Assembly (NCBI GenBank): GCA_028875055.1
Contig: JAPPGG010000064.1
Span: forward strand, 1-64,000
Length of the DNA: 64,000 bases
Reading direction: 5' to 3'
Origin: Chloroflexota bacterium
GTDB lineage: Bacteria > Chloroflexota > Dehalococcoidia > Lucifugimonadales > UBA3495
In this document: piece after piece, positions 1 through 64,000 of the stretch
How positions within the stretch are numbered: position 1 is the first letter of the stretch
Layout: every line of letters begins with the position of its first letter
The notes under the pieces: model-generated
Seen by the model: the letters and a program-made list of their open reading frames with translations, nothing else
Databases searched by the model: none
What the model was told of the DNA's origin: nothing
Program-made: the position numbers and the translations under genes

Positions 1-19
1 ATCAGGTGTTGCACTTGAA

Positions 20-60
20 ATGTGAATCCACCTTCCGGCCTGCGCCGGAATGACGGTCAA
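20..60. repeat. Short palindromic intergenic repeat
   Basis: A stretch downstream of dnaK contains TTCCGGC-ctgc-GCCGGAA followed by TGACGG. This is the look of the short palindromic repeats scattered through many Chloroflexota and other environmental genomes. It could also act as the 3' end signal of the leftward heat-shock operon, although no T-tract follows on the dnaK side. A genome-wide repeat search would settle which. Confidence 0.45.
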
Positions 61-91
61 TGGCGAGCGCTCATTCCACCTTGGCTCTGGT

Positions 92-1987
<1,896 letters not shown>

Positions 1988-2083
1988 CGTCTTGCTCCTT
2001 AAATTCTCTTCGATGCTAAATTGAGATTCGAAATGATTTCCTATCCGATCAATTATTGATCCGATTAAGTATTGATCCGGCGC

Positions 2084-2671
2084 CTAGCGGGCTACCACAA
2101 CCTGGGCTGCCTGTATGACCCGGTCCCGCAGGCGGTAGCCGTTGCGGATCGCTTCCACCACGTAACCGGAGGGTTGCTGGTCGGAGTCCACAATGGCCAC
2201 GGCCTCGTGCTGCAGGGGGTCGAACTGAGCCCCCACGGTTTCGATCCTGGTAAGGCCTTCCGATTCCAGGACACCGTGGGCCTTGCGATGGATGAGTTTC
2301 ACGCCCTCCACCCAGGAGTCGCCGGCCTCGCCGTTGCCCAGGTGGTTGATGGCCAGTTCCAGTTCGTCCACCACGGGGAGCAGGCTGATGATCAGGCGCC
2401 GGTTGGCATCCTGGCGCAGGGTGGCCTGATCTTCCTCGGTGCGCCGTCGGAAGTTGGCCAGCTCGGCGTGGGCCCGCTGGACCTGTTCCCGGGACTGGCC
2501 CAGTTCGTCCCTGGCCTCGTCCAGGTTCTGCTGGAGGATGATCACCTGATCCTCGGCGGGCAGGGAGTCGAAGTCCACAATGGCTTCCCGCGCTTCGGGC
2601 TGCGAGTCCTCGGGCTGCGAGTCCTCGGGCCCAGGGACCGGGATATCACTGTCGTTATGGCCGTTTGTCAT
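2084..2671 (-). CDS. grpE: Nucleotide exchange factor GrpE
   Basis: GrpE homodimers release ADP from DnaK. About 195 residues: an acidic, disordered N-terminus (with a tandem PEDSQ repeat from a 15-base duplication), a long coiled coil (about 40-95, with the ELANFRRRTEEDQ signature), and the C-terminal beta domain (GVKLIHRKAHGVLESEG ... FDPLQHEAV). The ATG at 2671 is preferred to an in-frame TTG at 2689 because AAGGTGG sits at the right distance before it. It lies between hspR and dnaK, 96 bases from the latter, and probably shares their transcript. Confidence 0.95.
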   Translation of the reverse strand: MTNGHNDSDIPVPGPEDSQPEDSQPEAREAIVDFDSLPAEDQVIILQQNLDEARDELGQSREQVQRAHAELANFRRRTEEDQATLRQDANRRLIISLLPVVDELELAINHLGNGEAGDSWVEGVKLIHRKAHGVLESEGLTRIETVGAQFDPLQHEAVAIVDSDQQPSGYVVEAIRNGYRLRDRVIQAAQVVVAR

Positions 2672-2719
2672 AAGGGGTCCACCTTTCAACTTAAGGAATA
2701 TACCTGGACGGGTTTGCGC

Positions 2720-3250
2720 CTAGCCTTCGTCCGCCGGCAGGTTGAGGTTACGAAACAGCTGGGCCATGGCGGGTTCAACCACCGGTTCTACTTCGGTGCC
2801 TGCCGCAGCTGCCTTGAGATACTGCTTGAAACCCTGGAGGTTTTCCACCAGGTTCAGGGCGAACTCGACACCGGCCAGGTTGAGGCCCAGGTCTTCCATC
2901 AAGTGGCGGATGAGGAAGACCTTGCGTATATCTTCACGGGAGTAGAGGCGCAACATGCCCACGGTGCGGCCGGGGTTTATCAGGCCCAGCCTTTCGTATT
3001 TGCGAAGGGTCTGGGGGTGCATATCAAGGATGCGGGCGGCGACGCTGATGATGTACACGCCTTCCATTCCGGCGTCGAACTCGCCCGTCCTGCCGGCGGA
3101 GTTTCCGTCCGGGCCGGGCTCCGGGGCCCCGGGCTGCCGGGCCCGCTCGACGCTGGCCGATGACGGAGGGGCCGTTGGAACAGAGAAGGAGTCCGCGTCA
3201 AGCGCGTTGACCATATCTGAGTCCACCCAAACTCGAAACCTCTGATACAT
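2720..3250 (-). CDS. hspR: MerR-family heat-shock repressor, HspR-like
   Basis: About 176 residues. The MerR-type winged helix (VYIISVAARILDMHPQTLRKYERLGLI ... RLYSREDIRKV) lies near residues 67-115 after an unusually long Pro/Ser-rich leader. A C-terminal helical region follows (HLMEDLGLNLAGVEFAL). HspR represses heat-shock operons by binding inverted repeats and in actinobacteria uses DnaK as co-repressor. Being first in a cluster with grpE and dnaK, behind a matching operator, supports this over other MerR proteins. ATG 3250 follows GGGAGGGAAAGCA; the GTG at 3274 has no such signal. Confidence 0.85.
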   Translation of the reverse strand: MYQRFRVWVDSDMVNALDADSFSVPTAPPSSASVERARQPGAPEPGPDGNSAGRTGEFDAGMEGVYIISVAARILDMHPQTLRKYERLGLINPGRTVGMLRLYSREDIRKVFLIRHLMEDLGLNLAGVEFALNLVENLQGFKQYLKAAAAGTEVEPVVEPAMAQLFRNLNLPADEG

Positions 3251-3304
3251 TGCTTTCCCTCCCGGGACTGCCACTCGTGAAAAGAAGAACTAACTGCAAT
3301 CAAT

Positions 3305-3334
3305 ATAATAAGGGTTGACATCAAGCGTGTCAAC
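3305..3334 (-). promoter_or_regulatory. Sigma-70 promoter with HAIR-like operator for hspR-grpE-dnaK
   Basis: On the minus strand TTGACA (3333-3328), a 17-base spacer and TATTAT (3310-3305) form a near-consensus promoter. The -35 hexamer is inside an inverted repeat, GTTGACA-N7-TGTCAAC (3314-3334). This has the same 7-7-7 geometry as the actinobacterial HspR site (CTTGAGT-N7-ACTCAAG) with different bases. A repressor bound here would block the -35, so autoregulation by the adjacent HspR-like protein is likely. Confidence 0.7.
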
Positions 3335-3412
3335 ATTTATTATTTCCTCGCAATATTAAGTGTGAACCAATTGGTTACAATGGCCCGGCGGCCGCAAAGG
3401 AGGTGAGTCGCC

Positions 3413-3598
3413 ATGTTGAAACTGAAGGGATGCCCAAAGTGCCAGGGAACGCTGAACCTGGCTTCCGATATGTACGGACGGTACATCAGCTGCCTCCAGT
3501 GCGGGTTTAGCCGGGACCTTCCGGACGTCCTGCCGCGGACGGCGGTCGCCGCGCCGTCCGCACCGGAAGTGCAGGCGCCGATGCGAAAGGCGGCGTAG
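3413..3598 (+). CDS. Small zinc-ribbon protein
   Basis: A 61-residue protein with two CxxC knuckles (CPKC at residues 8-11 and CLQC at about 29-32) separated by about 17 residues, typical of a single zinc ribbon. The remainder is an Ala/Pro-rich tail. An exceptionally strong ribosome site (AAAGGAGGTGA) precedes the ATG, arguing for a real, well-translated gene. It is divergent from hspR and ends just before a terminator. Function unknown; nucleic-acid or protein binding are both possible. Confidence 0.8.
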   Translation: MLKLKGCPKCQGTLNLASDMYGRYISCLQCGFSRDLPDVLPRTAVAAPSAPEVQAPMRKAA

Positions 3599-3648
3599 CG
3601 GCATAGAACAGGGCCGGAATTCCGGAACAATTCAGCGTAGTGACAGAG

Positions 3649-3688
3649 AGGGGCTGCCAGTACTTTCACTGGCAGCCCCTGGATTTTT
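3649..3688. terminator. Rho-independent terminator
   Basis: A perfect 12-bp stem (AGGGGCTGCCAG / CTGGCAGCCCCT) with an 8-base loop is followed by ATTTTT. It ends the zinc-ribbon transcript and lies between two convergent genes. Confidence 0.85.
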
Positions 3689-3728
3689 GTGGAGCAGAGG
3701 TCAGGAGGAGGTTGTGGTCGGGACAGGC

Positions 3729-4469
3729 CTAGCTGCCGATGGACTCGAACCGCCCCACATACTCGTGGATGCCTTTCTCGCGGGGGAGCCGGGCAAAGGC
3801 CATGGAGTCGGGAAGAACGATGCCCCCGGAGAAGACCATTTTCATGGCGTCCTCAACGGTGAGGTCGGTCTCAAATACGTCATCTTCCACCATGATGGCC
3901 ATGTTTCCGGAAGTTGGGTTGGGAACCGTCGGAACGTAAACCACGACCAGGGAGGCGCCGGTATCGGTGCAGACCACCCGGCCGGTGACAAAGCCCAGGG
4001 CTATCATTCCGTCGCGGGGCCACTCGATGAATACCACCCGGCTGAAGCGGTACTGGGAGGACATTACGGCGGCGACCGTCTGGGTAAGGCCGTAGATGGA
4101 GCCCACCACCGGGGTGCCGTTCAGGATTTTCCCCGTCAGGTCGAAGGACTTCCGACCAATGCGGGAGGCGACGGCCAACCCGGTCAGATAGAAGAGGGCT
4201 GCCAGGACTATGAGACCGACACCGGTGAAGGTGAGGCCGCCGATGTAGGGGATGTCCCAGGGAATATACTTGACAAGCGGATGAACGAAGCTGTCGGCGT
4301 AGCCGATTATCACCGCCAGGACCAGGATGGTGACCAGCAGCGGGAACAGTTCCATGAGTCCGCTGATGGTTCTGCCCTGAATGTGGCGTTCGAGGCGGCG
4401 GGCAAAGCCCGGTCCCGGTGCGGGCTCAATGGTGGGGGAAGGGGAAGTGTTGTTAGCAATGTCTGCCAC
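3729..4469 (-). CDS. DUF502 family membrane protein
   Basis: About 246 residues with the DUF502 arrangement. Two transmembrane helices (LMELFPLLVTILVLAVIIGYA near residue 38 and GLIVLAALFYLTGLAVA near 90) precede a soluble domain with family-typical stretches (GTPVVGSIYGLTQTV, VVYVPTVPNPTSG, VEDAMKMVFSGG). The GTG at 4469 is chosen because AGGAGG lies five bases before it; the longer frame to 4568 adds a non-conserved leader. The family is widespread and its biochemical role is not established. It seems to be a single gene. Confidence 0.85.
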   Translation of the reverse strand: MADIANNTSPSPTIEPAPGPGFARRLERHIQGRTISGLMELFPLLVTILVLAVIIGYADSFVHPLVKYIPWDIPYIGGLTFTGVGLIVLAALFYLTGLAVASRIGRKSFDLTGKILNGTPVVGSIYGLTQTVAAVMSSQYRFSRVVFIEWPRDGMIALGFVTGRVVCTDTGASLVVVYVPTVPNPTSGNMAIMVEDDVFETDLTVEDAMKMVFSGGIVLPDSMAFARLPREKGIHEYVGRFESIGS

Positions 4470-4678
4470 AGAAACCTCCTGGACGGGTCTGATACCGGAT
4501 GGAGTGCAGCCTCCAATGTGCCGAGGGAAATCCCGGCGCCCTGAGGGCCACTTCCGCCGGGTAAGCATAATGATACAACATCGCTATGTAAGTGGACACA
4601 AGCCAGTATGAAAATTGGCCCCGGCCATTTCGGGCGGGGCCAAGGGGGTTTCAGCAGGTCGGGATCGAAGATCGAGGG

Positions 4679-5368
4679 CTACCGGGTGAGCTCGGGCCAG
4701 AACCTCTCTTCCTTCCAGGGGTCGGCATTGTTGTTGTAGCCGCGCTGCTCCCAGAACCCCGGGGAGTCTTCCAGCATGAGCTCCAGGCCGTTTATCCACT
4801 TGGCGCTCTTCCAGGCGTAGCGGCTGGGCACGATCAAGCGCAGGGGCCAGCCGTGGTCCCTGCCCAGCTCTGCGCCGTTGTGGCGGTGAGCCAGGAAGCC
4901 CTCCTCCAGCACCATATCGAGGGGGAGGTTGGTGGTATAGCCGCCGAAGCAGTGGGCCATGACGTACTGTGCCCGGGGCCTTATTCCGGCCAGTTCGAGG
5001 ACTGTGGAAGCAGGGACTCCCTCCCAGGACTGGTCCAGGGCGCTCCACTGGGTGACACAGTGGAAGTCGGCATCCAGGGTAATCCAGTCCAGTTCGGTAA
5101 ACTGCTTCCAGGTGAGAGTTATTTCCTGGTCCACCACGCCGAAGACGCGGAAGGTCCAGGTACTGATGTCAACTTCGGGCCGGGAACCGTAGGTAAGCAC
5201 CGGAAAGCGCTTGCTGAGGAACTGGCCGGGGGGGACGCGTTCTCCCTGGTGGGGGGCTTCCTTAACCTGGTCGGGGCGTTTCAATCCGAATTGCGGTTCC
5301 AATTTGTTCAACCACCTGTTAATTGACTGGGTAATGCGGGAAGGACTGGAGGCCATATTAGTTTCCAT
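4679..5368 (-). CDS. Sulfite-oxidase-like molybdopterin oxidoreductase (cytoplasmic, YedY-related fold)
   Basis: About 229 residues of the oxidoreductase molybdopterin-binding domain. The likely Mo-ligating cysteine is in DADFHCVTQWS, followed by WEGVPASTVLELAG and the cofactor-binding HGWPLRLIVPSRYAWKSAKW. No Tat or Sec signal and no haem or dimerisation domain are visible, so it should be a short cytoplasmic member. The substrate cannot be inferred. Two moeA genes 5 kb away fit local use of molybdenum cofactor. The start (ATG 5368, alternative 5356) is uncertain because no strong ribosome site is present. Confidence 0.85.
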   Translation of the reverse strand: METNMASSPSRITQSINRWLNKLEPQFGLKRPDQVKEAPHQGERVPPGQFLSKRFPVLTYGSRPEVDISTWTFRVFGVVDQEITLTWKQFTELDWITLDADFHCVTQWSALDQSWEGVPASTVLELAGIRPRAQYVMAHCFGGYTTNLPLDMVLEEGFLAHRHNGAELGRDHGWPLRLIVPSRYAWKSAKWINGLELMLEDSPGFWEQRGYNNNADPWKEERFWPELTR

Positions 5369-5512
5369 CCGTTGCAGTGTCAAACGGGAGTTTCCCGCCG
5401 GGGCAATGGCGTTCTAGCTGAGGGTCAATCCCGGCGAAGTTGAGGGACCTGCAAGGCAGGGCTTGAGGCAATGATCCGGAGTTCAACCAACCTTCCAAGC
5501 CGGAATTTTAGA

Positions 5513-5538
5513 CCCTTCGGCAAGCTCAGGGTGACATG
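5513..5538. repeat. Dispersed 'CCCTTCGGCAAGCTCA' palindromic repeat
   Basis: CCCTTCGGCAAGCTCAGGG followed by TGACATG. Related copies occur at 45825-45846 and 45930-45955, so the family is in both the core and the island part of the window. Confidence 0.7.
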
Positions 5539-5583
5539 ATCTCCTGCTGGCAAGCCTGGCGCAATTTGAACGGACACTGCAGC

Positions 5584-5670
5584 GCGAGGGAGCGTTGCAT
5601 TTCGGGTGGCACGGCGCAGGAGGAACAGTCGAAATGCGACCAGGGCGGGTTTGAAACCCGCCCCTGCCTG
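5584..5670. repeat. Two-hairpin structured repeat, copy 1
   Basis: Contains the outer arms GCATTTCG (5597-5604) / CGAAATGC (5630-5637) and then a 10-bp hairpin GGGCGGGTTT-g-AAACCCGCCC (5643-5663). A diverged copy at 13359-13445 keeps both hairpins. It lies downstream of selD, between two leftward genes. Confidence 0.65.
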
Positions 5671-5708
5671 CATGGGCCTCCTGAATCGCGACGCTGTCGG
5701 GCAGGCGG

Positions 5709-6755
5709 CTAGGGGTTGGCGACTATCGTGCCGGCGGGGCCATCCACAATGCGGCCGACCACGCTGGCGCAGGGGGTCCCGGCGGCGGTCAATTCCGCCA
5801 GCAGCCGCTCTTCCTTGTCTCCCGCGACGGACATAAGCAGGCCGCCGGAGGTCTGGGCGTCGCAGAGCAGCAACTGATCGTTGTCCGTCAGGTCGGGGTG
5901 CCAGCGGACAACGTCGGCCACGCTGTCCCGGTTGCGGCCGGTGCCGCCGGGGGCTATGCCCTGTTCCAGGAGTTCCCAGGTTCCCGGCAGGGTGGGCACC
6001 TGGCCCAGGTTAATTTCGGCGCAAACGCCGCTGCCCTTAACCATGGACTTGAGATGCCCCATAAGACCAAAGCCGGTGATGTCGGTGCAGGAGTGTACGC
6101 CCACTTTAGTCATGGCCTCGGAGGCGGCGCGGTTCAGGGCGGCCATGTTGTCCACCGCCCCCTGCAGGACTTCGGGGGAGACCCTTTCCTGCTTGCCGGC
6201 GGTGGTGATGATTCCGGTGCCCAGGGGCTTGCTGAGCACCAGGGAGTCGCCGACCCTGGCTCCGGCGTTGGTGACCTGCCGGCCGGGCTCCACGATGCCC
6301 ACCACCGAAAGGCCGTACTTGGGTTCGGGGTCGTCCACAGTGTGGCCACCCACGATGAGGCAGCCGGCCTCGGCGGTCTTGGAATAGCCGCCGCGCAGTA
6401 TTTCGCCCAGGAGGGCCTTGTCGAGAGCTGCAGGAAACCCGCAAATATTGAGGGCGACCAGGGGCTTGCCGCCCATGGCGTAAACATCGCTGAGGGCGTT
6501 GGCGGCGGCGATGGCCCCGAATTCGAAGGGGTCGTCGGTAATGGGCGGGAAGAAGTCCACCGTCAAAATGAGAGCCGTTTCGTCGTTGATGCGGAAGACG
6601 GCGGCGTCATCGCCGGTTTCGGTCCCAACCAGCAGGTCCGGATGGGAAAGCTGGGGGAACTGGCTCAGGACCTGCACCAGGTCCTCAAGGCTGATCTTGG
6701 CGGCTCAACCGGCGCAGTGGGAAAGCTCGGTCAGGCGGATTTCACTGCTCTGCAT
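5709..6755 (-). CDS. selD: Selenide, water dikinase (SelD), probable selenocysteine-containing form
   Basis: SelD makes selenophosphate from selenide and ATP for tRNA-Sec charging and selenouridine. The uninterrupted frame starts only at 6677, but the same frame continues upstream through one TGA (6707-6705) to an ATG at 6755 preceded by CACAGGAGGCCCC. The added N-terminus reads LTELSHCAG-U-AAKIS. This matches the SelD active site with the UGA exactly at residue 17 and lysine at 20, as Cys17 and Lys20 of E. coli SelD. Read as Sec the protein is 348 residues, the normal length. Other motifs are intact: GDDAAVF, VDFFPP, ANALSDVYAMGG, GGHTVDDPEPKYGL, TDITGFGLMGHL, LLLCDAQTSGGLL. Sec at this position is known in other bacteria. 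No selA, selB or selC is in the window. Confidence 0.92.
6667..6685 (-). promoter_or_regulatory. Candidate bacterial SECIS hairpin in selD
   Basis: Starting 19 bases after the UGA on the selD strand, AGGACCUG-GUG-CAGGUCCU forms a perfect 8-bp stem with a three-base GUG loop. Bacterial SECIS elements are small hairpins within a few tens of bases of the UGA with G/U in the apical loop, so position and loop both fit. Inferred only from sequence. Confidence 0.65.
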
Positions 6756-6861
6756 GGGGCCTCCTGTGGGTTTGGCTGGGCAATTCGTGGGTCTGCTACT
6801 CGATTGTAGCACAAAGGGGACGGGCGCCCGATTCCGGCCATAGGCAGGGAGGCCAGGCGAC

Positions 6862-7217
6862 TCAATACATGATCAGCTGAGCGGGGACCAGCCTTTGTTC
6901 CACCGGGTCAACCGCAAGGCTGAGGCCCTCAAGAGTGTAAGCGCCGAGTAGAGACGGGCCATCGTTCCTTCCAAAGACCACGATAGTTACGACACTATCT
7001 TCTCCTATGGTTGCCCACGCCTGTCCGTAGTCCAGCTCAGTGCGGCTGCCATCGGCCAGCAGGAATCTGCGTTGACCCATGGCCTGATGCCGAGTTCGCG
7101 CAGCAGATTGGCGGGCAGGGTGGTGTAGGCTGCCCCGGTATCCACAGTCGCTACTATGTCGAGCGATTGACGCCCGTCCATACTGGAAAGCTGCAAGGGC
7201 CAACTGAAAGTCCCCAT
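6862..7217 (-). pseudogene. Frameshifted clan AA (retropepsin-like) aspartic protease
   Basis: Two overlapping frames make one recognisable protein. The first, from ATG 7217 behind GAGGTG, gives MGTFSWPLQL ... VATVDTGAAYTTLPANLLRELGIRP with the catalytic DTGA. The second (6862 to about 7170) gives FLLADGSRTELDYGQA ... LLGAYTLEGLSLAVDP ... RLVPAQLIMY, the second half of the fold. The switch falls near 7080-7070. A real frameshift, programmed frameshifting or an assembly error are all possible. The family is common as small stand-alone bacterial proteases of unknown substrate. Confidence 0.75.
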
Positions 7218-7345
7218 ACGAGCAACTTCACCTCTCAAGTTCGGTTCCTATATGCTATCGAATTTCGTCCTGGGCGGGCAACCTTGTGATTCGATGCCCG
7301 CTAAAGGACGGAAGCTGCCTGGCCGGAATTCACCGGGGCCGCCCT

Positions 7346-9301
7346 CTACCCAATTTCGGCCTGGACCTGGCCCATGCGGCTGATGTCGTAGCCCCCCAGC
7401 TCATTAACGGCCCGGCGGAACTCCTCGCTGCCCAGCAGGGCGAGCAGGGGGCGCAGCAGGTCGCTTTCGTAGTGGGGCCTCGGGATAACCAGGTCGTATT
7501 GCTCGTTGGCCAAGGGAATGAAATCCAGGCCGAGGGCGCGGGCCGCGCTGAGAATGCCCAGGCCCACGTCGGCAGCCCCGCCGTTCACAGCCGCCGCCAC
7601 GGCCAGGTGGCTGAACTCCTCCCGCTGGTAGCCGTTGACGGACTCGGGGACAGCGCCCAGTTCCCGGAGCTGGTAGTCCAGCAGGACCCGGGTACCGGAG
7701 CCTCGCTGGCGGTTCACGAAGGTAATGTCGGGACGCAGCAGGTCGGAGAGGGACTGGATACCCGAGGGATTGCCCGGCCTGACCATCAGGCCCTGGACCC
7801 GTCCCACCAGGTTTACGAGAACCACCGGAACCTGGGGCAGGTATCTTTCGATGTAGGAGACGTTGTACTGGCCGGTGGCCTCGTCGAGCAAATGGGAGCC
7901 GGCCAGGTGGGCCTCACCGCGCCGAAGGGCCGTCAGGCCGCCCAGGGAGCCGATGTGGGATGAGGAGAGGTTGGCCCCGCCGGGCGAACGCCGCAGAAAG
8001 CTGGACATCAGGTCCAGGGTGAGGTCGTGGCTGCCGATGGCGACGATGGTGTTTTCCACCTCGGCCAGGGGCCGCAGCAGTTCAACGGCCACCTCGGCGC
8101 CGGAGTCCATTCCCTCGGAAAAGCGGGGAATTTTTACCAGGCCGTCGGCGCGGACCAGGGACATTATCACCCCCGCCCCCCGCTGAACCGGAGTGGCCAC
8201 CATTTTTTCGCCGACGCGCCCCAACTTGACCCGCAGAAACTCGTCCTCGCCGGTGGATGAGGTGACCTTGCGGGTTACCTGGGCGCGGACGGTGGGACGC
8301 TGGCTGTCGCCCGCCTGGCCCAGCCAGTGTTTAACCAGGGGCTGCAGCAATAGCTCGGAGGTAAGCATGGCTGACACCGGATACCCGGGCAAGCCAACCA
8401 GGGGCTTGCCGCGGGCCAGGCCCAGGACCACCGGGTGGCCGGGGCGGACGGCAATGCCATGGACCAGCAATTCTCCCAGCTCCTCCACCACCAGGGCAGT
8501 GTAGTCCTCGGAGCCGGCGGAGGAGCCGGCATTGATGACCACCAGGTCGTGGGAGTTCAGGGCTTCAGCAGCGGCGTCGCGGAGGGCTACAAAGGAGTCG
8601 CGGACCGGGTCCACCACAGTGGCCACCGCTCCCCACTCATCCAGCTGGGCGGAGAGCATTATGGAGTTGAACTCCACGACGTCCCCGGGCTTCAGGTCGG
8701 CGCCGACAGGGACCAGCTCGTTGCCGGTGGGAATGATGGCCACGGAGGGACGGCGGCGCACGGACAATCGGGCCAGGCCGGCGGCGGCACAGGCGCCCAG
8801 GTCGGCCGGGGTAAGCCGGTGGTTTTCGGTAAGGACCAGCTCCGTGGCGACAATATCCTCGCCCAGGGGACGCACGTGCTGCCAGGGAGCCACGGGGGCC
8901 ATGATGCTGACGTGGTCATCGCCCACCGTGTGCAGGTGCTCGACCATGATGACGGCGTCGAAGCCCGAGGGCATGGGGTCGCCCGTGTCCACCCACACCG
9001 CCTGCCGCTCGGCGCCGTTGACAACAAGGGTGACGGGGGAGGTTTCGGTGGCGCCGGTGGTATCGGCGGCGCGCACGGCGATGCCGTCCATGGCGGCGGC
9101 GTCGTAATGGGGCGAAGAGGTGGCGGCCCACACCGGCCCCGATGTAACCCGGCCCCGGGCTGCCGTCACCGGAACAACCTCGGGAGGCATGGACTCCAGC
9201 AGCCCGGCGTCACGAAGGGCAGTGAAAAACTTGTCCCGTGCTTCTTCCAGCGGGATGTCGGAAAGGTAGTAGCGTCGCTGGTTTGGCTGGCCCTCGGTCA
9301 A
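7346..9301 (-). CDS. MoeA-like molybdopterin molybdotransferase fused to a periplasmic-binding-like (molybdate-type) domain
   Basis: 651 residues. Residues about 1-410 are MoeA: SPHYDAAAMDGIAVRA, VDTGDPMPSGFDAVIMVEH, the gephyrin-type core GSSAGSEDYT, and GLPGYPVSAML. Residues about 420-651 are a PBP-like domain (VAIGSHDLTLDLMSSFLRR ... RQRGSGTRVLLDYQL ... VAAAVNGGAADVGLGI ... YDLVIPRPHYES) without a signal peptide, so it acts inside the cell, perhaps as molybdate or tungstate sensor. This fusion is known in archaea and several bacterial phyla. MoeA inserts molybdenum into adenylated molybdopterin. The TTG start lies 15 bases after the HAD gene and is preceded by GGGGTGAA, so the two are probably cotranscribed. 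Confidence 0.88.
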   Translation of the reverse strand: MTEGQPNQRRYYLSDIPLEEARDKFFTALRDAGLLESMPPEVVPVTAARGRVTSGPVWAATSSPHYDAAAMDGIAVRAADTTGATETSPVTLVVNGAERQAVWVDTGDPMPSGFDAVIMVEHLHTVGDDHVSIMAPVAPWQHVRPLGEDIVATELVLTENHRLTPADLGACAAAGLARLSVRRRPSVAIIPTGNELVPVGADLKPGDVVEFNSIMLSAQLDEWGAVATVVDPVRDSFVALRDAAAEALNSHDLVVINAGSSAGSEDYTALVVEELGELLVHGIAVRPGHPVVLGLARGKPLVGLPGYPVSAMLTSELLLQPLVKHWLGQAGDSQRPTVRAQVTRKVTSSTGEDEFLRVKLGRVGEKMVATPVQRGAGVIMSLVRADGLVKIPRFSEGMDSGAEVAVELLRPLAEVENTIVAIGSHDLTLDLMSSFLRRSPGGANLSSSHIGSLGGLTALRRGEAHLAGSHLLDEATGQYNVSYIERYLPQVPVVLVNLVGRVQGLMVRPGNPSGIQSLSDLLRPDITFVNRQRGSGTRVLLDYQLRELGAVPESVNGYQREEFSHLAVAAAVNGGAADVGLGILSAARALGLDFIPLANEQYDLVIPRPHYESDLLRPLLALLGSEEFRRAVNELGGYDISRMGQVQAEIG

Positions 9302-9316
9302 AAGAGTTCACCCCGT

Positions 9317-10039
9317 TCACTCAGGATATAGTTGGAGGATGGAACGGATGATTCGGTCGGGAATGGCGGGTGCATTGTCGGGCAGGCCGTTGCCCCGCCA
9401 GTCGATCCAGATACCATAAATTCCCAGGGCCTGGGCGCCGCCCACGTCGGCATAGAGGTTGTCGCCAACCATCCAGGCCTGGCCGGGAGACACCCGCAAG
9501 TTTTCCAGCGTCTGCCGGAAGATGTGGGGGTCGGGCTTGGCAACGCCGAACTCGCCGGCTATGAGTATGGAGTCAAAACATGGCTCCAGGCCTGCCTTTA
9601 CGACCTTGGCGCGCTGGCCATGGGAGTCGCCGTTGGTAATCAGCCCCAGCCTGACGCCGCGATTGCGAAGGGCAATGAGGGTGTCCAAAGCCCCGGGGAT
9701 TACCTCGACGGCGGCCGACTTGAGACGCTGGTAGGCGAGGGACATTTCCTCTATCAGTGGGTCATCGTCGATGCCGAACCGTTCGAAGGCCATGGACAGC
9801 AGTTCCCAGCGCGCGCGGTTGAGGTCCAGGCTGCTCTGACGGATTCGCTCCGGGTCGGACCAGTACCACCGCCGGATTTCCTGAATTACGCCGGATAGTT
9901 CTTCGGGGCTTTCCACGGGCAGACGGTCGGCAAAGTCGTGGCAAACCTGGCGAAAGCACCTTCCGGCGGCCTCGTCGTCGGAGAGGATAGTGTCGTCCAT
10001 ATCGAAAATTATGGCTGGCGGCAGGTCTGGTTTATTCAC
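9317..10039 (-). CDS. HAD-superfamily hydrolase (phosphatase-like)
   Basis: 240 residues with all HAD motifs: nucleophile motif IIFDMDDTIL at the N-terminus, LITNGDSHGQRAK (motif II), the lysine in FGVAKPDPHIF (motif III) and MVGDNLYADVGGA (motif IV). A helical cap lies between motifs I and II, as in the YjjG/Gph group. Substrate unknown; a small phosphorylated metabolite is the usual case. It lies between two moeA genes and reads the same way, but a link to cofactor synthesis is only positional. GTG start after AGGGAAG. Confidence 0.88.
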   Translation of the reverse strand: MNKPDLPPAIIFDMDDTILSDDEAAGRCFRQVCHDFADRLPVESPEELSGVIQEIRRWYWSDPERIRQSSLDLNRARWELLSMAFERFGIDDDPLIEEMSLAYQRLKSAAVEVIPGALDTLIALRNRGVRLGLITNGDSHGQRAKVVKAGLEPCFDSILIAGEFGVAKPDPHIFRQTLENLRVSPGQAWMVGDNLYADVGGAQALGIYGIWIDWRGNGLPDNAPAIPDRIIRSILQLYPE

Positions 10040-10195
10040 CGTACTTCCCTGGCGACTATCAAGGTCTGTAACTGCTGGCTGGAAGCCCCATCATAAACCA
10101 TCGGCGGGCCGGCGGTTGTGCCTTGGGCAACTCCCGCAGGGACATTTCGCCCGTCCGTCCCCTGGTCCTTCGAGGGAGAGGGTATTTCGTAAGGG

Positions 10196-11446
10196 CTACT
10201 GGAACAGCCTCACCACCACCGTCTCGCCGGCGTACAGGCCGGCCTTGTCCAGGGGGACCTGCACCAGGCCGTCGGCGCGGATGAGAGTGAAAATAAGGTT
10301 GGACTTGCCGAACACGGGTTCGGCGACCAGTTCTTCGGAGCCGTCGTGGTCGCGGCGCCTCAGCCTTACCGGAAGGTAGTCCTCGCGGCCCGGGGCGGAA
10401 GCCACGTCCCGGTCCAGCCGCGCCGAGGTTCTTGCCGGTTCCGGCAGGGTGGTACAGCCGGCCAGATGGTACAGGATGGGGTGGACCAGCAGGTCGAAGA
10501 CGATCATGGCGGACACCGGGTTTCCGGGCAGGCCGAAAACCGGCTTTTCATCCACCATGCCCACGATGGCGGGCTTGCCGGGATGGATGGAGAGGCCGTG
10601 GACCAGGACGCCGGGCTGCCCCAGGGCGTTGATGATGTCGGCGGTCATGTCCCGGGCGCTGACGGAGCTGCCGGCGGAGAAGACCAGCGCGTCGGAATTC
10701 TCCAGACCCCGACGCGCGACTTCAAGCTGATCCTCGTAATTGTCGGGGACAATGCCGAGCGGAACGGGTTCGGCCCCGCCGCGAAGGATCTGGGAGGCAA
10801 TGGTGTAGCTGTTGACGTCGCGGATCTGGCCGACAGCCGGCTCATTTTCCGGTGAAACCACCTCGTCACCCATGGAGAGGATAGCAACCCTGGGACGCCT
10901 GGCCACGGGGAGGCTGGTAATGCCCAGGGCGGCAAGTCCGCCGACGTCCTGGGGGCGCAGAAGGTGGCCGCGGGGCAGGATGCTGTCTCCCGTACGAACG
11001 TCTTCGCCGGGCTGGACCACGTTCTCGCCCGGGGCCACCGAGCGAATAACCTCGATGGTGTCCGCGTCAATCTGCTGGGTGTGTTCCACCATCACCACGG
11101 CGTCGGCGCCGGTGGCCAGCATGCCGCCGGTGTAGGTCCCCGCGGCTTCCCCCAGGCTTACCGCTATGGCGGGCGCGCGGCCCATGGGCACTTCGCCCAC
11201 AACGGAAAAGCAGGCAGGCAGCCCCTCAGTGGCGCCGAAAGAGTCGGCGGCCCGGAGGGAATAACCGTCAACCGTGGAGCGGGGAAAGGTGGGCAGGTCC
11301 TGCTGGGAGACCAGGTCGGTGGCGGTGACGCGTCCGAGAGAGTCCTGCGCCGGCACCTCCTCAAGGGCGATGGAAGGCGGTGGCAATACCTTGAGCAAAG
11401 CTGCCAGAGCCCGTTGAGGCGGAAGGACATTGAAGAATTCCGGCAT
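10196..11446 (-). CDS. moeA: Molybdopterin molybdotransferase MoeA
   Basis: 416 residues, normal MoeA length, without the extra PBP domain of its neighbour. Signatures: FPRSTVDGYSLRAAD, TGGMLATGADAVVMVEHTQ, VAILSMGDEVV, the core SAGSSVSARDMTADI, and FGLPGNPVSAMIVFDLLVHP. It completes molybdenum cofactor by inserting Mo. Two MoeA-type proteins side by side may divide Mo/W or MPT/MGD work. No Shine-Dalgarno is visible; TATAAT ends only six bases before the ATG, suggesting a leaderless transcript. Confidence 0.93.
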   Translation of the reverse strand: MPEFFNVLPPQRALAALLKVLPPPSIALEEVPAQDSLGRVTATDLVSQQDLPTFPRSTVDGYSLRAADSFGATEGLPACFSVVGEVPMGRAPAIAVSLGEAAGTYTGGMLATGADAVVMVEHTQQIDADTIEVIRSVAPGENVVQPGEDVRTGDSILPRGHLLRPQDVGGLAALGITSLPVARRPRVAILSMGDEVVSPENEPAVGQIRDVNSYTIASQILRGGAEPVPLGIVPDNYEDQLEVARRGLENSDALVFSAGSSVSARDMTADIINALGQPGVLVHGLSIHPGKPAIVGMVDEKPVFGLPGNPVSAMIVFDLLVHPILYHLAGCTTLPEPARTSARLDRDVASAPGREDYLPVRLRRRDHDGSEELVAEPVFGKSNLIFTLIRADGLVQVPLDKAGLYAGETVVVRLFQ

Positions 11447-11452
11447 GGTGAA

Positions 11453-11458
11453 ATTATA
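11453..11458 (-). promoter_or_regulatory. -10 element giving a leaderless moeA transcript
   Basis: TATAAT on the minus strand ends six bases before the moeA ATG, with a poor -35 (TTTAAT) 17 bases upstream. Transcription would start at or next to the start codon. Confidence 0.45.
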
Positions 11459-12018
11459 TGCCCTGCATGGCGCGTATTAAAGAACATGAAAAAAGTTCAC
11501 GGAAAACGCATAAGCGCCGGCGGCATTGCCTGGCATTCCAGCCGGCCGGTTGGACTTCCTGGCAATGCGGGGCCGCTTGAACCTGCCCGGCGGAGGAGCG
11601 CCAACAACGTAAGGGCGCCCAGCCTTTGGTCGGACATCAACCGGTTAAGGAAAGCCGTTGACTGAGGCCCAGCCAGGAAATCTCCAATTGACCAGGGTTT
11701 GCCGCCCACGTCTGGTTGGCGGGCCGTCAGCGTTGGGAAACCTCGGCTGCCCTTCGATTTTGTAAGGCCCCTGTCTCTCCAACCTGCCCCCCAGCTGAAT
11801 CACCAGCCCCGAAGGAACGTCTGGGGCCAACGCCTGCTATACATCACCTTGCAAATATTAGTGGCTCTTATGTCAATGGCATATAAAATAAAATATCATA
11901 TATAATACTATTGTGACCTCAGGCCCCGGTGTGAGCCGTAGCGGCAGCAGCTTTGCCTGAGGACCATAAACGAGGGCAATTCAGTAATCTCGGAGCATAC
12001 CGAGAGCAGGAGGAGGAA
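11459..12018. other. Intergenic, no gene recognised
   Basis: About 560 bases between divergent moeA and the secreted protein gene. No open frame here has a convincing ribosome site or recognisable sequence. The right end (11860-11910) is AT-rich, with TATAAT at 11901-11906 as a plausible promoter -10 for the downstream gene. Confidence 0.5.
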
Positions 12019-13287
12019 ATGGTACCTTTAGTCAACCTGTTGAGGTTGGCCGGACTTGCCCTTGCCCTGGCGGCCCTGGTAGGAGTGAGCTTTTTGGCGC
12101 CCCCGAGCGCCGCAGCCGAGGGAGTGTCGGAGCCCACCAATCTGGAGTTGGACATATACAGCGGAAACGATTCCGATGGATACGTGGCGATACTGAAATG
12201 GAACTACAATGACGCTGACGGCGGCTATGTTCTGGAGAAACGCCTGGACTCCGGCGGCGACTGGGTATGCATCGTGGCCGGCGAGTATCCCGATGGCGAC
12301 AACATCAGCATCAGCACGTTGAATGACGGAAGGCTGAAACCCGCCGGCGAATGGTATTTCCGGGTGTTTTCCATCAATGCACAGGCCCACTCTTACACGG
12401 ACGAGGCCACTTGCGATGAGAACGCCGCACACGGGTACGTTCGAGACCCGGACCCGGATGAGGGTTATACCTTCAGCGCCGCTGCTGAAGTGGGACCATT
12501 CACCTTCAGTGACGCAGCTGAGGCGACGGTGGCAAGCCTGGCGACACCCACCGGATTCACGATAGATTCGGCGGTCCACGGGCGGGTAAGGCTGTCCTGG
12601 GACCTGCCCGGCGACAATGGGAGGACCACGGGCTATATCCTGAAGCGGGAATACCTGGGACCCAACGGCGTGGACCAGTGCATCTTGTGGCCGCTCAGCC
12701 TGTGGACGAGATTCACCGACCGGTTCGTGTCCGCCTACGATACGGCCAATGATGCCAACAAGTACACCTACCGGCTGTATCCCATCAATGGGAATTACGA
12801 GCGGTTCAACTCCGACAACCAGCTCGTCTGCGTGACAGAAGACCCGGACAGCACGCCGGCGGAGGCCACCGCTACGCTGACCACTTCGTCCAACATAGGC
12901 GTGGTTGGGGGAAAGCCTACCTACTCCAGCCCACCGGCCCCCCGAGACTTCTGGTTCCGCACCTACCGGAGCAGCAATACCGCGGTCGGTTCCAAGATCG
13001 TTACGGGGTGGAAAGCCGTACGCAACATACCGGCATACCAGTTTCGCTACAAGGACGACGACCCCGCGTCGGACTGGACCACGGTTACCTTAGAGTCAAT
13101 GAATTTCCCCCAGATGTGGGGCGCGGACGGAAGAGGCGACTATGTGCAGCCGTCCGACAACTGGATATCGCCCGACGGCGAACTGGTTGGCGGCGCCACC
13201 TACACCTTACAGGTCGGCTCCTGCGACAATACCGACTGCGACAATGTAACCTGGAGCGACGAGATGGACGTGGAAGCCGCCGGGTAG
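12019..13287 (+). CDS. Secreted fibronectin type III-like repeat protein
   Basis: 422 residues from ATG 12019 (GGAGGAGGAA directly upstream). A Sec signal peptide is clear (LLRLAGLALALAALVGVSFLA with AAA before the mature part). Mature residues form about three beta-rich modules with fibronectin III features: LELDIYSGNDSDGYVAILKW with WYFRVFSIN, then PTGFTIDSAVHGRVRLSWDLPGDN, and a final module ending in YTLQVGSC. No catalytic domain, membrane anchor or sortase motif is seen. An extracellular binding or adhesion role is a guess. Single-gene unit. Confidence 0.8.
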   Translation: MVPLVNLLRLAGLALALAALVGVSFLAPPSAAAEGVSEPTNLELDIYSGNDSDGYVAILKWNYNDADGGYVLEKRLDSGGDWVCIVAGEYPDGDNISISTLNDGRLKPAGEWYFRVFSINAQAHSYTDEATCDENAAHGYVRDPDPDEGYTFSAAAEVGPFTFSDAAEATVASLATPTGFTIDSAVHGRVRLSWDLPGDNGRTTGYILKREYLGPNGVDQCILWPLSLWTRFTDRFVSAYDTANDANKYTYRLYPINGNYERFNSDNQLVCVTEDPDSTPAEATATLTTSSNIGVVGGKPTYSSPPAPRDFWFRTYRSSNTAVGSKIVTGWKAVRNIPAYQFRYKDDDPASDWTTVTLESMNFPQMWGADGRGDYVQPSDNWISPDGELVGGATYTLQVGSCDNTDCDNVTWSDEMDVEAAG

Positions 13288-13358
13288 CCGGAAGTTTACC
13301 GGCCTGCCAGCCCAGCTTTGGCTCAACACCGGGGTTAAGACGTCAAAGGACGGGCGCT

Positions 13359-13445
13359 GAAGGAAAGCGTTACATTTCAGGTGGAGTCGCACAGGCAGGA
13401 CGGCGGAAATGTAGTGAGGGCGGGTTTCGAACCCGCCCTCACCCG
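13359..13445. repeat. Two-hairpin structured repeat, copy 2
   Basis: Copy of the element at 5584-5670. The outer arms are TACATTTC (13371-13378) and GAAATGTA (13406-13413); the inner hairpin is GAGGGCGGGTT-tcg-AACCCGCCCTC (13416-13440). Base changes between copies preserve pairing. The remaining 13288-13596 shows no gene. Confidence 0.65.
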
Positions 13446-13596
13446 CCAAAAGCAACCAAAATCGCAACCCTGCGGCGCTGAAGATATGAACCCTTCAGCG
13501 CCCTTTGCCGTGGTTATTGATGCTATGGTCGCGCCTGGAACAACTGTCCCAGCCGGGGTGGTGGAGCGTTGCGCTCGGGGCTGCAGGGGCCGGGGC

Positions 13597-13992
13597 CTAG
13601 CCGGTGGACTGGGAATCCCCGTCGCCGCCGCGCATGGCGGAGAGCAGGTCGGCCAGGGCGGTGGCCAGCTGGCGGGGACGTTCCGCGTACTCGGGCGTGG
13701 GATACCACTCGTAGTCGAAGCTGCGAAGCACATCGCCGTCGATGCTACACCGGAGGCTGGAAACGATGACGCGGAATCCGACGGTGTTGGTTGCCTGCTC
13801 CGCCAGTTGCTCCAGCACCACGTCGGGGCAGTTGTAAATGACGAGGAAACCCCCCTCGCGATTTCCGTCGGTGACGCGGGCGCGAAAGACCTGGCCAAAC
13901 TGATCCAGGTCAACGATGGTAAAGGACTGCTCGGGGCGGCCGTAGTCGGGCCAGCCGATGTTAATGGTGTCGCCAATCTGCCTGTTTTGCAC
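13597..13992 (-). CDS. Hypothetical protein, 131 aa
   Basis: An acidic, soluble protein from a GTG start with no signal peptide or membrane helix. The first half looks beta-rich (GDTINIGWPDYG, SFTIVDLDQFGQVFRARVTDGN, GGFLVIYNC); the second is helical (YAERPRQLATALADLLSAM). No family recognised. Codon use matches neighbouring core genes, supporting a real gene. Product unknown. Confidence 0.6.
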   Translation of the reverse strand: MQNRQIGDTINIGWPDYGRPEQSFTIVDLDQFGQVFRARVTDGNREGGFLVIYNCPDVVLEQLAEQATNTVGFRVIVSSLRCSIDGDVLRSFDYEWYPTPEYAERPRQLATALADLLSAMRGGDGDSQSTG

Positions 13993-14276
13993 TGGCCGCC
14001 CGCCTTTCTCGATCCAGCTCTACGTGGATCTCGCCGCCATTATCGTACCCTCTATGTGCCAGGTAATCCACCGGGTGTTGGAATGGCAGAAGGGTCCCAG
14101 TGAAGGAGGTATCGCCATCGGCCCACGTCGGACACACGGGTCTGCGCCTGGCAAGCCGGGAGATAATGGACGGTTGCGGAGAAGGTCGCCGGGGTTGGGC
14201 GCGCAACGGGGAAGTGCTAGAATTAGCCAGCCAATACCGGACAGCCCGCCGGCGTCCGTTGCAAGGAGATTACCGG

Positions 14277-14702
14277 TTGACCAGCAGCCCCGCGCAGCCT
14301 TACCTGAAGTACGCACTGTTTTGTCGGGACACGGAGACCGATTCCGACGACGACCTCACCTTCAAGGGAATAATTGACCTGGTGGAGCTTCCCCCGCCGG
14401 CGGAACCCGCCGGAGCCGAGAGTCCTTTCCTGGCCCAGGTGGACGTGAATCTTGCTTTCTGCATTGCCGGGGCGGCTCCCGGCAGTCACCACCTGATGGT
14501 GGCCATCAAGGCCCCGGGCATACCCCTGGATACGCCTCCCCCGCAGGCCATCGAATGGGAAGAAAATATCCTGTTCCAGCGGTGGATCAAGACTTTCCGA
14601 ATTCCGGTGCAGCGGGCGGGCACTCACGTAGCGGCCATTCTGCTGGATGGCACTCCCCTGGGCGAGGCCAGCTTTATGGTCCGTTTCAAGGAAGGGGACT
14701 AG
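14277..14702 (+). CDS. DUF6941-like hypothetical protein, 141 aa
   Basis: From the TTG at 14277, preceded by CAAGGAGA, the protein reads PYLKYALFCRDTETDSDDDLTFKGIIDLVELP. This resembles small cytoplasmic DUF6941-type proteins (an N-terminal YxxxCD/R element followed by an 'ltfiGi(i/f)d' strand); the rest is a beta sandwich-like sequence with G-x-H/L-M-VAIKAP and GTPLGEASFMVRF. The longer frame back to 14100 has no signal and low-complexity content. Function not established. Confidence 0.7.
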   Translation: MTSSPAQPYLKYALFCRDTETDSDDDLTFKGIIDLVELPPPAEPAGAESPFLAQVDVNLAFCIAGAAPGSHHLMVAIKAPGIPLDTPPPQAIEWEENILFQRWIKTFRIPVQRAGTHVAAILLDGTPLGEASFMVRFKEGD

Positions 14703-14725
14703 GGCCGGTACAGCCGGCGATTTCA

Positions 14726-14980
14726 GTGATACTTCCTGCCGCCATAGTCCTGTTTATTCTGTTTGCGGGAAGCTATTTCGGCGCCCGCCAGCTGGCCCTG
14801 CGCAAGAACCGCCAGCCCAACCCGGTCATCCTGGTGGGGCTGCTGATCGGGATAGTAGCTTTCGGGATCATCTGGGCGGTGAGCACCGTATTTGGCGGGG
14901 CCTACGCCAGGCTGGCGGCCATCGGAGTTTTCGCGGTCATGCCGGTGGTGGCCGCGGCCGTGATACCGGCAAGAAAGTAG
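14726..14980 (+). CDS. Small membrane protein, 84 aa
   Basis: From a GTG at 14726 three hydrophobic segments follow: ILPAAIVLFILFAGSYFGA, ILVGLLIGIVAFGIIWAVST and LAAIGVFAVMPVVAAAV. They are separated by the basic loop RQLALRKNRQPN and a short link. A weak ribosome site leaves the start uncertain. It begins 23 bases after the DUF6941-like gene and is likely cotranscribed. Unknown function. Confidence 0.6.
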   Translation: MILPAAIVLFILFAGSYFGARQLALRKNRQPNPVILVGLLIGIVAFGIIWAVSTVFGGAYARLAAIGVFAVMPVVAAAVIPARK

Positions 14981-15186
14981 GGTGCATACGGGGAAGGAAA
15001 TGTAGTCCCCACCGGGTCCCAGGGATAGTTTTGATCGGGGGACCGAAGCAAGAATCATCAGGCCGCCTGCTGACTGCATGTCGGGGGGATTCTGGAAAGG
15101 GTTAATCTCCCTCCCTGGCCTCCCCCGTAAGAAAAGGAAGCGATTCCTGGACGGCCTCCCACCAGCACCAGAATTTGGAGTGACCC

Positions 15187-16230
15187 ATGAAGGCGATGGT
15201 AATCCACCAGTTTGGGGAACCGGAAGTAATGCAGTGGGAGGAAGCTCCCACTCCCCAACCCGGGCCGGGGGAAGTCCTGGTAAAGGTCCATTCCGTGTCG
15301 GTGAACCGCACCCTGGACCTGCAGGTGCGGCAGGACGGCGGCGGCTATGGAGCAATTCTGCCGCTGGTCCTGGGAAACGACCCCGCCGGAGAGGTGGCGG
15401 ACCTGGGCAGCGGGGTGGAGTCGCTGCGGGTTGGCGAGCGGGTGGCAATCTCCCAGGGCATTCACTGCGGCGCCTGCGACCACTGCGGGGCGGGCGACAA
15501 TTTCCAGTGCGTCAACCGGCGGATGCTGGGAATCCACCTGTGGGGCGGGTACGCCGAATATCTTAAGGTTCCCGCGTCCAATTGCGTCCCGATACCGCCC
15601 GGCCTGTCATACGGAGAAGCGACGGTGGTTGCCAGGCACTTCCCCCTGGCCATTGCCCAGACCCGCCTGACCAATTTGCAGGCGGGAGACTGGGCCCTGG
15701 TGATGGGAGCCTCGGGTGGGCTGGGAAGCTGCATCGTCCAGGTAGCCCGCAACATCGGCGCCAACATTATCGCCGGAGCCGGGGCAGACGAGCGGGTGGA
15801 AGTGGGAAAATCGCTGGGGGCGCAGCACGGCGTCAACTACCGGCGGGACAACCTGGAAACCGAGGTAATGCGCATCACCGAAGGGCGGGGCGTTGACGTA
15901 GTTTTCGAGAATATCGGAGATCCGGTGCAGTGGGACCGGGCCTTCAACAGCATGGGGCGGGGCGGCCGGCTGGCGACGGTCGGGGCCCACGGCGGGGGCA
16001 CGGTTGAGCTGGACTTGAAGAAGCTGTACCAGCGCCGGCTGCAGGTAATGAGCGGCCTGGGAGCCGAGGGTCGGTCCGAACTGGAAGAATCGCTGGAACT
16101 TACGGCCACGGGTGAATTCCAGGTGTTGATTGACCGGACCATACCCCTGTCCGAGGCGGTGGAGGCCCACAAACTGGTGGACAGAAATGAGCCGCTGGGC
16201 AAGGTTATCCTCGACCCCACCCTGGGCTAG
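15187..16230 (+). CDS. Medium-chain (zinc-type) dehydrogenase/quinone oxidoreductase
   Basis: 347 residues. The N-terminal GroES-like domain (PTPQPGPGEVLVKVHSVSVNRTLDLQVRQ) lacks the Cys usually ligating catalytic zinc, but the structural-zinc lobe CGACDHCGAGDNFQC is complete. The Rossmann part has GASGGLGSCIVQVARNIGANIIAGA and a C-terminal GKVILDPTLG. An NAD(P)H-linked quinone or enal reductase is more likely than a classical alcohol dehydrogenase. Substrate unknown. ATG 15187 follows a GGAG at a suitable distance. Confidence 0.88.
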   Translation: MKAMVIHQFGEPEVMQWEEAPTPQPGPGEVLVKVHSVSVNRTLDLQVRQDGGGYGAILPLVLGNDPAGEVADLGSGVESLRVGERVAISQGIHCGACDHCGAGDNFQCVNRRMLGIHLWGGYAEYLKVPASNCVPIPPGLSYGEATVVARHFPLAIAQTRLTNLQAGDWALVMGASGGLGSCIVQVARNIGANIIAGAGADERVEVGKSLGAQHGVNYRRDNLETEVMRITEGRGVDVVFENIGDPVQWDRAFNSMGRGGRLATVGAHGGGTVELDLKKLYQRRLQVMSGLGAEGRSELEESLELTATGEFQVLIDRTIPLSEAVEAHKLVDRNEPLGKVILDPTLG

Positions 16231-16329
16231 GAGAGCGCCGACCGTGACCGGCGGCAAGAACCGGGTCCGGCGAACCGGGGAGAAGGCAGCGCCGTTGGCG
16301 TCATCCGGCTCCGGCTGTAGCGAGGCGGA

Positions 16330-16503
16330 ATGCACCTGAAACATATGCTATGGATCGGGCTGCCGTTGCTGGGCATCGTCATCTTCTCGGCGCTCCAAGC
16401 CTGGGCGCCGGGGCGCTTCTCCGGGGCCATTGCCCTGGTGATTATGGTGGCTTTCCTGGCAATAGTGTTCGCGTTGAGGTTCAGAAAGACTTTTCACGAC
16501 TAG
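16330..16503 (+). CDS. Small membrane protein, 57 aa
   Basis: MHLKHMLWIGLPLLGIVIFS starts a 57-residue protein with two hydrophobic helices (WIGLPLLGIVIFSAL and AIALVIMVAFLAIVFAL) around a short Pro/Gly turn, and a basic C-terminus. GGCGG precedes the ATG. Thirteen bases separate it from the downstream CinA-domain gene, so they are likely translated from one transcript. No family recognised. Confidence 0.6.
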   Translation: MHLKHMLWIGLPLLGIVIFSALQAWAPGRFSGAIALVIMVAFLAIVFALRFRKTFHD

Positions 16504-16516
16504 AAGGAGAATTGTT

Positions 16517-17008
16517 ATGCCAGACTTGACGTCGGTGTCAGAATCGGTGGGAGCCCTGCTGAAGGAGACCGGGGAGTCACTGTCCGTATCCGAGTCCAGC
16601 TGCGGCGGCCTGATATCGGCCACGCTGGTGGCAGTGCCCGGGGCGTCGGCCTACTACGTGGGGGGCTCGGTGGTTTACACCCGCACCGGGCAGCAGGGCC
16701 TGCTGGGTGTTCCGGAATCGGCCATGGAGGGCATACGGGCAAGCAGCGAACCCTATGCCCAGCTTAACTCCCGCACCATCCGCGAGAGGCTGGGCACCAC
16801 GTGGGCGGTGAGCGAAACCGGCGCCAGCGGTCCCACGGGCAATCGCTATGGCGACTCAGCCGGACACGCCTGCATAGCGGTGTCCGGTCCGGTGGAGAAG
16901 GTAATTACCGTGGAGACGGGGGACCCGGACCGGGAAGCCAACATGTGGGTGTTTGCCAAAGCGGCCCTGGACTTGCTGGAGGAGTGCGTACGGGAATCCA
17001 GGGGATAG
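16517..17008 (+). CDS. CinA C-terminal-domain protein (NMN amidase-like)
   Basis: 163 residues covering only the C-terminal CinA domain (as in E. coli PncC), without the MoCF-like N-terminal half. It has SVSESSCGGLISATLVAVPGAS and YYVGGSVVYT, then ETGASGPTGNRYGDSAGHACIAV. Stand-alone members hydrolyse nicotinamide mononucleotide in NAD salvage; whether this one does is not shown. The canonical 'ESxTGG' is ESSCGG here. AGAAGGAGA lies just upstream of the ATG. Confidence 0.85.
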   Translation: MPDLTSVSESVGALLKETGESLSVSESSCGGLISATLVAVPGASAYYVGGSVVYTRTGQQGLLGVPESAMEGIRASSEPYAQLNSRTIRERLGTTWAVSETGASGPTGNRYGDSAGHACIAVSGPVEKVITVETGDPDREANMWVFAKAALDLLEECVRESRG

Positions 17009-17056
17009 AGGAACTTTAGCTGGCATAAAACTCCTCTGACGAGAGGGGAAAGGAAA

Positions 17057-17090
17057 GCGGGGCAGCCGGATATGGCTGCCCCGCATATCT
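17057..17090. terminator. Rho-independent terminator
   Basis: GCGGGGCAGCC-ggatat-GGCTGCCCCGC, an 11-bp stem followed by ATATCTTT. It lies between the convergent CinA-domain and VOC genes and probably serves both. Confidence 0.8.
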
Positions 17091-17114
17091 TTGCTGCAGC
17101 GAACTCGGCAGTTG

Positions 17115-17582
17115 CTAGTCGGCGGAGACTTCTTCCAGGACCAGGGGCTTGGCTACGCCGCCGTTCTGGTGGAGCCATTCCTTGGCCTCGTCGTGAAGCA
17201 TGTCGGCGAAAACCTCGATGCGGTTGCCGTCGGGGTCAAAGAAATAGATGCTCTGGCTCATAACGTGGTCCATGGTGCCGTCTATCTCGACGTCGTTGGC
17301 CTTCAGGTGCTGGTAGTAGTCCCTGAGTTCCTGCTCGCCGCCCTCGATCTCCAGGGCGATGTGGTTAAGGCCCAGGTGATTCTTCTCCAGCCTGTCGGCC
17401 GGCTCGCGGAAGGGGAACAGGGCGATGTCATGGTGTTCCTTCCCGAAGGAAAGGAAGGCCATGTTACGCTCGGCGCTGTGGCTGACGATTTCCATGCCCA
17501 GGACCCGAGTGTAGAAATCGATGGAAGCGTCAACGTCCATACAGTTCAGGACGATGTGCTGCAGGCGGTTGATTCGCGCCAT
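17115..17582 (-). CDS. VOC-fold protein (glyoxalase/extradiol dioxygenase-like)
   Basis: 155 residues with two beta-alpha-beta-beta-beta modules. Candidate metal ligands are in INRLQHIVLN (His), LNHIALE (His) and DPDGNRIEVFAD (Glu), the 2-His-1-Glu pattern of the superfamily. The pair DFYTRVLGMEIV and IYFFDPDGNRIEVF is typical of type I dioxygenase-like members. Substrate cannot be told. It is the last core gene before the tRNA. Confidence 0.85.
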   Translation of the reverse strand: MARINRLQHIVLNCMDVDASIDFYTRVLGMEIVSHSAERNMAFLSFGKEHHDIALFPFREPADRLEKNHLGLNHIALEIEGGEQELRDYYQHLKANDVEIDGTMDHVMSQSIYFFDPDGNRIEVFADMLHDEAKEWLHQNGGVAKPLVLEEVSAD

Positions 17583-17752
17583 GGTTGTACCTCCAGTATT
17601 GGACTATTGGCATAGTAGCAGAAACCTGGGCCTCACGCTACCGCGGGCGCTGGCATCAAATTGCCGAAACCCGGGTGTGCGGCCGTCGCTGTGAGAGGAC
17701 TCCGCGCCGGACCGCTGCCCTTAAGGCTGCAGTAACCAGGGGAGCCGTTGTC

Positions 17753-17781
17753 TTGATTGGTGTCAGCAGGCTTGTTATAAT
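17753..17781 (+). promoter_or_regulatory. Sigma-70 promoter of tRNA-Ile
   Basis: TTGATT, a 17-base spacer and TATAAT, ending about 30 bases before the first base of the tRNA. Confidence 0.75.
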
Positions 17782-17812
17782 TCCCGGGCTTGCTAAAAAG
17801 CGTCCCCTTCGT

Positions 17813-17889
17813 GGGCCTGTAGCTCAGGTGGTTAGAGCGCGGTCCTGATAAGACCGAGGTCGTTGGTTCGAGTCCATCCAGGCCCACCA
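17813..17889 (+). tRNA. tRNA-Ile (anticodon GAT)
   Basis: A 77-base tRNA: acceptor GGGCCTG / CAGGCCC, D-arm GCTC...GAGC, anticodon stem CGGTC / GACCG around CTGATAA (GAT), T-loop TTCGAGT, and an encoded CCA. One T-T mismatch is seen in the T-stem. The 3' end is the probable attachment site of the island to the right: a serine recombinase gene on the opposite strand ends inside it. Confidence 0.97.
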
Positions 17890-19466
17890 GACTTGACGGA
17901 AGACAGTACCGGGGAGTGCAAAGCCAGCTCCTCGGTGTCCCTTCCCCCTATGGGGCTATCTTCAGGCATGGGTATTGAGTAGCGCACCAACGCGCCGCCG
18001 GGTTCGACCACTATCTCCCTGACGAAGGACTCGATGAAGGCCCTCCGCTCGGTGAGTTCGCTCTCCCGCAGGTACCCGTTCAGGTCCTTGCAGTAGGCGG
18101 TGATGGTCTCCACGTCGTCCAGGACCACCCGCCGCTGGGACAGCAGAATCCTGGCCTCCTCCGCCGTTTCCTCCAGCTTCTGCTGCCGCTCCCGGTGTTC
18201 GCGGATGCGCGGCATGAAGTCGTCCACATCCAGGTCGGTGGTCTCCGCCAGGTTGTAGAGCCGCTCCAGCCGCCGCTTCACGTCGGCCAGTTCCGCCTCG
18301 GCGGTCTCCAGCCGCTGGCGCTGCTCCCGGGCTATGCCGTCCATCTCCTCGTCCACCAGCTTGACCAGTTCCCTGATGTTGGACTCGGTGAGGATGTTGT
18401 CCCGAATCCTGCCGACCACCATCTCCTCGAACCTGCGGGCGTTCAGCCTGGGGCAGTCGCAGGCCCCGCTGCCCCGCTTCATCAGGGACTGGCAGACGTA
18501 GTAGGCGAACTGGCCGCTCTTGGAGTCCTGGCCCGACATGGCCCGTTCGCAAGTCTTGCACTTGACCAGCCCACTAAGCAGATAGGAACTTCCCACCCGC
18601 CGGGGATGGGCCTTCCTGGGGGCGCGGGAGCTCATCTGCTTGTTGACCTTGCGGAACTGGGACTTGGTGACGATGGCGGGGAAAGCCTTATCCACCCGGA
18701 CCGGCTCGCCCTTGTCCTTGGCGCCTCCGCCCCAGACCAAAGTTCCGGTGTAGGCCTCGTTTTTCAGGATGATGTGGACGCCGTTCTTGGACCAGGGCCT
18801 GCCGGTGGGGTTGGCGATGCCCTCGTCGTTCAGGGTGCGGGTGATGTCCAGGATGCCCCTACCCGACTCTGCCATATCGAAGATGCGCTTGACCACCGGG
18901 GAGGTGTCCGGGTTGGGCTCCAGGGTGGGGCGCTTCTTCGCTCCGTCCTGGACCATCAGCTTGCGGTAGCCGTAGGGCACGCGGCTGGCGACCCAGAAGC
19001 CCCGTGAGGCGGCCTCCCGCATCCCCCGCCGAACTTCTTCAGCAAGATTTTCCGAGTAAAATTCGTCCACGGACTCGATGATGGCCTCCATCAGCTTACC
19101 GGTGGGGGAGTCGTCGGCGTGCTCGGTGATGGAGACCACGCGGACGCCCTTGCGCCGGAGCATGGACTTGAAGGCCACGGCGTGCTCCCGCTTGCGGGTG
19201 AATCTCGAAAACTTCCAGACAAGAATCTCCTTAAACGGAGCCTCCGGCTTGGAGGCCTCGTCCAGCATCCGGCGGAACTGGGGCCGGTCGGCGATTCTGC
19301 CGCTCTCGGCCTCGTCCACGTATTCGCGGGCGACGGAGTAGCCGTTGCGCTCTGCGTAGTCGCGGAGGGCGCGCAATTGGGCAGCCACGGAGAGGTCCAC
19401 GTCCTGGCGGTCGCTGGAAACGCGGGCGTACAGGGCTGCGGGTATCGGGTCAATTCCATTACTCAT
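17832..19466 (-). CDS. Large serine recombinase (site-specific integrase)
   Basis: 544 residues from ATG 19466 (GAGGTGAAATCA upstream). The resolvase catalytic domain begins ALYARVSSDRQDVDLS (Ser17 is the likely nucleophile), followed by the recombinase domain (RVPYGYRKL ... IFDMAESGRGILDITRTLNDEGI ... ILKNEAYTGTLVWGG). A zinc ribbon follows (CKTCERAMSG ... YYVCQ ... CDCP), then a coiled coil and a C-terminal beta segment. It would cut and rejoin att sites to integrate or excise the island. The final residues (GWTRTNDLGLIRT) are encoded by antisense tRNA-Ile, so integration supplies or shares its 3' end. The start overlaps the upstream gene by eight bases. Confidence 0.93.
   Translation of the reverse strand: MSNGIDPIPAALYARVSSDRQDVDLSVAAQLRALRDYAERNGYSVAREYVDEAESGRIADRPQFRRMLDEASKPEAPFKEILVWKFSRFTRKREHAVAFKSMLRRKGVRVVSITEHADDSPTGKLMEAIIESVDEFYSENLAEEVRRGMREAASRGFWVASRVPYGYRKLMVQDGAKKRPTLEPNPDTSPVVKRIFDMAESGRGILDITRTLNDEGIANPTGRPWSKNGVHIILKNEAYTGTLVWGGGAKDKGEPVRVDKAFPAIVTKSQFRKVNKQMSSRAPRKAHPRRVGSSYLLSGLVKCKTCERAMSGQDSKSGQFAYYVCQSLMKRGSGACDCPRLNARRFEEMVVGRIRDNILTESNIRELVKLVDEEMDGIAREQRQRLETAEAELADVKRRLERLYNLAETTDLDVDDFMPRIREHRERQQKLEETAEEARILLSQRRVVLDDVETITAYCKDLNGYLRESELTERRAFIESFVREIVVEPGGALVRYSIPMPEDSPIGGRDTEELALHSPVLSSVKSGGPGWTRTNDLGLIRTAL
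17879..17889. other. Candidate attachment site (attL-like) at the tRNA-Ile 3' end
   Basis: The terminal CAGGCCCACCA of the tRNA lies between core genes and the recombinase. The same 11 bases occur at 39626-39636, and both copies are followed, after one base, by ACT. Serine recombinases often use short cores, so this could be the crossover region, but the match is short. Confidence 0.4.
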
Positions 19467-19689
19467 TGATTTCACCTCGATCATCGTCTCCGGGTTCCGC
19501 TTGGCGGGAGCGCAGCCTTTCCAGGCGCTGCTCACGGCGCAGTTCCCGGTCATCCATGTACAGGCGGAGAGCCTCACGCACCAACTCGCTCATGTCGCGG
19601 CCCTCTTCGTCCTTCACCCGCTGCGCCTCGGCGAACATCTCCGGGGGCAGCGAGAAGGTAATGGTCCTGGAAACGCGGCGTGGGGGCAT
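19459..19689 (-). CDS. Ribbon-helix-helix DNA-binding protein
   Basis: 76 residues. RTITFSLPPEMFAEAQRVKDEEGRDMSELVREALRLYM is a CopG/Arc-type ribbon-helix-helix, followed by a charged Arg/Glu tail. Its stop overlaps the recombinase start (ATGAGTAA), so the two are translationally coupled. It is probably a repressor or directionality regulator of the recombinase rather than a toxin partner, since no toxin adjoins it. Confidence 0.85.
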   Translation of the reverse strand: MPPRRVSRTITFSLPPEMFAEAQRVKDEEGRDMSELVREALRLYMDDRELRREQRLERLRSRQAEPGDDDRGEINE

Positions 19690-19777
19690 CTTCTTCCTTT
19701 GTCTTTGTTCACTGTCATATTAGGTTGTCTTACTATCCATCATCACACCTCCGGCTGGCCCGGTCAAGGCCCGGCTG

Positions 19778-20827
19778 TCACACCCCATAGCGTTCCCTCC
19801 AGTAGCCGGCCCATGCCGCCGTCTCATCGGGCAAGCTCCGTACCACTCCTTCCAGCAGCAGCGATGGCGAGACCATCCTGAACTGCGAGTCCGGGTCCTT
19901 CAGACAGCCTCGCATCACCTCGTCCACCGTCCCCAACCGGGGAAACCGGCGGGCCAGTGACGGGGACGTTACCGCCCTGCCGTCGGAGATGAGCCGGTAG
20001 GCCAGGTTGTCCTCCGGCGCCACGACCACCACCTTGGCCTCGTCAACGTCCAATTCGCCCGTCTGCACCATACGGTCGGCCAGGAGACGTTGCCGCATGA
20101 TCTGGTAGAAGGGTTCATAGAGGAAATCGTCAAGGTCCGGGGCGGTTTCAGGATTGAACGACGAGAACGGAGCGCGGTAGGGGCAGGCGTATCTTCTCCT
20201 CCGGGTGTCGCCCGATTTGCCGTCGCCCTTGAATTCCGGCCGGGTGCGCAGGTACTGCTCAACGTACTTCCATTCCATCAGGTAGGCGCGCCTGCGTCCC
20301 GACACGGTTTCGGCTATAAGGAAGGCGTCTACGCTCGTGTTCTGGGCGCCCCTGGTCATTCCTCCCTCCAGGGAGCGGGGAAGGCCCAGCCATTCGAACT
20401 CCACCGGAGTGGCGCGCCCGTCGTGGGCGATGTCAACCACGGCGCGCACGTCATCGTCCAGCGCGCGCAGCGCCGCGACCAAGGCCCCCGGGATTCCCGC
20501 CAAAGGCAGCAGGAAGTTGACGCAGGCCACCTGGGAGCTGGCCATGTTGCGGGTGGGACCGTCGGTGTTGGTGTCATCCCCGCTCCTGGGATTCCTCCAC
20601 CACTTGATATTGCGTTGGCGGAAGAAGTCGATGGCCTCTCCGCCCCGTATGCCTGGGAACAGGTTCTCCTCCTCGTGACCCAGGGCCAGCAGGTGGGAGT
20701 TGCGCATTCCCCTGTCGTCCATCGGACGCTTCGCATGGTCACTGATGGTCGCGGAGTCGTGGCGAAAGCACGCCTGCCTATCTTTGGCGGCGCGTTCGAA
20801 GCCTGTTCTGGAGAATCGTTGCTGCAT
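19778..20827 (-). CDS. PGN_0703-like putative restriction endonuclease
   Basis: About 349 residues from ATG 20827 (GGGGGTGAG upstream). The section TRNMASSQVACVNFLLPLAG followed by FEWLG and SVDAFLIAETVSGRRRAYLMEWKYVEQY matches my recollection of the PGN_0703 family. It provides a PD-(D/E)XK-like arrangement (Asp in VDAF; Glu and Lys in MEWKYVE). Such genes are found alone in genomic islands. It would act as a nuclease with no evident methylase partner. Family assignment is from memory of motifs and is moderately sure. Confidence 0.65.
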   Translation of the reverse strand: MQQRFSRTGFERAAKDRQACFRHDSATISDHAKRPMDDRGMRNSHLLALGHEEENLFPGIRGGEAIDFFRQRNIKWWRNPRSGDDTNTDGPTRNMASSQVACVNFLLPLAGIPGALVAALRALDDDVRAVVDIAHDGRATPVEFEWLGLPRSLEGGMTRGAQNTSVDAFLIAETVSGRRRAYLMEWKYVEQYLRTRPEFKGDGKSGDTRRRRYACPYRAPFSSFNPETAPDLDDFLYEPFYQIMRQRLLADRMVQTGELDVDEAKVVVVAPEDNLAYRLISDGRAVTSPSLARRFPRLGTVDEVMRGCLKDPDSQFRMVSPSLLLEGVVRSLPDETAAWAGYWRERYGV

Positions 20828-20862
20828 CTCTCTCACCCCCGGGCAGCCGCTAGTCTCGTATT

Positions 20863-21034
20863 CTACGCCCCGGCTTGCGAGCTTTGCCCTGCTATGGCCC
20901 CAATTCGCTCAGCAGAGTCCCGCAGCGCCCGCATCCGGGCAGCCACTGGCAAGTCCACGTCCTGGCGGTCGCCGGAGACCCTCGCGCAGAAGGCCGCCGA
21001 TATCATGCCGTTGCGTTCACTAATTGATTTCGCC
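20863..21034 (-). pseudogene. Remnant of a second serine recombinase (N-terminus)
   Basis: From 21006 the minus strand reads ISAAFCARVSGDRQDVDLPVAARMRALRDSAERIG then stops. It aligns with the intact recombinase start (IPAALYARVSSDRQDVDLSVAAQLRALRDYAERNG). Even the upstream bases GAAATCAAT(G/T)AGT match, but the true start ATG has become ATT. A truncated duplicate from an earlier or tandem integration. Confidence 0.8.
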
Positions 21035-21040
21035 TCGCCG

Positions 21041-21496
21041 CTACGCGATCAGCCACCACGCCACCAGGACGGTGAGCGCCAGCAGCACGACCAGCACGGC
21101 GACGGCGATGCCCAGCCGGGCGGTCCAGCGTCTGGCTCTTTGGTGGCCGTTCTGTTCCCGCAGCAACACTTCTTCCAGCTTGCGGTACTCGTCTATGGCG
21201 GTGTCCGTCTCGGCCCGGGCCCGGGCCCGCTCCTGCTCCAACCGGTCCGCTTCCTCAGCTAGTTCTCCCACCGTGCGCTCCAGTCGTTCAACCCTGGTCC
21301 TGGCCTGCCGCAGCAGTTCCCGGTCGCTGGGGTAACGGGGTCCGGGCAGCTTCACGTACACCCGCCGGCCTTCTCTCTGCACCTCCACCTCGCCCTTGTG
21401 GATCATCCGGTCCAACGTGGACAGTGAGACCTCCAACTCCCGCGCCGCCTCCCCCTTGTCCACCCAGTGGACCTCATCTTTGACCTTATCTGACAT
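21041..21496 (-). CDS. Tail-anchored helix-turn-helix protein with coiled coil
   Basis: 151 residues from ATG 21496 (GAGGTG six bases upstream). Residues about 7-55 are an excisionase/MerR-like winged helix (WVDKGEAARELEVSLSTLDRMIHKGEVEVQREGRRVYVKL). About 60-125 is a strong coiled coil (RTRVERLERTVGELAEEADRLEQERARAR), and the last 25 residues are one transmembrane helix (GIAVAVLVVLLALTVLVAWWLIA). This would tether a DNA-binding domain to the inner face of the membrane. It resembles accessory proteins of integrative elements, perhaps for element partition, excision or conjugation control. Confidence 0.75.
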   Translation of the reverse strand: MSDKVKDEVHWVDKGEAARELEVSLSTLDRMIHKGEVEVQREGRRVYVKLPGPRYPSDRELLRQARTRVERLERTVGELAEEADRLEQERARARAETDTAIDEYRKLEEVLLREQNGHQRARRWTARLGIAVAVLVVLLALTVLVAWWLIA

Positions 21497-21742
21497 GTAA
21501 ATCACCTCGTCACTGGCGACACGTCGGGCGATTGTACATTGCCCAAAATCACCCTCGTTGTTTTAGCGCCGTTTCTCACACTTGCAAGAATGCAATTTTT
21601 GAATGGTCAAGGGGCATTTCAGCCCGTTTCGTACTTGAAACTAGGGGCAATTGACGCATCGCGGTCTCCCGGCCAACCTCTGAAATCACCCCCGGAGGAC
21701 AGTTTGCGCCCCCGGACAGCGTGGCGGGTAGAAGATGCCGTA

Positions 21743-23458
21743 TCAGCATGATTGCTGTGTCTCCTGCCGGCGCATCCGCCGCCGCAGTCCGTCCCACTCG
21801 TATTCTCCCAGTTCCCGCAGCGCCAGGGGCGGGCGTTTACCGTCCCACAGGGGACGCCAGGACCGGCCCAGTATCCCCCTATAGGACAGAAGCTCCCTAC
21901 TGGACACCAGGATGGGCAGCTTCATGGCGGGCATCCGGGACGCGGTGCTGGCGTAGGTCTCGGCCACATCCTCCGTGTCCACCATGAACAGCGTGGTGGG
22001 GAAGGGCGGCTGGTCATCCCGGGGCGCGTCGGAGCGGTAATAGCGGATGTAGGGTCGCAGGCGTGCCAGGACTCCCCTGGGGTGGCGGGCGCGCAGCTCG
22101 TGCTCTAAGTAGAACGGCACGTGCAGGTCGTTGACGAGCAGGTGTCCCACCGCGTCGGGGGCGATGGCGTCTTCGCCCCGGTTGAAGGCCCGGTCGGAGC
22201 GGGCGGTGGGTATGCACCATTGCAGTTCGCTGGCGTCCTCGGCCCGGGCCTCGGCGGCCAGTTCGGACAGGAACCAGGTGATACCGTCGGCGTGGCCGGT
22301 CTGGCGCTGCCAGGTGAGGATGCGGTGTCCCAAGGGCCGGGGCTTTCCGTGATTGTCGGTCGCGGGTTCAGTGCTCCAGGCGGCCATCGTGGTGGAGAGT
22401 TGTGCCCGGTCCCGGCGGGTGATGTACCCGATGCCCCGGCCGGACAGGGTGTAGCGCACGTCGTCCCGCCTGCCGTGCTGTTCCACCAGGCCCCAGGTCT
22501 GCGTCAGGCTGCGGGTCATCTGGCTGACTCTCCCGTCGGAGACGCCCAGCCAACGGGCCAGGTGTTCCCGGGGTATCATGGGGTGGTCGGTGATCAGGTC
22601 CAGGGCGCGCTTCTCCGCCGGGCTGAGGCCGAAGGCAGGGGCGGACTGTACCATCCGCTCCGGGTCGGGCAGGGTAGCCCGCTTGCGCTCCGGCGCCTCC
22701 GGGTGAAACCGGCTGCCGGGGTCGGCGTCGGAGACCACCTGCTCCAGGGTGCGGTATCTCCGGCCAATCACCCAGTTGGACGAAATCCAGGTTAGACGAC
22801 GGTCCCACGCTTCGAGGGTCTCCCGGTTCTCCACGCCCACGTAGCAGTCCCGTAGTTCCGCGTTCAGGCAGAACTCGTCGGTCAGCCGCTGCTCCCAGGG
22901 GCTGGGGACCAGCACCAGCACCATGGAGGGACGGCGGTTGTAGTTGTACTCGGCAATGGCCCGCAGCCGGTCGTAGAGAGAGCGGCGCCGCAGCGCCAGG
23001 CCCTGGCGCACCACGCCGAAGCTGCGGCCGCTGCGGAGCGTGATAACCGCGTCGAAGCGGCCCCGGCGCTGGAACTCCACCCGGGTTTCCAGCCCGTCCA
23101 CGCCGGGGGAGAGGGTTGCCGCGAGGCGGTACACCGAGGCCACGGCGTCCATGCGGCGCAGTAGCAATGCCAACCATTGCTTGGACACAGGATAGGGCCG
23201 TACAAACTCCCATGGCGCGTCGTAGCCCAGGACACCGGCGGCTTCGGAGATACCCGTTCTCGTGAGGTAGTAGCGGTGGCTGGAGGGTAGGTAGGCCGTG
23301 CCGTGGCTCACCCGCCCGGCCAGGCCGTCTTTCAGCAAGGCGGTCAGAGCGCGGTGCACCGTCGCCAGGGGTTCGCCCAGGGTCAGCGCCAGTTCCCCCG
23401 CGTCGATGAAGGGCAGCCGGGCCAGGGCGTCCAGGATTCGCTCTCGTGAGAATGCCAT
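21743..23458 (-). CDS. Replication-relaxation family protein
   Basis: 571 residues from ATG 23458. An N-terminal winged helix (RILDALARLPFIDAGELALTLGEPLATVHRALTALLKDG) is followed by a nuclease-like section (RVEFQRRGRFDAVITLRSGRSFGVVRQGLAL) and a second helix-turn-helix (ALDLITDHPMIPREHLARWLGVSDGRVSQMTRSL). A further beta-rich region holds VNDLHVPFYLEHELRARHP and RPYIRYYRSDAP. This matches 'replication-relaxation' proteins of integrative elements and plasmids, with a proposed role in initiation or relaxation. It is the largest gene of the integration module. A decayed copy of its start lies at about 63038-63139. Confidence 0.7.
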   Translation of the reverse strand: MAFSRERILDALARLPFIDAGELALTLGEPLATVHRALTALLKDGLAGRVSHGTAYLPSSHRYYLTRTGISEAAGVLGYDAPWEFVRPYPVSKQWLALLLRRMDAVASVYRLAATLSPGVDGLETRVEFQRRGRFDAVITLRSGRSFGVVRQGLALRRRSLYDRLRAIAEYNYNRRPSMVLVLVPSPWEQRLTDEFCLNAELRDCYVGVENRETLEAWDRRLTWISSNWVIGRRYRTLEQVVSDADPGSRFHPEAPERKRATLPDPERMVQSAPAFGLSPAEKRALDLITDHPMIPREHLARWLGVSDGRVSQMTRSLTQTWGLVEQHGRRDDVRYTLSGRGIGYITRRDRAQLSTTMAAWSTEPATDNHGKPRPLGHRILTWQRQTGHADGITWFLSELAAEARAEDASELQWCIPTARSDRAFNRGEDAIAPDAVGHLLVNDLHVPFYLEHELRARHPRGVLARLRPYIRYYRSDAPRDDQPPFPTTLFMVDTEDVAETYASTASRMPAMKLPILVSSRELLSYRGILGRSWRPLWDGKRPPLALRELGEYEWDGLRRRMRRQETQQSC

Positions 23459-23520
23459 ATCTTCAGCGTAACAGCCGGAAACCGCCGCCGTCAGTGGGCA
23501 ACTGTCATTACCGACGCGGC

Positions 23521-23868
23521 TCACAGGAACCGCAGCGTGTCCTCCTGGGTCGCGGTCAGTGGCCCGGAGTCGGCGGCCCGCCGCTGTACCCGGCGGCTGG
23601 CGGTGACGGTACACGCCGCAGCAGCGACGGCGCCGGAGGCGTCGCCGACGGTCCTGACCACCGATCGGGGCAGGGACCGGCCCAGGTGACCCCGTTCCAG
23701 GAAGCGCCACAGGGTATGGCGGGAGACGCCGAAGCGCCGGGCCGCCTGGGGTCTGCCGTGCCACAGGGCGTAGGTCCGCACGTGGTCACGAATGGCGCCG
23801 TCGAGGGTGGTCGTTTCCAACGCTGTGTCCTTGGGCGGTCCCGGCGTTGCTGGGGTCTTTGTCTGCAT
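23521..23868 (-). CDS. Small HTH protein, 115 aa
   Basis: ATG 23868 follows GGAAGGAACGTGA. Residues about 22-68 form a helix-turn-helix (DGAIRDHVRTYALWHGRPQAARRFGVSRHTLWRFLERG), followed by SVVRTVGDASGAVAAAA and a basic tail. The 'GRPQAARRFGVSRHTL' core resembles the N-terminus of the HTH/coiled-coil family at 28884 and 53741, so it may be a distant shorter relative. It lies 62 bases upstream of the replication-relaxation gene and may regulate it. Confidence 0.65.
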   Translation of the reverse strand: MQTKTPATPGPPKDTALETTTLDGAIRDHVRTYALWHGRPQAARRFGVSRHTLWRFLERGHLGRSLPRSVVRTVGDASGAVAAAACTVTASRRVQRRAADSGPLTATQEDTLRFL

Positions 23869-24003
23869 TCACGTTCCTTCCGGGGCAATGGTTCAACATT
23901 CCATAGTCCAGGGGAAATTCGTCCAACATAATGCCTTACAGGACGTTACATTTGAGCGAGTTTTGTGGTATAGGGCGAGCCGCTTGACGATGAACTGAGA
24001 CCA

Positions 24004-24204
24004 TCAGTCGTAGGATGGCGGCTCCGGTGACGACGGCCCCACCCGGGACGCTTCCCGCCGCAGGTGGGCGCGGACGATCATTCGCGCCAGAATGCGCAGC
24101 CCCCGTTGCATCCACTCTCGCTGGTTGGCACTGTACGCCGTCAATGGCTTCTTCGGCGAACCGGGGATGCGCGGCGACGTTTTCTTTCTACCGGTCCTTC
24201 TCAT
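24004..24204 (-). CDS. Small basic protein, 66 aa (family copy 1)
   Basis: ATG 24204 follows AGGAGGAGCGGG. The C-terminal YSANQREWMQRGLRILARMIVRAHLRRE is closely similar to the protein at 55170-55397 (YSPQQREQVREGLRILARLIARAHLRRQ). The N-terminal parts share only basic composition. Conservation of a small protein in two places of one island argues for a real gene. A helical, probably nucleic-acid-binding protein; no known family recognised. Confidence 0.65.
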   Translation of the reverse strand: MRRTGRKKTSPRIPGSPKKPLTAYSANQREWMQRGLRILARMIVRAHLRREASRVGPSSPEPPSYD

Positions 24205-24592
24205 CCCGCTCCTCCTGGCGTGGCGCAGCGGAGAGGGCTGGCAGCCATCCCGCCGTTGCCTACGGTTTTCTGGGCCAGTCTGCGGGCATGGAGAATCGAC
24301 CGTTATCCCTCGGAAGGGATTTCATCGATGAAATCGTTGTGGAGTCTCCCTTGATGAGTCGGCACCTTCCGGGCAATTGCCCCGATTCTGACTTCGGGGA
24401 GGTAAGGGGGATGCACGGAGATGCGATTTCGCTGCAAGTTGCAGATGCGGGCCGTTTCAAAGTTGGAAAGCTGGAAAATCGTCCCCTACCGGACGGAACT
24501 AGCGAACACTTTCTGTAGGGGGCCGGTTGCGGTAAATTTGCAAGTTGCGGCACGTTCCAATTGAGGGTGGGACCGGCGTTATCGTGGGATAG
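24205..24592. other. Intergenic with an 18-base palindrome
   Basis: No gene seen. A perfect palindrome GATTTCATCGATGAAATC lies at 24318-24335 and would suit a dimeric regulator. Surrounding sequence is less GC-rich than the genes. Confidence 0.5.
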
Positions 24593-24742
24593 GGCCTGGC
24601 CCGGACCTACGGTGAATTGTCGCACTACGATGAACTGCTACGACTCGGGCGGGTCACCCGGCGGATGCGGCATGTGTTGCAGGAGTTCCGGGATTCTGCC
24701 GGCGCCGATGAGGAGGAGGATGCTGAGGCGGGGCGGATGTGA
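24593..24742 (+). pseudogene. Fragment of the HTH/coiled-coil family
   Basis: The frame GRVTRRMRHVLQEFRDSAGADE resembles REVSRRMRRALLEFRNAGG of the protein at 28884. An in-frame stop lies shortly upstream, and the coiled-coil and C-terminal domains are missing. It precedes mcrBC as the intact relative precedes the type I RM operon. Confidence 0.5.
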
Positions 24743-24865
24743 GGGACGGCGATGGGGCGGCGGACGGGGAGGACGAAACCCTGGATCTGCGGCTGGCGGC
24801 GCAGCAGGTGGGACCATCAGGCGTAGGCATTGCCTCCCGGGAAGGACTCTCCGCGCCAACGTCGC

Positions 24866-24876
24866 GGGGGGGGGGG
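24866..24876. repeat. Eleven-base G tract upstream of mcrB
   Basis: An uninterrupted run of 11 G, about 80 bases before the mcrB start. Such tracts slip during replication and could alter promoter spacing; they are also places where sequencing errs. The rest of 24743-24954 shows no gene. Confidence 0.6.
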
Positions 24877-24954
24877 TGGGATATTGGTTCACAACAATGA
24901 TATGCTAGGGCGGGAAATCTCTTCGACCATCCGAAATTCGCCTGAGAGCTGCAA

Positions 24955-27147
24955 GTGGTGACCTCTGAATCCGAAGATGCTGCAGTGCGCCCGGTATGGC
25001 TCGTGGGAGCGTCATACGGAGGCAGCGACGACCAGACTTCCCGCTTCCTCAGGGAGGGAAGATGGGAGAACGGCTACTTTGACCGCTACATTGAGGATGT
25101 GAAGTCCGTCCTGACCGGGGACCGCATCGCCATCAAGGCAACCTACGTCAAGAGGCGAAACCTGCCCTTCGACAATCGGGGGCATCCGGTCTCCGTAATG
25201 AGTATCAAGGCCACGGGAACAGTCACCGAAAACCTGGGCGACGGTCGCAATCTCAACGTGGACTGGACTCCTGTGGACCCTCCCCGGGAATGGTTCTTCT
25301 ACACATATCGGGCCACGGTCTGGCGAGTCTTTCCGGGGCGATGGGCTGCCGACGGACTCATCAGGTTTGTCTTTGAGGGCGAGAAACAGGACATCAATGC
25401 CTTTCGCAACGACGACTACTGGAAGGACAGGTTCGGCGACCAGCAGCAATCTGACCACCGTTTTGCTTGGACCGACTTCTACTCGGAATTCGCCGACAAG
25501 CTCCTCGCATACCGGAATGACCGCCGCCCACTGGTAGCAGCCATCCGGGAGATCTCCAGCACCCTTCCCAGGCCCATTCCCCTGCAGGACCAATTCCCTG
25601 ACGGCGCTTCCGGTCCCATAGAGGACATCTGCCCGTTCACCACCTTCGGCCTCTTCAACCGGGGGATCACCGACGAAAACAGAAGAAGGATAGCGGGCAG
25701 GCTGGCGGAGTTCCTGGGCGTAGAGGAGCCCGTTCCCGACTCCTTCGAGGGGATCCCCACGCTGAATAACCTGAATGCCTGGTTCTTCCCATACGCCAAG
25801 TCGCGCACCGGCGACCACATGGACTCGCTCTGGCGTGTCTTTGCCGATGCCCTGCAATACGCCGACAGTGGCAACGATGCCGACCGGGCCAGGTTCGCTG
25901 AATCCTTCGACGACGCCATTTCAAGGCATGAGGTGGGGCCAAGATTGGCCACTGGACTGTACTGGATCAGGCCCTGGTTCTTCCTGACCCTGGACGGACG
26001 CACAGTTGTATATCTCAAGTACCGGTTGGGGATCGACGTCCGGCGAGGGAGGCCGGATGCGGAGACTTATCTGGCGCTGCATGACCAGGTTGAGTCCCGC
26101 TTCATCGAGCAGAGTCTGCCGTTGCGCTCCTTTCCCGAGCTCTCGGCGGCTGCCTACGCCCCGTTGGATGGCGATACCGAACCGGTCGAGAGCCCCATCG
26201 ACGACGACCTAATGGACCAGGACTGGCCACCTGAGCCGGAACCTGAACCTGAAATCCCGTATTCCCTCGACGACATCATAAGCGAAGGCTGCTTCCTCGA
26301 ACGCCCCCGGCTGGAGGCCATCCTGGATCGCCTGAGGAGCAAGAAGAACCTGATTCTGCAGGGTCCTCCCGGCACCGGCAAGACCTGGCTGGCAAAGAAG
26401 CTGGCCTTCGCGCTCATCTCAGTAAGATCGGAGCGCAGGGTGCGCCCCTTCCAGTTCCACCCCAACCTGTCCTACGAGGATTTCGTCCGTGGCTGGCGTC
26501 CCGGCGGGGACGGCCGCCTCGTCCTGGTGGACGGACCCTTCCTGACGGCGATAGAGGACGCCAGGAGGGAGCCTGAGCTCAACTTTGTGGTGGTCATCGA
26601 GGAGATCAACCGGGGCAACCCGGCCCAGATATTCGGGGAGATGCTCACCCTGCTTGAGGCCGACAAGCGCAGCCGGCAGGAGGCTTTGGCCCTGAGCTAC
26701 CCGCGGAATCCCAACGAACGCGTACACATACCCCCCAACCTGTTTGTCATAGGCACTATGAACGTCGCGGACCGCTCCCTGGCCTTGGTGGACCTAGCCC
26801 TGCGGCGTCGATTCGCATTCATTGACCTGGAGCCTGTCTTCGGCGATGTCTGGCGCAACTGGGTCAGCGAACAGTGCGGCCTGGACAAGGCGTTCCTCGG
26901 AGACATCGAGGGGCGCCTTACTTCCTTGAACCAGACCATTGCCGGCGACAACCTCCTGGGACCTCAGTTCCGGATTGGCCACAGCGTCGTAACTCCGGTT
27001 GGCGGGGCAGCCATTGACAACCCGGGGGAGTGGTTCAGGCAGGTCGTGGAAACTGAGATCGCCCCTCTCCTGGACGAATACTGGTTCGATCAACCTGGCA
27101 GGTCCGGTGAGGAGAAGGACAAGCTCCTGCGGGGCTTGCCCGGTTGA
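24955..27147 (+). CDS. mcrB: McrB-type AAA+ GTPase subunit of a type IV restriction system
   Basis: 730 residues. Residues about 10-165 form an EVE-like reader-type N-terminus (VWLVGASYGGSDDQTSRFLREG ... DRIAIKATYVKR), then a linker region to about 430. The AAA+ module follows: Walker A GPPGTGKT near 470, FHPNLSYEDFVRGWRP, the McrB signature EEINRGNPAQIFGEMLTLLE, and GTMNVADRSLALVDLALRRRFAF. McrB binds DNA with modified bases and drives translocation so McrC can cut. The N-terminal domain decides the modification; its specificity is not predictable. GTG start; it overlaps mcrC by four bases. Confidence 0.9.
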   Translation: MVTSESEDAAVRPVWLVGASYGGSDDQTSRFLREGRWENGYFDRYIEDVKSVLTGDRIAIKATYVKRRNLPFDNRGHPVSVMSIKATGTVTENLGDGRNLNVDWTPVDPPREWFFYTYRATVWRVFPGRWAADGLIRFVFEGEKQDINAFRNDDYWKDRFGDQQQSDHRFAWTDFYSEFADKLLAYRNDRRPLVAAIREISSTLPRPIPLQDQFPDGASGPIEDICPFTTFGLFNRGITDENRRRIAGRLAEFLGVEEPVPDSFEGIPTLNNLNAWFFPYAKSRTGDHMDSLWRVFADALQYADSGNDADRARFAESFDDAISRHEVGPRLATGLYWIRPWFFLTLDGRTVVYLKYRLGIDVRRGRPDAETYLALHDQVESRFIEQSLPLRSFPELSAAAYAPLDGDTEPVESPIDDDLMDQDWPPEPEPEPEIPYSLDDIISEGCFLERPRLEAILDRLRSKKNLILQGPPGTGKTWLAKKLAFALISVRSERRVRPFQFHPNLSYEDFVRGWRPGGDGRLVLVDGPFLTAIEDARREPELNFVVVIEEINRGNPAQIFGEMLTLLEADKRSRQEALALSYPRNPNERVHIPPNLFVIGTMNVADRSLALVDLALRRRFAFIDLEPVFGDVWRNWVSEQCGLDKAFLGDIEGRLTSLNQTIAGDNLLGPQFRIGHSVVTPVGGAAIDNPGEWFRQVVETEIAPLLDEYWFDQPGRSGEEKDKLLRGLPG

Positions 27148-28256
27148 CCGGTGCATCGTATCCAGCGACGGTGGGGAGGATTCCGATCAGGAACCTCTGG
27201 CTTCTGATGCTCTATGCCTCGAGGTTGTACCTGGAACTGTCCACCAGCCGCAGGTTCGCAGCGGAGGAGAACCCGGACGAGATCCCGGACCTGGTCGCAG
27301 AAATTCTGACCCGGGCCGTGGAACGCCGGCTGCGACGCAACCTGAGCTCGGAATTCCACCGGCGGGAGGCCGACCTGACCCGGGTGCGTGGGCACATCAA
27401 TGCCCTGCGCACGGAGCGCCGCCACCTGCCCCAGCAGGGCAAAATCGCCTGCTCCTTCGACGAACTCACCACCGATACCCCGCGGAACCGCTACGTTAGG
27501 GCCGCCCTGGTCCATCTGAACCGTTTGGTGAAAGGAAACGAACTGGTGCGAAGGTGCCGCATCGCCGCTAGTGCACTCGATAGAGCCGGCGTTGGCCTCA
27601 GCGATTTCCACTCCGTTGGTCTCAAAGGCCACGGGGTGCCCGTCTCCGCTGGAAGAATCCACAGAGAGGACCAGCAGATGCTGGCTGCGGCTGAGCTGGC
27701 CTTCAACCTCCGCCTGCCTACGGAGGACCCCGGACATTCACGACTACCGGCGCCGGACCGGGAGGAGCGCTGGGCAAGAAGGCTGTTCGAGGCGGCGGTG
27801 GGGGGATTCTACGACACTGTGCTGGGGCCCCAAGGCTGGTCGGTCAGGCCCGGCGGCAAGTTGAACTGGCAGGTCGAGTCCCCCACTGCTGGGGTCGCGC
27901 AGATCTTGCCGAACATGATAACTGACATCGTCCTGGAAAGCCCCGACGGTGCCAATGACACGGGAGGACACCGCCTTGTCATCGACACCAAATTCACCGG
28001 TATCCTGGGAACGGGGCAGTTCGGCGACCCAACCCTGAAGAGTGAATACATCTACCAGATCTTTGCTTACCTGAGGTCTCAGGAGCGGCAGTCCGACCCA
28101 CTTTCCCTTACTGCTTCAGGAATGCTGCTGCATCCCTCAGTGGGACTGGAAGTTGACGAGGCAGCCACGATTCAAGGCCACAGGATCAGGTTTGCCACCG
28201 TCGACCTAACCGCGAACAGCCTGGCGATCAGGAACAGGTTACTCCAACTGGTGTGA
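27144..28256 (+). CDS. mcrC: McrC-type nuclease subunit
   Basis: 370 residues from TTG 27144 within TTGA, overlapping the mcrB stop. An N-terminal helical region (IPIRNLWLLMLYASRL ... RHLPQQGKIACSFDELTTDTPRNRYVRAAL) is followed by the PD-(D/E)XK site (LPNMITDIVLES near 255 and RLVIDTKF near 280) and YIYQIFAYLRSQ. It is the endonuclease that works only with its McrB partner. The McrC family match is clear in the 'D-T-x-RNR-x-v' and 'iDTKf' sections. Confidence 0.9.
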   Translation: MTGASYPATVGRIPIRNLWLLMLYASRLYLELSTSRRFAAEENPDEIPDLVAEILTRAVERRLRRNLSSEFHRREADLTRVRGHINALRTERRHLPQQGKIACSFDELTTDTPRNRYVRAALVHLNRLVKGNELVRRCRIAASALDRAGVGLSDFHSVGLKGHGVPVSAGRIHREDQQMLAAAELAFNLRLPTEDPGHSRLPAPDREERWARRLFEAAVGGFYDTVLGPQGWSVRPGGKLNWQVESPTAGVAQILPNMITDIVLESPDGANDTGGHRLVIDTKFTGILGTGQFGDPTLKSEYIYQIFAYLRSQERQSDPLSLTASGMLLHPSVGLEVDEAATIQGHRIRFATVDLTANSLAIRNRLLQLV

Positions 28257-28883
28257 GGCTTGGCTCCGCGGCCATGCGCGGCCACACGGTGGAACACCAA
28301 CGGCTATCCCGCGGCTTATGTTGCGGTCCGTCAATTGCAGACTGCCAAGGGAGGCGATCCCGCCGCCAGCCGGGCCGGGCGTATGGGCTTGGTGCCCAAG
28401 AGGTTATTGATAATGCTGAATCTCATGCCCTTTTCTACTTCGAGTGCGCCGGATGAACTACACAGTGGCATCGGCGCCGAACGCTTATTCTTGTCCCTTG
28501 GTCATGGTCTGGAGCACTCGTCCGTATCTGCCTTCCGGCGGCTGTTCCGGTACTTCGGGAGGGGCTTCAGCCGGGCCCGTTCGGGGCTGACGCCAACCCC
28601 GCCAGACCCGGGGTATGACACATGGAAATACGATAATGCAATTCCTCCCAGGCCGGATTCACAGTGGCAGCCCTGTAGGGGAATACGAACAGCGGGGAGC
28701 TATGCAAATAAGGGCTGTTTCGTGCTTGGATCGGTCGAATTTCCGGCCCGGCGGGGGTCATTTGGGAAACGAGTATTTCCCGCCTCAGTGTCAATACGAT
28801 TGCCGCGCATTTGTCTCGATAGTTGTACTCGTGACGCATGAAGCACCCCCCATGGTGAGTCATGGGAACGGGACAGGACGGCA
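28257..28883. other. Intergenic, no gene recognised
   Basis: About 630 bases between mcrC and the next regulator. A short stretch near 28656-28675 (GATTCACAGTGGCAGCCC) recurs with changes on the opposite strand near 56680-56705, close to another HTH-family gene. The rest shows no coding frame with a ribosome site or recognisable product. Confidence 0.45.
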
Positions 28884-29711
28884 ATGACGCTTCCCTATTT
28901 GGACCTGCTGGACGCCCTGGTGGAGGCACGGGGCCGGGTGCCGGCCGCCGCGCAGGTCTTGGGGGTGAACTACCGCACCCTGGCCTTCTGCTGCGACTCC
29001 CGGGAGGTGTCCCGGCGGATGCGGCGCGCGCTGCTGGAGTTCAGGAATGCGGGTGGCATCGTCAGCGGCGAAACGGAGAATGGCCACGGTCCACCCGACG
29101 GCGAAGTGGCGGCCCTGCGGGAGCGGGTGGCTGAACTGGAGGATGAGAATCGCGAGTTGCGGGAGTTGGCGGATGAACAGGCGCGCCAGCTGGAGGTACT
29201 TACCCGCAGGCTTGCCGCGCTGGAAGGCGGCCGGAAACCGGGCGACGCGGCCGGAGTTGTCAGCGTTGAGGCTGACACTGACGCTGATGATACGCACGGC
29301 TATGATCAGGCTAACGGCGTGGAACAGGACTGGAGACCACCCCGGCGCCGGCCCGGAATGCCCGACGCCGGGGTGGTTGCCCTGGAGGAGCAGCCCGACG
29401 AGGAGCACGCCTTCGGACCGGCGGCGCTCCTGGTGCCCGAGTGGCGGCGGTTGCGGACAGACAGCAGGCAAGGTACCAGCCGCGTCGACCGGGCGCGGGC
29501 CGCCGTGCGCCGGTGGGAACTGGAAACTGAGATGCTTGGCGAGTACCGCCTGACCCTGCCGCCGGACACCTACCCCTTGGATGATGGGCGCCGTGCCGAT
29601 CACGTGCTCTGGCGGCGGGATGCGCTAGCCGAGGCACGGCTGGAACTGCGACGGGCTAAACTGGCGCGGTTGCTACGGCGGGTGTTCACGCTGGGCCTGT
29701 GGCGAGATTAA
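28884..29711 (+). CDS. HTH/coiled-coil family protein, 275 aa (copy A)
   Basis: Residues 4-50 form a helix-turn-helix-like module (LDLLDALVEARGRVPAAAQVLGVNYRTLAFCCDSREVSRRMRRALLEF). Residues about 70-115 are a coiled coil (ALRERVAELEDENRELRELADEQARQLEVL) and about 170-275 a conserved C-terminal domain (FGPAALLVPEWRRLR ... LTLPPDTYPLDD ... HVLWRRDALAEARLELRRAKL). The protein at 53741-54568 has the same length and architecture; shorter relatives lie at 56678 and 24593. It sits immediately upstream of hsdM in the same direction. Likely a regulator; family unnamed to me. Confidence 0.75.
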   Translation: MTLPYLDLLDALVEARGRVPAAAQVLGVNYRTLAFCCDSREVSRRMRRALLEFRNAGGIVSGETENGHGPPDGEVAALRERVAELEDENRELRELADEQARQLEVLTRRLAALEGGRKPGDAAGVVSVEADTDADDTHGYDQANGVEQDWRPPRRRPGMPDAGVVALEEQPDEEHAFGPAALLVPEWRRLRTDSRQGTSRVDRARAAVRRWELETEMLGEYRLTLPPDTYPLDDGRRADHVLWRRDALAEARLELRRAKLARLLRRVFTLGLWRD

Positions 29712-29865
29712 GAAGGCCACGCTCAGCCATGAAGAGCGGCGTACCTGCTTGATTCAGCCTGAGCGCACGAGGTCCCATGCCGCAGAATACGCCGCAAGAC
29801 TGCTAGAATGTGAGGCAAATGACAGCTTCTGTAATTCCCGTTGTTGCCGTGTGGGTGTTGAAGAC

Positions 29866-31986
29866 ATGAACCACAGTGAGATTGTCAACTTCATTTGGGG
29901 AGTCGCGAACCTGATTCGGGACACCTTCAAGAGGGGCAAATACCAGGACGTTATCCTGCCGCTAACCGTGCTTCGGCGGCTGGACTGCGTGCTTGGACCC
30001 ACCAAGGAAGACGTGCTCCAGCGTCAGGCTGAGCTCCGTGGCAGGGGTTTGGAGGATTTGCATAGCCAACTCTGCCGGTCTTCCGGGTTCGCCTTCTACA
30101 ATACCTCCCGGTATGACTTCTCCCTGCTCTTGGCCGACGCCCCCAACGTTGCCGCCAACTTGAGGAACTACATCGCAGGTTTCAGCCAGAACATGCGGGA
30201 GGTACTGGAAAGGTTCGATTTCGACAACACCATCAGCAAGCTCGATGAGGCGGGCCTGCTCTTCCAGGTCCTGGAGAGATTCGGGAACGTGGACCTTCAT
30301 CCCGACCACATTGATAACGCTACGATGGGCACAATTTTCGAGGAACTGATCCGCCGGTTCAACGAGGCGCTGAACGAGAATCCAGGTGAGCACTTCACTC
30401 CCCGGGATGTGGTACACCTCATGGTTGGCCTCATGCTCGCCGGCGATGAAGACAGAATCGGCGGCAGCGGTGTGGTGCGGACCGTCTATGATCCCTGCTG
30501 CGGCTCCGGTGGAATGCTGACCATCGCCAAGGAGCGCATCAACGTCGGCCACCTGGATAACGGCAATCTACTGACTGGTCCGGTGAATCAAGATGCTGAG
30601 ATTCACCTCTTCGGGCAGGAAGTGAATCCAGAGACTTGGGCGGTTTCCAAATCGGACCTGTATATGAAAGACCCAACAGGCCGGGACGCCGACAGCATCG
30701 TATTCGGAACCACTCTCTCCAACGATCGGCACGCGGCCAGAACCTTCGACTATCTGATTGCCAATCCGCCTTATGGGAAGGATTGGAAGCGGGACGAAAG
30801 CTCGGTTCGCGCCGAGCACAGCCGGGGAGCCACCGGCAGATTTGGGCCGGGCCTCCCGCGCATCAGCGATGGTCAGCTTCTGTTCCTGCTGCATATGCTG
30901 GCGAAAGCCAAAGACCCGGAGGAAGGCGGTTCGCGCATCGCCATCATTATGAACGGGTCGCCTTTGTTTACCGGGGACGCGGCCAGCGGCGAGAGCGAGA
31001 TACGGCGCTACGTCTTCGAGAACGACCTGCTTGAAGCCCTGATCGCCCTACCCGAGCAACTCTTCTACAACACCGGCATCGCCACCTATGTTTGGCTCCT
31101 CACAAACCGGAAAACCCCGGAACGCAAGGGCAAGGTGCAGCTCATAGACGCTTCCGAATTCTGGACTCCGATGCCTCGAAGCCTGGGCGACAAGCGTCGG
31201 CAGGTTCCTCCAGAAAAAGTCCGGGACATTCTACAAATCCTTGACGCCTGCCGGGACGGGGAAATCCGCCGCGTTGCCAAAGACAGTGGGAGAGAAGATA
31301 CCGTTGTGAGCCGCATCTTCCCCACAGTCCACTTCGGATTCCGAAAGACTATAGTGGAACGCCCGCTACGGCTCAACTTCCAGGCAACCCCCGAGCGCAT
31401 CGCGCGGCTCGAAAACGAAAGGGGGTTCCAAGCACTGGCCAAGTCCAGGAAGCAGGGATATGCGGCGAATCAGGAAGAGGACCGGGGACGCCGGCTCCAG
31501 GAGTCGCTCCGAAAAATGCTGAATGCCTTGCCTGAGACTGTGGTAAAGGACCGGAAGGATTTTGAAGAAATCCTTGACGACGAATTGAAGCGCGCTGAGA
31601 TAAAGCTATCTGCTCCCGTTCGCAAAGCGGTCCTCAACGCTTTGGCGGAGCGTGACGAAACGGCAGCCATTTGCACCGACAAGGACGGCAACCCGGAGCC
31701 GGACCCGGAACTGCGGGATACCGAGCGGGTGCCTCTGGTGGAGGACGTGAACGTCTTCTTCGAACGTGAAGTCAAACCCCACGTGCCGGACGCCTGGATT
31801 GACGACTCCAAGAGAGACGCCAAGGACGGAGAGGTTGGGATAGTCGGGTACGAAATCAATTTCAACCGTTACTTCTACCGGTATTCCCCGCCCCGTCCAC
31901 TGGAGGACATAGAGGCGGACATACAGGATGTTGAAAAGGATATTGTTCGGATGCTGCGAGAGGTTACGGCTTCGGCATCCATTTGA
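29866..31986 (+). CDS. hsdM: Type I restriction-modification methyltransferase subunit HsdM
   Basis: 706 residues from ATG 29866. The N-terminal helical domain begins MNHSEIVNFIWGVANLIRDTFKRGKYQDVILPLTVLRRL, then SAM motif I DPCCGSGGML (about 207) and catalytic motif IV NPPYGKDW (about 300). It transfers methyl groups to N6 of adenine with HsdS. An extended C-terminus (to 706) is longer than in classical HsdM, as in many environmental members. Separated from its hsdS and hsdR by three other defence genes. Confidence 0.93.
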   Translation: MNHSEIVNFIWGVANLIRDTFKRGKYQDVILPLTVLRRLDCVLGPTKEDVLQRQAELRGRGLEDLHSQLCRSSGFAFYNTSRYDFSLLLADAPNVAANLRNYIAGFSQNMREVLERFDFDNTISKLDEAGLLFQVLERFGNVDLHPDHIDNATMGTIFEELIRRFNEALNENPGEHFTPRDVVHLMVGLMLAGDEDRIGGSGVVRTVYDPCCGSGGMLTIAKERINVGHLDNGNLLTGPVNQDAEIHLFGQEVNPETWAVSKSDLYMKDPTGRDADSIVFGTTLSNDRHAARTFDYLIANPPYGKDWKRDESSVRAEHSRGATGRFGPGLPRISDGQLLFLLHMLAKAKDPEEGGSRIAIIMNGSPLFTGDAASGESEIRRYVFENDLLEALIALPEQLFYNTGIATYVWLLTNRKTPERKGKVQLIDASEFWTPMPRSLGDKRRQVPPEKVRDILQILDACRDGEIRRVAKDSGREDTVVSRIFPTVHFGFRKTIVERPLRLNFQATPERIARLENERGFQALAKSRKQGYAANQEEDRGRRLQESLRKMLNALPETVVKDRKDFEEILDDELKRAEIKLSAPVRKAVLNALAERDETAAICTDKDGNPEPDPELRDTERVPLVEDVNVFFEREVKPHVPDAWIDDSKRDAKDGEVGIVGYEINFNRYFYRYSPPRPLEDIEADIQDVEKDIVRMLREVTASASI

Positions 31987-32012
31987 CGGATTGGCTGTCC
32001 ATTCACTATTGC

Positions 32013-32049
32013 AAAAAGTCGGCACCTTTGGATGATGTGCCGACTTTTT
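32013..32049. terminator. Terminator between hsdM and the AbiE pair
   Basis: AAAAAGTCGGCAC, an 11-base loop and GTGCCGACTTTTT form a perfect 13-bp stem with T-runs in both directions. Placed 27 bases after the hsdM stop, it could limit read-through into the following genes. Confidence 0.75.
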
Positions 32050-32074
32050 ACAAACTCGTTGCGTTCTTGTAAAA
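32046..32074 (+). promoter_or_regulatory. Candidate AbiEi operator
   Basis: TTTTACAA (32046-32053) and TTGTAAAA (32067-32074) form a perfect 8-bp inverted repeat with a 13-base gap, starting within the terminator stem and lying 43 bases before abiEi. AbiEi antitoxins repress their own operon by binding inverted repeats. Confidence 0.55.
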
Positions 32075-32116
32075 TGGCTGTGGCGCAATCCCGACCGCCG
32101 ACAGGATCGACACGCA

Positions 32117-32719
32117 ATGGCCGTCGAACTTACCCAGGACATCCTTCACGAAGCCGGCATCGGCAACTTCTTCCGGCCCAGCCAACTGGAGTCGCTGGGG
32201 ATACCCTACCACCGGCTCAGGCAGCTTGAGGCAGATGAAATCGTCGAGCGGATCGGCTGGGGCCTCTACCGTCTAGCCGAAGCCGAACCCACGGAACGTT
32301 ACTCGATAGCGTCCGTGTGCGCCCGAGTCCCCAATGCCATAGTCTGCCTGCTGTCGGCGCTCCAGGTGCACGAGATTGGCACGCAGCTTCCCCGCCAGGT
32401 CTGGATCGGCATACCGCACAAGGCAAAAGCCCCCGTGCTCAAGGGAGTAGGAGTCCGCTTGGTTCGTTTCAGCGCCGCCGCCCTGACCTATGGAGTCCAG
32501 GAAACCAGCTTTGAGGACGTCCCGGCTCGAATTACTTCTCCGGCTCGCACGATAGTTGACTGTTTCCGGTTCCAACGCCTTGTCGGGCGAGAAGTAGCAG
32601 TGGAAGCCCTTCGTGAGGCTCTCGACGATAGAAAGGTCACAACTGCCGAGCTAATGCGTACTCTTGAGGTTCTGCCCTCGCGCCGTCTCAGCGCCATTAT
32701 GGAAGCCGGTGTGCTATGA
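32117..32719 (+). CDS. abiEi: AbiEi-type antitoxin (winged-helix transcriptional regulator)
   Basis: 200 residues. The N-terminal winged helix (LTQDILHEAGIGNFFRPSQLESLGIPYHRLRQLEADEIVERIGWGLYRLA) is followed by the AbiEi antitoxin domain (SIASVCARVPNAIVCLLSALQVHEIGTQLP, VGVRLVRFSAAALTYGV, RITSPARTIVDCFRF). It neutralises the AbiEii nucleotidyltransferase and autoregulates. It overlaps abiEii by four bases (ATGA). Confidence 0.92.
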   Translation: MAVELTQDILHEAGIGNFFRPSQLESLGIPYHRLRQLEADEIVERIGWGLYRLAEAEPTERYSIASVCARVPNAIVCLLSALQVHEIGTQLPRQVWIGIPHKAKAPVLKGVGVRLVRFSAAALTYGVQETSFEDVPARITSPARTIVDCFRFQRLVGREVAVEALREALDDRKVTTAELMRTLEVLPSRRLSAIMEAGVL

Positions 32720-33675
32720 CAACTAACATCGCCGCATCGGTCAGAGCACGGTTGCTCAACAGGGCCAGAACCGAAGGGACAGAGTTCCAGCTCTTTCTGG
32801 ACCGTTACGCTTGCGAGCGATTCCTCTACCGGCTGGGGGAGTCGGAGGTCCGGGGCCGTTGTATCCTGAAGGGTGCGAGCCTGCTGGCATTATGGATGGA
32901 CGAACCCTATCGGTCAACGCGTGATGTTGACCTGTTGACTTTTGGAGACAACGACGAAGAAACCGTCCGCTACGTAATGGAGACTATCTACAAAGTTTCC
33001 TGCCCTGAGGACGGAATAGCTCTCGACATCAGCACCTTGAAAATCTCGGCGATTCGGGATGGCCAGCGGTATGGTGGGCAGCGCGCGACCCTCATCGCCT
33101 TTCTGGGAAATGCCAAGTGCAACGTACAGGTGGACTTTGGATTTGGCGACGTGGTGATACCCGGACCTGAAGAAGCCCGATTGCCCACTTTGATTGATGG
33201 TGTTCCGACGCCATTTCTGCGCACCTATCCCCAGGTGTCTTCCATTGCCGAGAAGTTTGAGGCTATGGTCCAGTTGGGTACAGGCAACAGCCGGATGAAG
33301 GACTTCTACGACGTTTGGGCGTTGTCCGAAACCTTTGCTTTTGCCGGTCCCGAGTTGCAGGAGGCGGTTGCTCGGTGTTTTGACCGGCGCGGCACTCCCT
33401 GGAGTGCGGAGACTCCTGAAGCCTTGACAGCCGCGTTCTACTCAAACCCGCAACTGCAAGACTACTGGACAACGTATGGACATCAGGGCGGACTACTGAA
33501 CCTACCACCCAGCGCATTCGAGGAAATAGGCAGCCGCATCCAGTCCTTTCTGGGGCCGGTTCGCGACAGCATCCTGGCGGGTGAGCCGTTTGATCTGCAC
33601 TGGCCTGCCGGCGGGCCTTGGGAAGCCCGGCGTCCGTTGAGGGGAGCAGATGCTGACCGATCCGCCCTTCTCTGA
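32716..33675 (+). CDS. abiEii: AbiEii-type nucleotidyltransferase toxin
   Basis: 319 residues. The NTase-fold signatures are ILKGASLLALWM (about 52) and RSTRDVDLLTFG (about 70, with DxD metal ligands). SIAEKFEAMVQLG and SRMKDFYDVWALSE follow near 180-200, all typical of AbiEii. Members halt growth by adding nucleotides to tRNA, giving phage abortive infection or element maintenance. The reading frame is complete, so the pair is probably active. Confidence 0.92.
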   Translation: MTTNIAASVRARLLNRARTEGTEFQLFLDRYACERFLYRLGESEVRGRCILKGASLLALWMDEPYRSTRDVDLLTFGDNDEETVRYVMETIYKVSCPEDGIALDISTLKISAIRDGQRYGGQRATLIAFLGNAKCNVQVDFGFGDVVIPGPEEARLPTLIDGVPTPFLRTYPQVSSIAEKFEAMVQLGTGNSRMKDFYDVWALSETFAFAGPELQEAVARCFDRRGTPWSAETPEALTAAFYSNPQLQDYWTTYGHQGGLLNLPPSAFEEIGSRIQSFLGPVRDSILAGEPFDLHWPAGGPWEARRPLRGADADRSALL

Positions 33676-33699
33676 TGCGCTACTCACCGGAGGATAACC

Positions 33700-34281
33700 T
33701 TGCCCACAATCCAAGTTCCCAGGCACAAAGTGTTCATCAGCTACTACCACGCTGACGATCAGGAATACAAAGACCGGCTGGTTCAGGCGTTGGACAGCAA
33801 GCTCGTCGACAAGTCCGTCAGCCAGGGAGATATTCACGATGAAGGTCTTCCTCTGGATGAAATACGCCGGAGAATCCGCGATGGCCACATCGCCGACGCC
33901 ACCGTCACCATCGTCCTGATTGGCCGCTGCACCTGGCAGCGCAAGCACGTGGATTGGGAGATTTCGGCCAGCATCATCGACCGGAGAAACAATCAGAGAT
34001 GCGGGTTGCTGGGCTTGCTGCTGCCCACACACCCGGACTATCGCAAGCAGCCAAGTGACCGCAATCCCCGCCTGATTCCGCCAAGGTTGGCGCGAAACAT
34101 CGGCGGCAACGATCCCTTTGCCGTCATTTACGACTGGCCCAAGAACGGTCTGTCCAGGAAAGTCATGCCGAAAATCCATACGGCGTTTCGTCGAAGAAAC
34201 AGAACGCCCTGGCCAGATGATAGCCTCCACCTTTTCCGAGACAACCGATCCGGCGATTGTCGCCGGGGTTGGCAGAACTAG
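33700..34281 (+). CDS. TIR-like protein of the ThsB type
   Basis: 193 residues from TTG 33700 (CGGAGGATAACC upstream). HKVFISYYHADDQEYKDRLVQAL, then KSVSQGDI, IRRRIRDGHIADATVTIVLIGRCTWQRKHVDWEISASI and GLLGLLLP: the MTH538/DUF1863 TIR-like domain as in Thoeris ThsB. Thoeris ThsB makes a cyclic ADP-ribose signal from NAD on infection, which activates a ThsA effector. No ThsA lies beside it; a SIR2 protein is 7 kb downstream. It sits between abiEii and hsdS in one direction with short gaps. Confidence 0.85.
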   Translation: MPTIQVPRHKVFISYYHADDQEYKDRLVQALDSKLVDKSVSQGDIHDEGLPLDEIRRRIRDGHIADATVTIVLIGRCTWQRKHVDWEISASIIDRRNNQRCGLLGLLLPTHPDYRKQPSDRNPRLIPPRLARNIGGNDPFAVIYDWPKNGLSRKVMPKIHTAFRRRNRTPWPDDSLHLFRDNRSGDCRRGWQN

Positions 34282-34297
34282 GCAAGAGCAAGTTGAC

Positions 34298-35641
34298 ATG
34301 GCGACGCTGACCGCAAAATACCAGCCCTACCCTGCCTACAAGCCCTCCGGCGTCGCGTGGCTTGGGGAGATCCCGGCGCATTGGGAAATCAAACGCCTAA
34401 AGTACGCTGCCGATCTGAACCCCAAAGCCTCCGAAGCACGAGGGCTGGCACCGGACACGGAGGTTTCTTTCGTACCGATGGAAGCCATTGGCGAATACGG
34501 TGGCTTGCGCCTGTCGCTGACAAAGGAAATTTCCGACGTCAGAGACGGATACACCTATTTCAGCGACGGAGATGTGGTGGTCGCCAAAATCACCCCGTGC
34601 TTTGAGAACGGCAAGGGGTCTTTGGCAAGTGAACTCGTCAATGGAATCGCCTTCGGCACAACCGAACTCCATGTAGTGAGATGCCGGCCGGAGCTTGACA
34701 AGCGGTTCGCCTTTTATCTGACACTAACCGATTCATTTCGCAGGCTCGGTGAAGCTGAGATGTACGGCGCCGGAGGGCAGAAACGTGTTCCCGAGAGTTT
34801 TATAACGAACCTCAAACACCCCATCCCACCCCTCCCAGAACAGCACGCCATCGCCGCCTTCCTGGACCGGGAGACGGCCCGGATTGACGCGCTGGTTGCC
34901 AAGAAGGAGCGGCTGATCGAACTGCTCCAGGAAAAGCGCACGGCCCTCATCACCCGCGCCGTCACTAAGGGCCTTGACCCTGACGCTCTGATGAAGAACT
35001 CTGGCGTCGAGTGGCTAGGGAAGATTCCAACGCATTGGGAGGTGAAGCGGCTGAAATACATCGCCGATTTCATTAACGGAGCCGCTTTCAAACCTGCCGA
35101 ATGGGGCACCGAGGGTACGCCCATCATCCGGATCCAAAACCTCAATGGCGGAGATGAATTCAACCACACTACACGCAAGCTACCAATGGAGTTTACTGCT
35201 CAGAAAGGCGATATTCTCTTTGGATGGTCAGGAAACAGAGGGACTTCGTTCGGACCTTTCCTCTGGCGGCGAGAGGGCGAATACTATGTGAATCAGCATA
35301 TCTTTCGTGTGTTGCCGCTCAACGTTGAAAACGCCAATAGGGAATGGTTCTATTGGGTCTTGAAAGCGGTAACCTTCCATGTGGAGAGGCAAGCACACGG
35401 AATTATTGGAATGGTTCACGTTACGCGAGACGAACTCGGAGCAATTTATATTCCATTCCTTCCTAACATGGAGGAACAGCAGGCCATCGCCGACTTCCTC
35501 GACCAGGAAACGGCCAAACTCGATTCTCTCGTCGCCAAAGTCCGTGAAGCGATTAAGCACTTGAGCGAGCTTCGGAGCGCCCTTATTTCCGCCGCCGTTA
35601 CCGGCCGGGTTGATGTTAGAGAGGATGTAGGATGCAAGTAG
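34298..35641 (+). CDS. hsdS: Type I restriction specificity subunit HsdS
   Basis: 447 residues from ATG 34298. Two target-recognition domains start with near-identical sequence (SGVAWLGEIPAHWEIKRLKY and SGVEWLGKIPTHWEVKRLKY). Each ends in a conserved helical spacer (PEQHAIAAFLDRETARIDALVAKK and EEQQAIADFLDQETAKLDSLVAK). The two halves would read the two parts of a split target. Its end overlaps hsdR by ten bases. Confidence 0.95.
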   Translation: MATLTAKYQPYPAYKPSGVAWLGEIPAHWEIKRLKYAADLNPKASEARGLAPDTEVSFVPMEAIGEYGGLRLSLTKEISDVRDGYTYFSDGDVVVAKITPCFENGKGSLASELVNGIAFGTTELHVVRCRPELDKRFAFYLTLTDSFRRLGEAEMYGAGGQKRVPESFITNLKHPIPPLPEQHAIAAFLDRETARIDALVAKKERLIELLQEKRTALITRAVTKGLDPDALMKNSGVEWLGKIPTHWEVKRLKYIADFINGAAFKPAEWGTEGTPIIRIQNLNGGDEFNHTTRKLPMEFTAQKGDILFGWSGNRGTSFGPFLWRREGEYYVNQHIFRVLPLNVENANREWFYWVLKAVTFHVERQAHGIIGMVHVTRDELGAIYIPFLPNMEEQQAIADFLDQETAKLDSLVAKVREAIKHLSELRSALISAAVTGRVDVREDVGCK

Positions 35642-38600
35642 AGATTTCGGAACGAGCCTTTGAAGACACCATCGAAGCTTGCCTGCTCCAAAACGATGAA
35701 AGGTCGATTGGAGAGGAAAGAGGTTCCTACGTGGACCCGACGCCCGGCGGCTACCGGAAGCGGACATCCGGCGACTATGACCGCGCCATGTGCATCATTC
35801 CGGAGGACGTTCTGGACTTCGTGCTGGTGACGCAGCCCCAGGAGTGGCAGCAGCTTTCCCTACATCACGGAGCCGCCGTGAAGGAACAGTTCCTCAAGCG
35901 CCTAGCCTCCGAGATAGCCCGCCGGGGCGCCCTGGACGTGTTGCGCCAGGGCATCCGGGACATGGGCTGCCGGTTTCGGCTGGCCTACTTCCGCCCGTCC
36001 AGCGGCCTGAACGAAGAAACGCAACGGCTCCACCGGGGCAACGTCTTCTCGGTGGTGCGGCAGCTTCACTACAGCGAGAGGAACAACCAGAGCTTGGACC
36101 TGGCCCTCTTCCTCAACGGCATCCCCATCTTCACTGCGGAGCTCAAGAACCCCCTGACGGGGCAAACAGTGGAGGACGCCATTCGCCAGTACCGGACCGA
36201 CCGGGACCCGCGGGAGCCGCTGTTTGCTTACCGGCGCTGCCTGGCCCACTTTGCCGTTGACCCCGACCTGGTCTATGTCACGACACAACTGGCCGGGCCG
36301 CAGACCCGGTTCCTGCCCTTCAACCTGGGCAAGTTCGGCGGCGCCGGTAACCCGCCCGTGCCACCGACGCAGAACGGCTACGCCACATCCTACCTCTGGG
36401 AGGAGACGTGGGCGCGAGACAGCGTGCTGGACCTGGTGCGCCAGTTCATCCACGAGGTTGAGGAGGAAGACGACCGGGGCCGAAAGACGGGTCGGCGCTA
36501 CCTGATTTTCCCCCGCTACCAGCAGCTGGACTGCGTGCGGCGGTTGGTGAGCGACGCCCGGCAGCGGGGAACGGGGCAACGCTACCTGGTGCAGCACTCG
36601 GCGGGAAGTGGCAAGACCTTCACCATAGCCTGGCTGGCCCACCAACTGTCCACTCTTCACGATGCGGACGACCGCCGTGTGTTCGACTCCATCGTCGTTA
36701 TTTCCGACCGCCGGGTGCTCGACCGCCAACTCCAGGCTACGATGCGCCAGTTCGAGCAGACGCTGGGCGTGGTGGAGAATGTGGACACTACCTCCATGCA
36801 ACTCAAGGAAGCGCTGGAGTCCGGCAAGACCATTATCGTTACCACCCTCCAGAAGTTCCCAGTCATTGCTCAGGAAATCGGCGAGTTGCCGGGCCAGCGA
36901 TTCGCCCTGATTGTGGACGAAGCCCACTCGTCTCAGTCCGGCGAGGGAACCCAGGGGCCGAGGGACGTGCTGGCCGCGCCGTCCCTGGAGGAGGCCGAAA
37001 CAGAGGATGCCGATGCCCCCATTCCGGAAGACGAAGACTTGGACAACGCGGCGTTGGCGCAAATGGCGAGGCGGCAGCAACCGGCCAACGTTTCCACCTT
37101 TGCCTTCACCGCCACCCCGAAACCGAAGACACTGGAGCTTTTCGGCACCCACCGTCCCGACGGGTCTTTCGCGCCCTTCCACCTCTACAGTATGCGCCAG
37201 GCCATCGAGGAAGGGTTCATCCTGGACGTACTGGAAAGCTACACCACCTACCGGGCCTATTGGCAGCTGCTCAAGACCATTGAGGACGACCCGCGTTACG
37301 ACAAGTCCAAAGCCACTTACCTCCTCCGATCCTTCGTGGACCTGCACCCCCACGCCATAGACCAGAAGGTGCGGATTATGGTCGAGCACTTCACGGGCAA
37401 GTCCCAGAGCGAAATAGGCGGACGGGCAAAGGCGATGATTGTGACGCGCTCGCGCCTGCACGCCGTCCGCTACAAGCTGGCCGTGGACCGGCGCCTGGCC
37501 GAGCTGGGCAATCCGTTCAAGTCGCTGGTGGCATTCTCGGGGACAGTGCATGACGGTGGCCAGTCCTATACGGAAGCCAGTATGAACAGCATATCGGAGG
37601 CCCAGACCGCTAGGACGTTTGAATCCCCTGAATACCGGATGCTGATTGTCGCCAACAAGTTCCAGACCGGATTTGACCAGCCACTCCTGCAAACCATGTA
37701 CGTGGACAAGAAGCTGGGCGGCGTCAACGCGGTGCAGACCCTCTCCCGGCTGAACCGAACGCACCCCGACAAGCCCGGCACCATGGTCATCGACTTCGCC
37801 AACGAGTCCGACGTCATCCAGGCCGCCTTCCAACCCTACTATGAAACGACAATCTTGTCAGAGGCCACCGACCCCAACCTGCTGTATGAGGTTCAGACGC
37901 GACTGAAGACTTACCCGGTCTTCACCGATGAGGATGTGGATGCCTTTGCCGGAGTGTTCTTCGGCCCCGGTTCAACCCAAGCCCAGCTTTATGCCGCGCT
38001 GGCTCCGTCCGTCCAACGCTTTTCCGAGCTTCAGGAAGACGAGCGGCAGGATTTCCGGGGGCAGGTAACGGACTACGTGCGCCTGTATTCCTTCTTGGCC
38101 CAGGTGATTACCTTCCTGGACGCCGACCTTGAGAAGCTCTACGTGTTCGCTCGGCACCTCCGACGGTTGCTCAGGGTTGACCGGGAAGAATTGCCGCTTG
38201 AAATCCAGCAGAACATCGACATGGAGTCTTACCGTGTCCAGCAGACTGGCAGCGGGAAAGTTGCGCTGGAACGGAAGGGAGACAAGCTGGACCCGGTACG
38301 TACCAAGGAACCAGGACAAAGAACGCCGGAGGAATTGGAAGCCCTCTCACGCATCATTGCTGATCTCAACGAACGTTTCGGTATCGAGTTGGGTCCCGAA
38401 CACCGGATTACTTTGGGCAGGATGATGGAGCGCCTGGAAGAGGATGCAGCGCTGGAGGTCGCGGCCAAGGTCAACACCTTGGAGAACGTGCGGATCACCT
38501 TTGACCACAAAGTGGAGCAGGTTATCCAGGAAATCATCGACCTGAATTTCGATCTCTATAAGCGGATAACCGACGACCCCGCATTCGGGGAGGTAGTAAA

Positions 38601-38682
38601 GAACCACTTGTTTGACCAGTATTTGCTTGCGCGTCGCACCCCGTTGTCTGACAAGACCGGCGCGGGTTACGAAGCGTTGTAG
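35632..38682 (+). CDS. hsdR: Type I restriction endonuclease subunit HsdR
   Basis: 1016 residues. N-terminal nuclease domain with GIPIFTAELKNPLTGQ (PD-(D/E)XK, about 165). SF2 translocase motifs follow: QHSAGSGKTFTIAWLAH (Walker A, about 323), VDEAHSSQSG (about 428), FTATPKPKTLELFG, and LIVANKFQTGFDQP. A helical C-terminus docks to HsdM. It pulls DNA and cuts it away from unmethylated sites. All catalytic motifs look intact. Confidence 0.95.
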   Translation: MQVEISERAFEDTIEACLLQNDERSIGEERGSYVDPTPGGYRKRTSGDYDRAMCIIPEDVLDFVLVTQPQEWQQLSLHHGAAVKEQFLKRLASEIARRGALDVLRQGIRDMGCRFRLAYFRPSSGLNEETQRLHRGNVFSVVRQLHYSERNNQSLDLALFLNGIPIFTAELKNPLTGQTVEDAIRQYRTDRDPREPLFAYRRCLAHFAVDPDLVYVTTQLAGPQTRFLPFNLGKFGGAGNPPVPPTQNGYATSYLWEETWARDSVLDLVRQFIHEVEEEDDRGRKTGRRYLIFPRYQQLDCVRRLVSDARQRGTGQRYLVQHSAGSGKTFTIAWLAHQLSTLHDADDRRVFDSIVVISDRRVLDRQLQATMRQFEQTLGVVENVDTTSMQLKEALESGKTIIVTTLQKFPVIAQEIGELPGQRFALIVDEAHSSQSGEGTQGPRDVLAAPSLEEAETEDADAPIPEDEDLDNAALAQMARRQQPANVSTFAFTATPKPKTLELFGTHRPDGSFAPFHLYSMRQAIEEGFILDVLESYTTYRAYWQLLKTIEDDPRYDKSKATYLLRSFVDLHPHAIDQKVRIMVEHFTGKSQSEIGGRAKAMIVTRSRLHAVRYKLAVDRRLAELGNPFKSLVAFSGTVHDGGQSYTEASMNSISEAQTARTFESPEYRMLIVANKFQTGFDQPLLQTMYVDKKLGGVNAVQTLSRLNRTHPDKPGTMVIDFANESDVIQAAFQPYYETTILSEATDPNLLYEVQTRLKTYPVFTDEDVDAFAGVFFGPGSTQAQLYAALAPSVQRFSELQEDERQDFRGQVTDYVRLYSFLAQVITFLDADLEKLYVFARHLRRLLRVDREELPLEIQQNIDMESYRVQQTGSGKVALERKGDKLDPVRTKEPGQRTPEELEALSRIIADLNERFGIELGPEHRITLGRMMERLEEDAALEVAAKVNTLENVRITFDHKVEQVIQEIIDLNFDLYKRITDDPAFGEVVKNHLFDQYLLARRTPLSDKTGAGYEAL

Positions 38683-39009
38683 CATCTTTCAATCTGATAA
38701 CCTATCGAAACTCGAACAGGCTCGCGATCCGGGTGACCATGGACTTGGGAACGGCTTCAGTGGGCCCTTGGCCTTTCGATGATGAAAACGAGAGGAGTTG
38801 ACCGGTTCGGCCCGGATCCTGGGGCGATTTCTCACCGTATTGGAAGAACCGTTCAGGGCTCGGAGGAGTCAATTTCAGACATACCAACCCCTGCTCGCCC
38901 CGTTTCAGGTCGGAGAGGGTCTTGATGACGGAAATCGGAACGTTCAGCCTTAGTCCAGCAGGTTGTCATGCCGTGGGAAATGACATACCTTACCCACCAG
39001 GCGACCACC
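38683..39009. other. Intergenic, possible decayed small gene on the minus strand
   Basis: On the minus strand a frame of about 85 codons (LNVPISVIKTLSDLKRGEQG ... FEFR, ending at 38702) looks protein-like but has no ATG and an upstream stop. It is not called as a gene. Nothing else is seen. Confidence 0.35.
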
Positions 39010-39444
39010 ATGAAAAGAAAAAGCACGTGGCACCGTAGCCTGCTGGTCTTAGCCGCCATGATAGCCGCTATGCCGATAGTGTTGACTATGGGGTGTCGCG
39101 AACCTGTAACAATCGAAGTTCCAGCTCCACGGCCGGTAGTAGAATTATATCAGTGGCTGCTTGAAGACAAGGCCCTCAATGAGTCCCGCTCTGAGCTCCG
39201 GGAAGAAAAGCGGGAAGTACACAGCTTCGTTGGCCCTATCACAGAAATAGATGGGAGCACGGTCAGGTTTCGCATTGAGGATAGACTGCTCCAACGAGAC
39301 ACGTGGCTCGAATGCGAGTTCGCCAGCGAGCGATCTATATTATCGTTGGATGCCGGCCAGATGGTGACTTTGTATGGATTCCTGAAGGATGTGGACAGGG
39401 TCGTGAAATTCGACAAGTGCGGATTCTATGGCAACAGCCGATAG
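39010..39444 (+). CDS. Putative lipoprotein with OB-fold-like domain
   Basis: 144 residues from ATG 39010. A signal peptide (KRKSTWHRSLLVLAAMIAAMPIVLTMGC) ends in a lipobox-like TMGC, so the mature protein would be lipid-anchored outside the membrane. Residues 75-140 (VHSFVGPITEIDGSTVRFRI ... LECEFASERSILSLDAGQMVTLYGFLKDV) resemble the OB-fold 'tRNA_anti-like' domain of secreted proteins. Role unknown. Located between hsdR and a decayed nuclease gene. Confidence 0.65.
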   Translation: MKRKSTWHRSLLVLAAMIAAMPIVLTMGCREPVTIEVPAPRPVVELYQWLLEDKALNESRSELREEKREVHSFVGPITEIDGSTVRFRIEDRLLQRDTWLECEFASERSILSLDAGQMVTLYGFLKDVDRVVKFDKCGFYGNSR

Positions 39445-39625
39445 CAAAGCCGACCAAACCTCAAAAGCAGAGGCAGGGTAAGAATTTCGTCGAGCAGGCC
39501 GAACTTTGCACAGCCCTAAATCACTCAAAAACTCCTTGTGTTCGTCTATCACTGGTTGAACCTGAATCTCCTTTAGGCTTACAGCCCCATCCACATCTCA
39601 AAGACGGTACTGCCTACCGTCAAGT

Positions 39626-39636
39626 CAGGCCCACCA
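39626..39636. other. Second copy of the tRNA 3' end 11-mer
   Basis: CAGGCCCACCA, followed by AACT, matches 17879-17889 (followed by GACT). Possible right attachment site of a 21.7-kb element holding the recombinase, McrBC and type I RM genes. It lies outside any called gene; chance cannot be excluded. Confidence 0.3.
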
Positions 39637-39750
39637 AACTGGATAAAATCAAGAACCTTCCACATCAGGTTCGCCTTGGACCTGTGATTGGGTTAACGTT
39701 TCAACTCTCCCGCCAATAGAAGCCGAGCAATTAGGTGGACCGGATGCTGA

Positions 39751-40106
39751 TTGATTCAACATGCCGGACAGAAAGAACCGAATGCCAACAATGCCCTGGG
39801 AGAATTGCTACGAGGTATGGTGCCGGGCTGCAAAGTCCGATCCAAGAACACCCATACCTTCCCTGACCATCAGGGGCATCACGTAGACGTTCTGATTGCC
39901 GCCCCGGTCGATCCATTATAATAGTTATAATAGTCGAAGCCGAATATGAACCTGCCGCTGAGTGGAGAGACGCCTTCGAACGATTGGGGCTTTGCGTATA
40001 GGGCCAACCCCGAACGGTCGAGGCGGCAATGGCAGTGCGTTACCTGAAGGCTGTAGAGGATGCCTATGATGCTCGGCAAGCCCTATCCGAAGCTCGTCTC
40101 TCCTAA
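39751..40106 (+). pseudogene. Decayed PD-(D/E)XK nuclease-like gene
   Basis: Three consecutive pieces make one protein. NANNALGELLRGMVPGCKV and NTHTFPDHQGHHVDVLIAAP lead to a stop at 39919. After a frame change at a duplicated TATAATAGT, VIIVEAEYEPAAEWRDAFERLGL leads to an in-frame TAG (39999-40001). Finally comes TVEAAMAVRYLKAVEDAYDA. The Asp in HVDVLI and the VEAE section look like a nuclease core. No start codon of quality; clearly inactivated. Confidence 0.6.
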
Positions 40107-40166
40107 CTACGTCCTGCACCAATGCTACAGTGAGTTTCTTGTATCGTAGGGTAGGGAGGGACCATT

Positions 40167-41459
40167 ATGAGCGCTCGAAAAGTAATTGTCTTGCTCGTTG
40201 TCGCCGTGCCTATTTTCTTTGTGTCATGCCTCTTCGCCATCGGATTAGTGATCGGTCCATCGGACCCCGAAACTCCCGCTGAGCGCGCCCACACCCGCCC
40301 CGGGGTGGAGGATACAGACGGGGAGACCTGGGAGTATATCCTTGAGATTGCACCCATCCTGGCTGATGACGATTGGTGGGACGAAGAACACAAACAATAC
40401 AACGACTACCTCATCGAGGCGTACCGCATCCGCTTCGCCCGACCCTGGTCCACGGCTACCGACGATGAAATCTGGGAGTATGTCCTCGAGGTCCAACCCC
40501 TGATGACAGTTACTCGAAACCCGGATGAAGATGAGATTGCCAGCCTCATCGAGTCTTGGCGAACACACGGGGCACCGAGGGACGCTACGGGCGGACTCCC
40601 CGGGTCGAGCGCTACGGTTGAAGAGATCTGGGACTATTTCCTCGATCTTGATCCCAGCATGGTTCTTACGGACAGTGAGATAGTCGCCAGTTACATCAGG
40701 CAGTACCTGACAGAACCCGAGGCCATCCCATGTTGCCCGCGTTCAAGTGGGCAGGACGTTCCAGCCGGATCTATAATGAGAGTCCAGGCCACGTTGAACG
40801 CGAATGCGACATATACGGCGGTCGCCACCAGACAGGCCGTGAACACGGTGGTCGCCGTGATGAACAAACCGGCAGGACCCATCACCACGCCTGCCGACTT
40901 GGTGGCTCGAGTTGAAAACGGCGTGGTCCGGGTCGCGGGCGGTTCAGGATTCATCTTCGACGTCATTGATGAGACGGCATTCGTTGCCACGAATCATCAC
41001 GTCATTGACGGAATGAGGAACGTGGAGGTGGTGGTCAAGAACTACGAGACCTATGAGGCGTTGGTGCTGGGCTGGGATGTCGAGAGGGACGTGGCCGCAC
41101 TCTCCATATGTTGCTCGCATGACTTCCTTGCTCTGCCCTGGGACCCCGCGGCCGAGATGGAGACTGGAGATTCGGTCGTCGCTATCGGCTACCCGCAGAG
41201 GGGTGGACTGGGGGTAACCACCACCGTCGGAGAGATATCGGAATCTGACGTGCAGAACTCATCGTATGACCTGATCCTTCATACGGCGCCCTTGAACCCG
41301 GGCAACAGCGGAGGGCCTCTGTTCTCAATGCCGGACGGCAAAGTTCTTGGAATCAACACAGCCCGGGGTACAGAATCTCTCGGATTCTACGCCGTACCGT
41401 TTCAGGCTATCGAAGAACAGGTGGCCCAATGGCGTTCTCAATTGGTGGTTCCTCGCTAG
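40167..41459 (+). CDS. HtrA-like trypsin-fold serine protease with repeated N-terminal motifs
   Basis: 430 residues. A membrane helix at 5-29 (VIVLLVVAVPIFFVSCLFAIGLVIG) places the rest outside or anchors it. Residues about 50-185 hold three imperfect repeats built on (E/T)-I/T-W-(E/D)-Y-x-L-(E/D)-x-x-P followed by an acidic DxxE segment. The protease domain has His (TNHHVIDG, about 277), Asp (WDVERDVAAL, about 308) and Ser (LNPGNSGGPLF, about 381). No PDZ domain. It could be a protein quality-control or signalling protease; in this defence context a proteolytic effector role is possible but unproven. Confidence 0.85.
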   Translation: MSARKVIVLLVVAVPIFFVSCLFAIGLVIGPSDPETPAERAHTRPGVEDTDGETWEYILEIAPILADDDWWDEEHKQYNDYLIEAYRIRFARPWSTATDDEIWEYVLEVQPLMTVTRNPDEDEIASLIESWRTHGAPRDATGGLPGSSATVEEIWDYFLDLDPSMVLTDSEIVASYIRQYLTEPEAIPCCPRSSGQDVPAGSIMRVQATLNANATYTAVATRQAVNTVVAVMNKPAGPITTPADLVARVENGVVRVAGGSGFIFDVIDETAFVATNHHVIDGMRNVEVVVKNYETYEALVLGWDVERDVAALSICCSHDFLALPWDPAAEMETGDSVVAIGYPQRGGLGVTTTVGEISESDVQNSSYDLILHTAPLNPGNSGGPLFSMPDGKVLGINTARGTESLGFYAVPFQAIEEQVAQWRSQLVVPR

Positions 41460-41612
41460 AACACATAACGGCAAGGAAGGTTACAGGCAGATTCCCGAAG
41501 TTGAGCCCCTTGGATTTGCGGGTGCCATCGTTCGGCGGTTTAGGATGGACGGTGCAGCGATTGAGGACGTCACAGTTTCCCGGGACCTCACTATGCTGCG
41601 GTACAGCAGCAT

Positions 41613-44600
41613 TCAGTAGGCTCCTCGATTTAAGTGGTGCCTGACAACCAGTTCACGCAACCCTTGATTCAAGTCTGCTCGCAGACCCTTCGCCAACAAC
41701 TTGTCAACGACTTCCCAGGACCCTTCCCAAAACCATGGGCTAGTATCGTACCGTCCCAGATGCACCAGGAACTTGGCCAGATCGTCAGGATACCGTTCTA
41801 TCAGTTCGCTCTCTCCGAGGTCCTGCAAGATGTATGATCGAGTCAGGGTCCTCGAAGGCATTTCGATTGCCACTCCGACAGCCTCAGGGAATACTCCGGG
41901 CAAGTGGATCACCCATTCAAGCATTTGGGCAATTTCCACATCGTCCAGACAGCCAGGTACACCCTGTAGGCGATTTAGCCAGTAATCCTTGAGCCATACA
42001 TTCCACCATTCCTGCTGTCTACTCTCGTCGAGGTCGCGCAAACGACGGCCGATTGCAATTGCAAACTGGTTCTTCGTTTCTTCGTCGGCGTGCTTGAAGA
42101 ACTCGGTAATCCAATCATCGTTGCCTCCACTGATGAACCAACCCATTACGGTGACATAGAATTCTACGAAGCGCGTCAGCATCTGTCCTTGGAATTCTCG
42201 GGCTACTCGTGGAACCCCGGTAGTAAATTTCTCGCGTAGGAGGTCGGCAATCTGCGGGGATAAACGTCCCCAATATAGAAAACCATCCCACGCGCACTGA
42301 AAATCTTCGTGCTCAGTGTCAAAGAGTGGCAGCAGGTTGTTAATTGTCCAATCCTCATCGGCGGCGAGAAAGAAATGAAAGTTGCTGGCCAGTACGGTGC
42401 GGCCGAGTTTTCCAAGCACACCGTCTTCTTCGATGATGGCATCCAATGCCTCCCTGTATTCAGCGCCGAGCGATTGCGGCGTGAGTTCCTGCTGCCGACG
42501 CCACAGTACGATGCTGTGGATCCAAAACAGAGCCAATTGGCCGGATGCATGATTGAGAGCCCTGTTTAACCAGCTAACGTACTGCGAAGTTCCGCCTACG
42601 GACGCGGTGAATTCGAGAAGTTTGTCCGATGAGACGTACTGACGCAATGTTACAGCTATCGAATTAGCCGCGTCCTGTAATTCCATCGCTGCTGATTCTT
42701 CGGTTTTGCGAACCAATCCACTGAGGATATTGGCAATTTCACGCGGGTGTTGTCGGTACAACTCTACGGCTGACAAGTGGGACAGTACACGTTCCACACC
42801 GTTGTGGTCGAGTTCCGCTGTCGCCCAAGAAGTAATCACATATTCCCACAGATCTGAGTTCCATGCCCCGATTTCAGCCATAGCGTCAGCCAGGTCAAGT
42901 CCCCAAGACGGGTTGGCTTCGGCGGCTTGTCTGACCGCACCCAGCATCGCCCAGCTATCATGTCCGTCGAACCACTGCTGAGCAGTCGGTTGGTACGCCA
43001 ACAAATCTGGCAATGCTTCAGCCGCCTGCCGCGCCAAGAGCACGCCAACATCCCAAGTGCTTTGAGTGAGCGACCGTACTCCGGACCAGTGGTAGTGAGT
43101 GAAATCAGGATGCTCCGACACCACGAAATCCGGACGCCGGGCCCAGACGGCGTCCAGCGCCTCCTTGACTATGCTGCAATCCGGGTCAGAATGGTGCAAC
43201 CAGTGGAACCAGGTAAAACTGTGATGCGCCGATATCTCTTCGCTATCGTAGTGCTCGCTTTCCGGCACCCTGTACTCAGAGATTGCTTGAATAAGCGCCG
43301 TCCTTTGCCGAGGAGCAGCTTGTGGGTACTCATGGGCAACTGCGCGGAATATCTCGTGGTGGATGGCAACTTCGTTCACGTCGCATCGTTCTAGCAGCCA
43401 GGCAATTTTGTCGTCGGCGGACAGATCATTACGGGCGGCCAAGGCGTGGATAGCCAGACGTCGCAACAATGGCACGTCGGAGCCGGCAGTGCGGTCGCAC
43501 CAAACTCCCGCAACAACCGGGGCATTGGCGGCCGGCCACTCCAGGCACTCCCGCGCAGCATCAATCAGTGGATCTGTCTCCCGGCTCAGATTATCCTGAT
43601 CGTGTGGTTCGATGGCTGACCTGCTGAAGCTGTCCCAACGCGAAGTCGCATCCCTGCCCTCCCAGGCATTCAAAATCGCATGGCGCTCTTTCAACCGTAT
43701 GGTAGTCAACGCCAGCAGCGGTTCGGCCATTTCGGGCAAGTTAGGCTCGATACAGTCCGAAAAAATCTTCTGCGCATAGTAGTGGAACATATCAGAGTTA
43801 CGCCATTCGGGGCGCGGCGGCACTCGATTGGGTCGATTCATCATCGCTTCGTACACTCGCAACAGGCTGTCGGTTGCGCTAACGCTCGCGCAGGCTTCCG
43901 CTAGCCAGGACAAAGCGGCATCATTGGCGTCCGTCGGGATAGCGCTCGCTAGGAAAAGGACCCAGCGCGTCATAACCACCGCGTCCGGCGATTGTGGGAT
44001 GCTGTCTTGCATCTGCCAACTCAGTAGCCGCCACACTTCTGGGTTCAGACGGCGATCATAGCGTTCGATCAGCGCAAAAAGCGCGCTGTCGTGAGCCATG
44101 GCGAAACGGGAAACTAACCAGCAGACAAGGGTCTGATCTCGTTCACTGAGTTCCCCGTATGTGAACAGCCTCGCCAAATGACCATTGCGTGCAAGCCACT
44201 CAACCCATTCTGGTAATTCGGCGGACTCGACGAAGAACCTTGTCTTTACTGGGTCGCTGAGGGCGTGTTCAATGATTCCAGCGCTTTCATCATCGATGGG
44301 TGGGTACCCGCTGGCAATCGCGGTAATTTCACGCTGCCAGTCAAGGACACCGCGTTGCAGGAAACTGGACAACCCGGCCACAGCCGCGTCCAAGCCATCG
44401 AAGTCTTTGGCGTGCTCTTGGTGGAAGGTAACGGGTTCGATGCCCATCCGACGCCAACGGCTGGGGTCATCAATTTGGTCGCCTATCAGTGCGAAACGTT
44501 GCTGGCCGCCATCCGGTGGCAACGAAGGAGTTAGGTAGGTCATTATCGTGTCGCTATGGCTATAACCTACAAACAGCACGGTGCAATTGGTGAAAAGGTC

Positions 44601-45224
44601 AATCAAAAAGCGACGCGCCCAACCGTCCGATTCAGTCAGATAGGCGCGCCCAAAGTCCCGGTGCGTAAGCACCATCTCCTCCGGTTCGTTCACAGAACCG
44701 TGCAGGTGGACAATGCCTTGAAAACGGTTGCCCAGCGGCAATACCGGGGCTTGGAATACCCTGGGCTGGGAGTCAAAATGGCCGAGAGCCGCTTGTTCGA
44801 ACAGATCATCAAAGTTAGTGGTAACCGTCCGCACGGTCCTAGGTTCGCGGAAGAGACGTAGTAGATTCAGGTGGAGCGTGGTAGGTTTGGGGTCGGCCCC
44901 TTGCAAAGTTTCAGAAGCCCTCTGATGGACATTGGTACCGCGGTCTTTCAACCTCCCCAAGAAGCGGTCCACGGTTTCCGATTCGCCTAAAGATTGCCCG
45001 GTGCCTTCCGCTACTTGCTCGGCCAATCGGCGAAAGCCGGGCAGACCGGCCGGTGGCCCCATGGACACGCCGGCGCCTGCGAACACCACCAAACGCCCGT
45101 CTCTGAGGGCGTCTAGGAGCGGGTCGGGGAAATCAACGCCAGCGATCTTCAATTGCCGGTCCTCTGTTGTACCGCTACTTGATAACGGAATATTGGAAGT
45201 CTCGCTACAGATCGTATTCACCAT
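41613..45224 (-). CDS. SIR2-domain protein with DUF4020-like C-terminus (defence-associated sirtuin candidate)
   Basis: 1203 residues. Residues about 35-290 are a SIR2 NADase fold: DGRLVVFAGAGVSMGPPAGLPGF, VTTNFDDLFEQA, IVHLHGSVN and VLFVGYSHSDTIM, so the likely catalytic Asn and His are kept. The next 700 residues are helical and may form a sensor scaffold. The C-terminus (NFHFFLAADEDWTINNLLPLFD ... AWDGFLYWGRLSP ... RFVEFYVTVMGWFISGG) resembles DUF4020. Large SIR2 proteins of this layout are suspected or shown to deplete NAD on phage infection. Stand-alone gene running against its neighbours; specific trigger unknown. Confidence 0.8.
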   Translation of the reverse strand: MVNTICSETSNIPLSSSGTTEDRQLKIAGVDFPDPLLDALRDGRLVVFAGAGVSMGPPAGLPGFRRLAEQVAEGTGQSLGESETVDRFLGRLKDRGTNVHQRASETLQGADPKPTTLHLNLLRLFREPRTVRTVTTNFDDLFEQAALGHFDSQPRVFQAPVLPLGNRFQGIVHLHGSVNEPEEMVLTHRDFGRAYLTESDGWARRFLIDLFTNCTVLFVGYSHSDTIMTYLTPSLPPDGGQQRFALIGDQIDDPSRWRRMGIEPVTFHQEHAKDFDGLDAAVAGLSSFLQRGVLDWQREITAIASGYPPIDDESAGIIEHALSDPVKTRFFVESAELPEWVEWLARNGHLARLFTYGELSERDQTLVCWLVSRFAMAHDSALFALIERYDRRLNPEVWRLLSWQMQDSIPQSPDAVVMTRWVLFLASAIPTDANDAALSWLAEACASVSATDSLLRVYEAMMNRPNRVPPRPEWRNSDMFHYYAQKIFSDCIEPNLPEMAEPLLALTTIRLKERHAILNAWEGRDATSRWDSFSRSAIEPHDQDNLSRETDPLIDAARECLEWPAANAPVVAGVWCDRTAGSDVPLLRRLAIHALAARNDLSADDKIAWLLERCDVNEVAIHHEIFRAVAHEYPQAAPRQRTALIQAISEYRVPESEHYDSEEISAHHSFTWFHWLHHSDPDCSIVKEALDAVWARRPDFVVSEHPDFTHYHWSGVRSLTQSTWDVGVLLARQAAEALPDLLAYQPTAQQWFDGHDSWAMLGAVRQAAEANPSWGLDLADAMAEIGAWNSDLWEYVITSWATAELDHNGVERVLSHLSAVELYRQHPREIANILSGLVRKTEESAAMELQDAANSIAVTLRQYVSSDKLLEFTASVGGTSQYVSWLNRALNHASGQLALFWIHSIVLWRRQQELTPQSLGAEYREALDAIIEEDGVLGKLGRTVLASNFHFFLAADEDWTINNLLPLFDTEHEDFQCAWDGFLYWGRLSPQIADLLREKFTTGVPRVAREFQGQMLTRFVEFYVTVMGWFISGGNDDWITEFFKHADEETKNQFAIAIGRRLRDLDESRQQEWWNVWLKDYWLNRLQGVPGCLDDVEIAQMLEWVIHLPGVFPEAVGVAIEMPSRTLTRSYILQDLGESELIERYPDDLAKFLVHLGRYDTSPWFWEGSWEVVDKLLAKGLRADLNQGLRELVVRHHLNRGAY

Positions 45225-46017
45225 AACGGTCGCCGTAGCATTTGCTGTTGGATAAGCCGTCGCGATTACCCGACTTCAACGTGGTTTTGGCAATACGGCG
45301 GCGGTCGCTTTTGTGGTTTCTCAGGCCAGTGGCGCGGTTGTCGTGACGATACGGGTTCACTAGTCCGGCCAACCGCCGCCTGGACCATCGAGGGAGTGAT
45401 GAGAGGTCCTGCGCATATAGTTGGCCTTTTGCCGCCTGATAGCAATAACATCTATCCACCTGGATGAAGCCGCAGACGTGGCCGAGACCAGTTACACTCC
45501 CTTCGGGACTTAGCCTGCCGCAGCGCCCGTGCGTCTCATCACCTACTCCCCCGTCTCGTTACAGCCCCATCGCGACACGACTCGGTGGAACGAACCAAGA
45601 GAACGATGTTGCCTGGGATCTCTCCTCCTCGTTTATGGCGTTCGCTCAGCAAGCTTTCCTGCGCGGTGTCAGCCTGACGCTCCGCCACGATACTCCGCCA
45701 AACGTCGAGCAGGACAGCCATGACACCGCCAATTAGGAAGCCAACGTTGCGGATAGTTGTGCTGACAGATTCACTATCGCTGCCTAACTCATGCAGGGCA
45801 ATCGCGCTTTAATTGAATGTCATGCTGAGCCCTTCGGCAGGCTCAGGATAAACTGCGCCGAAGCATCTAAAATCTATCCCTGGAACCATCTTTGCTACTC
45901 GCAGCCGGGCTGAGGATGAGGACTTCAGGCCCTTCGGCAAGCTCAAAACGACATGTCTCTTGCCTGCCCAATTGGTGCCCCCGTAGCCTGAATCTATAAC
46001 GCGATTGCCCTGCTAAC
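45225..46017. other. Intergenic with dispersed repeats
   Basis: No gene supported. Two members of the dispersed palindromic repeat family lie here: CTGAGCC-cttcggca-GGCTCAG at 45825-45846 and CCCTTCGGCAAGCTCAAAAC at 45930. Sequence left of them looks like degraded coding DNA without a recognisable product. Confidence 0.5.
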
Positions 46018-46316
46018 TCATGCCAAAAGCGCCACGAGAGGAAGGTCTCCTGTTACTATTACGGTGACTATACCTCCAACCAACCAGAAACTATCCCGCC
46101 CACTATGGTGCGAGCAAACCGAACCGGTAGCCTCCAGCAGGACCAAGGTGGGACCCACAGGACCAAGGTGGGACCCAAGCCCTCCAACTGGGAAACCAGT
46201 TCTGCCACTCCGGTTTCGTCGTAGGAGACAACCCATCTCTGGCTCGTGGGCCGGACTGCGACGTCGACCTTGGCCTTAGCCACGTCAATGCCTACGTAGA
46301 TTCCTTCATGCCCCAT
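46018..46316 (-). pseudogene. IS110-family transposase fragment
   Basis: From ATG 46316 MGHEGIYVGIDVAKAKVDVAV and ETGVAELVSQLEGLGPTLVL match the N-terminal DEDD domain of IS110 transposases. A tandem 20-base duplication (AGGACCAAGGTGGGACCCAC, near 46139-46178) breaks the frame. The continuation LEATGSV and LPLVALLA is then separated by foreign sequence. Only about 100 codons of a usual 340-400 remain. Confidence 0.75.
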
Positions 46317-46862
46317 GATCACCTTCTGTTGATTGCCGGCCCGTCCTTGCACGATGCGGGCTTGGTTAGCCCAGGCATCTGTTCGGGCTCTAGTGAGAGA
46401 AGGGTGCGGCGACCCTCGTTATCGGACGGCCTTCCAAGACCTTGGGAGGTTCGGTCTGCCGCACCCAATGGGAAGGATTATTCCCACACAACCAAGATAC
46501 AAGGGAGGGTTCACGTCGTCTCGGGAACCTTCTGACCCGTCCGTGACAGGCTCATCATGGTCAGCCACCATACCCTCCGTGTGCCCCCCGAAACTACAAC
46601 GACTGCAATACAATCATTGTCAAGCCGGGTCCAAGCTCCGTCTCCAGAATGACAAGGCGTACCGACAGACGGACGATGATGTCGGTACGCCTGTCATCGT
46701 GCAGCGCCTCGGCGACCGCAGACAACCCATACCTTTCCTGAAAGGAACTGGTCAAGCGTGTCGTTGTAGACGCTTTCATGTCTGCGGTCGGTGTCAGTTA
46801 TTATTTCAGAAGCAGTATCCTCGTTGCGGTCGCGCTGAAGGTGCCAACATCGCGGGCGATTC
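46317..46862. other. Intergenic containing a copy of the higBA operator
   Basis: No gene recognised. AGGCGTACCGACA (46655-46667) and TGTCGGTACGCCT (46680-46692) form a perfect 13-bp inverted repeat, and the same 13 bases lie inside the higBA promoter (47470-47482). Confidence 0.5.
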
Positions 46863-47159
46863 CTACGCAGTGGAGAGGGGCTCGTAGCGCTCGACCCGTA
46901 TGTTGTCTTCACCCTTCCGCGCTTGAGCCAAATCGTATGCAGTCTGACGGCTCAACCAGAAGTCTGCGCTGGACCATCCAGCCTTCTCTAAGCGGATGGC
47001 CATGTCGGGCGAGATCGCCGCATGACCGTTCAATATCCGCGAAAGTGTATGACGGGCAACTCCCAGGACCTCCGCTGCCTGGGTAACGCTCAGGCCCAGA
47101 GGGTCCAGGCAGTTCTCCCTGACGCTGCGACCTGGATGGGGCGGATTCTTCATGGGCAT
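46863..47159 (-). CDS. higA: HigA-type antitoxin (XRE family)
   Basis: 98 residues; GGAGATAAACC precedes the [54 protein letters not shown] is the VapI/HigA helix-turn-helix, followed by [15 protein letters not shown]. It binds HigB and the operon promoter. It begins 14 bases after higB, in the usual toxin-first order. Confidence 0.95.
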
Positions 47160-47173
47160 GGTTTATCTCCTCA

Positions 47174-47452
47174 TCAGTGGTAGTCGACGAGATCAACGTC
47201 GTAGACGTCGCCAGATTCAAACCTAAAGGTAATCCGCCAGTTGCCCGTAATCGAAATGCTCCACAACCCTCTTCGGTCTCCTCTGAGTGGATGCAGTCTA
47301 TATCCTGGAAGATCGAGATCACTCGGCTTGCCGGCGGCTTCCAGGTCTGCCAGGGCTAGATTGATTCGGTCCAATTGGTCGGCGGCTATCCTGCTGGGAT
47401 CGTCTCGCTCATAGAGCCGCCTCAACCCTCGATGGCGAAACGAACGGATCAT
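47174..47452 (-). CDS. higB: HigB-type toxin (RelE superfamily mRNA interferase)
   Basis: 92 residues: MIRSFRHRGLRRLYERDD ... DLPGYRLHPLRGDRRGLWSISITGNWRITFRFESGDVYDVDLVDYH, matching HigB over its full length with the conserved NWRITFRF and YDVDxVDYH. It cleaves ribosome-bound mRNA when not held by HigA. TATAAT ends six bases before the ATG, so its mRNA may be leaderless. A longer frame through this gene in the same direction is only the shadow of the restriction enzyme on the other strand. Confidence 0.95.
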   Translation of the reverse strand: MIRSFRHRGLRRLYERDDPSRIAADQLDRINLALADLEAAGKPSDLDLPGYRLHPLRGDRRGLWSISITGNWRITFRFESGDVYDVDLVDYH

Positions 47453-47458
47453 GAACCG

Positions 47459-47488
47459 ATTATACCGTGTGTCGGTACGCCTATCAAA
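47459..47488 (-). promoter_or_regulatory. higBA promoter with embedded operator
   Basis: On the minus strand TTTGAT (47488-47483), an 18-base spacer and TATAAT (47464-47459). The spacer holds AGGCGTACCGACA and an inverted repeat TACCG-acaca-CGGTA, a likely HigA site, so binding would block RNA polymerase. Confidence 0.65.
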
Positions 47489-47569
47489 TGACCATCTCGC
47501 ATGTGAACAATCCCTAACAACTTCCTCCCAGTTGCGCCGGCAACCGCTGTTGGGTAAGGTATTCCCAAG

Positions 47570-50500
47570 ATGCCCATGTATCCCCACATAGCGGACTACT
47601 ACGCCAGGCGGCAGGAACTGGTCGAGTTTGGCGGCTCGGACAACGAGCTGAACATCCGCCCGGCCTTCCAGAACTGCCTGGACGCCTACTGCCGGGAGCA
47701 CCGGGAACGGCTGGTCCTCATTCCCGAGCTGAAAACGGCGGGCAACGTGATCCCCGACGGCACGGTGAAGGACACCCTGCGCATGGCCCGGGGCTACTGG
47801 GAGGCCAAGGACAGCCACGACGACCTGGACGCTGAGATACAGGCCAAGTTCAACCGGGGCTATCCCAGGGACAACATCGTGTTCGAGGATTCGGAGACGG
47901 CGGTGCTGGTGCAGAACGGCGACGTGGCGCTGCGGGTGGACATGTCCCGCCCCGGGGAGTTGCACCGGCTGATACGCCGTTTCCTGGACTACGAACTGCC
48001 CAGCATCGAGGAGTTCCGCCAGGCCCAGGCCCAGTTCAAGGCCGACCTGCCGGCGGTGCTGGAGAACCTGCGCCAGTCGGTGGCGGCAGCGGAAGAGGGC
48101 AACGCCGACTACCGGACGAGGGCGGCGGAGTTCCTGGCCCTGTGCCGCGGGAGCATCGGCCCCGACGTGTCCGCGGCCGACGTGCGGGAGATGCTGCTCC
48201 AGCACATCCTGACCAAGGACATCTTCCACCGCGTGTTCGACGAGGACCAGTTCCACCGGGAAAACAACGTGGCCAGCCAGTTGGACGACCTGGAAAGCGC
48301 CTTCTTCACCGGCAACGTGCGGCGGGAGGCCATCGACCGGCTGCGGGCCTACTACGGGGCCATCGGGCGGGCGGCAGACGAGATCGCCGACTATGCGGAG
48401 AAGCAGCAGTTCCTCAAGGCCGTCTACGAGGATTTTTATAAAGCCTACAATCCCGCCGCCGCCGACCGCCTCGGCGTGGTCTATACCCCCAACGAGGTGG
48501 TGGACTTCATCATTCGGGGCACGGACTGGCTGCTGCAAAAGCACTTCGGCAAGACCCTGGCCGACGACAACGTGCAGATCCTGGACCCGGCCACGGGGAC
48601 GGGCACCTTCGTCACCAACCTGATCAACCATCTGCCCCTGGAGCGGCTGGAGCGCAAGTACCTGAATGAAGTCCACGCCAACGAGGTGGCAATCCTGCCC
48701 TACTACATCGCCAACCTGAACATCGAGTACACCTACCGGGAGCGGACGGGGGAGTACCTGGAGTTTCCCAACCTGTGCTTCGTGGACACGCTGGACAACA
48801 TGGACTGGCAGCAACGGGGCGCGACGGGTGGGGCGGTGACGCGGCAGGGGGCCTTCAACCTGGGGGCGCTGTCGGAAGAGAACTGGATACGGGTGCAGGA
48901 GCAGAACGAGAAGCCCATCAGCGTGATCATCGGCAACCCGCCGTACAACGACCAGCAGTTCAACTGGTACGATGCTAACCCGAACCGCAAATATCCTGCG
49001 ATTGACCAACGCATCAGTGATACTTACATTTTTGCAAGCACGGCCCAGAGGACACACCAGTACGACATGTACAAGCGGTTCATCCGGTGGGCATCCGATA
49101 GGCTGGACGACGACGGGATAATCGGGTTTGTAACGAACCGGGCCTACCTGGACACCCGCCAGGACGACGGTTTCCGCAAGGTGGCGGCGGAAGAATTCAC
49201 CGACATCTACGTGCTTGACCTCGGCTCGGACGTGCGGCGCAACCCGAAAATCTCCGGCACCAGCCACAACGTCTTCGGCATCCAGACCGGCGTGGCCATC
49301 GGGTTCTTTGTGAGGGAGAAAGCCAAGTTGGGACAGTGCGGCATTCACTACGCCCGGCGGGAAGACGCGGAACTGGCGAAGGACAAACTTGCTTATCTGG
49401 GGGACGCCGTGTTGGACGGCATTGAGTTTGAGCCCATCATGCCGGACAAGCGCAACGACTGGCTCAACCAGTCTAACAGCGACTTTGAGACTTTAATGCC
49501 GCTCGCGACACCGCGTACCCAACGTTCCAAGGGTACTGACGACCAGCAAGCGGTGTTTGGGTTGCATTCGATAGGAATTAGCACCAATCGTGATGAGTGG
49601 GTGTACGATTTCGACGCCGATTCCGTGTCTGACAAAATACTTTTCTTTTGTAGAACCTATAGGGACGAGATTCGTCGGATCGAGCAAGAGAAGCCGGGCG
49701 TTGATTCTATTGGCGGTTGGGTGGATAGATCCATCAAATGGACGACCGAGCTTGAGGGCCATTTGGTCAAAGGCGACACCATATCTTTCTCGGAACAGAA
49801 CATCGTCTCTGGATTGTATCGGCCATTTGTCATCAAGCATTGCTACTACGCGCCAATCATTACCCATCGAAGGTATCAGATGCCGCGAATTTTCCCGCAC
49901 GACCTTTTAGGTGGAAATAAGGTGCTCTGCTTTCCAGGCAATGCCACCAGCAACGGATTTCAGGTTTTGGCGACCGACAGGGTATTTTCACACGACCTGC
50001 TGAAAACGACCCAATGCCTCCCCCTCTACCGCTACACCGACGAAGGGGAGCGGGTCTGCAACATCACCGAGTGGGGCATCCGGCAATTCAACGACCACTA
50101 CCGGCAGGAGTGGGGCAACGCTTTCGACGAACTTGCCGGACCGGAGGGCATCACCGCCGAGGACATCTTCGCCTATACCTACGCCGTGCTCCACGACCCG
50201 GTGTACCGCCACGACTACCAAGTGGACCTGCTGAGAGAATTTCCCCGGCTGCCCTTCTACCTCGATTTTCACCTGTGGCGGGGCATGGGCCGGGAACTGC
50301 TGGACCTGCACGTCGGGTTCGAGCAGGCGGAACCCTGGCCCCTGGAGCGGGTTGACCTGGAGGGAGAACCCAGGCGGGTTATCCTGCGGGCCGATAGAGA
50401 GCAGGGAGCCATCGTGCTGGACGACAGGACCACGCTGCGGGGAGTTCCGCCGGAGGCGTGGGAGTACCAGTTGGGCAGCCGCTCGGCCCTGGAATGGGTT

Positions 50501-50821
50501 CTGGACCAGTACAAGGAACGCAAGCCCCGGGACCCGACCGTCGCCCAACGGTTCAACACCTACCGTTTCGCCGACCACAAGGAACAGGTGATAGACCTGC
50601 TGCGGCGGGTTTGCGCGGTCAGCGTTAAGACGGTGGAGATCGTCAGAAGCATGGCCTATTGGGAAGGCGGACAACTGATCGTGTTCGGCGACCGCGACAA
50701 GCGCGAGTGGGAGACCATGGCGCTGGAATCCTTTAACTCCTACTATGATGAATCCGATGATGATCCTAAATATCAGGCATGGTTAGCCGCGTTGCCCGAT
50801 ATTCGGGAGCAGAGAGATTGA
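47570..50821 (+). CDS. Single-chain restriction-methylation enzyme (type IIG/ISP-like, without helicase)
   Basis: 1083 residues. N-terminal PD-(D/E)XK-like nuclease (IPDGTVKDTLRMARGYWEAKDSHDD, about 60-85), a helical part, then an N6-adenine methylase: VVYTPNEVVDFIIRG, DPATGTGTF (motif I, about 341) and VIIGNPPYND (motif IV, about 453). A C-terminal target-recognition region holds NITEWGIRQFNDHY and PREAWEYQLGSRSALEWVLDQY-like sequence (VPPEAWEYQLG). Type ISP enzymes have a translocase between nuclease and methylase; here none is present, as in type IIG. It is divergent from higBA and two bases upstream of a MazF-like gene. Start may be 47576 instead. Confidence 0.85.
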   Translation: MPMYPHIADYYARRQELVEFGGSDNELNIRPAFQNCLDAYCREHRERLVLIPELKTAGNVIPDGTVKDTLRMARGYWEAKDSHDDLDAEIQAKFNRGYPRDNIVFEDSETAVLVQNGDVALRVDMSRPGELHRLIRRFLDYELPSIEEFRQAQAQFKADLPAVLENLRQSVAAAEEGNADYRTRAAEFLALCRGSIGPDVSAADVREMLLQHILTKDIFHRVFDEDQFHRENNVASQLDDLESAFFTGNVRREAIDRLRAYYGAIGRAADEIADYAEKQQFLKAVYEDFYKAYNPAAADRLGVVYTPNEVVDFIIRGTDWLLQKHFGKTLADDNVQILDPATGTGTFVTNLINHLPLERLERKYLNEVHANEVAILPYYIANLNIEYTYRERTGEYLEFPNLCFVDTLDNMDWQQRGATGGAVTRQGAFNLGALSEENWIRVQEQNEKPISVIIGNPPYNDQQFNWYDANPNRKYPAIDQRISDTYIFASTAQRTHQYDMYKRFIRWASDRLDDDGIIGFVTNRAYLDTRQDDGFRKVAAEEFTDIYVLDLGSDVRRNPKISGTSHNVFGIQTGVAIGFFVREKAKLGQCGIHYARREDAELAKDKLAYLGDAVLDGIEFEPIMPDKRNDWLNQSNSDFETLMPLATPRTQRSKGTDDQQAVFGLHSIGISTNRDEWVYDFDADSVSDKILFFCRTYRDEIRRIEQEKPGVDSIGGWVDRSIKWTTELEGHLVKGDTISFSEQNIVSGLYRPFVIKHCYYAPIITHRRYQMPRIFPHDLLGGNKVLCFPGNATSNGFQVLATDRVFSHDLLKTTQCLPLYRYTDEGERVCNITEWGIRQFNDHYRQEWGNAFDELAGPEGITAEDIFAYTYAVLHDPVYRHDYQVDLLREFPRLPFYLDFHLWRGMGRELLDLHVGFEQAEPWPLERVDLEGEPRRVILRADREQGAIVLDDRTTLRGVPPEAWEYQLGSRSALEWVLDQYKERKPRDPTVAQRFNTYRFADHKEQVIDLLRRVCAVSVKTVEIVRSMAYWEGGQLIVFGDRDKREWETMALESFNSYYDESDDDPKYQAWLAALPDIREQRD

Positions 50822-50823
50822 CC

Positions 50824-51147
50824 ATGGTTGGCGATATCGTCATTTTACCCTTTCCTTACGCCGACAGTGCAGATGCGAAAGATCGTCCTACCGTCCTGCT
50901 GGCCGATGTAGGCGATGGCAGATATGCAGACTGGATAGTTTGTCCCGTGACGACAAGCCCGATACCGCACCGCAGAGCAATACCCATCGGTGAGGCTGAT
51001 TTGGTGGCCGGAAGTTTGGATCCGGACAGCAAGGTGCGCCCGGACCGGCTGGCTACCTTTGCCGCAAACAGATTCGGCAATACCATCGCCCGCCTGACCG
51101 AAGCCAAGACCGCGGAGGTCTTGGCCGTGGTCAGGTCTTTGTTCTAG
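50824..51147 (+). CDS. MazF/PemK-family toxin-like protein
   Basis: 107 residues from ATG 50824. MVGDIVILPFPYADSADAKDRPTVLLAD and IVCPVTTSP, then VRPDRLATFAANRF, are the MazF/PemK ribonuclease pattern (GDIV..PFP, RP, and a later R/T loop). It starts two bases after the restriction enzyme stop and should be co-translated. No separate antitoxin gene is visible on either side. The acidic C-terminus of the upstream enzyme (YYDESDDDPKYQAWL) is a possible but unsupported substitute. Confidence 0.85.
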   Translation: MVGDIVILPFPYADSADAKDRPTVLLADVGDGRYADWIVCPVTTSPIPHRRAIPIGEADLVAGSLDPDSKVRPDRLATFAANRFGNTIARLTEAKTAEVLAVVRSLF

Positions 51148-51166
51148 CCGGTTGTTTAGCCGAAAT

Positions 51167-52186
51167 TCACTGGAGACCAGTCCAAGTCCCTACTTGGTCG
51201 TCAGCTTGCTTCAGCATGGCCGAACAACCCCGCTCGTCCACGATATGGTTCACGGAGACCCGCCCGTGGCGGCCGTAGCCGCTGGTGTAGGCGAAATGCA
51301 CCTCCGCGCCCCAGGGCACACGCCCGCCGACGCGGATGGTTCCGTCGCCGGGCTTGCCGCCGCTCCGTGGCCCGCCGGCGCCGCGTATGACCACCCCGTT
51401 GCGCCCGCCCTTCTTCCAGGCCATGACCTTGAGTTCCACCGGCGCCACCAGTTCCGCCGGAGAAGGCGCGAACAGGACCTGGTGCAGCCGCCGGAGCACG
51501 TCCCCGGAGGGCTTGCGCTTGCCGTTCATTACCTGGGAGAGCATGGCGGTGCTGATGCCCGCCCGTCGCGCCGTCTCGTTCTGGCTCCACCCGTGGGCGT
51601 CCATCCGATCCCACAGGGCCTGCAGGTCCACCTCGGCAGGCTGGGCGGTCTCCACCTTCACCGGAGCCTCCAGCACCGTCTCCATCCGGGCCTGGGCGGA
51701 CGGGCTGAGGTTGCGCTGGCCCCGGCTGACCTGGGTAACGTACCCGTAGGTCAGCCCCGTCCGGTCCGCCACCTGCCGTAGGGTGAGGCCCTGCTCCCTG
51801 GCCCGTTCCCGGAGGTAGGTGCTTTCTCCACCTTTGACCACGCCGTCCTGGCGGTGGGCGACGCCCTGGGGAGGGACCCAGCCCAGGACGGCCTCGATCC
51901 TGCCGCGCATGAAGGGGGTGAGGGTCTTCTTGCCCCGGGCGACCTGGGACAGGTGGGACGGACCGACGCCCACCAGAGTGGCCAGTTCCTTGATGTTGAG
52001 GCCGCGCTGCCTGGCGGCCACGGACAGGTGGGACTCGGCCCGGCCGGTGCCGGCGACGGATTCGACTACTGGAGCGGCGGTTTCGCCAGTGTAGTTGACG
52101 TTGCTGGCGTCGTGGCTGTCGTTGGCCTGGACGCTGGGTTCGATGCTGTGGTTGTAGCTGACGGTGTTCGTGGTGTTGGCCTTCAT
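51167..52186 (-). CDS. Triple-HTH (XRE) regulator
   Basis: 339 residues from ATG 52186 (CGGAGGAAACGAC upstream). Three separate Cro/C1-type helix-turn-helix domains lie at about 55-105 (RGLNIKELATLVGVGPSHLSQVARGKKTL), 122-173 (QGLTLRQVADRTGLTYGYVTQVSRGQRNL) and 188-238 (HGWSQNETARRAGISTAMLSQVMNGKRKP). A Gly-rich C-terminal domain follows (VRVGG-like GTIRVGGRVPWGAEVHFAY ... VSVNHIVDERGCS). Three tandem XRE domains are unusual and suggest recognition of a long or repeated operator. Its partner genes are not evident. Confidence 0.8.
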   Translation of the reverse strand: MKANTTNTVSYNHSIEPSVQANDSHDASNVNYTGETAAPVVESVAGTGRAESHLSVAARQRGLNIKELATLVGVGPSHLSQVARGKKTLTPFMRGRIEAVLGWVPPQGVAHRQDGVVKGGESTYLRERAREQGLTLRQVADRTGLTYGYVTQVSRGQRNLSPSAQARMETVLEAPVKVETAQPAEVDLQALWDRMDAHGWSQNETARRAGISTAMLSQVMNGKRKPSGDVLRRLHQVLFAPSPAELVAPVELKVMAWKKGGRNGVVIRGAGGPRSGGKPGDGTIRVGGRVPWGAEVHFAYTSGYGRHGRVSVNHIVDERGCSAMLKQADDQVGTWTGLQ

Positions 52187-53398
52187 GTCGTTTCCTCCGA
52201 AAGGCGGAAAGCGAGGCCGGCCCGAATGGACCGACCCCGCTCTCCGGTTCAAGATGCAGGTCGTTGGGTGCGGTCCATTCGCCGCTGTGGTTGTGCTCGC
52301 CGGTGGCGAAACACGAAGAGCGGGGCCGCCTCCCCGCAGATGGGAGAGACGGCCCCGCTCGTAGGCGCCTATTCGGTTGTCAGGGGCGACCCACGCAGCC
52401 GCCCCGGTTGCCGCCACGCCGCGCTTGGGGGCGGCGGGCTTTGTGTTGTCACTGCCGGTTCAGCGGTTGCTCCAACCGGCCCGCTATGGCAGGGAACTCA
52501 CGATGGTCGTTGTTGCTGTGGATCACCTCCTCGATGTGCTTGTGCTGGTAGTCGTCGCAGCTGTCGCTGAGGTTCTGCTGGTTGCCGGCCCGGTTGCCGA
52601 CGCCAGCGACAACGCTGGCACTTGGCCCGGCTCCTGCCATTCGTGGCGCCATATTGGAGATGGCGCCGTTGCCTGTCCGGGCCACCCCGCGCGAGACGCA
52701 ATGCGCCCACGGTGGTGTTCGGCAGGTCAAGCCAGCCGGTGCGGGAGGCGCACTGCGCCCAGGCCGGTATTGCTACTCCGAGCGCCAGTTCTCCAATCTG
52801 GCGCAAGGCGCAGTTCGGCCAGGGTCGGACTTGGCATTAACAGTGGGACTGGCAGGTGGGGAATTGGCGTGAACGCAAGCGGCCTGACCGCCGGTCGCGT
52901 GGTCAGGGACCGGGCCAGGGGAAACCGCGTGGCGGCAGAAGCCGTCCGGCCCGTCGTCGGGGAATGACCGGCCGGGGCAACGTGAAGCGGCGGCGGTGGC
53001 TGCCGTGGTTGGGCAGCTACGCCGCAGATTTGAAGAGCGCGCCGGAGCCGTTCAGGCGCTCCAGCGGCAGGGTGAGAGCAGGGCGAAGGGCGTCAGCCGC
53101 TCCGCCGGGTTAGCCGTGTGGCAGGAAAATCCGGGATGCCGCTTTGTTTCGGTTCATCACCTCCTTGACGATGTGATGGTTGACGTTGGCCAGGGCAGCT
53201 TTGTCCCGGCAGGGTTTGGGTTCGGGCTGGGGCGCCGCGAGCGGAACCCGCAACGCCTCAGCCTGGTTTGGGAACGCAGCGGGATCAATCGCTCCGCACC
53301 CGCCGCCCGTTGACGGGAGCGATCAACTCCGGTCAGCGGACGGGTGTCCAATGACCGGGGGAGTCACCTCCGAGCCATTGAACGGCGCCCTGCGACTG
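52187..53398. other. GC-rich non-coding or decayed stretch
   Basis: No convincing gene. A strong inverted repeat GAGCGGGGCCG ... CGGCCCCGCTC (52318-52358) lies upstream of the triple-HTH gene. A second, ATCGCTCC ... GGAGCGAT, lies near 53288-53325. Short ORFs on both strands lack ribosome sites. The position next to the repeat array suggests a maintenance or regulatory region. Confidence 0.5.
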
Positions 53399-53540
53399 GA
53401 GGACTTAAACACTCCAGCCGCCGGACTGCCCAACGGGAGAAGGGCTTGACACTCCAACCCGTTGGACGAGGCCGGGGAAGAAGGACTTGAACACTCCAAC
53501 CACCGGCCCGCGCTGCCTGCGGAGGACTTGAACACCCCGC
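53399..53540. repeat. Iteron-like array of four 20-bp direct repeats
   Basis: Four units built on GGACTTGAACACTCCA occur at 53399, 53440, 53479 and 53521, with spacing of 41, 39 and 42 bases (about four helical turns). Units read GGAGGACTTAAACACTCC, AAGGGCTTGACACTCC, GAAGGACTTGAACACTCC and GGAGGACTTGAACACCCC. Regular spacing with drifting sequence fits protein-binding iterons (replication origin or operator) better than a CRISPR. Confidence 0.7.
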
Positions 53541-53740
53541 GTCGGCAGCGTTCCCTCGTGGACCAGCCTTTCGGCAAAGCCCGGGCTGAGGGAGGGACCC
53601 CCAGGTTTCTACGGCGGGAAACTCTGGAAAAGCCTGACAACACGGATATTGTCGGCCTTACTGACGCCCCTGGGTAGGCCGTGCGCGCCCCACCGGGCAA
53701 GTGTTAACCGGATTGGAACCGGCCCTTTCGGGGCGGCTAC

Positions 53741-54568
53741 CTACCTGCGCCACAGCCGCCACGGCAGCTCCAGCGCCCGGAGCGGCCACCGCAGCCGTTC
53801 CCGCCGCTTGCGGGCCCGGCGGGTCTCCGCCAGGGTGGTCCTTCGCCAGTTGGTCTGGTTGTTGCGGTCCAGGCCCGTGAGGGGATAGTCCTGCGGGGGC
53901 AGGGTCAGGCCGTGGTCATCCAGGAGCGCCAGTTCCACGGTCATGAGCCGTTCCTCCTCGCGCAGCCAGTCCAGGCCTTTCCCCCGGTCGGGATGGCTTT
54001 CCCGCAGTTCCCGCCACTCCCGGATCAGGGGCCAGGCGTCGCCGAAGACCTGTTCGTCGTCAGGGGCCGTTTCCAGGGTGGCCAGTTCGGGGAACTCGCG
54101 GCGCGGCGGACGCGGCGGTGAAGACGGCGAACCGGGGCCGGCGGCAGGCGTTGCCCTCGGCGGACCCTTCGCCCTTTCCACTTTCGCCAGCCTTCCCTCG
54201 ATGCCGCGCAAAGCCTGGCCGTGAGCCGCAACCTCGCCCTGGACGGCGGCCAGACCCACGGCGGTCTCCTGGGCCAGTTCCTCCACCCTATCCAGCCGCC
54301 CGGCCAGCAGGTCGTTGCGCTGCCGCTGCTCCTGGGCCGGCGACCCGGCCCCGTCAAGCAGCGCCCGGTCCAGGGCCACCCGCATCCGCCGGGTGAGTTG
54401 TCCGCTCTCCAGGCTGGCGGTCAGGGTGCGGTGGTCCACGTCCAGGTCCGCCGCCGCCTGGCGCGGTCCCTTGTCGCGCACCAGTTCGTCCAGCAGGGCC
54501 ATCAGCCGCAGGTGGTGCAGGTCCTCGATGCTCTCGCTCCGGTGGATGCCCGGCGTCTCCGCTGTCAT
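53741..54568 (-). CDS. HTH/coiled-coil family protein, 275 aa (copy B)
   Basis: ATG 54568 follows GGAGGCGGGAAC. LHHLRLMALLDELVRDKGPRQAAADLDVDHRTLTASLESGQLTRRMRVAL is the HTH-like module, and a coiled coil follows (LLAGRLDRVEELAQETAVGLAAVQGEV). The C-terminal domain is FGDAWPLIREWRELR ... LTLPPQDYPLTG ... NQTNWRRTTLAETRRARKRRERL. Architecture and length (275) are the same as the protein at 28884. It reads toward the iteron-like array, which ends 200 bases downstream of its stop. Confidence 0.75.
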   Translation of the reverse strand: MTAETPGIHRSESIEDLHHLRLMALLDELVRDKGPRQAAADLDVDHRTLTASLESGQLTRRMRVALDRALLDGAGSPAQEQRQRNDLLAGRLDRVEELAQETAVGLAAVQGEVAAHGQALRGIEGRLAKVERAKGPPRATPAAGPGSPSSPPRPPRREFPELATLETAPDDEQVFGDAWPLIREWRELRESHPDRGKGLDWLREEERLMTVELALLDDHGLTLPPQDYPLTGLDRNNQTNWRRTTLAETRRARKRRERLRWPLRALELPWRLWRR

Positions 54569-55169
54569 GTTCCCGCCTCCGCATACAAAAATGTTCGTTT
54601 CAAACAGGGCGATTGCACGCGGTCCCCGATTTCCCCTGGGACAAAAATGCACGTTTCAGGTAGGGCCGTTGTACCCGGAGCTTGGAACGGGGCCTTACGA
54701 AAACCGTTAACAGGAAAGGTCCGGTAGGGGGCCGATTTCCCCAGGTTCCAGGTTCAAAACGTCCTGACCTGCATTGCCGCCACCGGACGCGACTCCTGTA
54801 CACCCCAATGACACCACGAGAGGGACCGTTGGCGTAAGGCCCGGCGCGCCCCCGCAGGATGGTGGGGGCGCGCGCGAGGTTATACGGAGGGAGATGTTCG
54901 TTCACACTCTACGGCAGTGGCGGAGCGTCTCCGGCACGCCTTCAACCAACGAGAGGCAGAAGAAGACCAGAAGACCGGTGACCATGCTGAATGCCGTTTT
55001 CACCGGAGTGGCCACCGAGCCGGCATCGCCGGCGGCGTCCGGCCCCAGGGTTTGCCCGGCGGGGTTCATGAGCCGGCGGGGAGGGCCAGGGGAAGCGCCG
55101 GGCAGAGGAACGCGGCCAGCGACCACACCACGACGCCCTCGGCGCCGGGGCCGCAGAACACGGAGGAAC
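54569..55169. other. Intergenic, possible small membrane protein
   Basis: A minus-strand frame ending at 54902 encodes VKTAFSMVTGLLVFFCLSLVEG, a possible single membrane helix, but no ribosome site supports a start. Otherwise no gene is seen. Confidence 0.35.
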
Positions 55170-55397
55170 ATGACGAAATCGAATCAGGGGAACCGGTACC
55201 GGCGAAGGTCGAGCCGGGGGAATCAACCCGCCGGGCAACGGCGTGGGCAAGTGGACGCCGAGCTGCCGGAGCAGCAGCATAGACCCGATTACTCGCCCCA
55301 GCAGCGGGAGCAGGTCCGGGAGGGTCTGCGCATTCTGGCCCGGCTGATTGCGCGGGCGCACCTGCGGCGGCAGAAAGGGTGCCCACGACCGGAATGA
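55170..55397 (+). CDS. Small basic protein, 75 aa (family copy 2)
   Basis: ATG 55170 follows CGGAGGAAC. A disordered basic N-terminus (NQGNRYRRRSSRGNQPAGQRRG) precedes a helical C-terminus, YSPQQREQVREGLRILARLIARAHLRRQ, which matches the 24004-24204 protein. Unknown function; likely a nucleic-acid-binding accessory protein of the island. Confidence 0.65.
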   Translation: MTKSNQGNRYRRRSSRGNQPAGQRRGQVDAELPEQQHRPDYSPQQREQVREGLRILARLIARAHLRRQKGCPRPE

Positions 55398-56677
55398 CCG
55401 GCGGGTGTTAGAAGAGAGCCGCGGCGCCGGGACGCTTTCACCAACCCAGTCCGAAGCCAAACCCTTCCAGCAACCACTCAACCGCCGTGGGCCGCTTCAG
55501 CGTCACGAGCAAGAGCAAGACGTTGAGCGAGACGGCGTTGAGCGCCAGGTCAAAGGCGGAGCCCCCATGCCGTCTATAGCGCAGAACTCAGAATTGAACC
55601 ACAGCCTTCCGGTGAAGCCTCCCTGTGCGGCGATTGCCAGCCGCGAGAGCAGGATGATGTCCCGCATCGACGTGGACGCCGGAGGAGCGGGGCTCAACTC
55701 CGTGATCCGCGTCACGCAGCGGGTGGCGTTGGTCTCCGTTGAAACCGACGCGGGGAGAGCAAGGCTCGATCCCTGGCGAACGGTCCGGGTCGGGGACGGA
55801 CCCGCCAGCTTTCGTTCGGGAAAGACTGGAAAAACCGTAAACTGCATTGATTATCGCCCGCGCCCACGTCGCAGGGAACGGATTTAGGAAGCGCCTGGTC
55901 CGCCCCGCCGGTGATCGCTTGCTCCGCGCTTGCTGGCCGCTCGCCGCCGACATCTCTAACGTAACCGTGAGCCACGACGCCGCGCGGCCGGCCCCGGCGC
56001 TGACGGCAGCCATGTCCGCTAATTCCACCACGCCCCCAGCTCGAGCGCCCGGCGCAGCCAGCGCAGGATGAACCGCCGGGCCAACGACTTCCTGGTGTTC
56101 GCCAGGGCCTTCCACAGTCTCCGCCCTGCCCGCCTTTTCGACCAATTCCCGCAGGAGCATCCGCAGCGCGAACTCCCGCAAGCCCCTGGCGTCGCCCATC
56201 CCTTCGTCCTGGGCATCCATCGCGCCCTGCTTTTTCATGCTCACCCTCTTGGCCGTGATGTCCGATAGGATGTCCAATAGGGAGTTGCCGGTAGGCGGGA
56301 ATAGGGCCAGGTCAACCAATCGCTCGCCCTGATGGGGCTGGGAGTTCACTGCCCAAAGGGGAATTTCTCCGGAACCTGCCCTTTCAGCCAAGCGCTCGCA
56401 AGACCGCCCTGAATTCCCTCGAATTCCGCCGGTTTCAAGTTCAAAATATCCCCCGACTTCCCAAAAGGGCATTCCTCCCGATCTCTGTACGCGGGTATGC
56501 CATCACACCGGGCCCCGGCAGGTCCCACGGCGCGAGAAATGCAATGCAACCGGCGTCCTAAACCCGCCCGAAGCCACGAAAAGGTCGTCGCCCCAAACGC
56601 CGTGCCAAGCGCCGTGTCCGGGTCGATGCAGCTTTGAAATCCTGCCGGCGGCCTTCCGTCAAGCGGTTTGGACCTTC
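55398..56677. other. Decayed region without a confident gene
   Basis: About 1.3 kb. Minus-strand frames contain protein-like pieces (MKKQGAMDAQDEGMGDARGLREFALRMLLRELVEKAGRA, then in another frame KALANTRKSLARRFILRWLRRALELG), suggesting a frameshifted helical gene near 56020-56240. No family recognised. Confidence 0.4.
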
Positions 56678-57088
56678 CTACCGGGCTACCACTGTGAACG
56701 CGGTTACGCAGGGATTGCACTTTGCCGCGCCGGACGGGGGACGAAACGGGCGTTTCAGATGGAGGTGGCAGCCGTGGAGGTTGCTCCCGGTGCCGTCATT
56801 CATGGTCATGGAGGAGCGGCCGCCGTCCACCGAAGCCGAGGCGCCGCCTGCCCCGCCCGCGTCCCTGAATTCGGGCAGCGCCTGCCGGACCCGCCGGGAC
56901 GCCTGCCGACAGCCGCGGCAGACCGCCACGGTCCTTTGGTTCATGCCCAGTCTCTCGGCGGCGGGCGCCCGACCCCGTTCCTCCACTAGGGCGTCCAGCA
57001 GGTCCAATAGGACAACCTCCGATAGGGCAGTGTCCAGCTCAATCTCCGGATGGTGGTTCACCCTCAAGGCGTCGTCATCATCGTTCAA
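56678..57088 (-). CDS. Short member of the HTH/coiled-coil family, 136 aa
   Basis: LLDLLDALVEERGRAPAAERLGMNQRTVAVCRGCRQASRRVRQALPEFRDAGG corresponds closely to the N-terminal module of the 28884 protein. The coiled coil and C-terminal domain are missing, and the tail (PFRPPSGAAKCNPC) is unlike them. Probably a truncated copy; the N-terminal DNA-binding unit could still be made. Confidence 0.55.
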   Translation of the reverse strand: MNDDDDALRVNHHPEIELDTALSEVVLLDLLDALVEERGRAPAAERLGMNQRTVAVCRGCRQASRRVRQALPEFRDAGGAGGASASVDGGRSSMTMNDGTGSNLHGCHLHLKRPFRPPSGAAKCNPCVTAFTVVAR

Positions 57089-57365
57089 GGCTTCACCATG
57101 GGTCTAAACTACAATCTCGGGACTGCGATCCCTGCAGTAAAGTGATTATGGAGGCGCAGTAAATTTCCCGGCGGGAAATCCCGCCACCGCCGCTCCAAAT
57201 GCCCCGATCTCCGCAGGAAATCGCCCCCGGGTTGCATTTTACAACCTTTCTATTTCTCCTTTCAGGCTGCGGACTGCGGGAAAGGACCGGAAGGGAATGC
57301 ACTTTGACACGTCAGGATCGGCGGAGCGAGGCTGTCCGGACCCACCACGGTTCCGGCGACGCAGT

Positions 57366-57671
57366 GATGCCCGGCCGGGGTCGCCTCGTAGCGAGAGACT
57401 ACATCCCCGCCGAACTCACCGTCCTGGGCGCTACCATCTCCGTGTTGGGAGAAACCACCTACGACATCTACCTCGACGACCGCGCCTACTGGCTAAACGT
57501 CCCAGCAGACGTCTGGAACTACCGCCAGGGCGGCTACCAGGCCCTGAAACAAAAAGGTTCTCCCACCGTGAGCAGCGCGTCCTGAACCGCCGGCTGACGG
57601 TGGAGGAAGTGCAGTCGTTTGCGGAGACGGCGAACCGCAATGGGTCGATTTATCGGATGGTGGCCGGCTAA
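57366..57671 (+). pseudogene. Decayed C-terminus of a type IIG/ISP restriction enzyme
   Basis: One frame reads DIYLDDRAYWLNVPADVWNYRQGGYQALKQ, the conserved end of type IIG/ISP enzymes. The sequence then continues in another frame as HREQRVLNRRLTVEEVQSFAETANRNGSIYRM. The frame changes near 57555. The upstream methylase is absent, so only the final 100 codons remain. Confidence 0.65.
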
Positions 57672-57708
57672 TGATTGCCACTGGTAAAATCCCCTTGAGG
57701 ATACCGGA

Positions 57709-60700
57709 ATGAATAGTCAAGATACCTTCCCGAGTTCATCGTCCACCGGCGGGGCGGGAACCGCATTTGAACAGCAGGCAGGAGCCGTGTTCCTGGTTCT
57801 ACTGCTTACTCGCGGCTTCCCGGCAGTCTTCAACGACTGTCAGGTGGAAGAAGTAGCTTTTCAGACCCGTCGTTTGGGATGGCAAACCGACGACTTACTC
57901 GTAACGTGCTCATCGGAACATCGAGGGCAGCGCAAGCTGGCGATACAGGTCAAGCGGACCTTCCACGCCACCGCCAGTTCCGCGGACTGCAAGGAAACGT
58001 TCCGGGGATTCTGGCAAGATTTCAAAAGCGCCAATCGGTTCAACCCAGAATGCGACGCCTTTGTGCTCGTCACCCTCAACGCTACGGCAGCCCTACAGGA
58101 TGGATTGGTACGCCTGCTCGATTGCGCAAGAAGCGCGTCGGACGAGGCGGATTTCGCCGACCGGCTGACGAAACGAGGGTTGTATTCCCAAAAGGTGCGG
58201 AGTTGCTATTCGATAATCAAGGACGTAGTGAACGCAACGGAGCCGGAGGCCCTGGACGATGGAGATTTCTGGCGGTTCCTCAAATCCGTCCATCTGCTGA
58301 GTTGGGATTTGACCACATCAACCTCTCAGCAAGAGGCGATGGCAAAGCAGATGCTGGCCACTGCGTGCTCTTTGGAAAACCGATTAGAGGAATCTGACGC
58401 CACTTGGTCGAAGCTGATTGAAACTGCGACTGACGGCGCGATGAATGGCCAAACCTTGGCCCGGAATGACTTGCCAGAAAATCTGCTATTGAAGCACACG
58501 GCGCTTGACCCTGGGGAACAGCTACGGCCCTTCCGCGACCACACGCAGTTGGTGCTGGACGGGATCCATTCCTCCATAGGTGGTGCCATAACGCTCGCCC
58601 GCAATGAAATTCAGCAGACGGTGGTAGAAGTTCTGTCCGAGCGCCGGGTACTGGTATTGACCGGGCCGCCGGGCGGCGGCAAGTCAGCATTGGCCAAATC
58701 CTTGGCGATAGCCTACCGGGCGGACCACGAATGCTTGTCATTCCGCGGCGAGCGGTTCGCTGTAAGCAGCATCGACGATGTCCTCCCTATGGGGATGACG
58801 GGATTGCAGTTGAAAACCCTGTTAGGAGCGCAGGAGCGCGTGTTGATTCACGTGGAAAGCGTCGAGCGCTTGCTGGAGCATACGGTCAGAGATGCGTTAG
58901 CGGACTTGGTGCGGATAGCCGAAGAGTGTGAAAATGTCCGATTGCTGCTGACCTGCCGGGACTATGCTGCGGTCGCCGCCATAAATTCATTCTTCGACCG
59001 GGGCAACTTACATCCGGCAACGATCTTCGTACCGGCTTTGAACGATTCAGAAATGGATGAGGTCGCGGGGGCATTCCCCGGTCTTGCCGCACCCCTTTCC
59101 AATCCCCGCTTCAAGGACTTCCTCCGAAATCCATTTCTTCTGGATATGGCCGCGCGAATGGATTGGTCAGGGGAGCGCGATATATCCGCAGATGTGACGG
59201 CCTTTCGGAGGAGGTGCTGGAGTTCCCTGGTGCGCCGGGATGATGTGACCCAGGGTGGAATGCCGGACCGGAGGGAGCAGGCTCTCATCCACCTTGCTGA
59301 GCTACGTGCTCGCCAACTGAGTCCCTTCGTCCCCGCCGATGGCATAGACTGTGATGCGGTGAATGCCCTACACCAAGACGGCCTGGTAGCGAAGGACTCC
59401 AACGGTTTCCTTGCGCCAATTCACGATGTCATAGAGGACTGGGCAATCGTACGCTGGACTGAGTTGCTGTTCGCAAAGCATCAATGGCAGACGCGCCCGA
59501 TAGCTGAGGCTGTGGGCGAGCATCCGGCGATGCGTCGCGGCTTTCGTGAATGGCTCAAAGAGTCGTTGGAACTGGATAGCGACAGAGCAGATGACTTCGT
59601 TTTATCGTGCTACGGCGATGGCGCGATTCCACGCTATTTTCGCGATGACGTCATCGTTTCAATGCTGCGCGGCAACTCGGTCAGGAGTTTCATTTATCGG
59701 CAGAAAGACCAACTCCTTGCGCAGGACGCCCAGTTGTTGACACAGGTCATACACCTACTGAGAGTTGCCTGCAAAACGGTTCCGCAATGGCTTGGTCGCA
59801 ATTACGCTGCACCTTCGGTATGGCTTGAACCTGAAGGCGTGGCATGGCCGGCCGTATTGGAACTGGTGGCAGAAGAGTTCGACACATTGGCCCCAACTCG
59901 TGCCGGATTGCTCATTGGTTTGATGGAGGACTGGGCGCATGGAGCGAGTCTTTCAGCACCGGCGCCGGACGAGGCAATATCAGTCGGCAGGATCGCGTTC
60001 GGACTGCTTGATCAATGTGAAGGATGGAGGGGAAACGACCAGCGAAAGCGTATTCTCCAAGTCATAGCCAAAGTCCCCCGGTGCGATAGCCCACGCTTCG
60101 TGGAACTGGTCGAAAAGGCTTCCGTTCCCGCTAACCAACGAGGGTCCGTCGAAGGGGAATTAGCCGAGATTTTGCTCGGCGGAATTGATGGCGCAACAGC
60201 CTGTCGTGATTTCCCCGAATTAATGGCCAACTTCTCGCTGTCCTGGTGGTGTCTCTCGGCAGAAAACCCGGAGCGTACCTTTCCGTACTGGATGCCGGAC
60301 AATGACCATGAATTTGGACTGCTCCACGACAACGTCACCGGATTATTTCCTCCCAGTGCCATGCAGGGACCGTTTTTGTGGCTGCTGAAGCAACACCCTG
60401 AGGTCGGTGTCGGTCTAGTGCTGGACCTGGCTAATCATGCTGCTGACTGGTACGGCGCGCGCAGGTTCGGCTCCGGAACCATGGATCCCGCTTTTCGCAT
60501 CACTTTCACAGTACCGGGGTACGGCGAAGTCGAACAATGGGCTAACGAACGCCTGTGGCTGGCGTACCGGGGCACGTCGGTTGTCCCATACGTAGTTCAG
60601 AGTGCGTTGATGGCTTTGGAGTTTTGGCTGCTGGACTTATGCGAGAACGGGGCACCAGTAGAGTCTTGGCTAACTAAGCTGCTCGTTGAGAGCAACAACG

Positions 60701-62823
60701 TCATGACGACGGCGGTAGTAACCAGCGTGTGCAACGCACATCCAGCGGCCTGTGATATGGTGGCTTTAGCTCTGCTGAGTTCTCGTGAGGCTTTCCGGCT
60801 TGACCTTTATCGAATGGTCAAAGAACGTGATGCCGTGATGCTAAATGCCATGTCGAAGAGGCTCCCCGCGGGTAATTTTCATCACGGCGAACGTGAACGG
60901 GCGGACGGGTTGGAGCACCGGAAGTGCCATCTTGAATCTTTGGCCAGCATATTGCAACTCACAGGTAGAGCAGCAGAAGTGTGGGACATCATTGACCGCC
61001 ACCACGAACGTATCCCGGACGGCGATGCCCGAACCGAAGATGACCAGATGTTCTTATTGGCCCTGCACAGGATGGACGCACGCAAATGGGAATTAGGCGA
61101 AGAGATATCACTCCCAAACAGATCTCCTGGCGACGACGAAGGCAACACGGAGGTAGCGTTCAGTTTCGGCATTAGGGAAATGGATCCCAACTTGCAACAC
61201 TACCTGGATGAAAGTGCCCAAGAACGCGAACTAGTCGGCGTTTCCCTCGGCCTGTTCGGTTGGGGACTCGCTGAGTGGGAACGGCGCCAACACGATAACG
61301 GCGGGATGACATGGCCTACCGCGCTGGCACAAGCCAAAGAACTACAGCACAGCCAACAGCCGGCAACCGATTTTGACGACAACGCCGTGGGATATATAGC
61401 GGCAATTTGCATCCGAGACCACTGGCACGAGATGACAACGGACGATCAGCTATGGTGTTTGATAACCGTAAACAAGGAAATAGAACGGGAATGCGACAGC
61501 GCGGAAGATTTGGTCAAAGTATCAAACCACGCGACTCAGGCCGACCGTCCGGCAGCTTTCGTACTTCCGATGGTTCTCACCTTACAACCCGACAACGCCC
61601 AGGTATTGGCCGATGTAGCGCGCTCAATCACTCACGCATCAGACGAAGTTAAAGCCTGGTGCGCCGAAGGCATACGCCATTACGTGGCGTCTGACAACCA
61701 GGACCTCCTGATGCGATGCGCCGGCGCCTTCGCCATGTCCGGGCGCACTCTTGTCGAAAGGGTGGATACACGGGATAGGGGAATCAGAAAGAGAATAAAG
61801 CGATGGTTAGGACAAGGGTTTTCAACCTCCCAGCCGGGCCAAGTCGCGGATTACAGGTGGCATGGTCATACCATTTCAGCAAAGGTAGTAAGGGACGCAT
61901 TCATTAATGGAACGATCGATTCTGAGGCGGAAATCGCCTCGCTGGATTTCGATACGTGGTCGGCCCGGTCTGTGATTGTGCATCTTTCAACCATTTTGTC
62001 TGGCGCGGCAAATTCAGCACTGGTTAAAGAACTTCATGAGAAGATGGCGAAAGCTGTGTTTGAATCTTGGGAGGCACGCACAAAGGATCACAATGTGGAA
62101 TGGCACTTCGACTCCAACTACGCAATGATGCAACGAATCTCCGAGTTCGCCTTGACCTTACCGCCTGACGAGGCCCTGCGCTGTTGCCAGCCGTTTCTAG
62201 AAGCGGTCGCCGAGTATCCGTCTGAGGTGGATACATTCGTCTTGTCCCTGATTGCACAGGGAGGCATCGCCAACGGCGGCCAATCCTGTTTTTGGCATGT
62301 CTGGAATGCTTTTGCCGACAAAGCAGTCAACGCGCCATGGGCATCTTCTGTTGCCGACGGATACTCCACGGGTACGTCGTTGGTGAACTACACCCTGTTT
62401 ACCTTGCCTTGGGAAGAAGACACAAAAGATAGGCTCCTATTGGAGGGTCATTGGGATGACGTGAACTTATTCGCATCACGTATGCCGGCTGCGTCGCCGG
62501 TCATGCTGGCATACACTCGATATTTGCACGGTATCGGGCGGAGGTCGTTGCCTGACGCCCTTCCAGTAGTAGCCCATATCCTCCAAGAGGACGCGCCGGC
62601 AAACTTGCTCAGCGAGGGGAACACTGTATTCTACCTGGAGTCTTTGCTAGGACGGTACGTGCATGGTGAACCCTCGCGCTTGAAATCGGTCCCAAGGCTG
62701 CGTAACGCAGTTCTGTACATATTGGACCAACTGGTCGTAGCCGGTTCTTCCGCCGCCTACATCATGCGGGATGACTTCGTTACCCCGGCGCCGGCACCCG
62801 TTGTGCATCAATCAGCGGGTTGA
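57709..62823 (+). CDS. Giant nuclease-STAND-like ATPase protein (candidate antiphage sensor-effector)
   Basis: 1704 residues. Residues about 15-130 are a PD-(D/E)XK nuclease of the Mrr/Cap4 kind: Glu21 (GTAFEQQAG), Asp61-Asp62 (GWQTDDLLV) and Q80-V-K82 (LAIQVKRT). After a linker comes a P-loop ATPase with VLTGPPGGGKSALAKSLA at about 316-333, VLIHVESVERLLE (Walker B-like) and LLLTCRDYAAV (sensor-like), as in STAND proteins. The remaining 1100 residues have no recognised repeat or catalytic motif and probably form a helical sensor. The order nuclease, NTPase, long sensor is that of Avs proteins, which recognise phage proteins and then degrade DNA. I cannot place it in a named Avs type. Single gene. 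Confidence 0.75.
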   Translation: MNSQDTFPSSSSTGGAGTAFEQQAGAVFLVLLLTRGFPAVFNDCQVEEVAFQTRRLGWQTDDLLVTCSSEHRGQRKLAIQVKRTFHATASSADCKETFRGFWQDFKSANRFNPECDAFVLVTLNATAALQDGLVRLLDCARSASDEADFADRLTKRGLYSQKVRSCYSIIKDVVNATEPEALDDGDFWRFLKSVHLLSWDLTTSTSQQEAMAKQMLATACSLENRLEESDATWSKLIETATDGAMNGQTLARNDLPENLLLKHTALDPGEQLRPFRDHTQLVLDGIHSSIGGAITLARNEIQQTVVEVLSERRVLVLTGPPGGGKSALAKSLAIAYRADHECLSFRGERFAVSSIDDVLPMGMTGLQLKTLLGAQERVLIHVESVERLLEHTVRDALADLVRIAEECENVRLLLTCRDYAAVAAINSFFDRGNLHPATIFVPALNDSEMDEVAGAFPGLAAPLSNPRFKDFLRNPFLLDMAARMDWSGERDISADVTAFRRRCWSSLVRRDDVTQGGMPDRREQALIHLAELRARQLSPFVPADGIDCDAVNALHQDGLVAKDSNGFLAPIHDVIEDWAIVRWTELLFAKHQWQTRPIAEAVGEHPAMRRGFREWLKESLELDSDRADDFVLSCYGDGAIPRYFRDDVIVSMLRGNSVRSFIYRQKDQLLAQDAQLLTQVIHLLRVACKTVPQWLGRNYAAPSVWLEPEGVAWPAVLELVAEEFDTLAPTRAGLLIGLMEDWAHGASLSAPAPDEAISVGRIAFGLLDQCEGWRGNDQRKRILQVIAKVPRCDSPRFVELVEKASVPANQRGSVEGELAEILLGGIDGATACRDFPELMANFSLSWWCLSAENPERTFPYWMPDNDHEFGLLHDNVTGLFPPSAMQGPFLWLLKQHPEVGVGLVLDLANHAADWYGARRFGSGTMDPAFRITFTVPGYGEVEQWANERLWLAYRGTSVVPYVVQSALMALEFWLLDLCENGAPVESWLTKLLVESNNVMTTAVVTSVCNAHPAACDMVALALLSSREAFRLDLYRMVKERDAVMLNAMSKRLPAGNFHHGERERADGLEHRKCHLESLASILQLTGRAAEVWDIIDRHHERIPDGDARTEDDQMFLLALHRMDARKWELGEEISLPNRSPGDDEGNTEVAFSFGIREMDPNLQHYLDESAQERELVGVSLGLFGWGLAEWERRQHDNGGMTWPTALAQAKELQHSQQPATDFDDNAVGYIAAICIRDHWHEMTTDDQLWCLITVNKEIERECDSAEDLVKVSNHATQADRPAAFVLPMVLTLQPDNAQVLADVARSITHASDEVKAWCAEGIRHYVASDNQDLLMRCAGAFAMSGRTLVERVDTRDRGIRKRIKRWLGQGFSTSQPGQVADYRWHGHTISAKVVRDAFINGTIDSEAEIASLDFDTWSARSVIVHLSTILSGAANSALVKELHEKMAKAVFESWEARTKDHNVEWHFDSNYAMMQRISEFALTLPPDEALRCCQPFLEAVAEYPSEVDTFVLSLIAQGGIANGGQSCFWHVWNAFADKAVNAPWASSVADGYSTGTSLVNYTLFTLPWEEDTKDRLLLEGHWDDVNLFASRMPAASPVMLAYTRYLHGIGRRSLPDALPVVAHILQEDAPANLLSEGNTVFYLESLLGRYVHGEPSRLKSVPRLRNAVLYILDQLVVAGSSAAYIMRDDFVTPAPAPVVHQSAG

Positions 62824-63037
62824 GTGTCAGTGTAAATTCAGTGGCGTCTTGGCCACCTGATTCCTCAATCAGTGCGATGGATTCGCTGTAATTGAACTCA
62901 CCTAGTAGTGCGATGACCTGGCCGATACTGCCGCCGCCGCTTTCTGCGTAAGCCCGAAGACATCGTTTTATGGATGCCGTTATACGCCGCTCTGGCCATC
63001 CCGTGCCTAGCGCACGACCCGGCCAATCGTGTAACGT
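62824..63037. other. Short gap, possible minus-strand remnant
   Basis: A minus-strand frame from about 63046 to 62780 reads ITASIKRCLRAYAESGGGSIGQVIALLGEFNYSESIALIEESGGQ. It looks protein-like but overlaps the end of the giant gene and lacks a clear ribosome site. Not called as a gene. Confidence 0.35.
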
Positions 63038-63139
63038 CAGTGACACTCGCCCGGTGACGGCGGCGGTGTCCGCCTGTTACGCTGGAGTCACGGCTTCTTC
63101 ACGGGAGCGCAGCTTGGACGCCCCGGCGAGGTATCCTCA
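63038..63139 (+). pseudogene. Decayed copy of the replication-relaxation gene start
   Basis: TAAVSACYAGVTASSRERSLDAPAR corresponds to the upstream and first codons of the gene at 23458 (TAAVSGCYAEDMAFSRERILDALAR), in the opposite orientation. DNA identity is high even before the start codon, and ATG has become ACG. The IS256-type element begins where similarity ends. Confidence 0.75.
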
Positions 63140-64000
63140 AAGGGTGTGTAAAAGAACAGACGGTGTACCCTCTCTTTGAACGACACGGGCTCGAGGCCCA
63201 AGGGAGGAGGCACACCGCCTATGAGCAAGGAAACCATCAATGACAGCGCCGAGTCAAGGCCCGATTGGGAGCATTTGGAGGACTGGCTCCGGGGCCAGGT
63301 CCAGGGAATGATACAGGAGTTGCTGGAGCAGGAGGTTACGGAGTTCCTGGGCCGGGCGAAGTCGGCCCGGAGGTCTGAGCCGGAGCAGCGCACCGGCTAC
63401 CGGAACGGGTATGGCAAGCCCAGGAAGGTGACGCTGGCTTCGGGAACGATCAAGGTGAGGCGGCCCCGGGTGCGGGACACCGAGGAGCAGTTCGAGAGTC
63501 GGCTGCTGCCCCTGTTCGTCCACCGGAGCCAAACGGTGGCCGACCTGATACCCCGGCTGTACCTGCACGGGCTGTCGGAGGGAGACTTCGACCTGGCGCT
63601 GCGGGGCCTGTTGGGAGAGGACGCGGCGGTGTCGGCTGCCACGGTGGCCCGCCTGAAGGACCAGTGGAACGCGGAGCTGGCCCAGTGGCGCAGCCGTCCC
63701 CTGGACGACATGAAGGTGGTCTACCTGTGGGTGGACGGGGTGTACGTGAAGGCTGGGCTGGAGAAGGATAAGGCGGCGGTGCTGGTGGTGCTGGCGGCGT
63801 TGAGCGACGGCAGGAAGGTGGTGGTGAGCGCTGTGCCGGGCCACCGGGAATCGACCCATAGCTGGTCGGAGGTGCTGCGAGACCTGCGGGACCGGGGGAT
63901 GAACTGTCCCCGGCTGGTGGTGGGAGACGGGCACCTGGGCATCTGGGGTGCGCTGCGCAACGTCTACCCGGAGGCGGCGGAGCAGCGCTGCTGGAACCAC
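63140..64000 (+). mobile_element. IS256-family insertion sequence (left part)
   Basis: The left end lies near 63137-63142, where GGGTGTGTAAAAGAACAG begins and similarity to the interrupted gene stops. The right end is beyond the window. The terminal repeat cannot be confirmed without the other end. Confidence 0.75.
63221..64000 (+). CDS. IS256-family (Mutator-type) transposase, partial
   Basis: 260 codons visible from ATG 63221 (AGGGAGGAGG upstream), running off the window. The N-terminus is EVTEFLGRAKSARRSEPEQRTGYRNGYGKPRKV, followed by VRRPRVRDTEEQFESRLLP and the first catalytic Asp in VVYLWVDGVYVKAGLEKDK. The second Asp region is RLVVGDGHLGIWGALRNVYPEAAEQRCWNH, the diagnostic IS256 run. 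The final catalytic Glu lies outside. It is uninterrupted, so probably a recent insertion. Confidence 0.95.
   Translation, partial: MSKETINDSAESRPDWEHLEDWLRGQVQGMIQELLEQEVTEFLGRAKSARRSEPEQRTGYRNGYGKPRKVTLASGTIKVRRPRVRDTEEQFESRLLPLFVHRSQTVADLIPRLYLHGLSEGDFDLALRGLLGEDAAVSAATVARLKDQWNAELAQWRSRPLDDMKVVYLWVDGVYVKAGLEKDKAAVLVVLAALSDGRKVVVSAVPGHRESTHSWSEVLRDLRDRGMNCPRLVVGDGHLGIWGALRNVYPEAAEQRCWNH

Follow-up and report, generated by a model that had tools for sequence, protein, structure and literature searches.

A selD gene with a probable selenocysteine codon in a SAR202-type marine Chloroflexota genome, and the overlapping predicted SECIS hairpins within its coding region

How is the in-frame UGA at codon 17 of this selD gene read? 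The gene lies on a contig of a marine Chloroflexota bacterium, in a stretch of 64,000 nucleotides that was analysed as a whole (the window), and a sequence-only reading had proposed that the codon specifies selenocysteine (Sec) and that the organism makes selenoproteins. As a selenoprotein SelD is well known (PMC13188914, PMC4561486), and the Sec-SelD described here is an already known kind of gene. We conclude, with a high degree of confidence, that the window gene encodes a selenocysteine-containing SelD whose UGA 17 would be decoded via SelB and a bacterial SECIS (bSECIS) hairpin. The features concerned are the following, with their evidence in brackets.

5709..6755, minus strand: selD, selenide-water dikinase, 348 aa, with predicted Sec at residue 17 (translation, TIGR00476, domains, 3u0o)
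6705..6707, minus strand: UGA codon 17, read as selenocysteine (frame; a single TGA per SelD among the order's listed matches)
6760..6765, minus strand: AGGAGG ribosome-binding site, with 4-nt spacing to the ATG (sequence)
6667..6685, minus strand: predicted bacterial SECIS hairpin AGGACCUG-GUG-CAGGUCCU, with an 8-bp stem and its loop 27 nt past the UGA (fold, bSECIS limits, covariation)
6675..6677, minus strand: GUG apical loop of the SECIS, identical with the GTG start of standard-code ORF calling (fold, ORF list)

On the minus strand, the start region reads AGGAGG-CCCC-ATG at 6765–6753, the ATG itself being 6755–6753, which bears out the earlier claim that the frame SHCAG-UGA-AAK can be followed back to an ATG with a strong ribosome site. 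From there the frame continues as MQSSEIRLTELSHCAG-UGA-AAKISLEDLVQVL…, with the UGA at 6707–6705; this is the single UGA in the 348-residue frame, which then stays open until a UAA/UAG stop at 5711–5709. Under the standard code, the ORF is 322 aa long, starts from GTG 6677 and is missing residues 1–26, active site included, just as the sequence-only reading had anticipated for automatic calling.

The identity of the product is clear from several comparisons. It matches the TIGR00476 selD family over its full length and above the curated cut-off (391.7 bits; cut-off 125), it contains the AIRS and AIRS_C domains, and its residues 2–342 align with residues 2–340 of the E. coli SelD 3u0o (phmmer, E=2.4e-79). 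In this alignment the UGA of codon 17 stands opposite Cys17 and Lys20 opposite Lys20, confirming that the UGA falls on the catalytic Cys17 position with Lys20 conserved. The closest named public relative is 98% identical; named relatives are marine Chloroflexota, others being labelled Dehalococcoidia or SAR202 cluster.

Molybdenum genes flank selD on both sides (window 4679-5383 and 7346-11446, minus strand): downstream lies a protein with an Oxidored_molyb domain, and upstream a MoeA–PBP fusion and a second MoeA with a HAD hydrolase. A search for a molybdoenzyme with Sec gave none.

The sequence comes from a metagenome assembly, and Cys-type SelD occurs elsewhere, for example as 16 TGC sequences in relatives outside the order. 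The TGA could therefore be suspected of being a sequencing or assembly error for TGC or TGT (Cys). Against this, SelD is found in 171 of the 197 genomes of the order, and exactly one TGA is present in each SelD among the matches listed, a tally that does not extend to the weakest ones. At codon 17, TGA stands in all 109 order sequences read (30 + 79; one locus, L243, did not match the motif filter and was left out), and the SelDs from the same genus keep the TGA in full-length matches of 91–98% identity. A Cys codon at position 17 was seen in none of the order's relatives that were read. The alignment that the earlier reading had suggested as a check, with its match to Cys17 and Lys20, also turned out in its favour. 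Given this agreement among independent assemblies and the maintenance of the SECIS hairpin (see below), the probability of an error is, in our view, vanishingly small. Judged from the genomes sampled, the Sec form of SelD appears fixed in the order. The CxxU motif is present in 125 of its 127 Sec-SelD sequences (C14–U17 in the window SelD), and throughout the order the peptide before the UGA is conserved. Some genomes (G002, G003 and G153) have two SelD copies, both with UGA. Like SelD, selA is found in 171 of the 197 genomes, and at least 12 genomes are without both.

The hairpin at 6685–6667 belongs to the centroid structure of its region. With its GUG loop, 8-bp stem and 27-nt distance, it lies within the published bSECIS limits (upper stem of 4–16 bp, loop 16–37 nt after the UGA, MFE <= -7.5 kcal/mol; PMC13188914), and in relatives this stem, closed by a GUN loop, scores -11.6. 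For the window selD as a single gene, the fold outdoes shuffled sequences only moderately (z -1.3) and the hairpin stability against synonymous redraws gives a p of 0.06. This excess stability is modest because coding for the conserved peptide DLVQVL in itself inclines the sequence towards the stem. Across 110 distinct sequences of the order, at least 7 of the 8 pairs are formed in 97%, as opposed to 51% after synonymous redrawing. The median z is -1.3 for Sec SelD versus +0.9 for a Cys-type SelD set from other bacteria, mainly Myxococcus and Corallococcus, which is on average less stable than its own redraws. Furthermore, paired codons covary, CUG/CAG becoming CUC/GAG (Gln to Glu) and GAC/GUC becoming GAU/AUC (Val to Ile), where the counts are over related sequences and not over independent events.

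The hairpin also bears on whether the UGA might be a true stop, in which case a working SelD would begin at GTG 6677, without the N-terminal catalytic loop. The 322-aa ORF from this GTG does exist under the standard code. However, it is the ATG that has the strong ribosome site, whereas GTG 6677 forms the loop of a hairpin that is conserved; the order-wide conservation of the peptide preceding the UGA likewise speaks against termination, and the shortened form would be without residue 17 and Lys20. We therefore give a true stop scarcely any credence, and retain the Sec-containing SelD as the preferred reading.

Where exactly the SECIS sits differs among relatives. In the window selD itself, an overlapping alternative hairpin has its loop 33 nt after the UGA; a script implementing the bSECIS model favours this bulged 33-nt hairpin, whereas the whole-region fold favours the 27-nt one. 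Among 79 additional sequences of the order, the best single hairpin has its loop at 26–27 nt in 26, at 32–33 nt in 38 and at 20–22 nt in nine, so that the registers (about 20, 27 and 33 nt after the UGA) are spaced by approximately two codons per step. They also overlap, 34 of the 110 order sequences scoring well at both 27 and 33, and register 33 is the one at which 26 of 31 Sec-SelD sequences from other phyla score. Codon pairs in the other register are GCG/CGC, GCC/GGC, GCU/AGU, UCG/CGG and ACG/CGU, which encode Ala–Arg, Ala–Gly, Ala–Ser, Ser–Arg and Thr–Arg, respectively. The residues that vary under pairing are 27 and 31 for these pairs, and 26 and 28 for the alternation of L–Q and L–E. 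We read this pattern as a mobile SECIS that may constrain the SelD peptide DLxQVL. In a limited literature search, we found no paper describing a SECIS register shift of this kind.

Does the genome hold the machinery for decoding? The source genome is a binned assembly of 3.75 Mb in 75 contigs, 98.4% complete with 3.7% contamination, and has the following genes.

Contig 52: selA (450 bits with PF03841, 542 bits with TIGR00474)
Contig 38: selB (345 bits over the cut-off)
Contig 71: tRNA-Sec (selC) with UCA anticodon (67.5 bits)

Thus, the search for selA, selB and selC that the sequence-only reading had recommended found all three in a 98%-complete genome. Together with selD, they are located on four different contigs of the binned assembly, which we counted against the reading. 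At L003 1501-1953, minus strand, the tRNA-Sec gene lies directly 3' of a Cys-type trxA (WCGPC) on the same strand. A second SelA-like match, on contig C24, reaches 45 bits, and the other tRNA-Sec candidates that were checked proved to be ordinary tRNAs for Leu, Ser, Trp, Ala or Arg. In a published sponge metagenome, selA and selB were present in most symbiont bins (PMC5649159).

At the level of sequence, eight further genes with an in-frame UGA at catalytic Cys positions bear out the expectation of a selenoprotein-producing organism. Including SelD, there are at least nine candidate selenoprotein genes, a lower bound since the tally comes from family searches.

L246 966-2450: thioredoxin-fold UGA gene (UxxC or TxxU), fused to NHL repeats
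L248 1350-2417 and 2701-3330: two thioredoxin-fold UGA genes (UxxC or TxxU) in tandem
L249 1391-1852: thioredoxin-fold UGA gene (UxxC or TxxU)
L250 1548-1997, minus strand: thioredoxin-fold UGA gene (UxxC or TxxU)
L251 2045-2542: thioredoxin-fold UGA gene (UxxC or TxxU)
L252 1429-2094: thioredoxin-fold UGA gene (UxxC or TxxU)
L247 792-1349, minus strand: AhpD-like (CMD family) candidate selenoprotein, CRYU (strong hairpin just after the UGA)

Seven of the 11 AhpC/TSA family members in the genome have one in-frame UGA, in each case at the catalytic Cys (FTSGUTT, FTHGUTT, HWUPYC, TIUPVC, STUGQC, YTUINC and YCUINC). Pfam supports the UGA-containing thioredoxin-fold genes, and Cys paralogues coexist with them in the same genome. 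Seven of the nine UGA genes have a hairpin that passes the bSECIS model, L249 and L252 failing this version of it. Elsewhere in the order, 13 of 14 genomes list at least one UGA-containing AhpC/TSA member. An AhpC/TSA match with two in-frame TGA in a relative (G191:C122:128633-128956) could represent either a protein with two Sec residues or a pseudogene. A codon-usage scan of the window and five stretches of the genome returned frames that were for the most part antisense or overlapping, with no convincing candidate for a further selenoprotein.

That several genes of the genome carry an in-frame UGA could also be taken to mean that UGA is read as another amino acid, by code reassignment or plain read-through. 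However, of the 66 long ORFs in the window and in five further stretches of its genome, 25 end in TGA, and UGA is therefore not globally reassigned. Moreover, the other UGA genes have their UGA at catalytic Cys positions, and tRNA-Sec with its UCA anticodon, SelA and SelB are all present. Decoding as an amino acid other than Sec is, in our judgement, very unlikely.

For a UGA decoded as Sec, the following sequence of events can be proposed. Translation would start at ATG 6755, and SelB, predicted to bind the SECIS hairpin at 6685–6667, would deliver Sec-tRNA-Sec to the UGA at 6707–6705, thereby placing Sec at the catalytic position 17. SelD would then make selenophosphate out of selenide and ATP, and SelA would put the selenophosphate to use for more Sec-tRNA-Sec. 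Since SelA uses SelD's selenophosphate to make Sec-tRNA-Sec, selD would depend on its own product. Both Sec insertion at the UGA and the enzymatic activity of SelD are what we infer from sequence comparisons, as is a selenenylsulfide redox pair that C14 and U17 may form.

What maintains Sec decoding in these bacteria? In the published view, it is FdhA or selenouridine that maintains the Sec trait (PMC1794560); the same 2006 survey suggested that, where FdhA is missing, it may be Sec-SelD that keeps Sec decoding in place, perhaps for the sake of selenouridine (PMC1794560). In the genome studied here, no Sec formate dehydrogenase was found, the three PF00384 members being without UGA, nor was a selenouridine synthase. 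We put forward, at about even confidence, a combined proposal: that within one gene and one order the SECIS shifted from one overlapping hairpin to another by about two codons at a time, with the pairing dictating SelD residues, and that the order keeps Sec for thioredoxin-fold enzymes, SelD always being a selenoprotein, the genome tested having neither a Sec formate dehydrogenase nor selenouridine.

What lends this locus extra interest is the fixation across the lineage, a selenoproteome that does not depend on FdhA and the shift in SECIS register, each at the strength given above. In practical terms, the reading would correct a selD truncated by standard annotation across a whole order of marine bacteria, as well as many redox enzymes otherwise called truncated or split. 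A SAR202-type genome that would put Sec in peroxiredoxin- and thioredoxin-like proteins, not in formate dehydrogenase, bears on the view that FdhA or selenouridine maintains the trait (PMC1794560). Furthermore, selD would offer a clean case for how an RNA signal in a coding region constrains protein sequence.

Compared with known systems, the window protein resembles the Sec-containing bacterial SelD (TIGR00476) in that the domain match spans the full length, Sec is predicted in the place of Cys17, Lys20 is present and a bSECIS comes just after the UGA. Relative to Sec-SelD at large, the order stands out by its CxxU motif, seen in 125/127 sequences here, compared with ~5.6% of the single-domain Sec-SelD sequences from ocean metagenomes (PMC2398784). 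E. coli SelD (3u0o) has Cys17 and Lys20 at the same numbers; it differs in having Cys for Sec, and Gly at position 14 where the window SelD has Cys, and therefore has no CxxU pair. Ocean metagenomes have yielded marine selenoproteins of the Prx, Prx-like, Trx-like and AhpD-like families (PMC2398784), which share the TxxU, UxxC and CxxU motifs found in the other UGA genes of this genome. Unlike them, the present candidates are gathered in one SAR202-type genome without a UGA-containing formate dehydrogenase.
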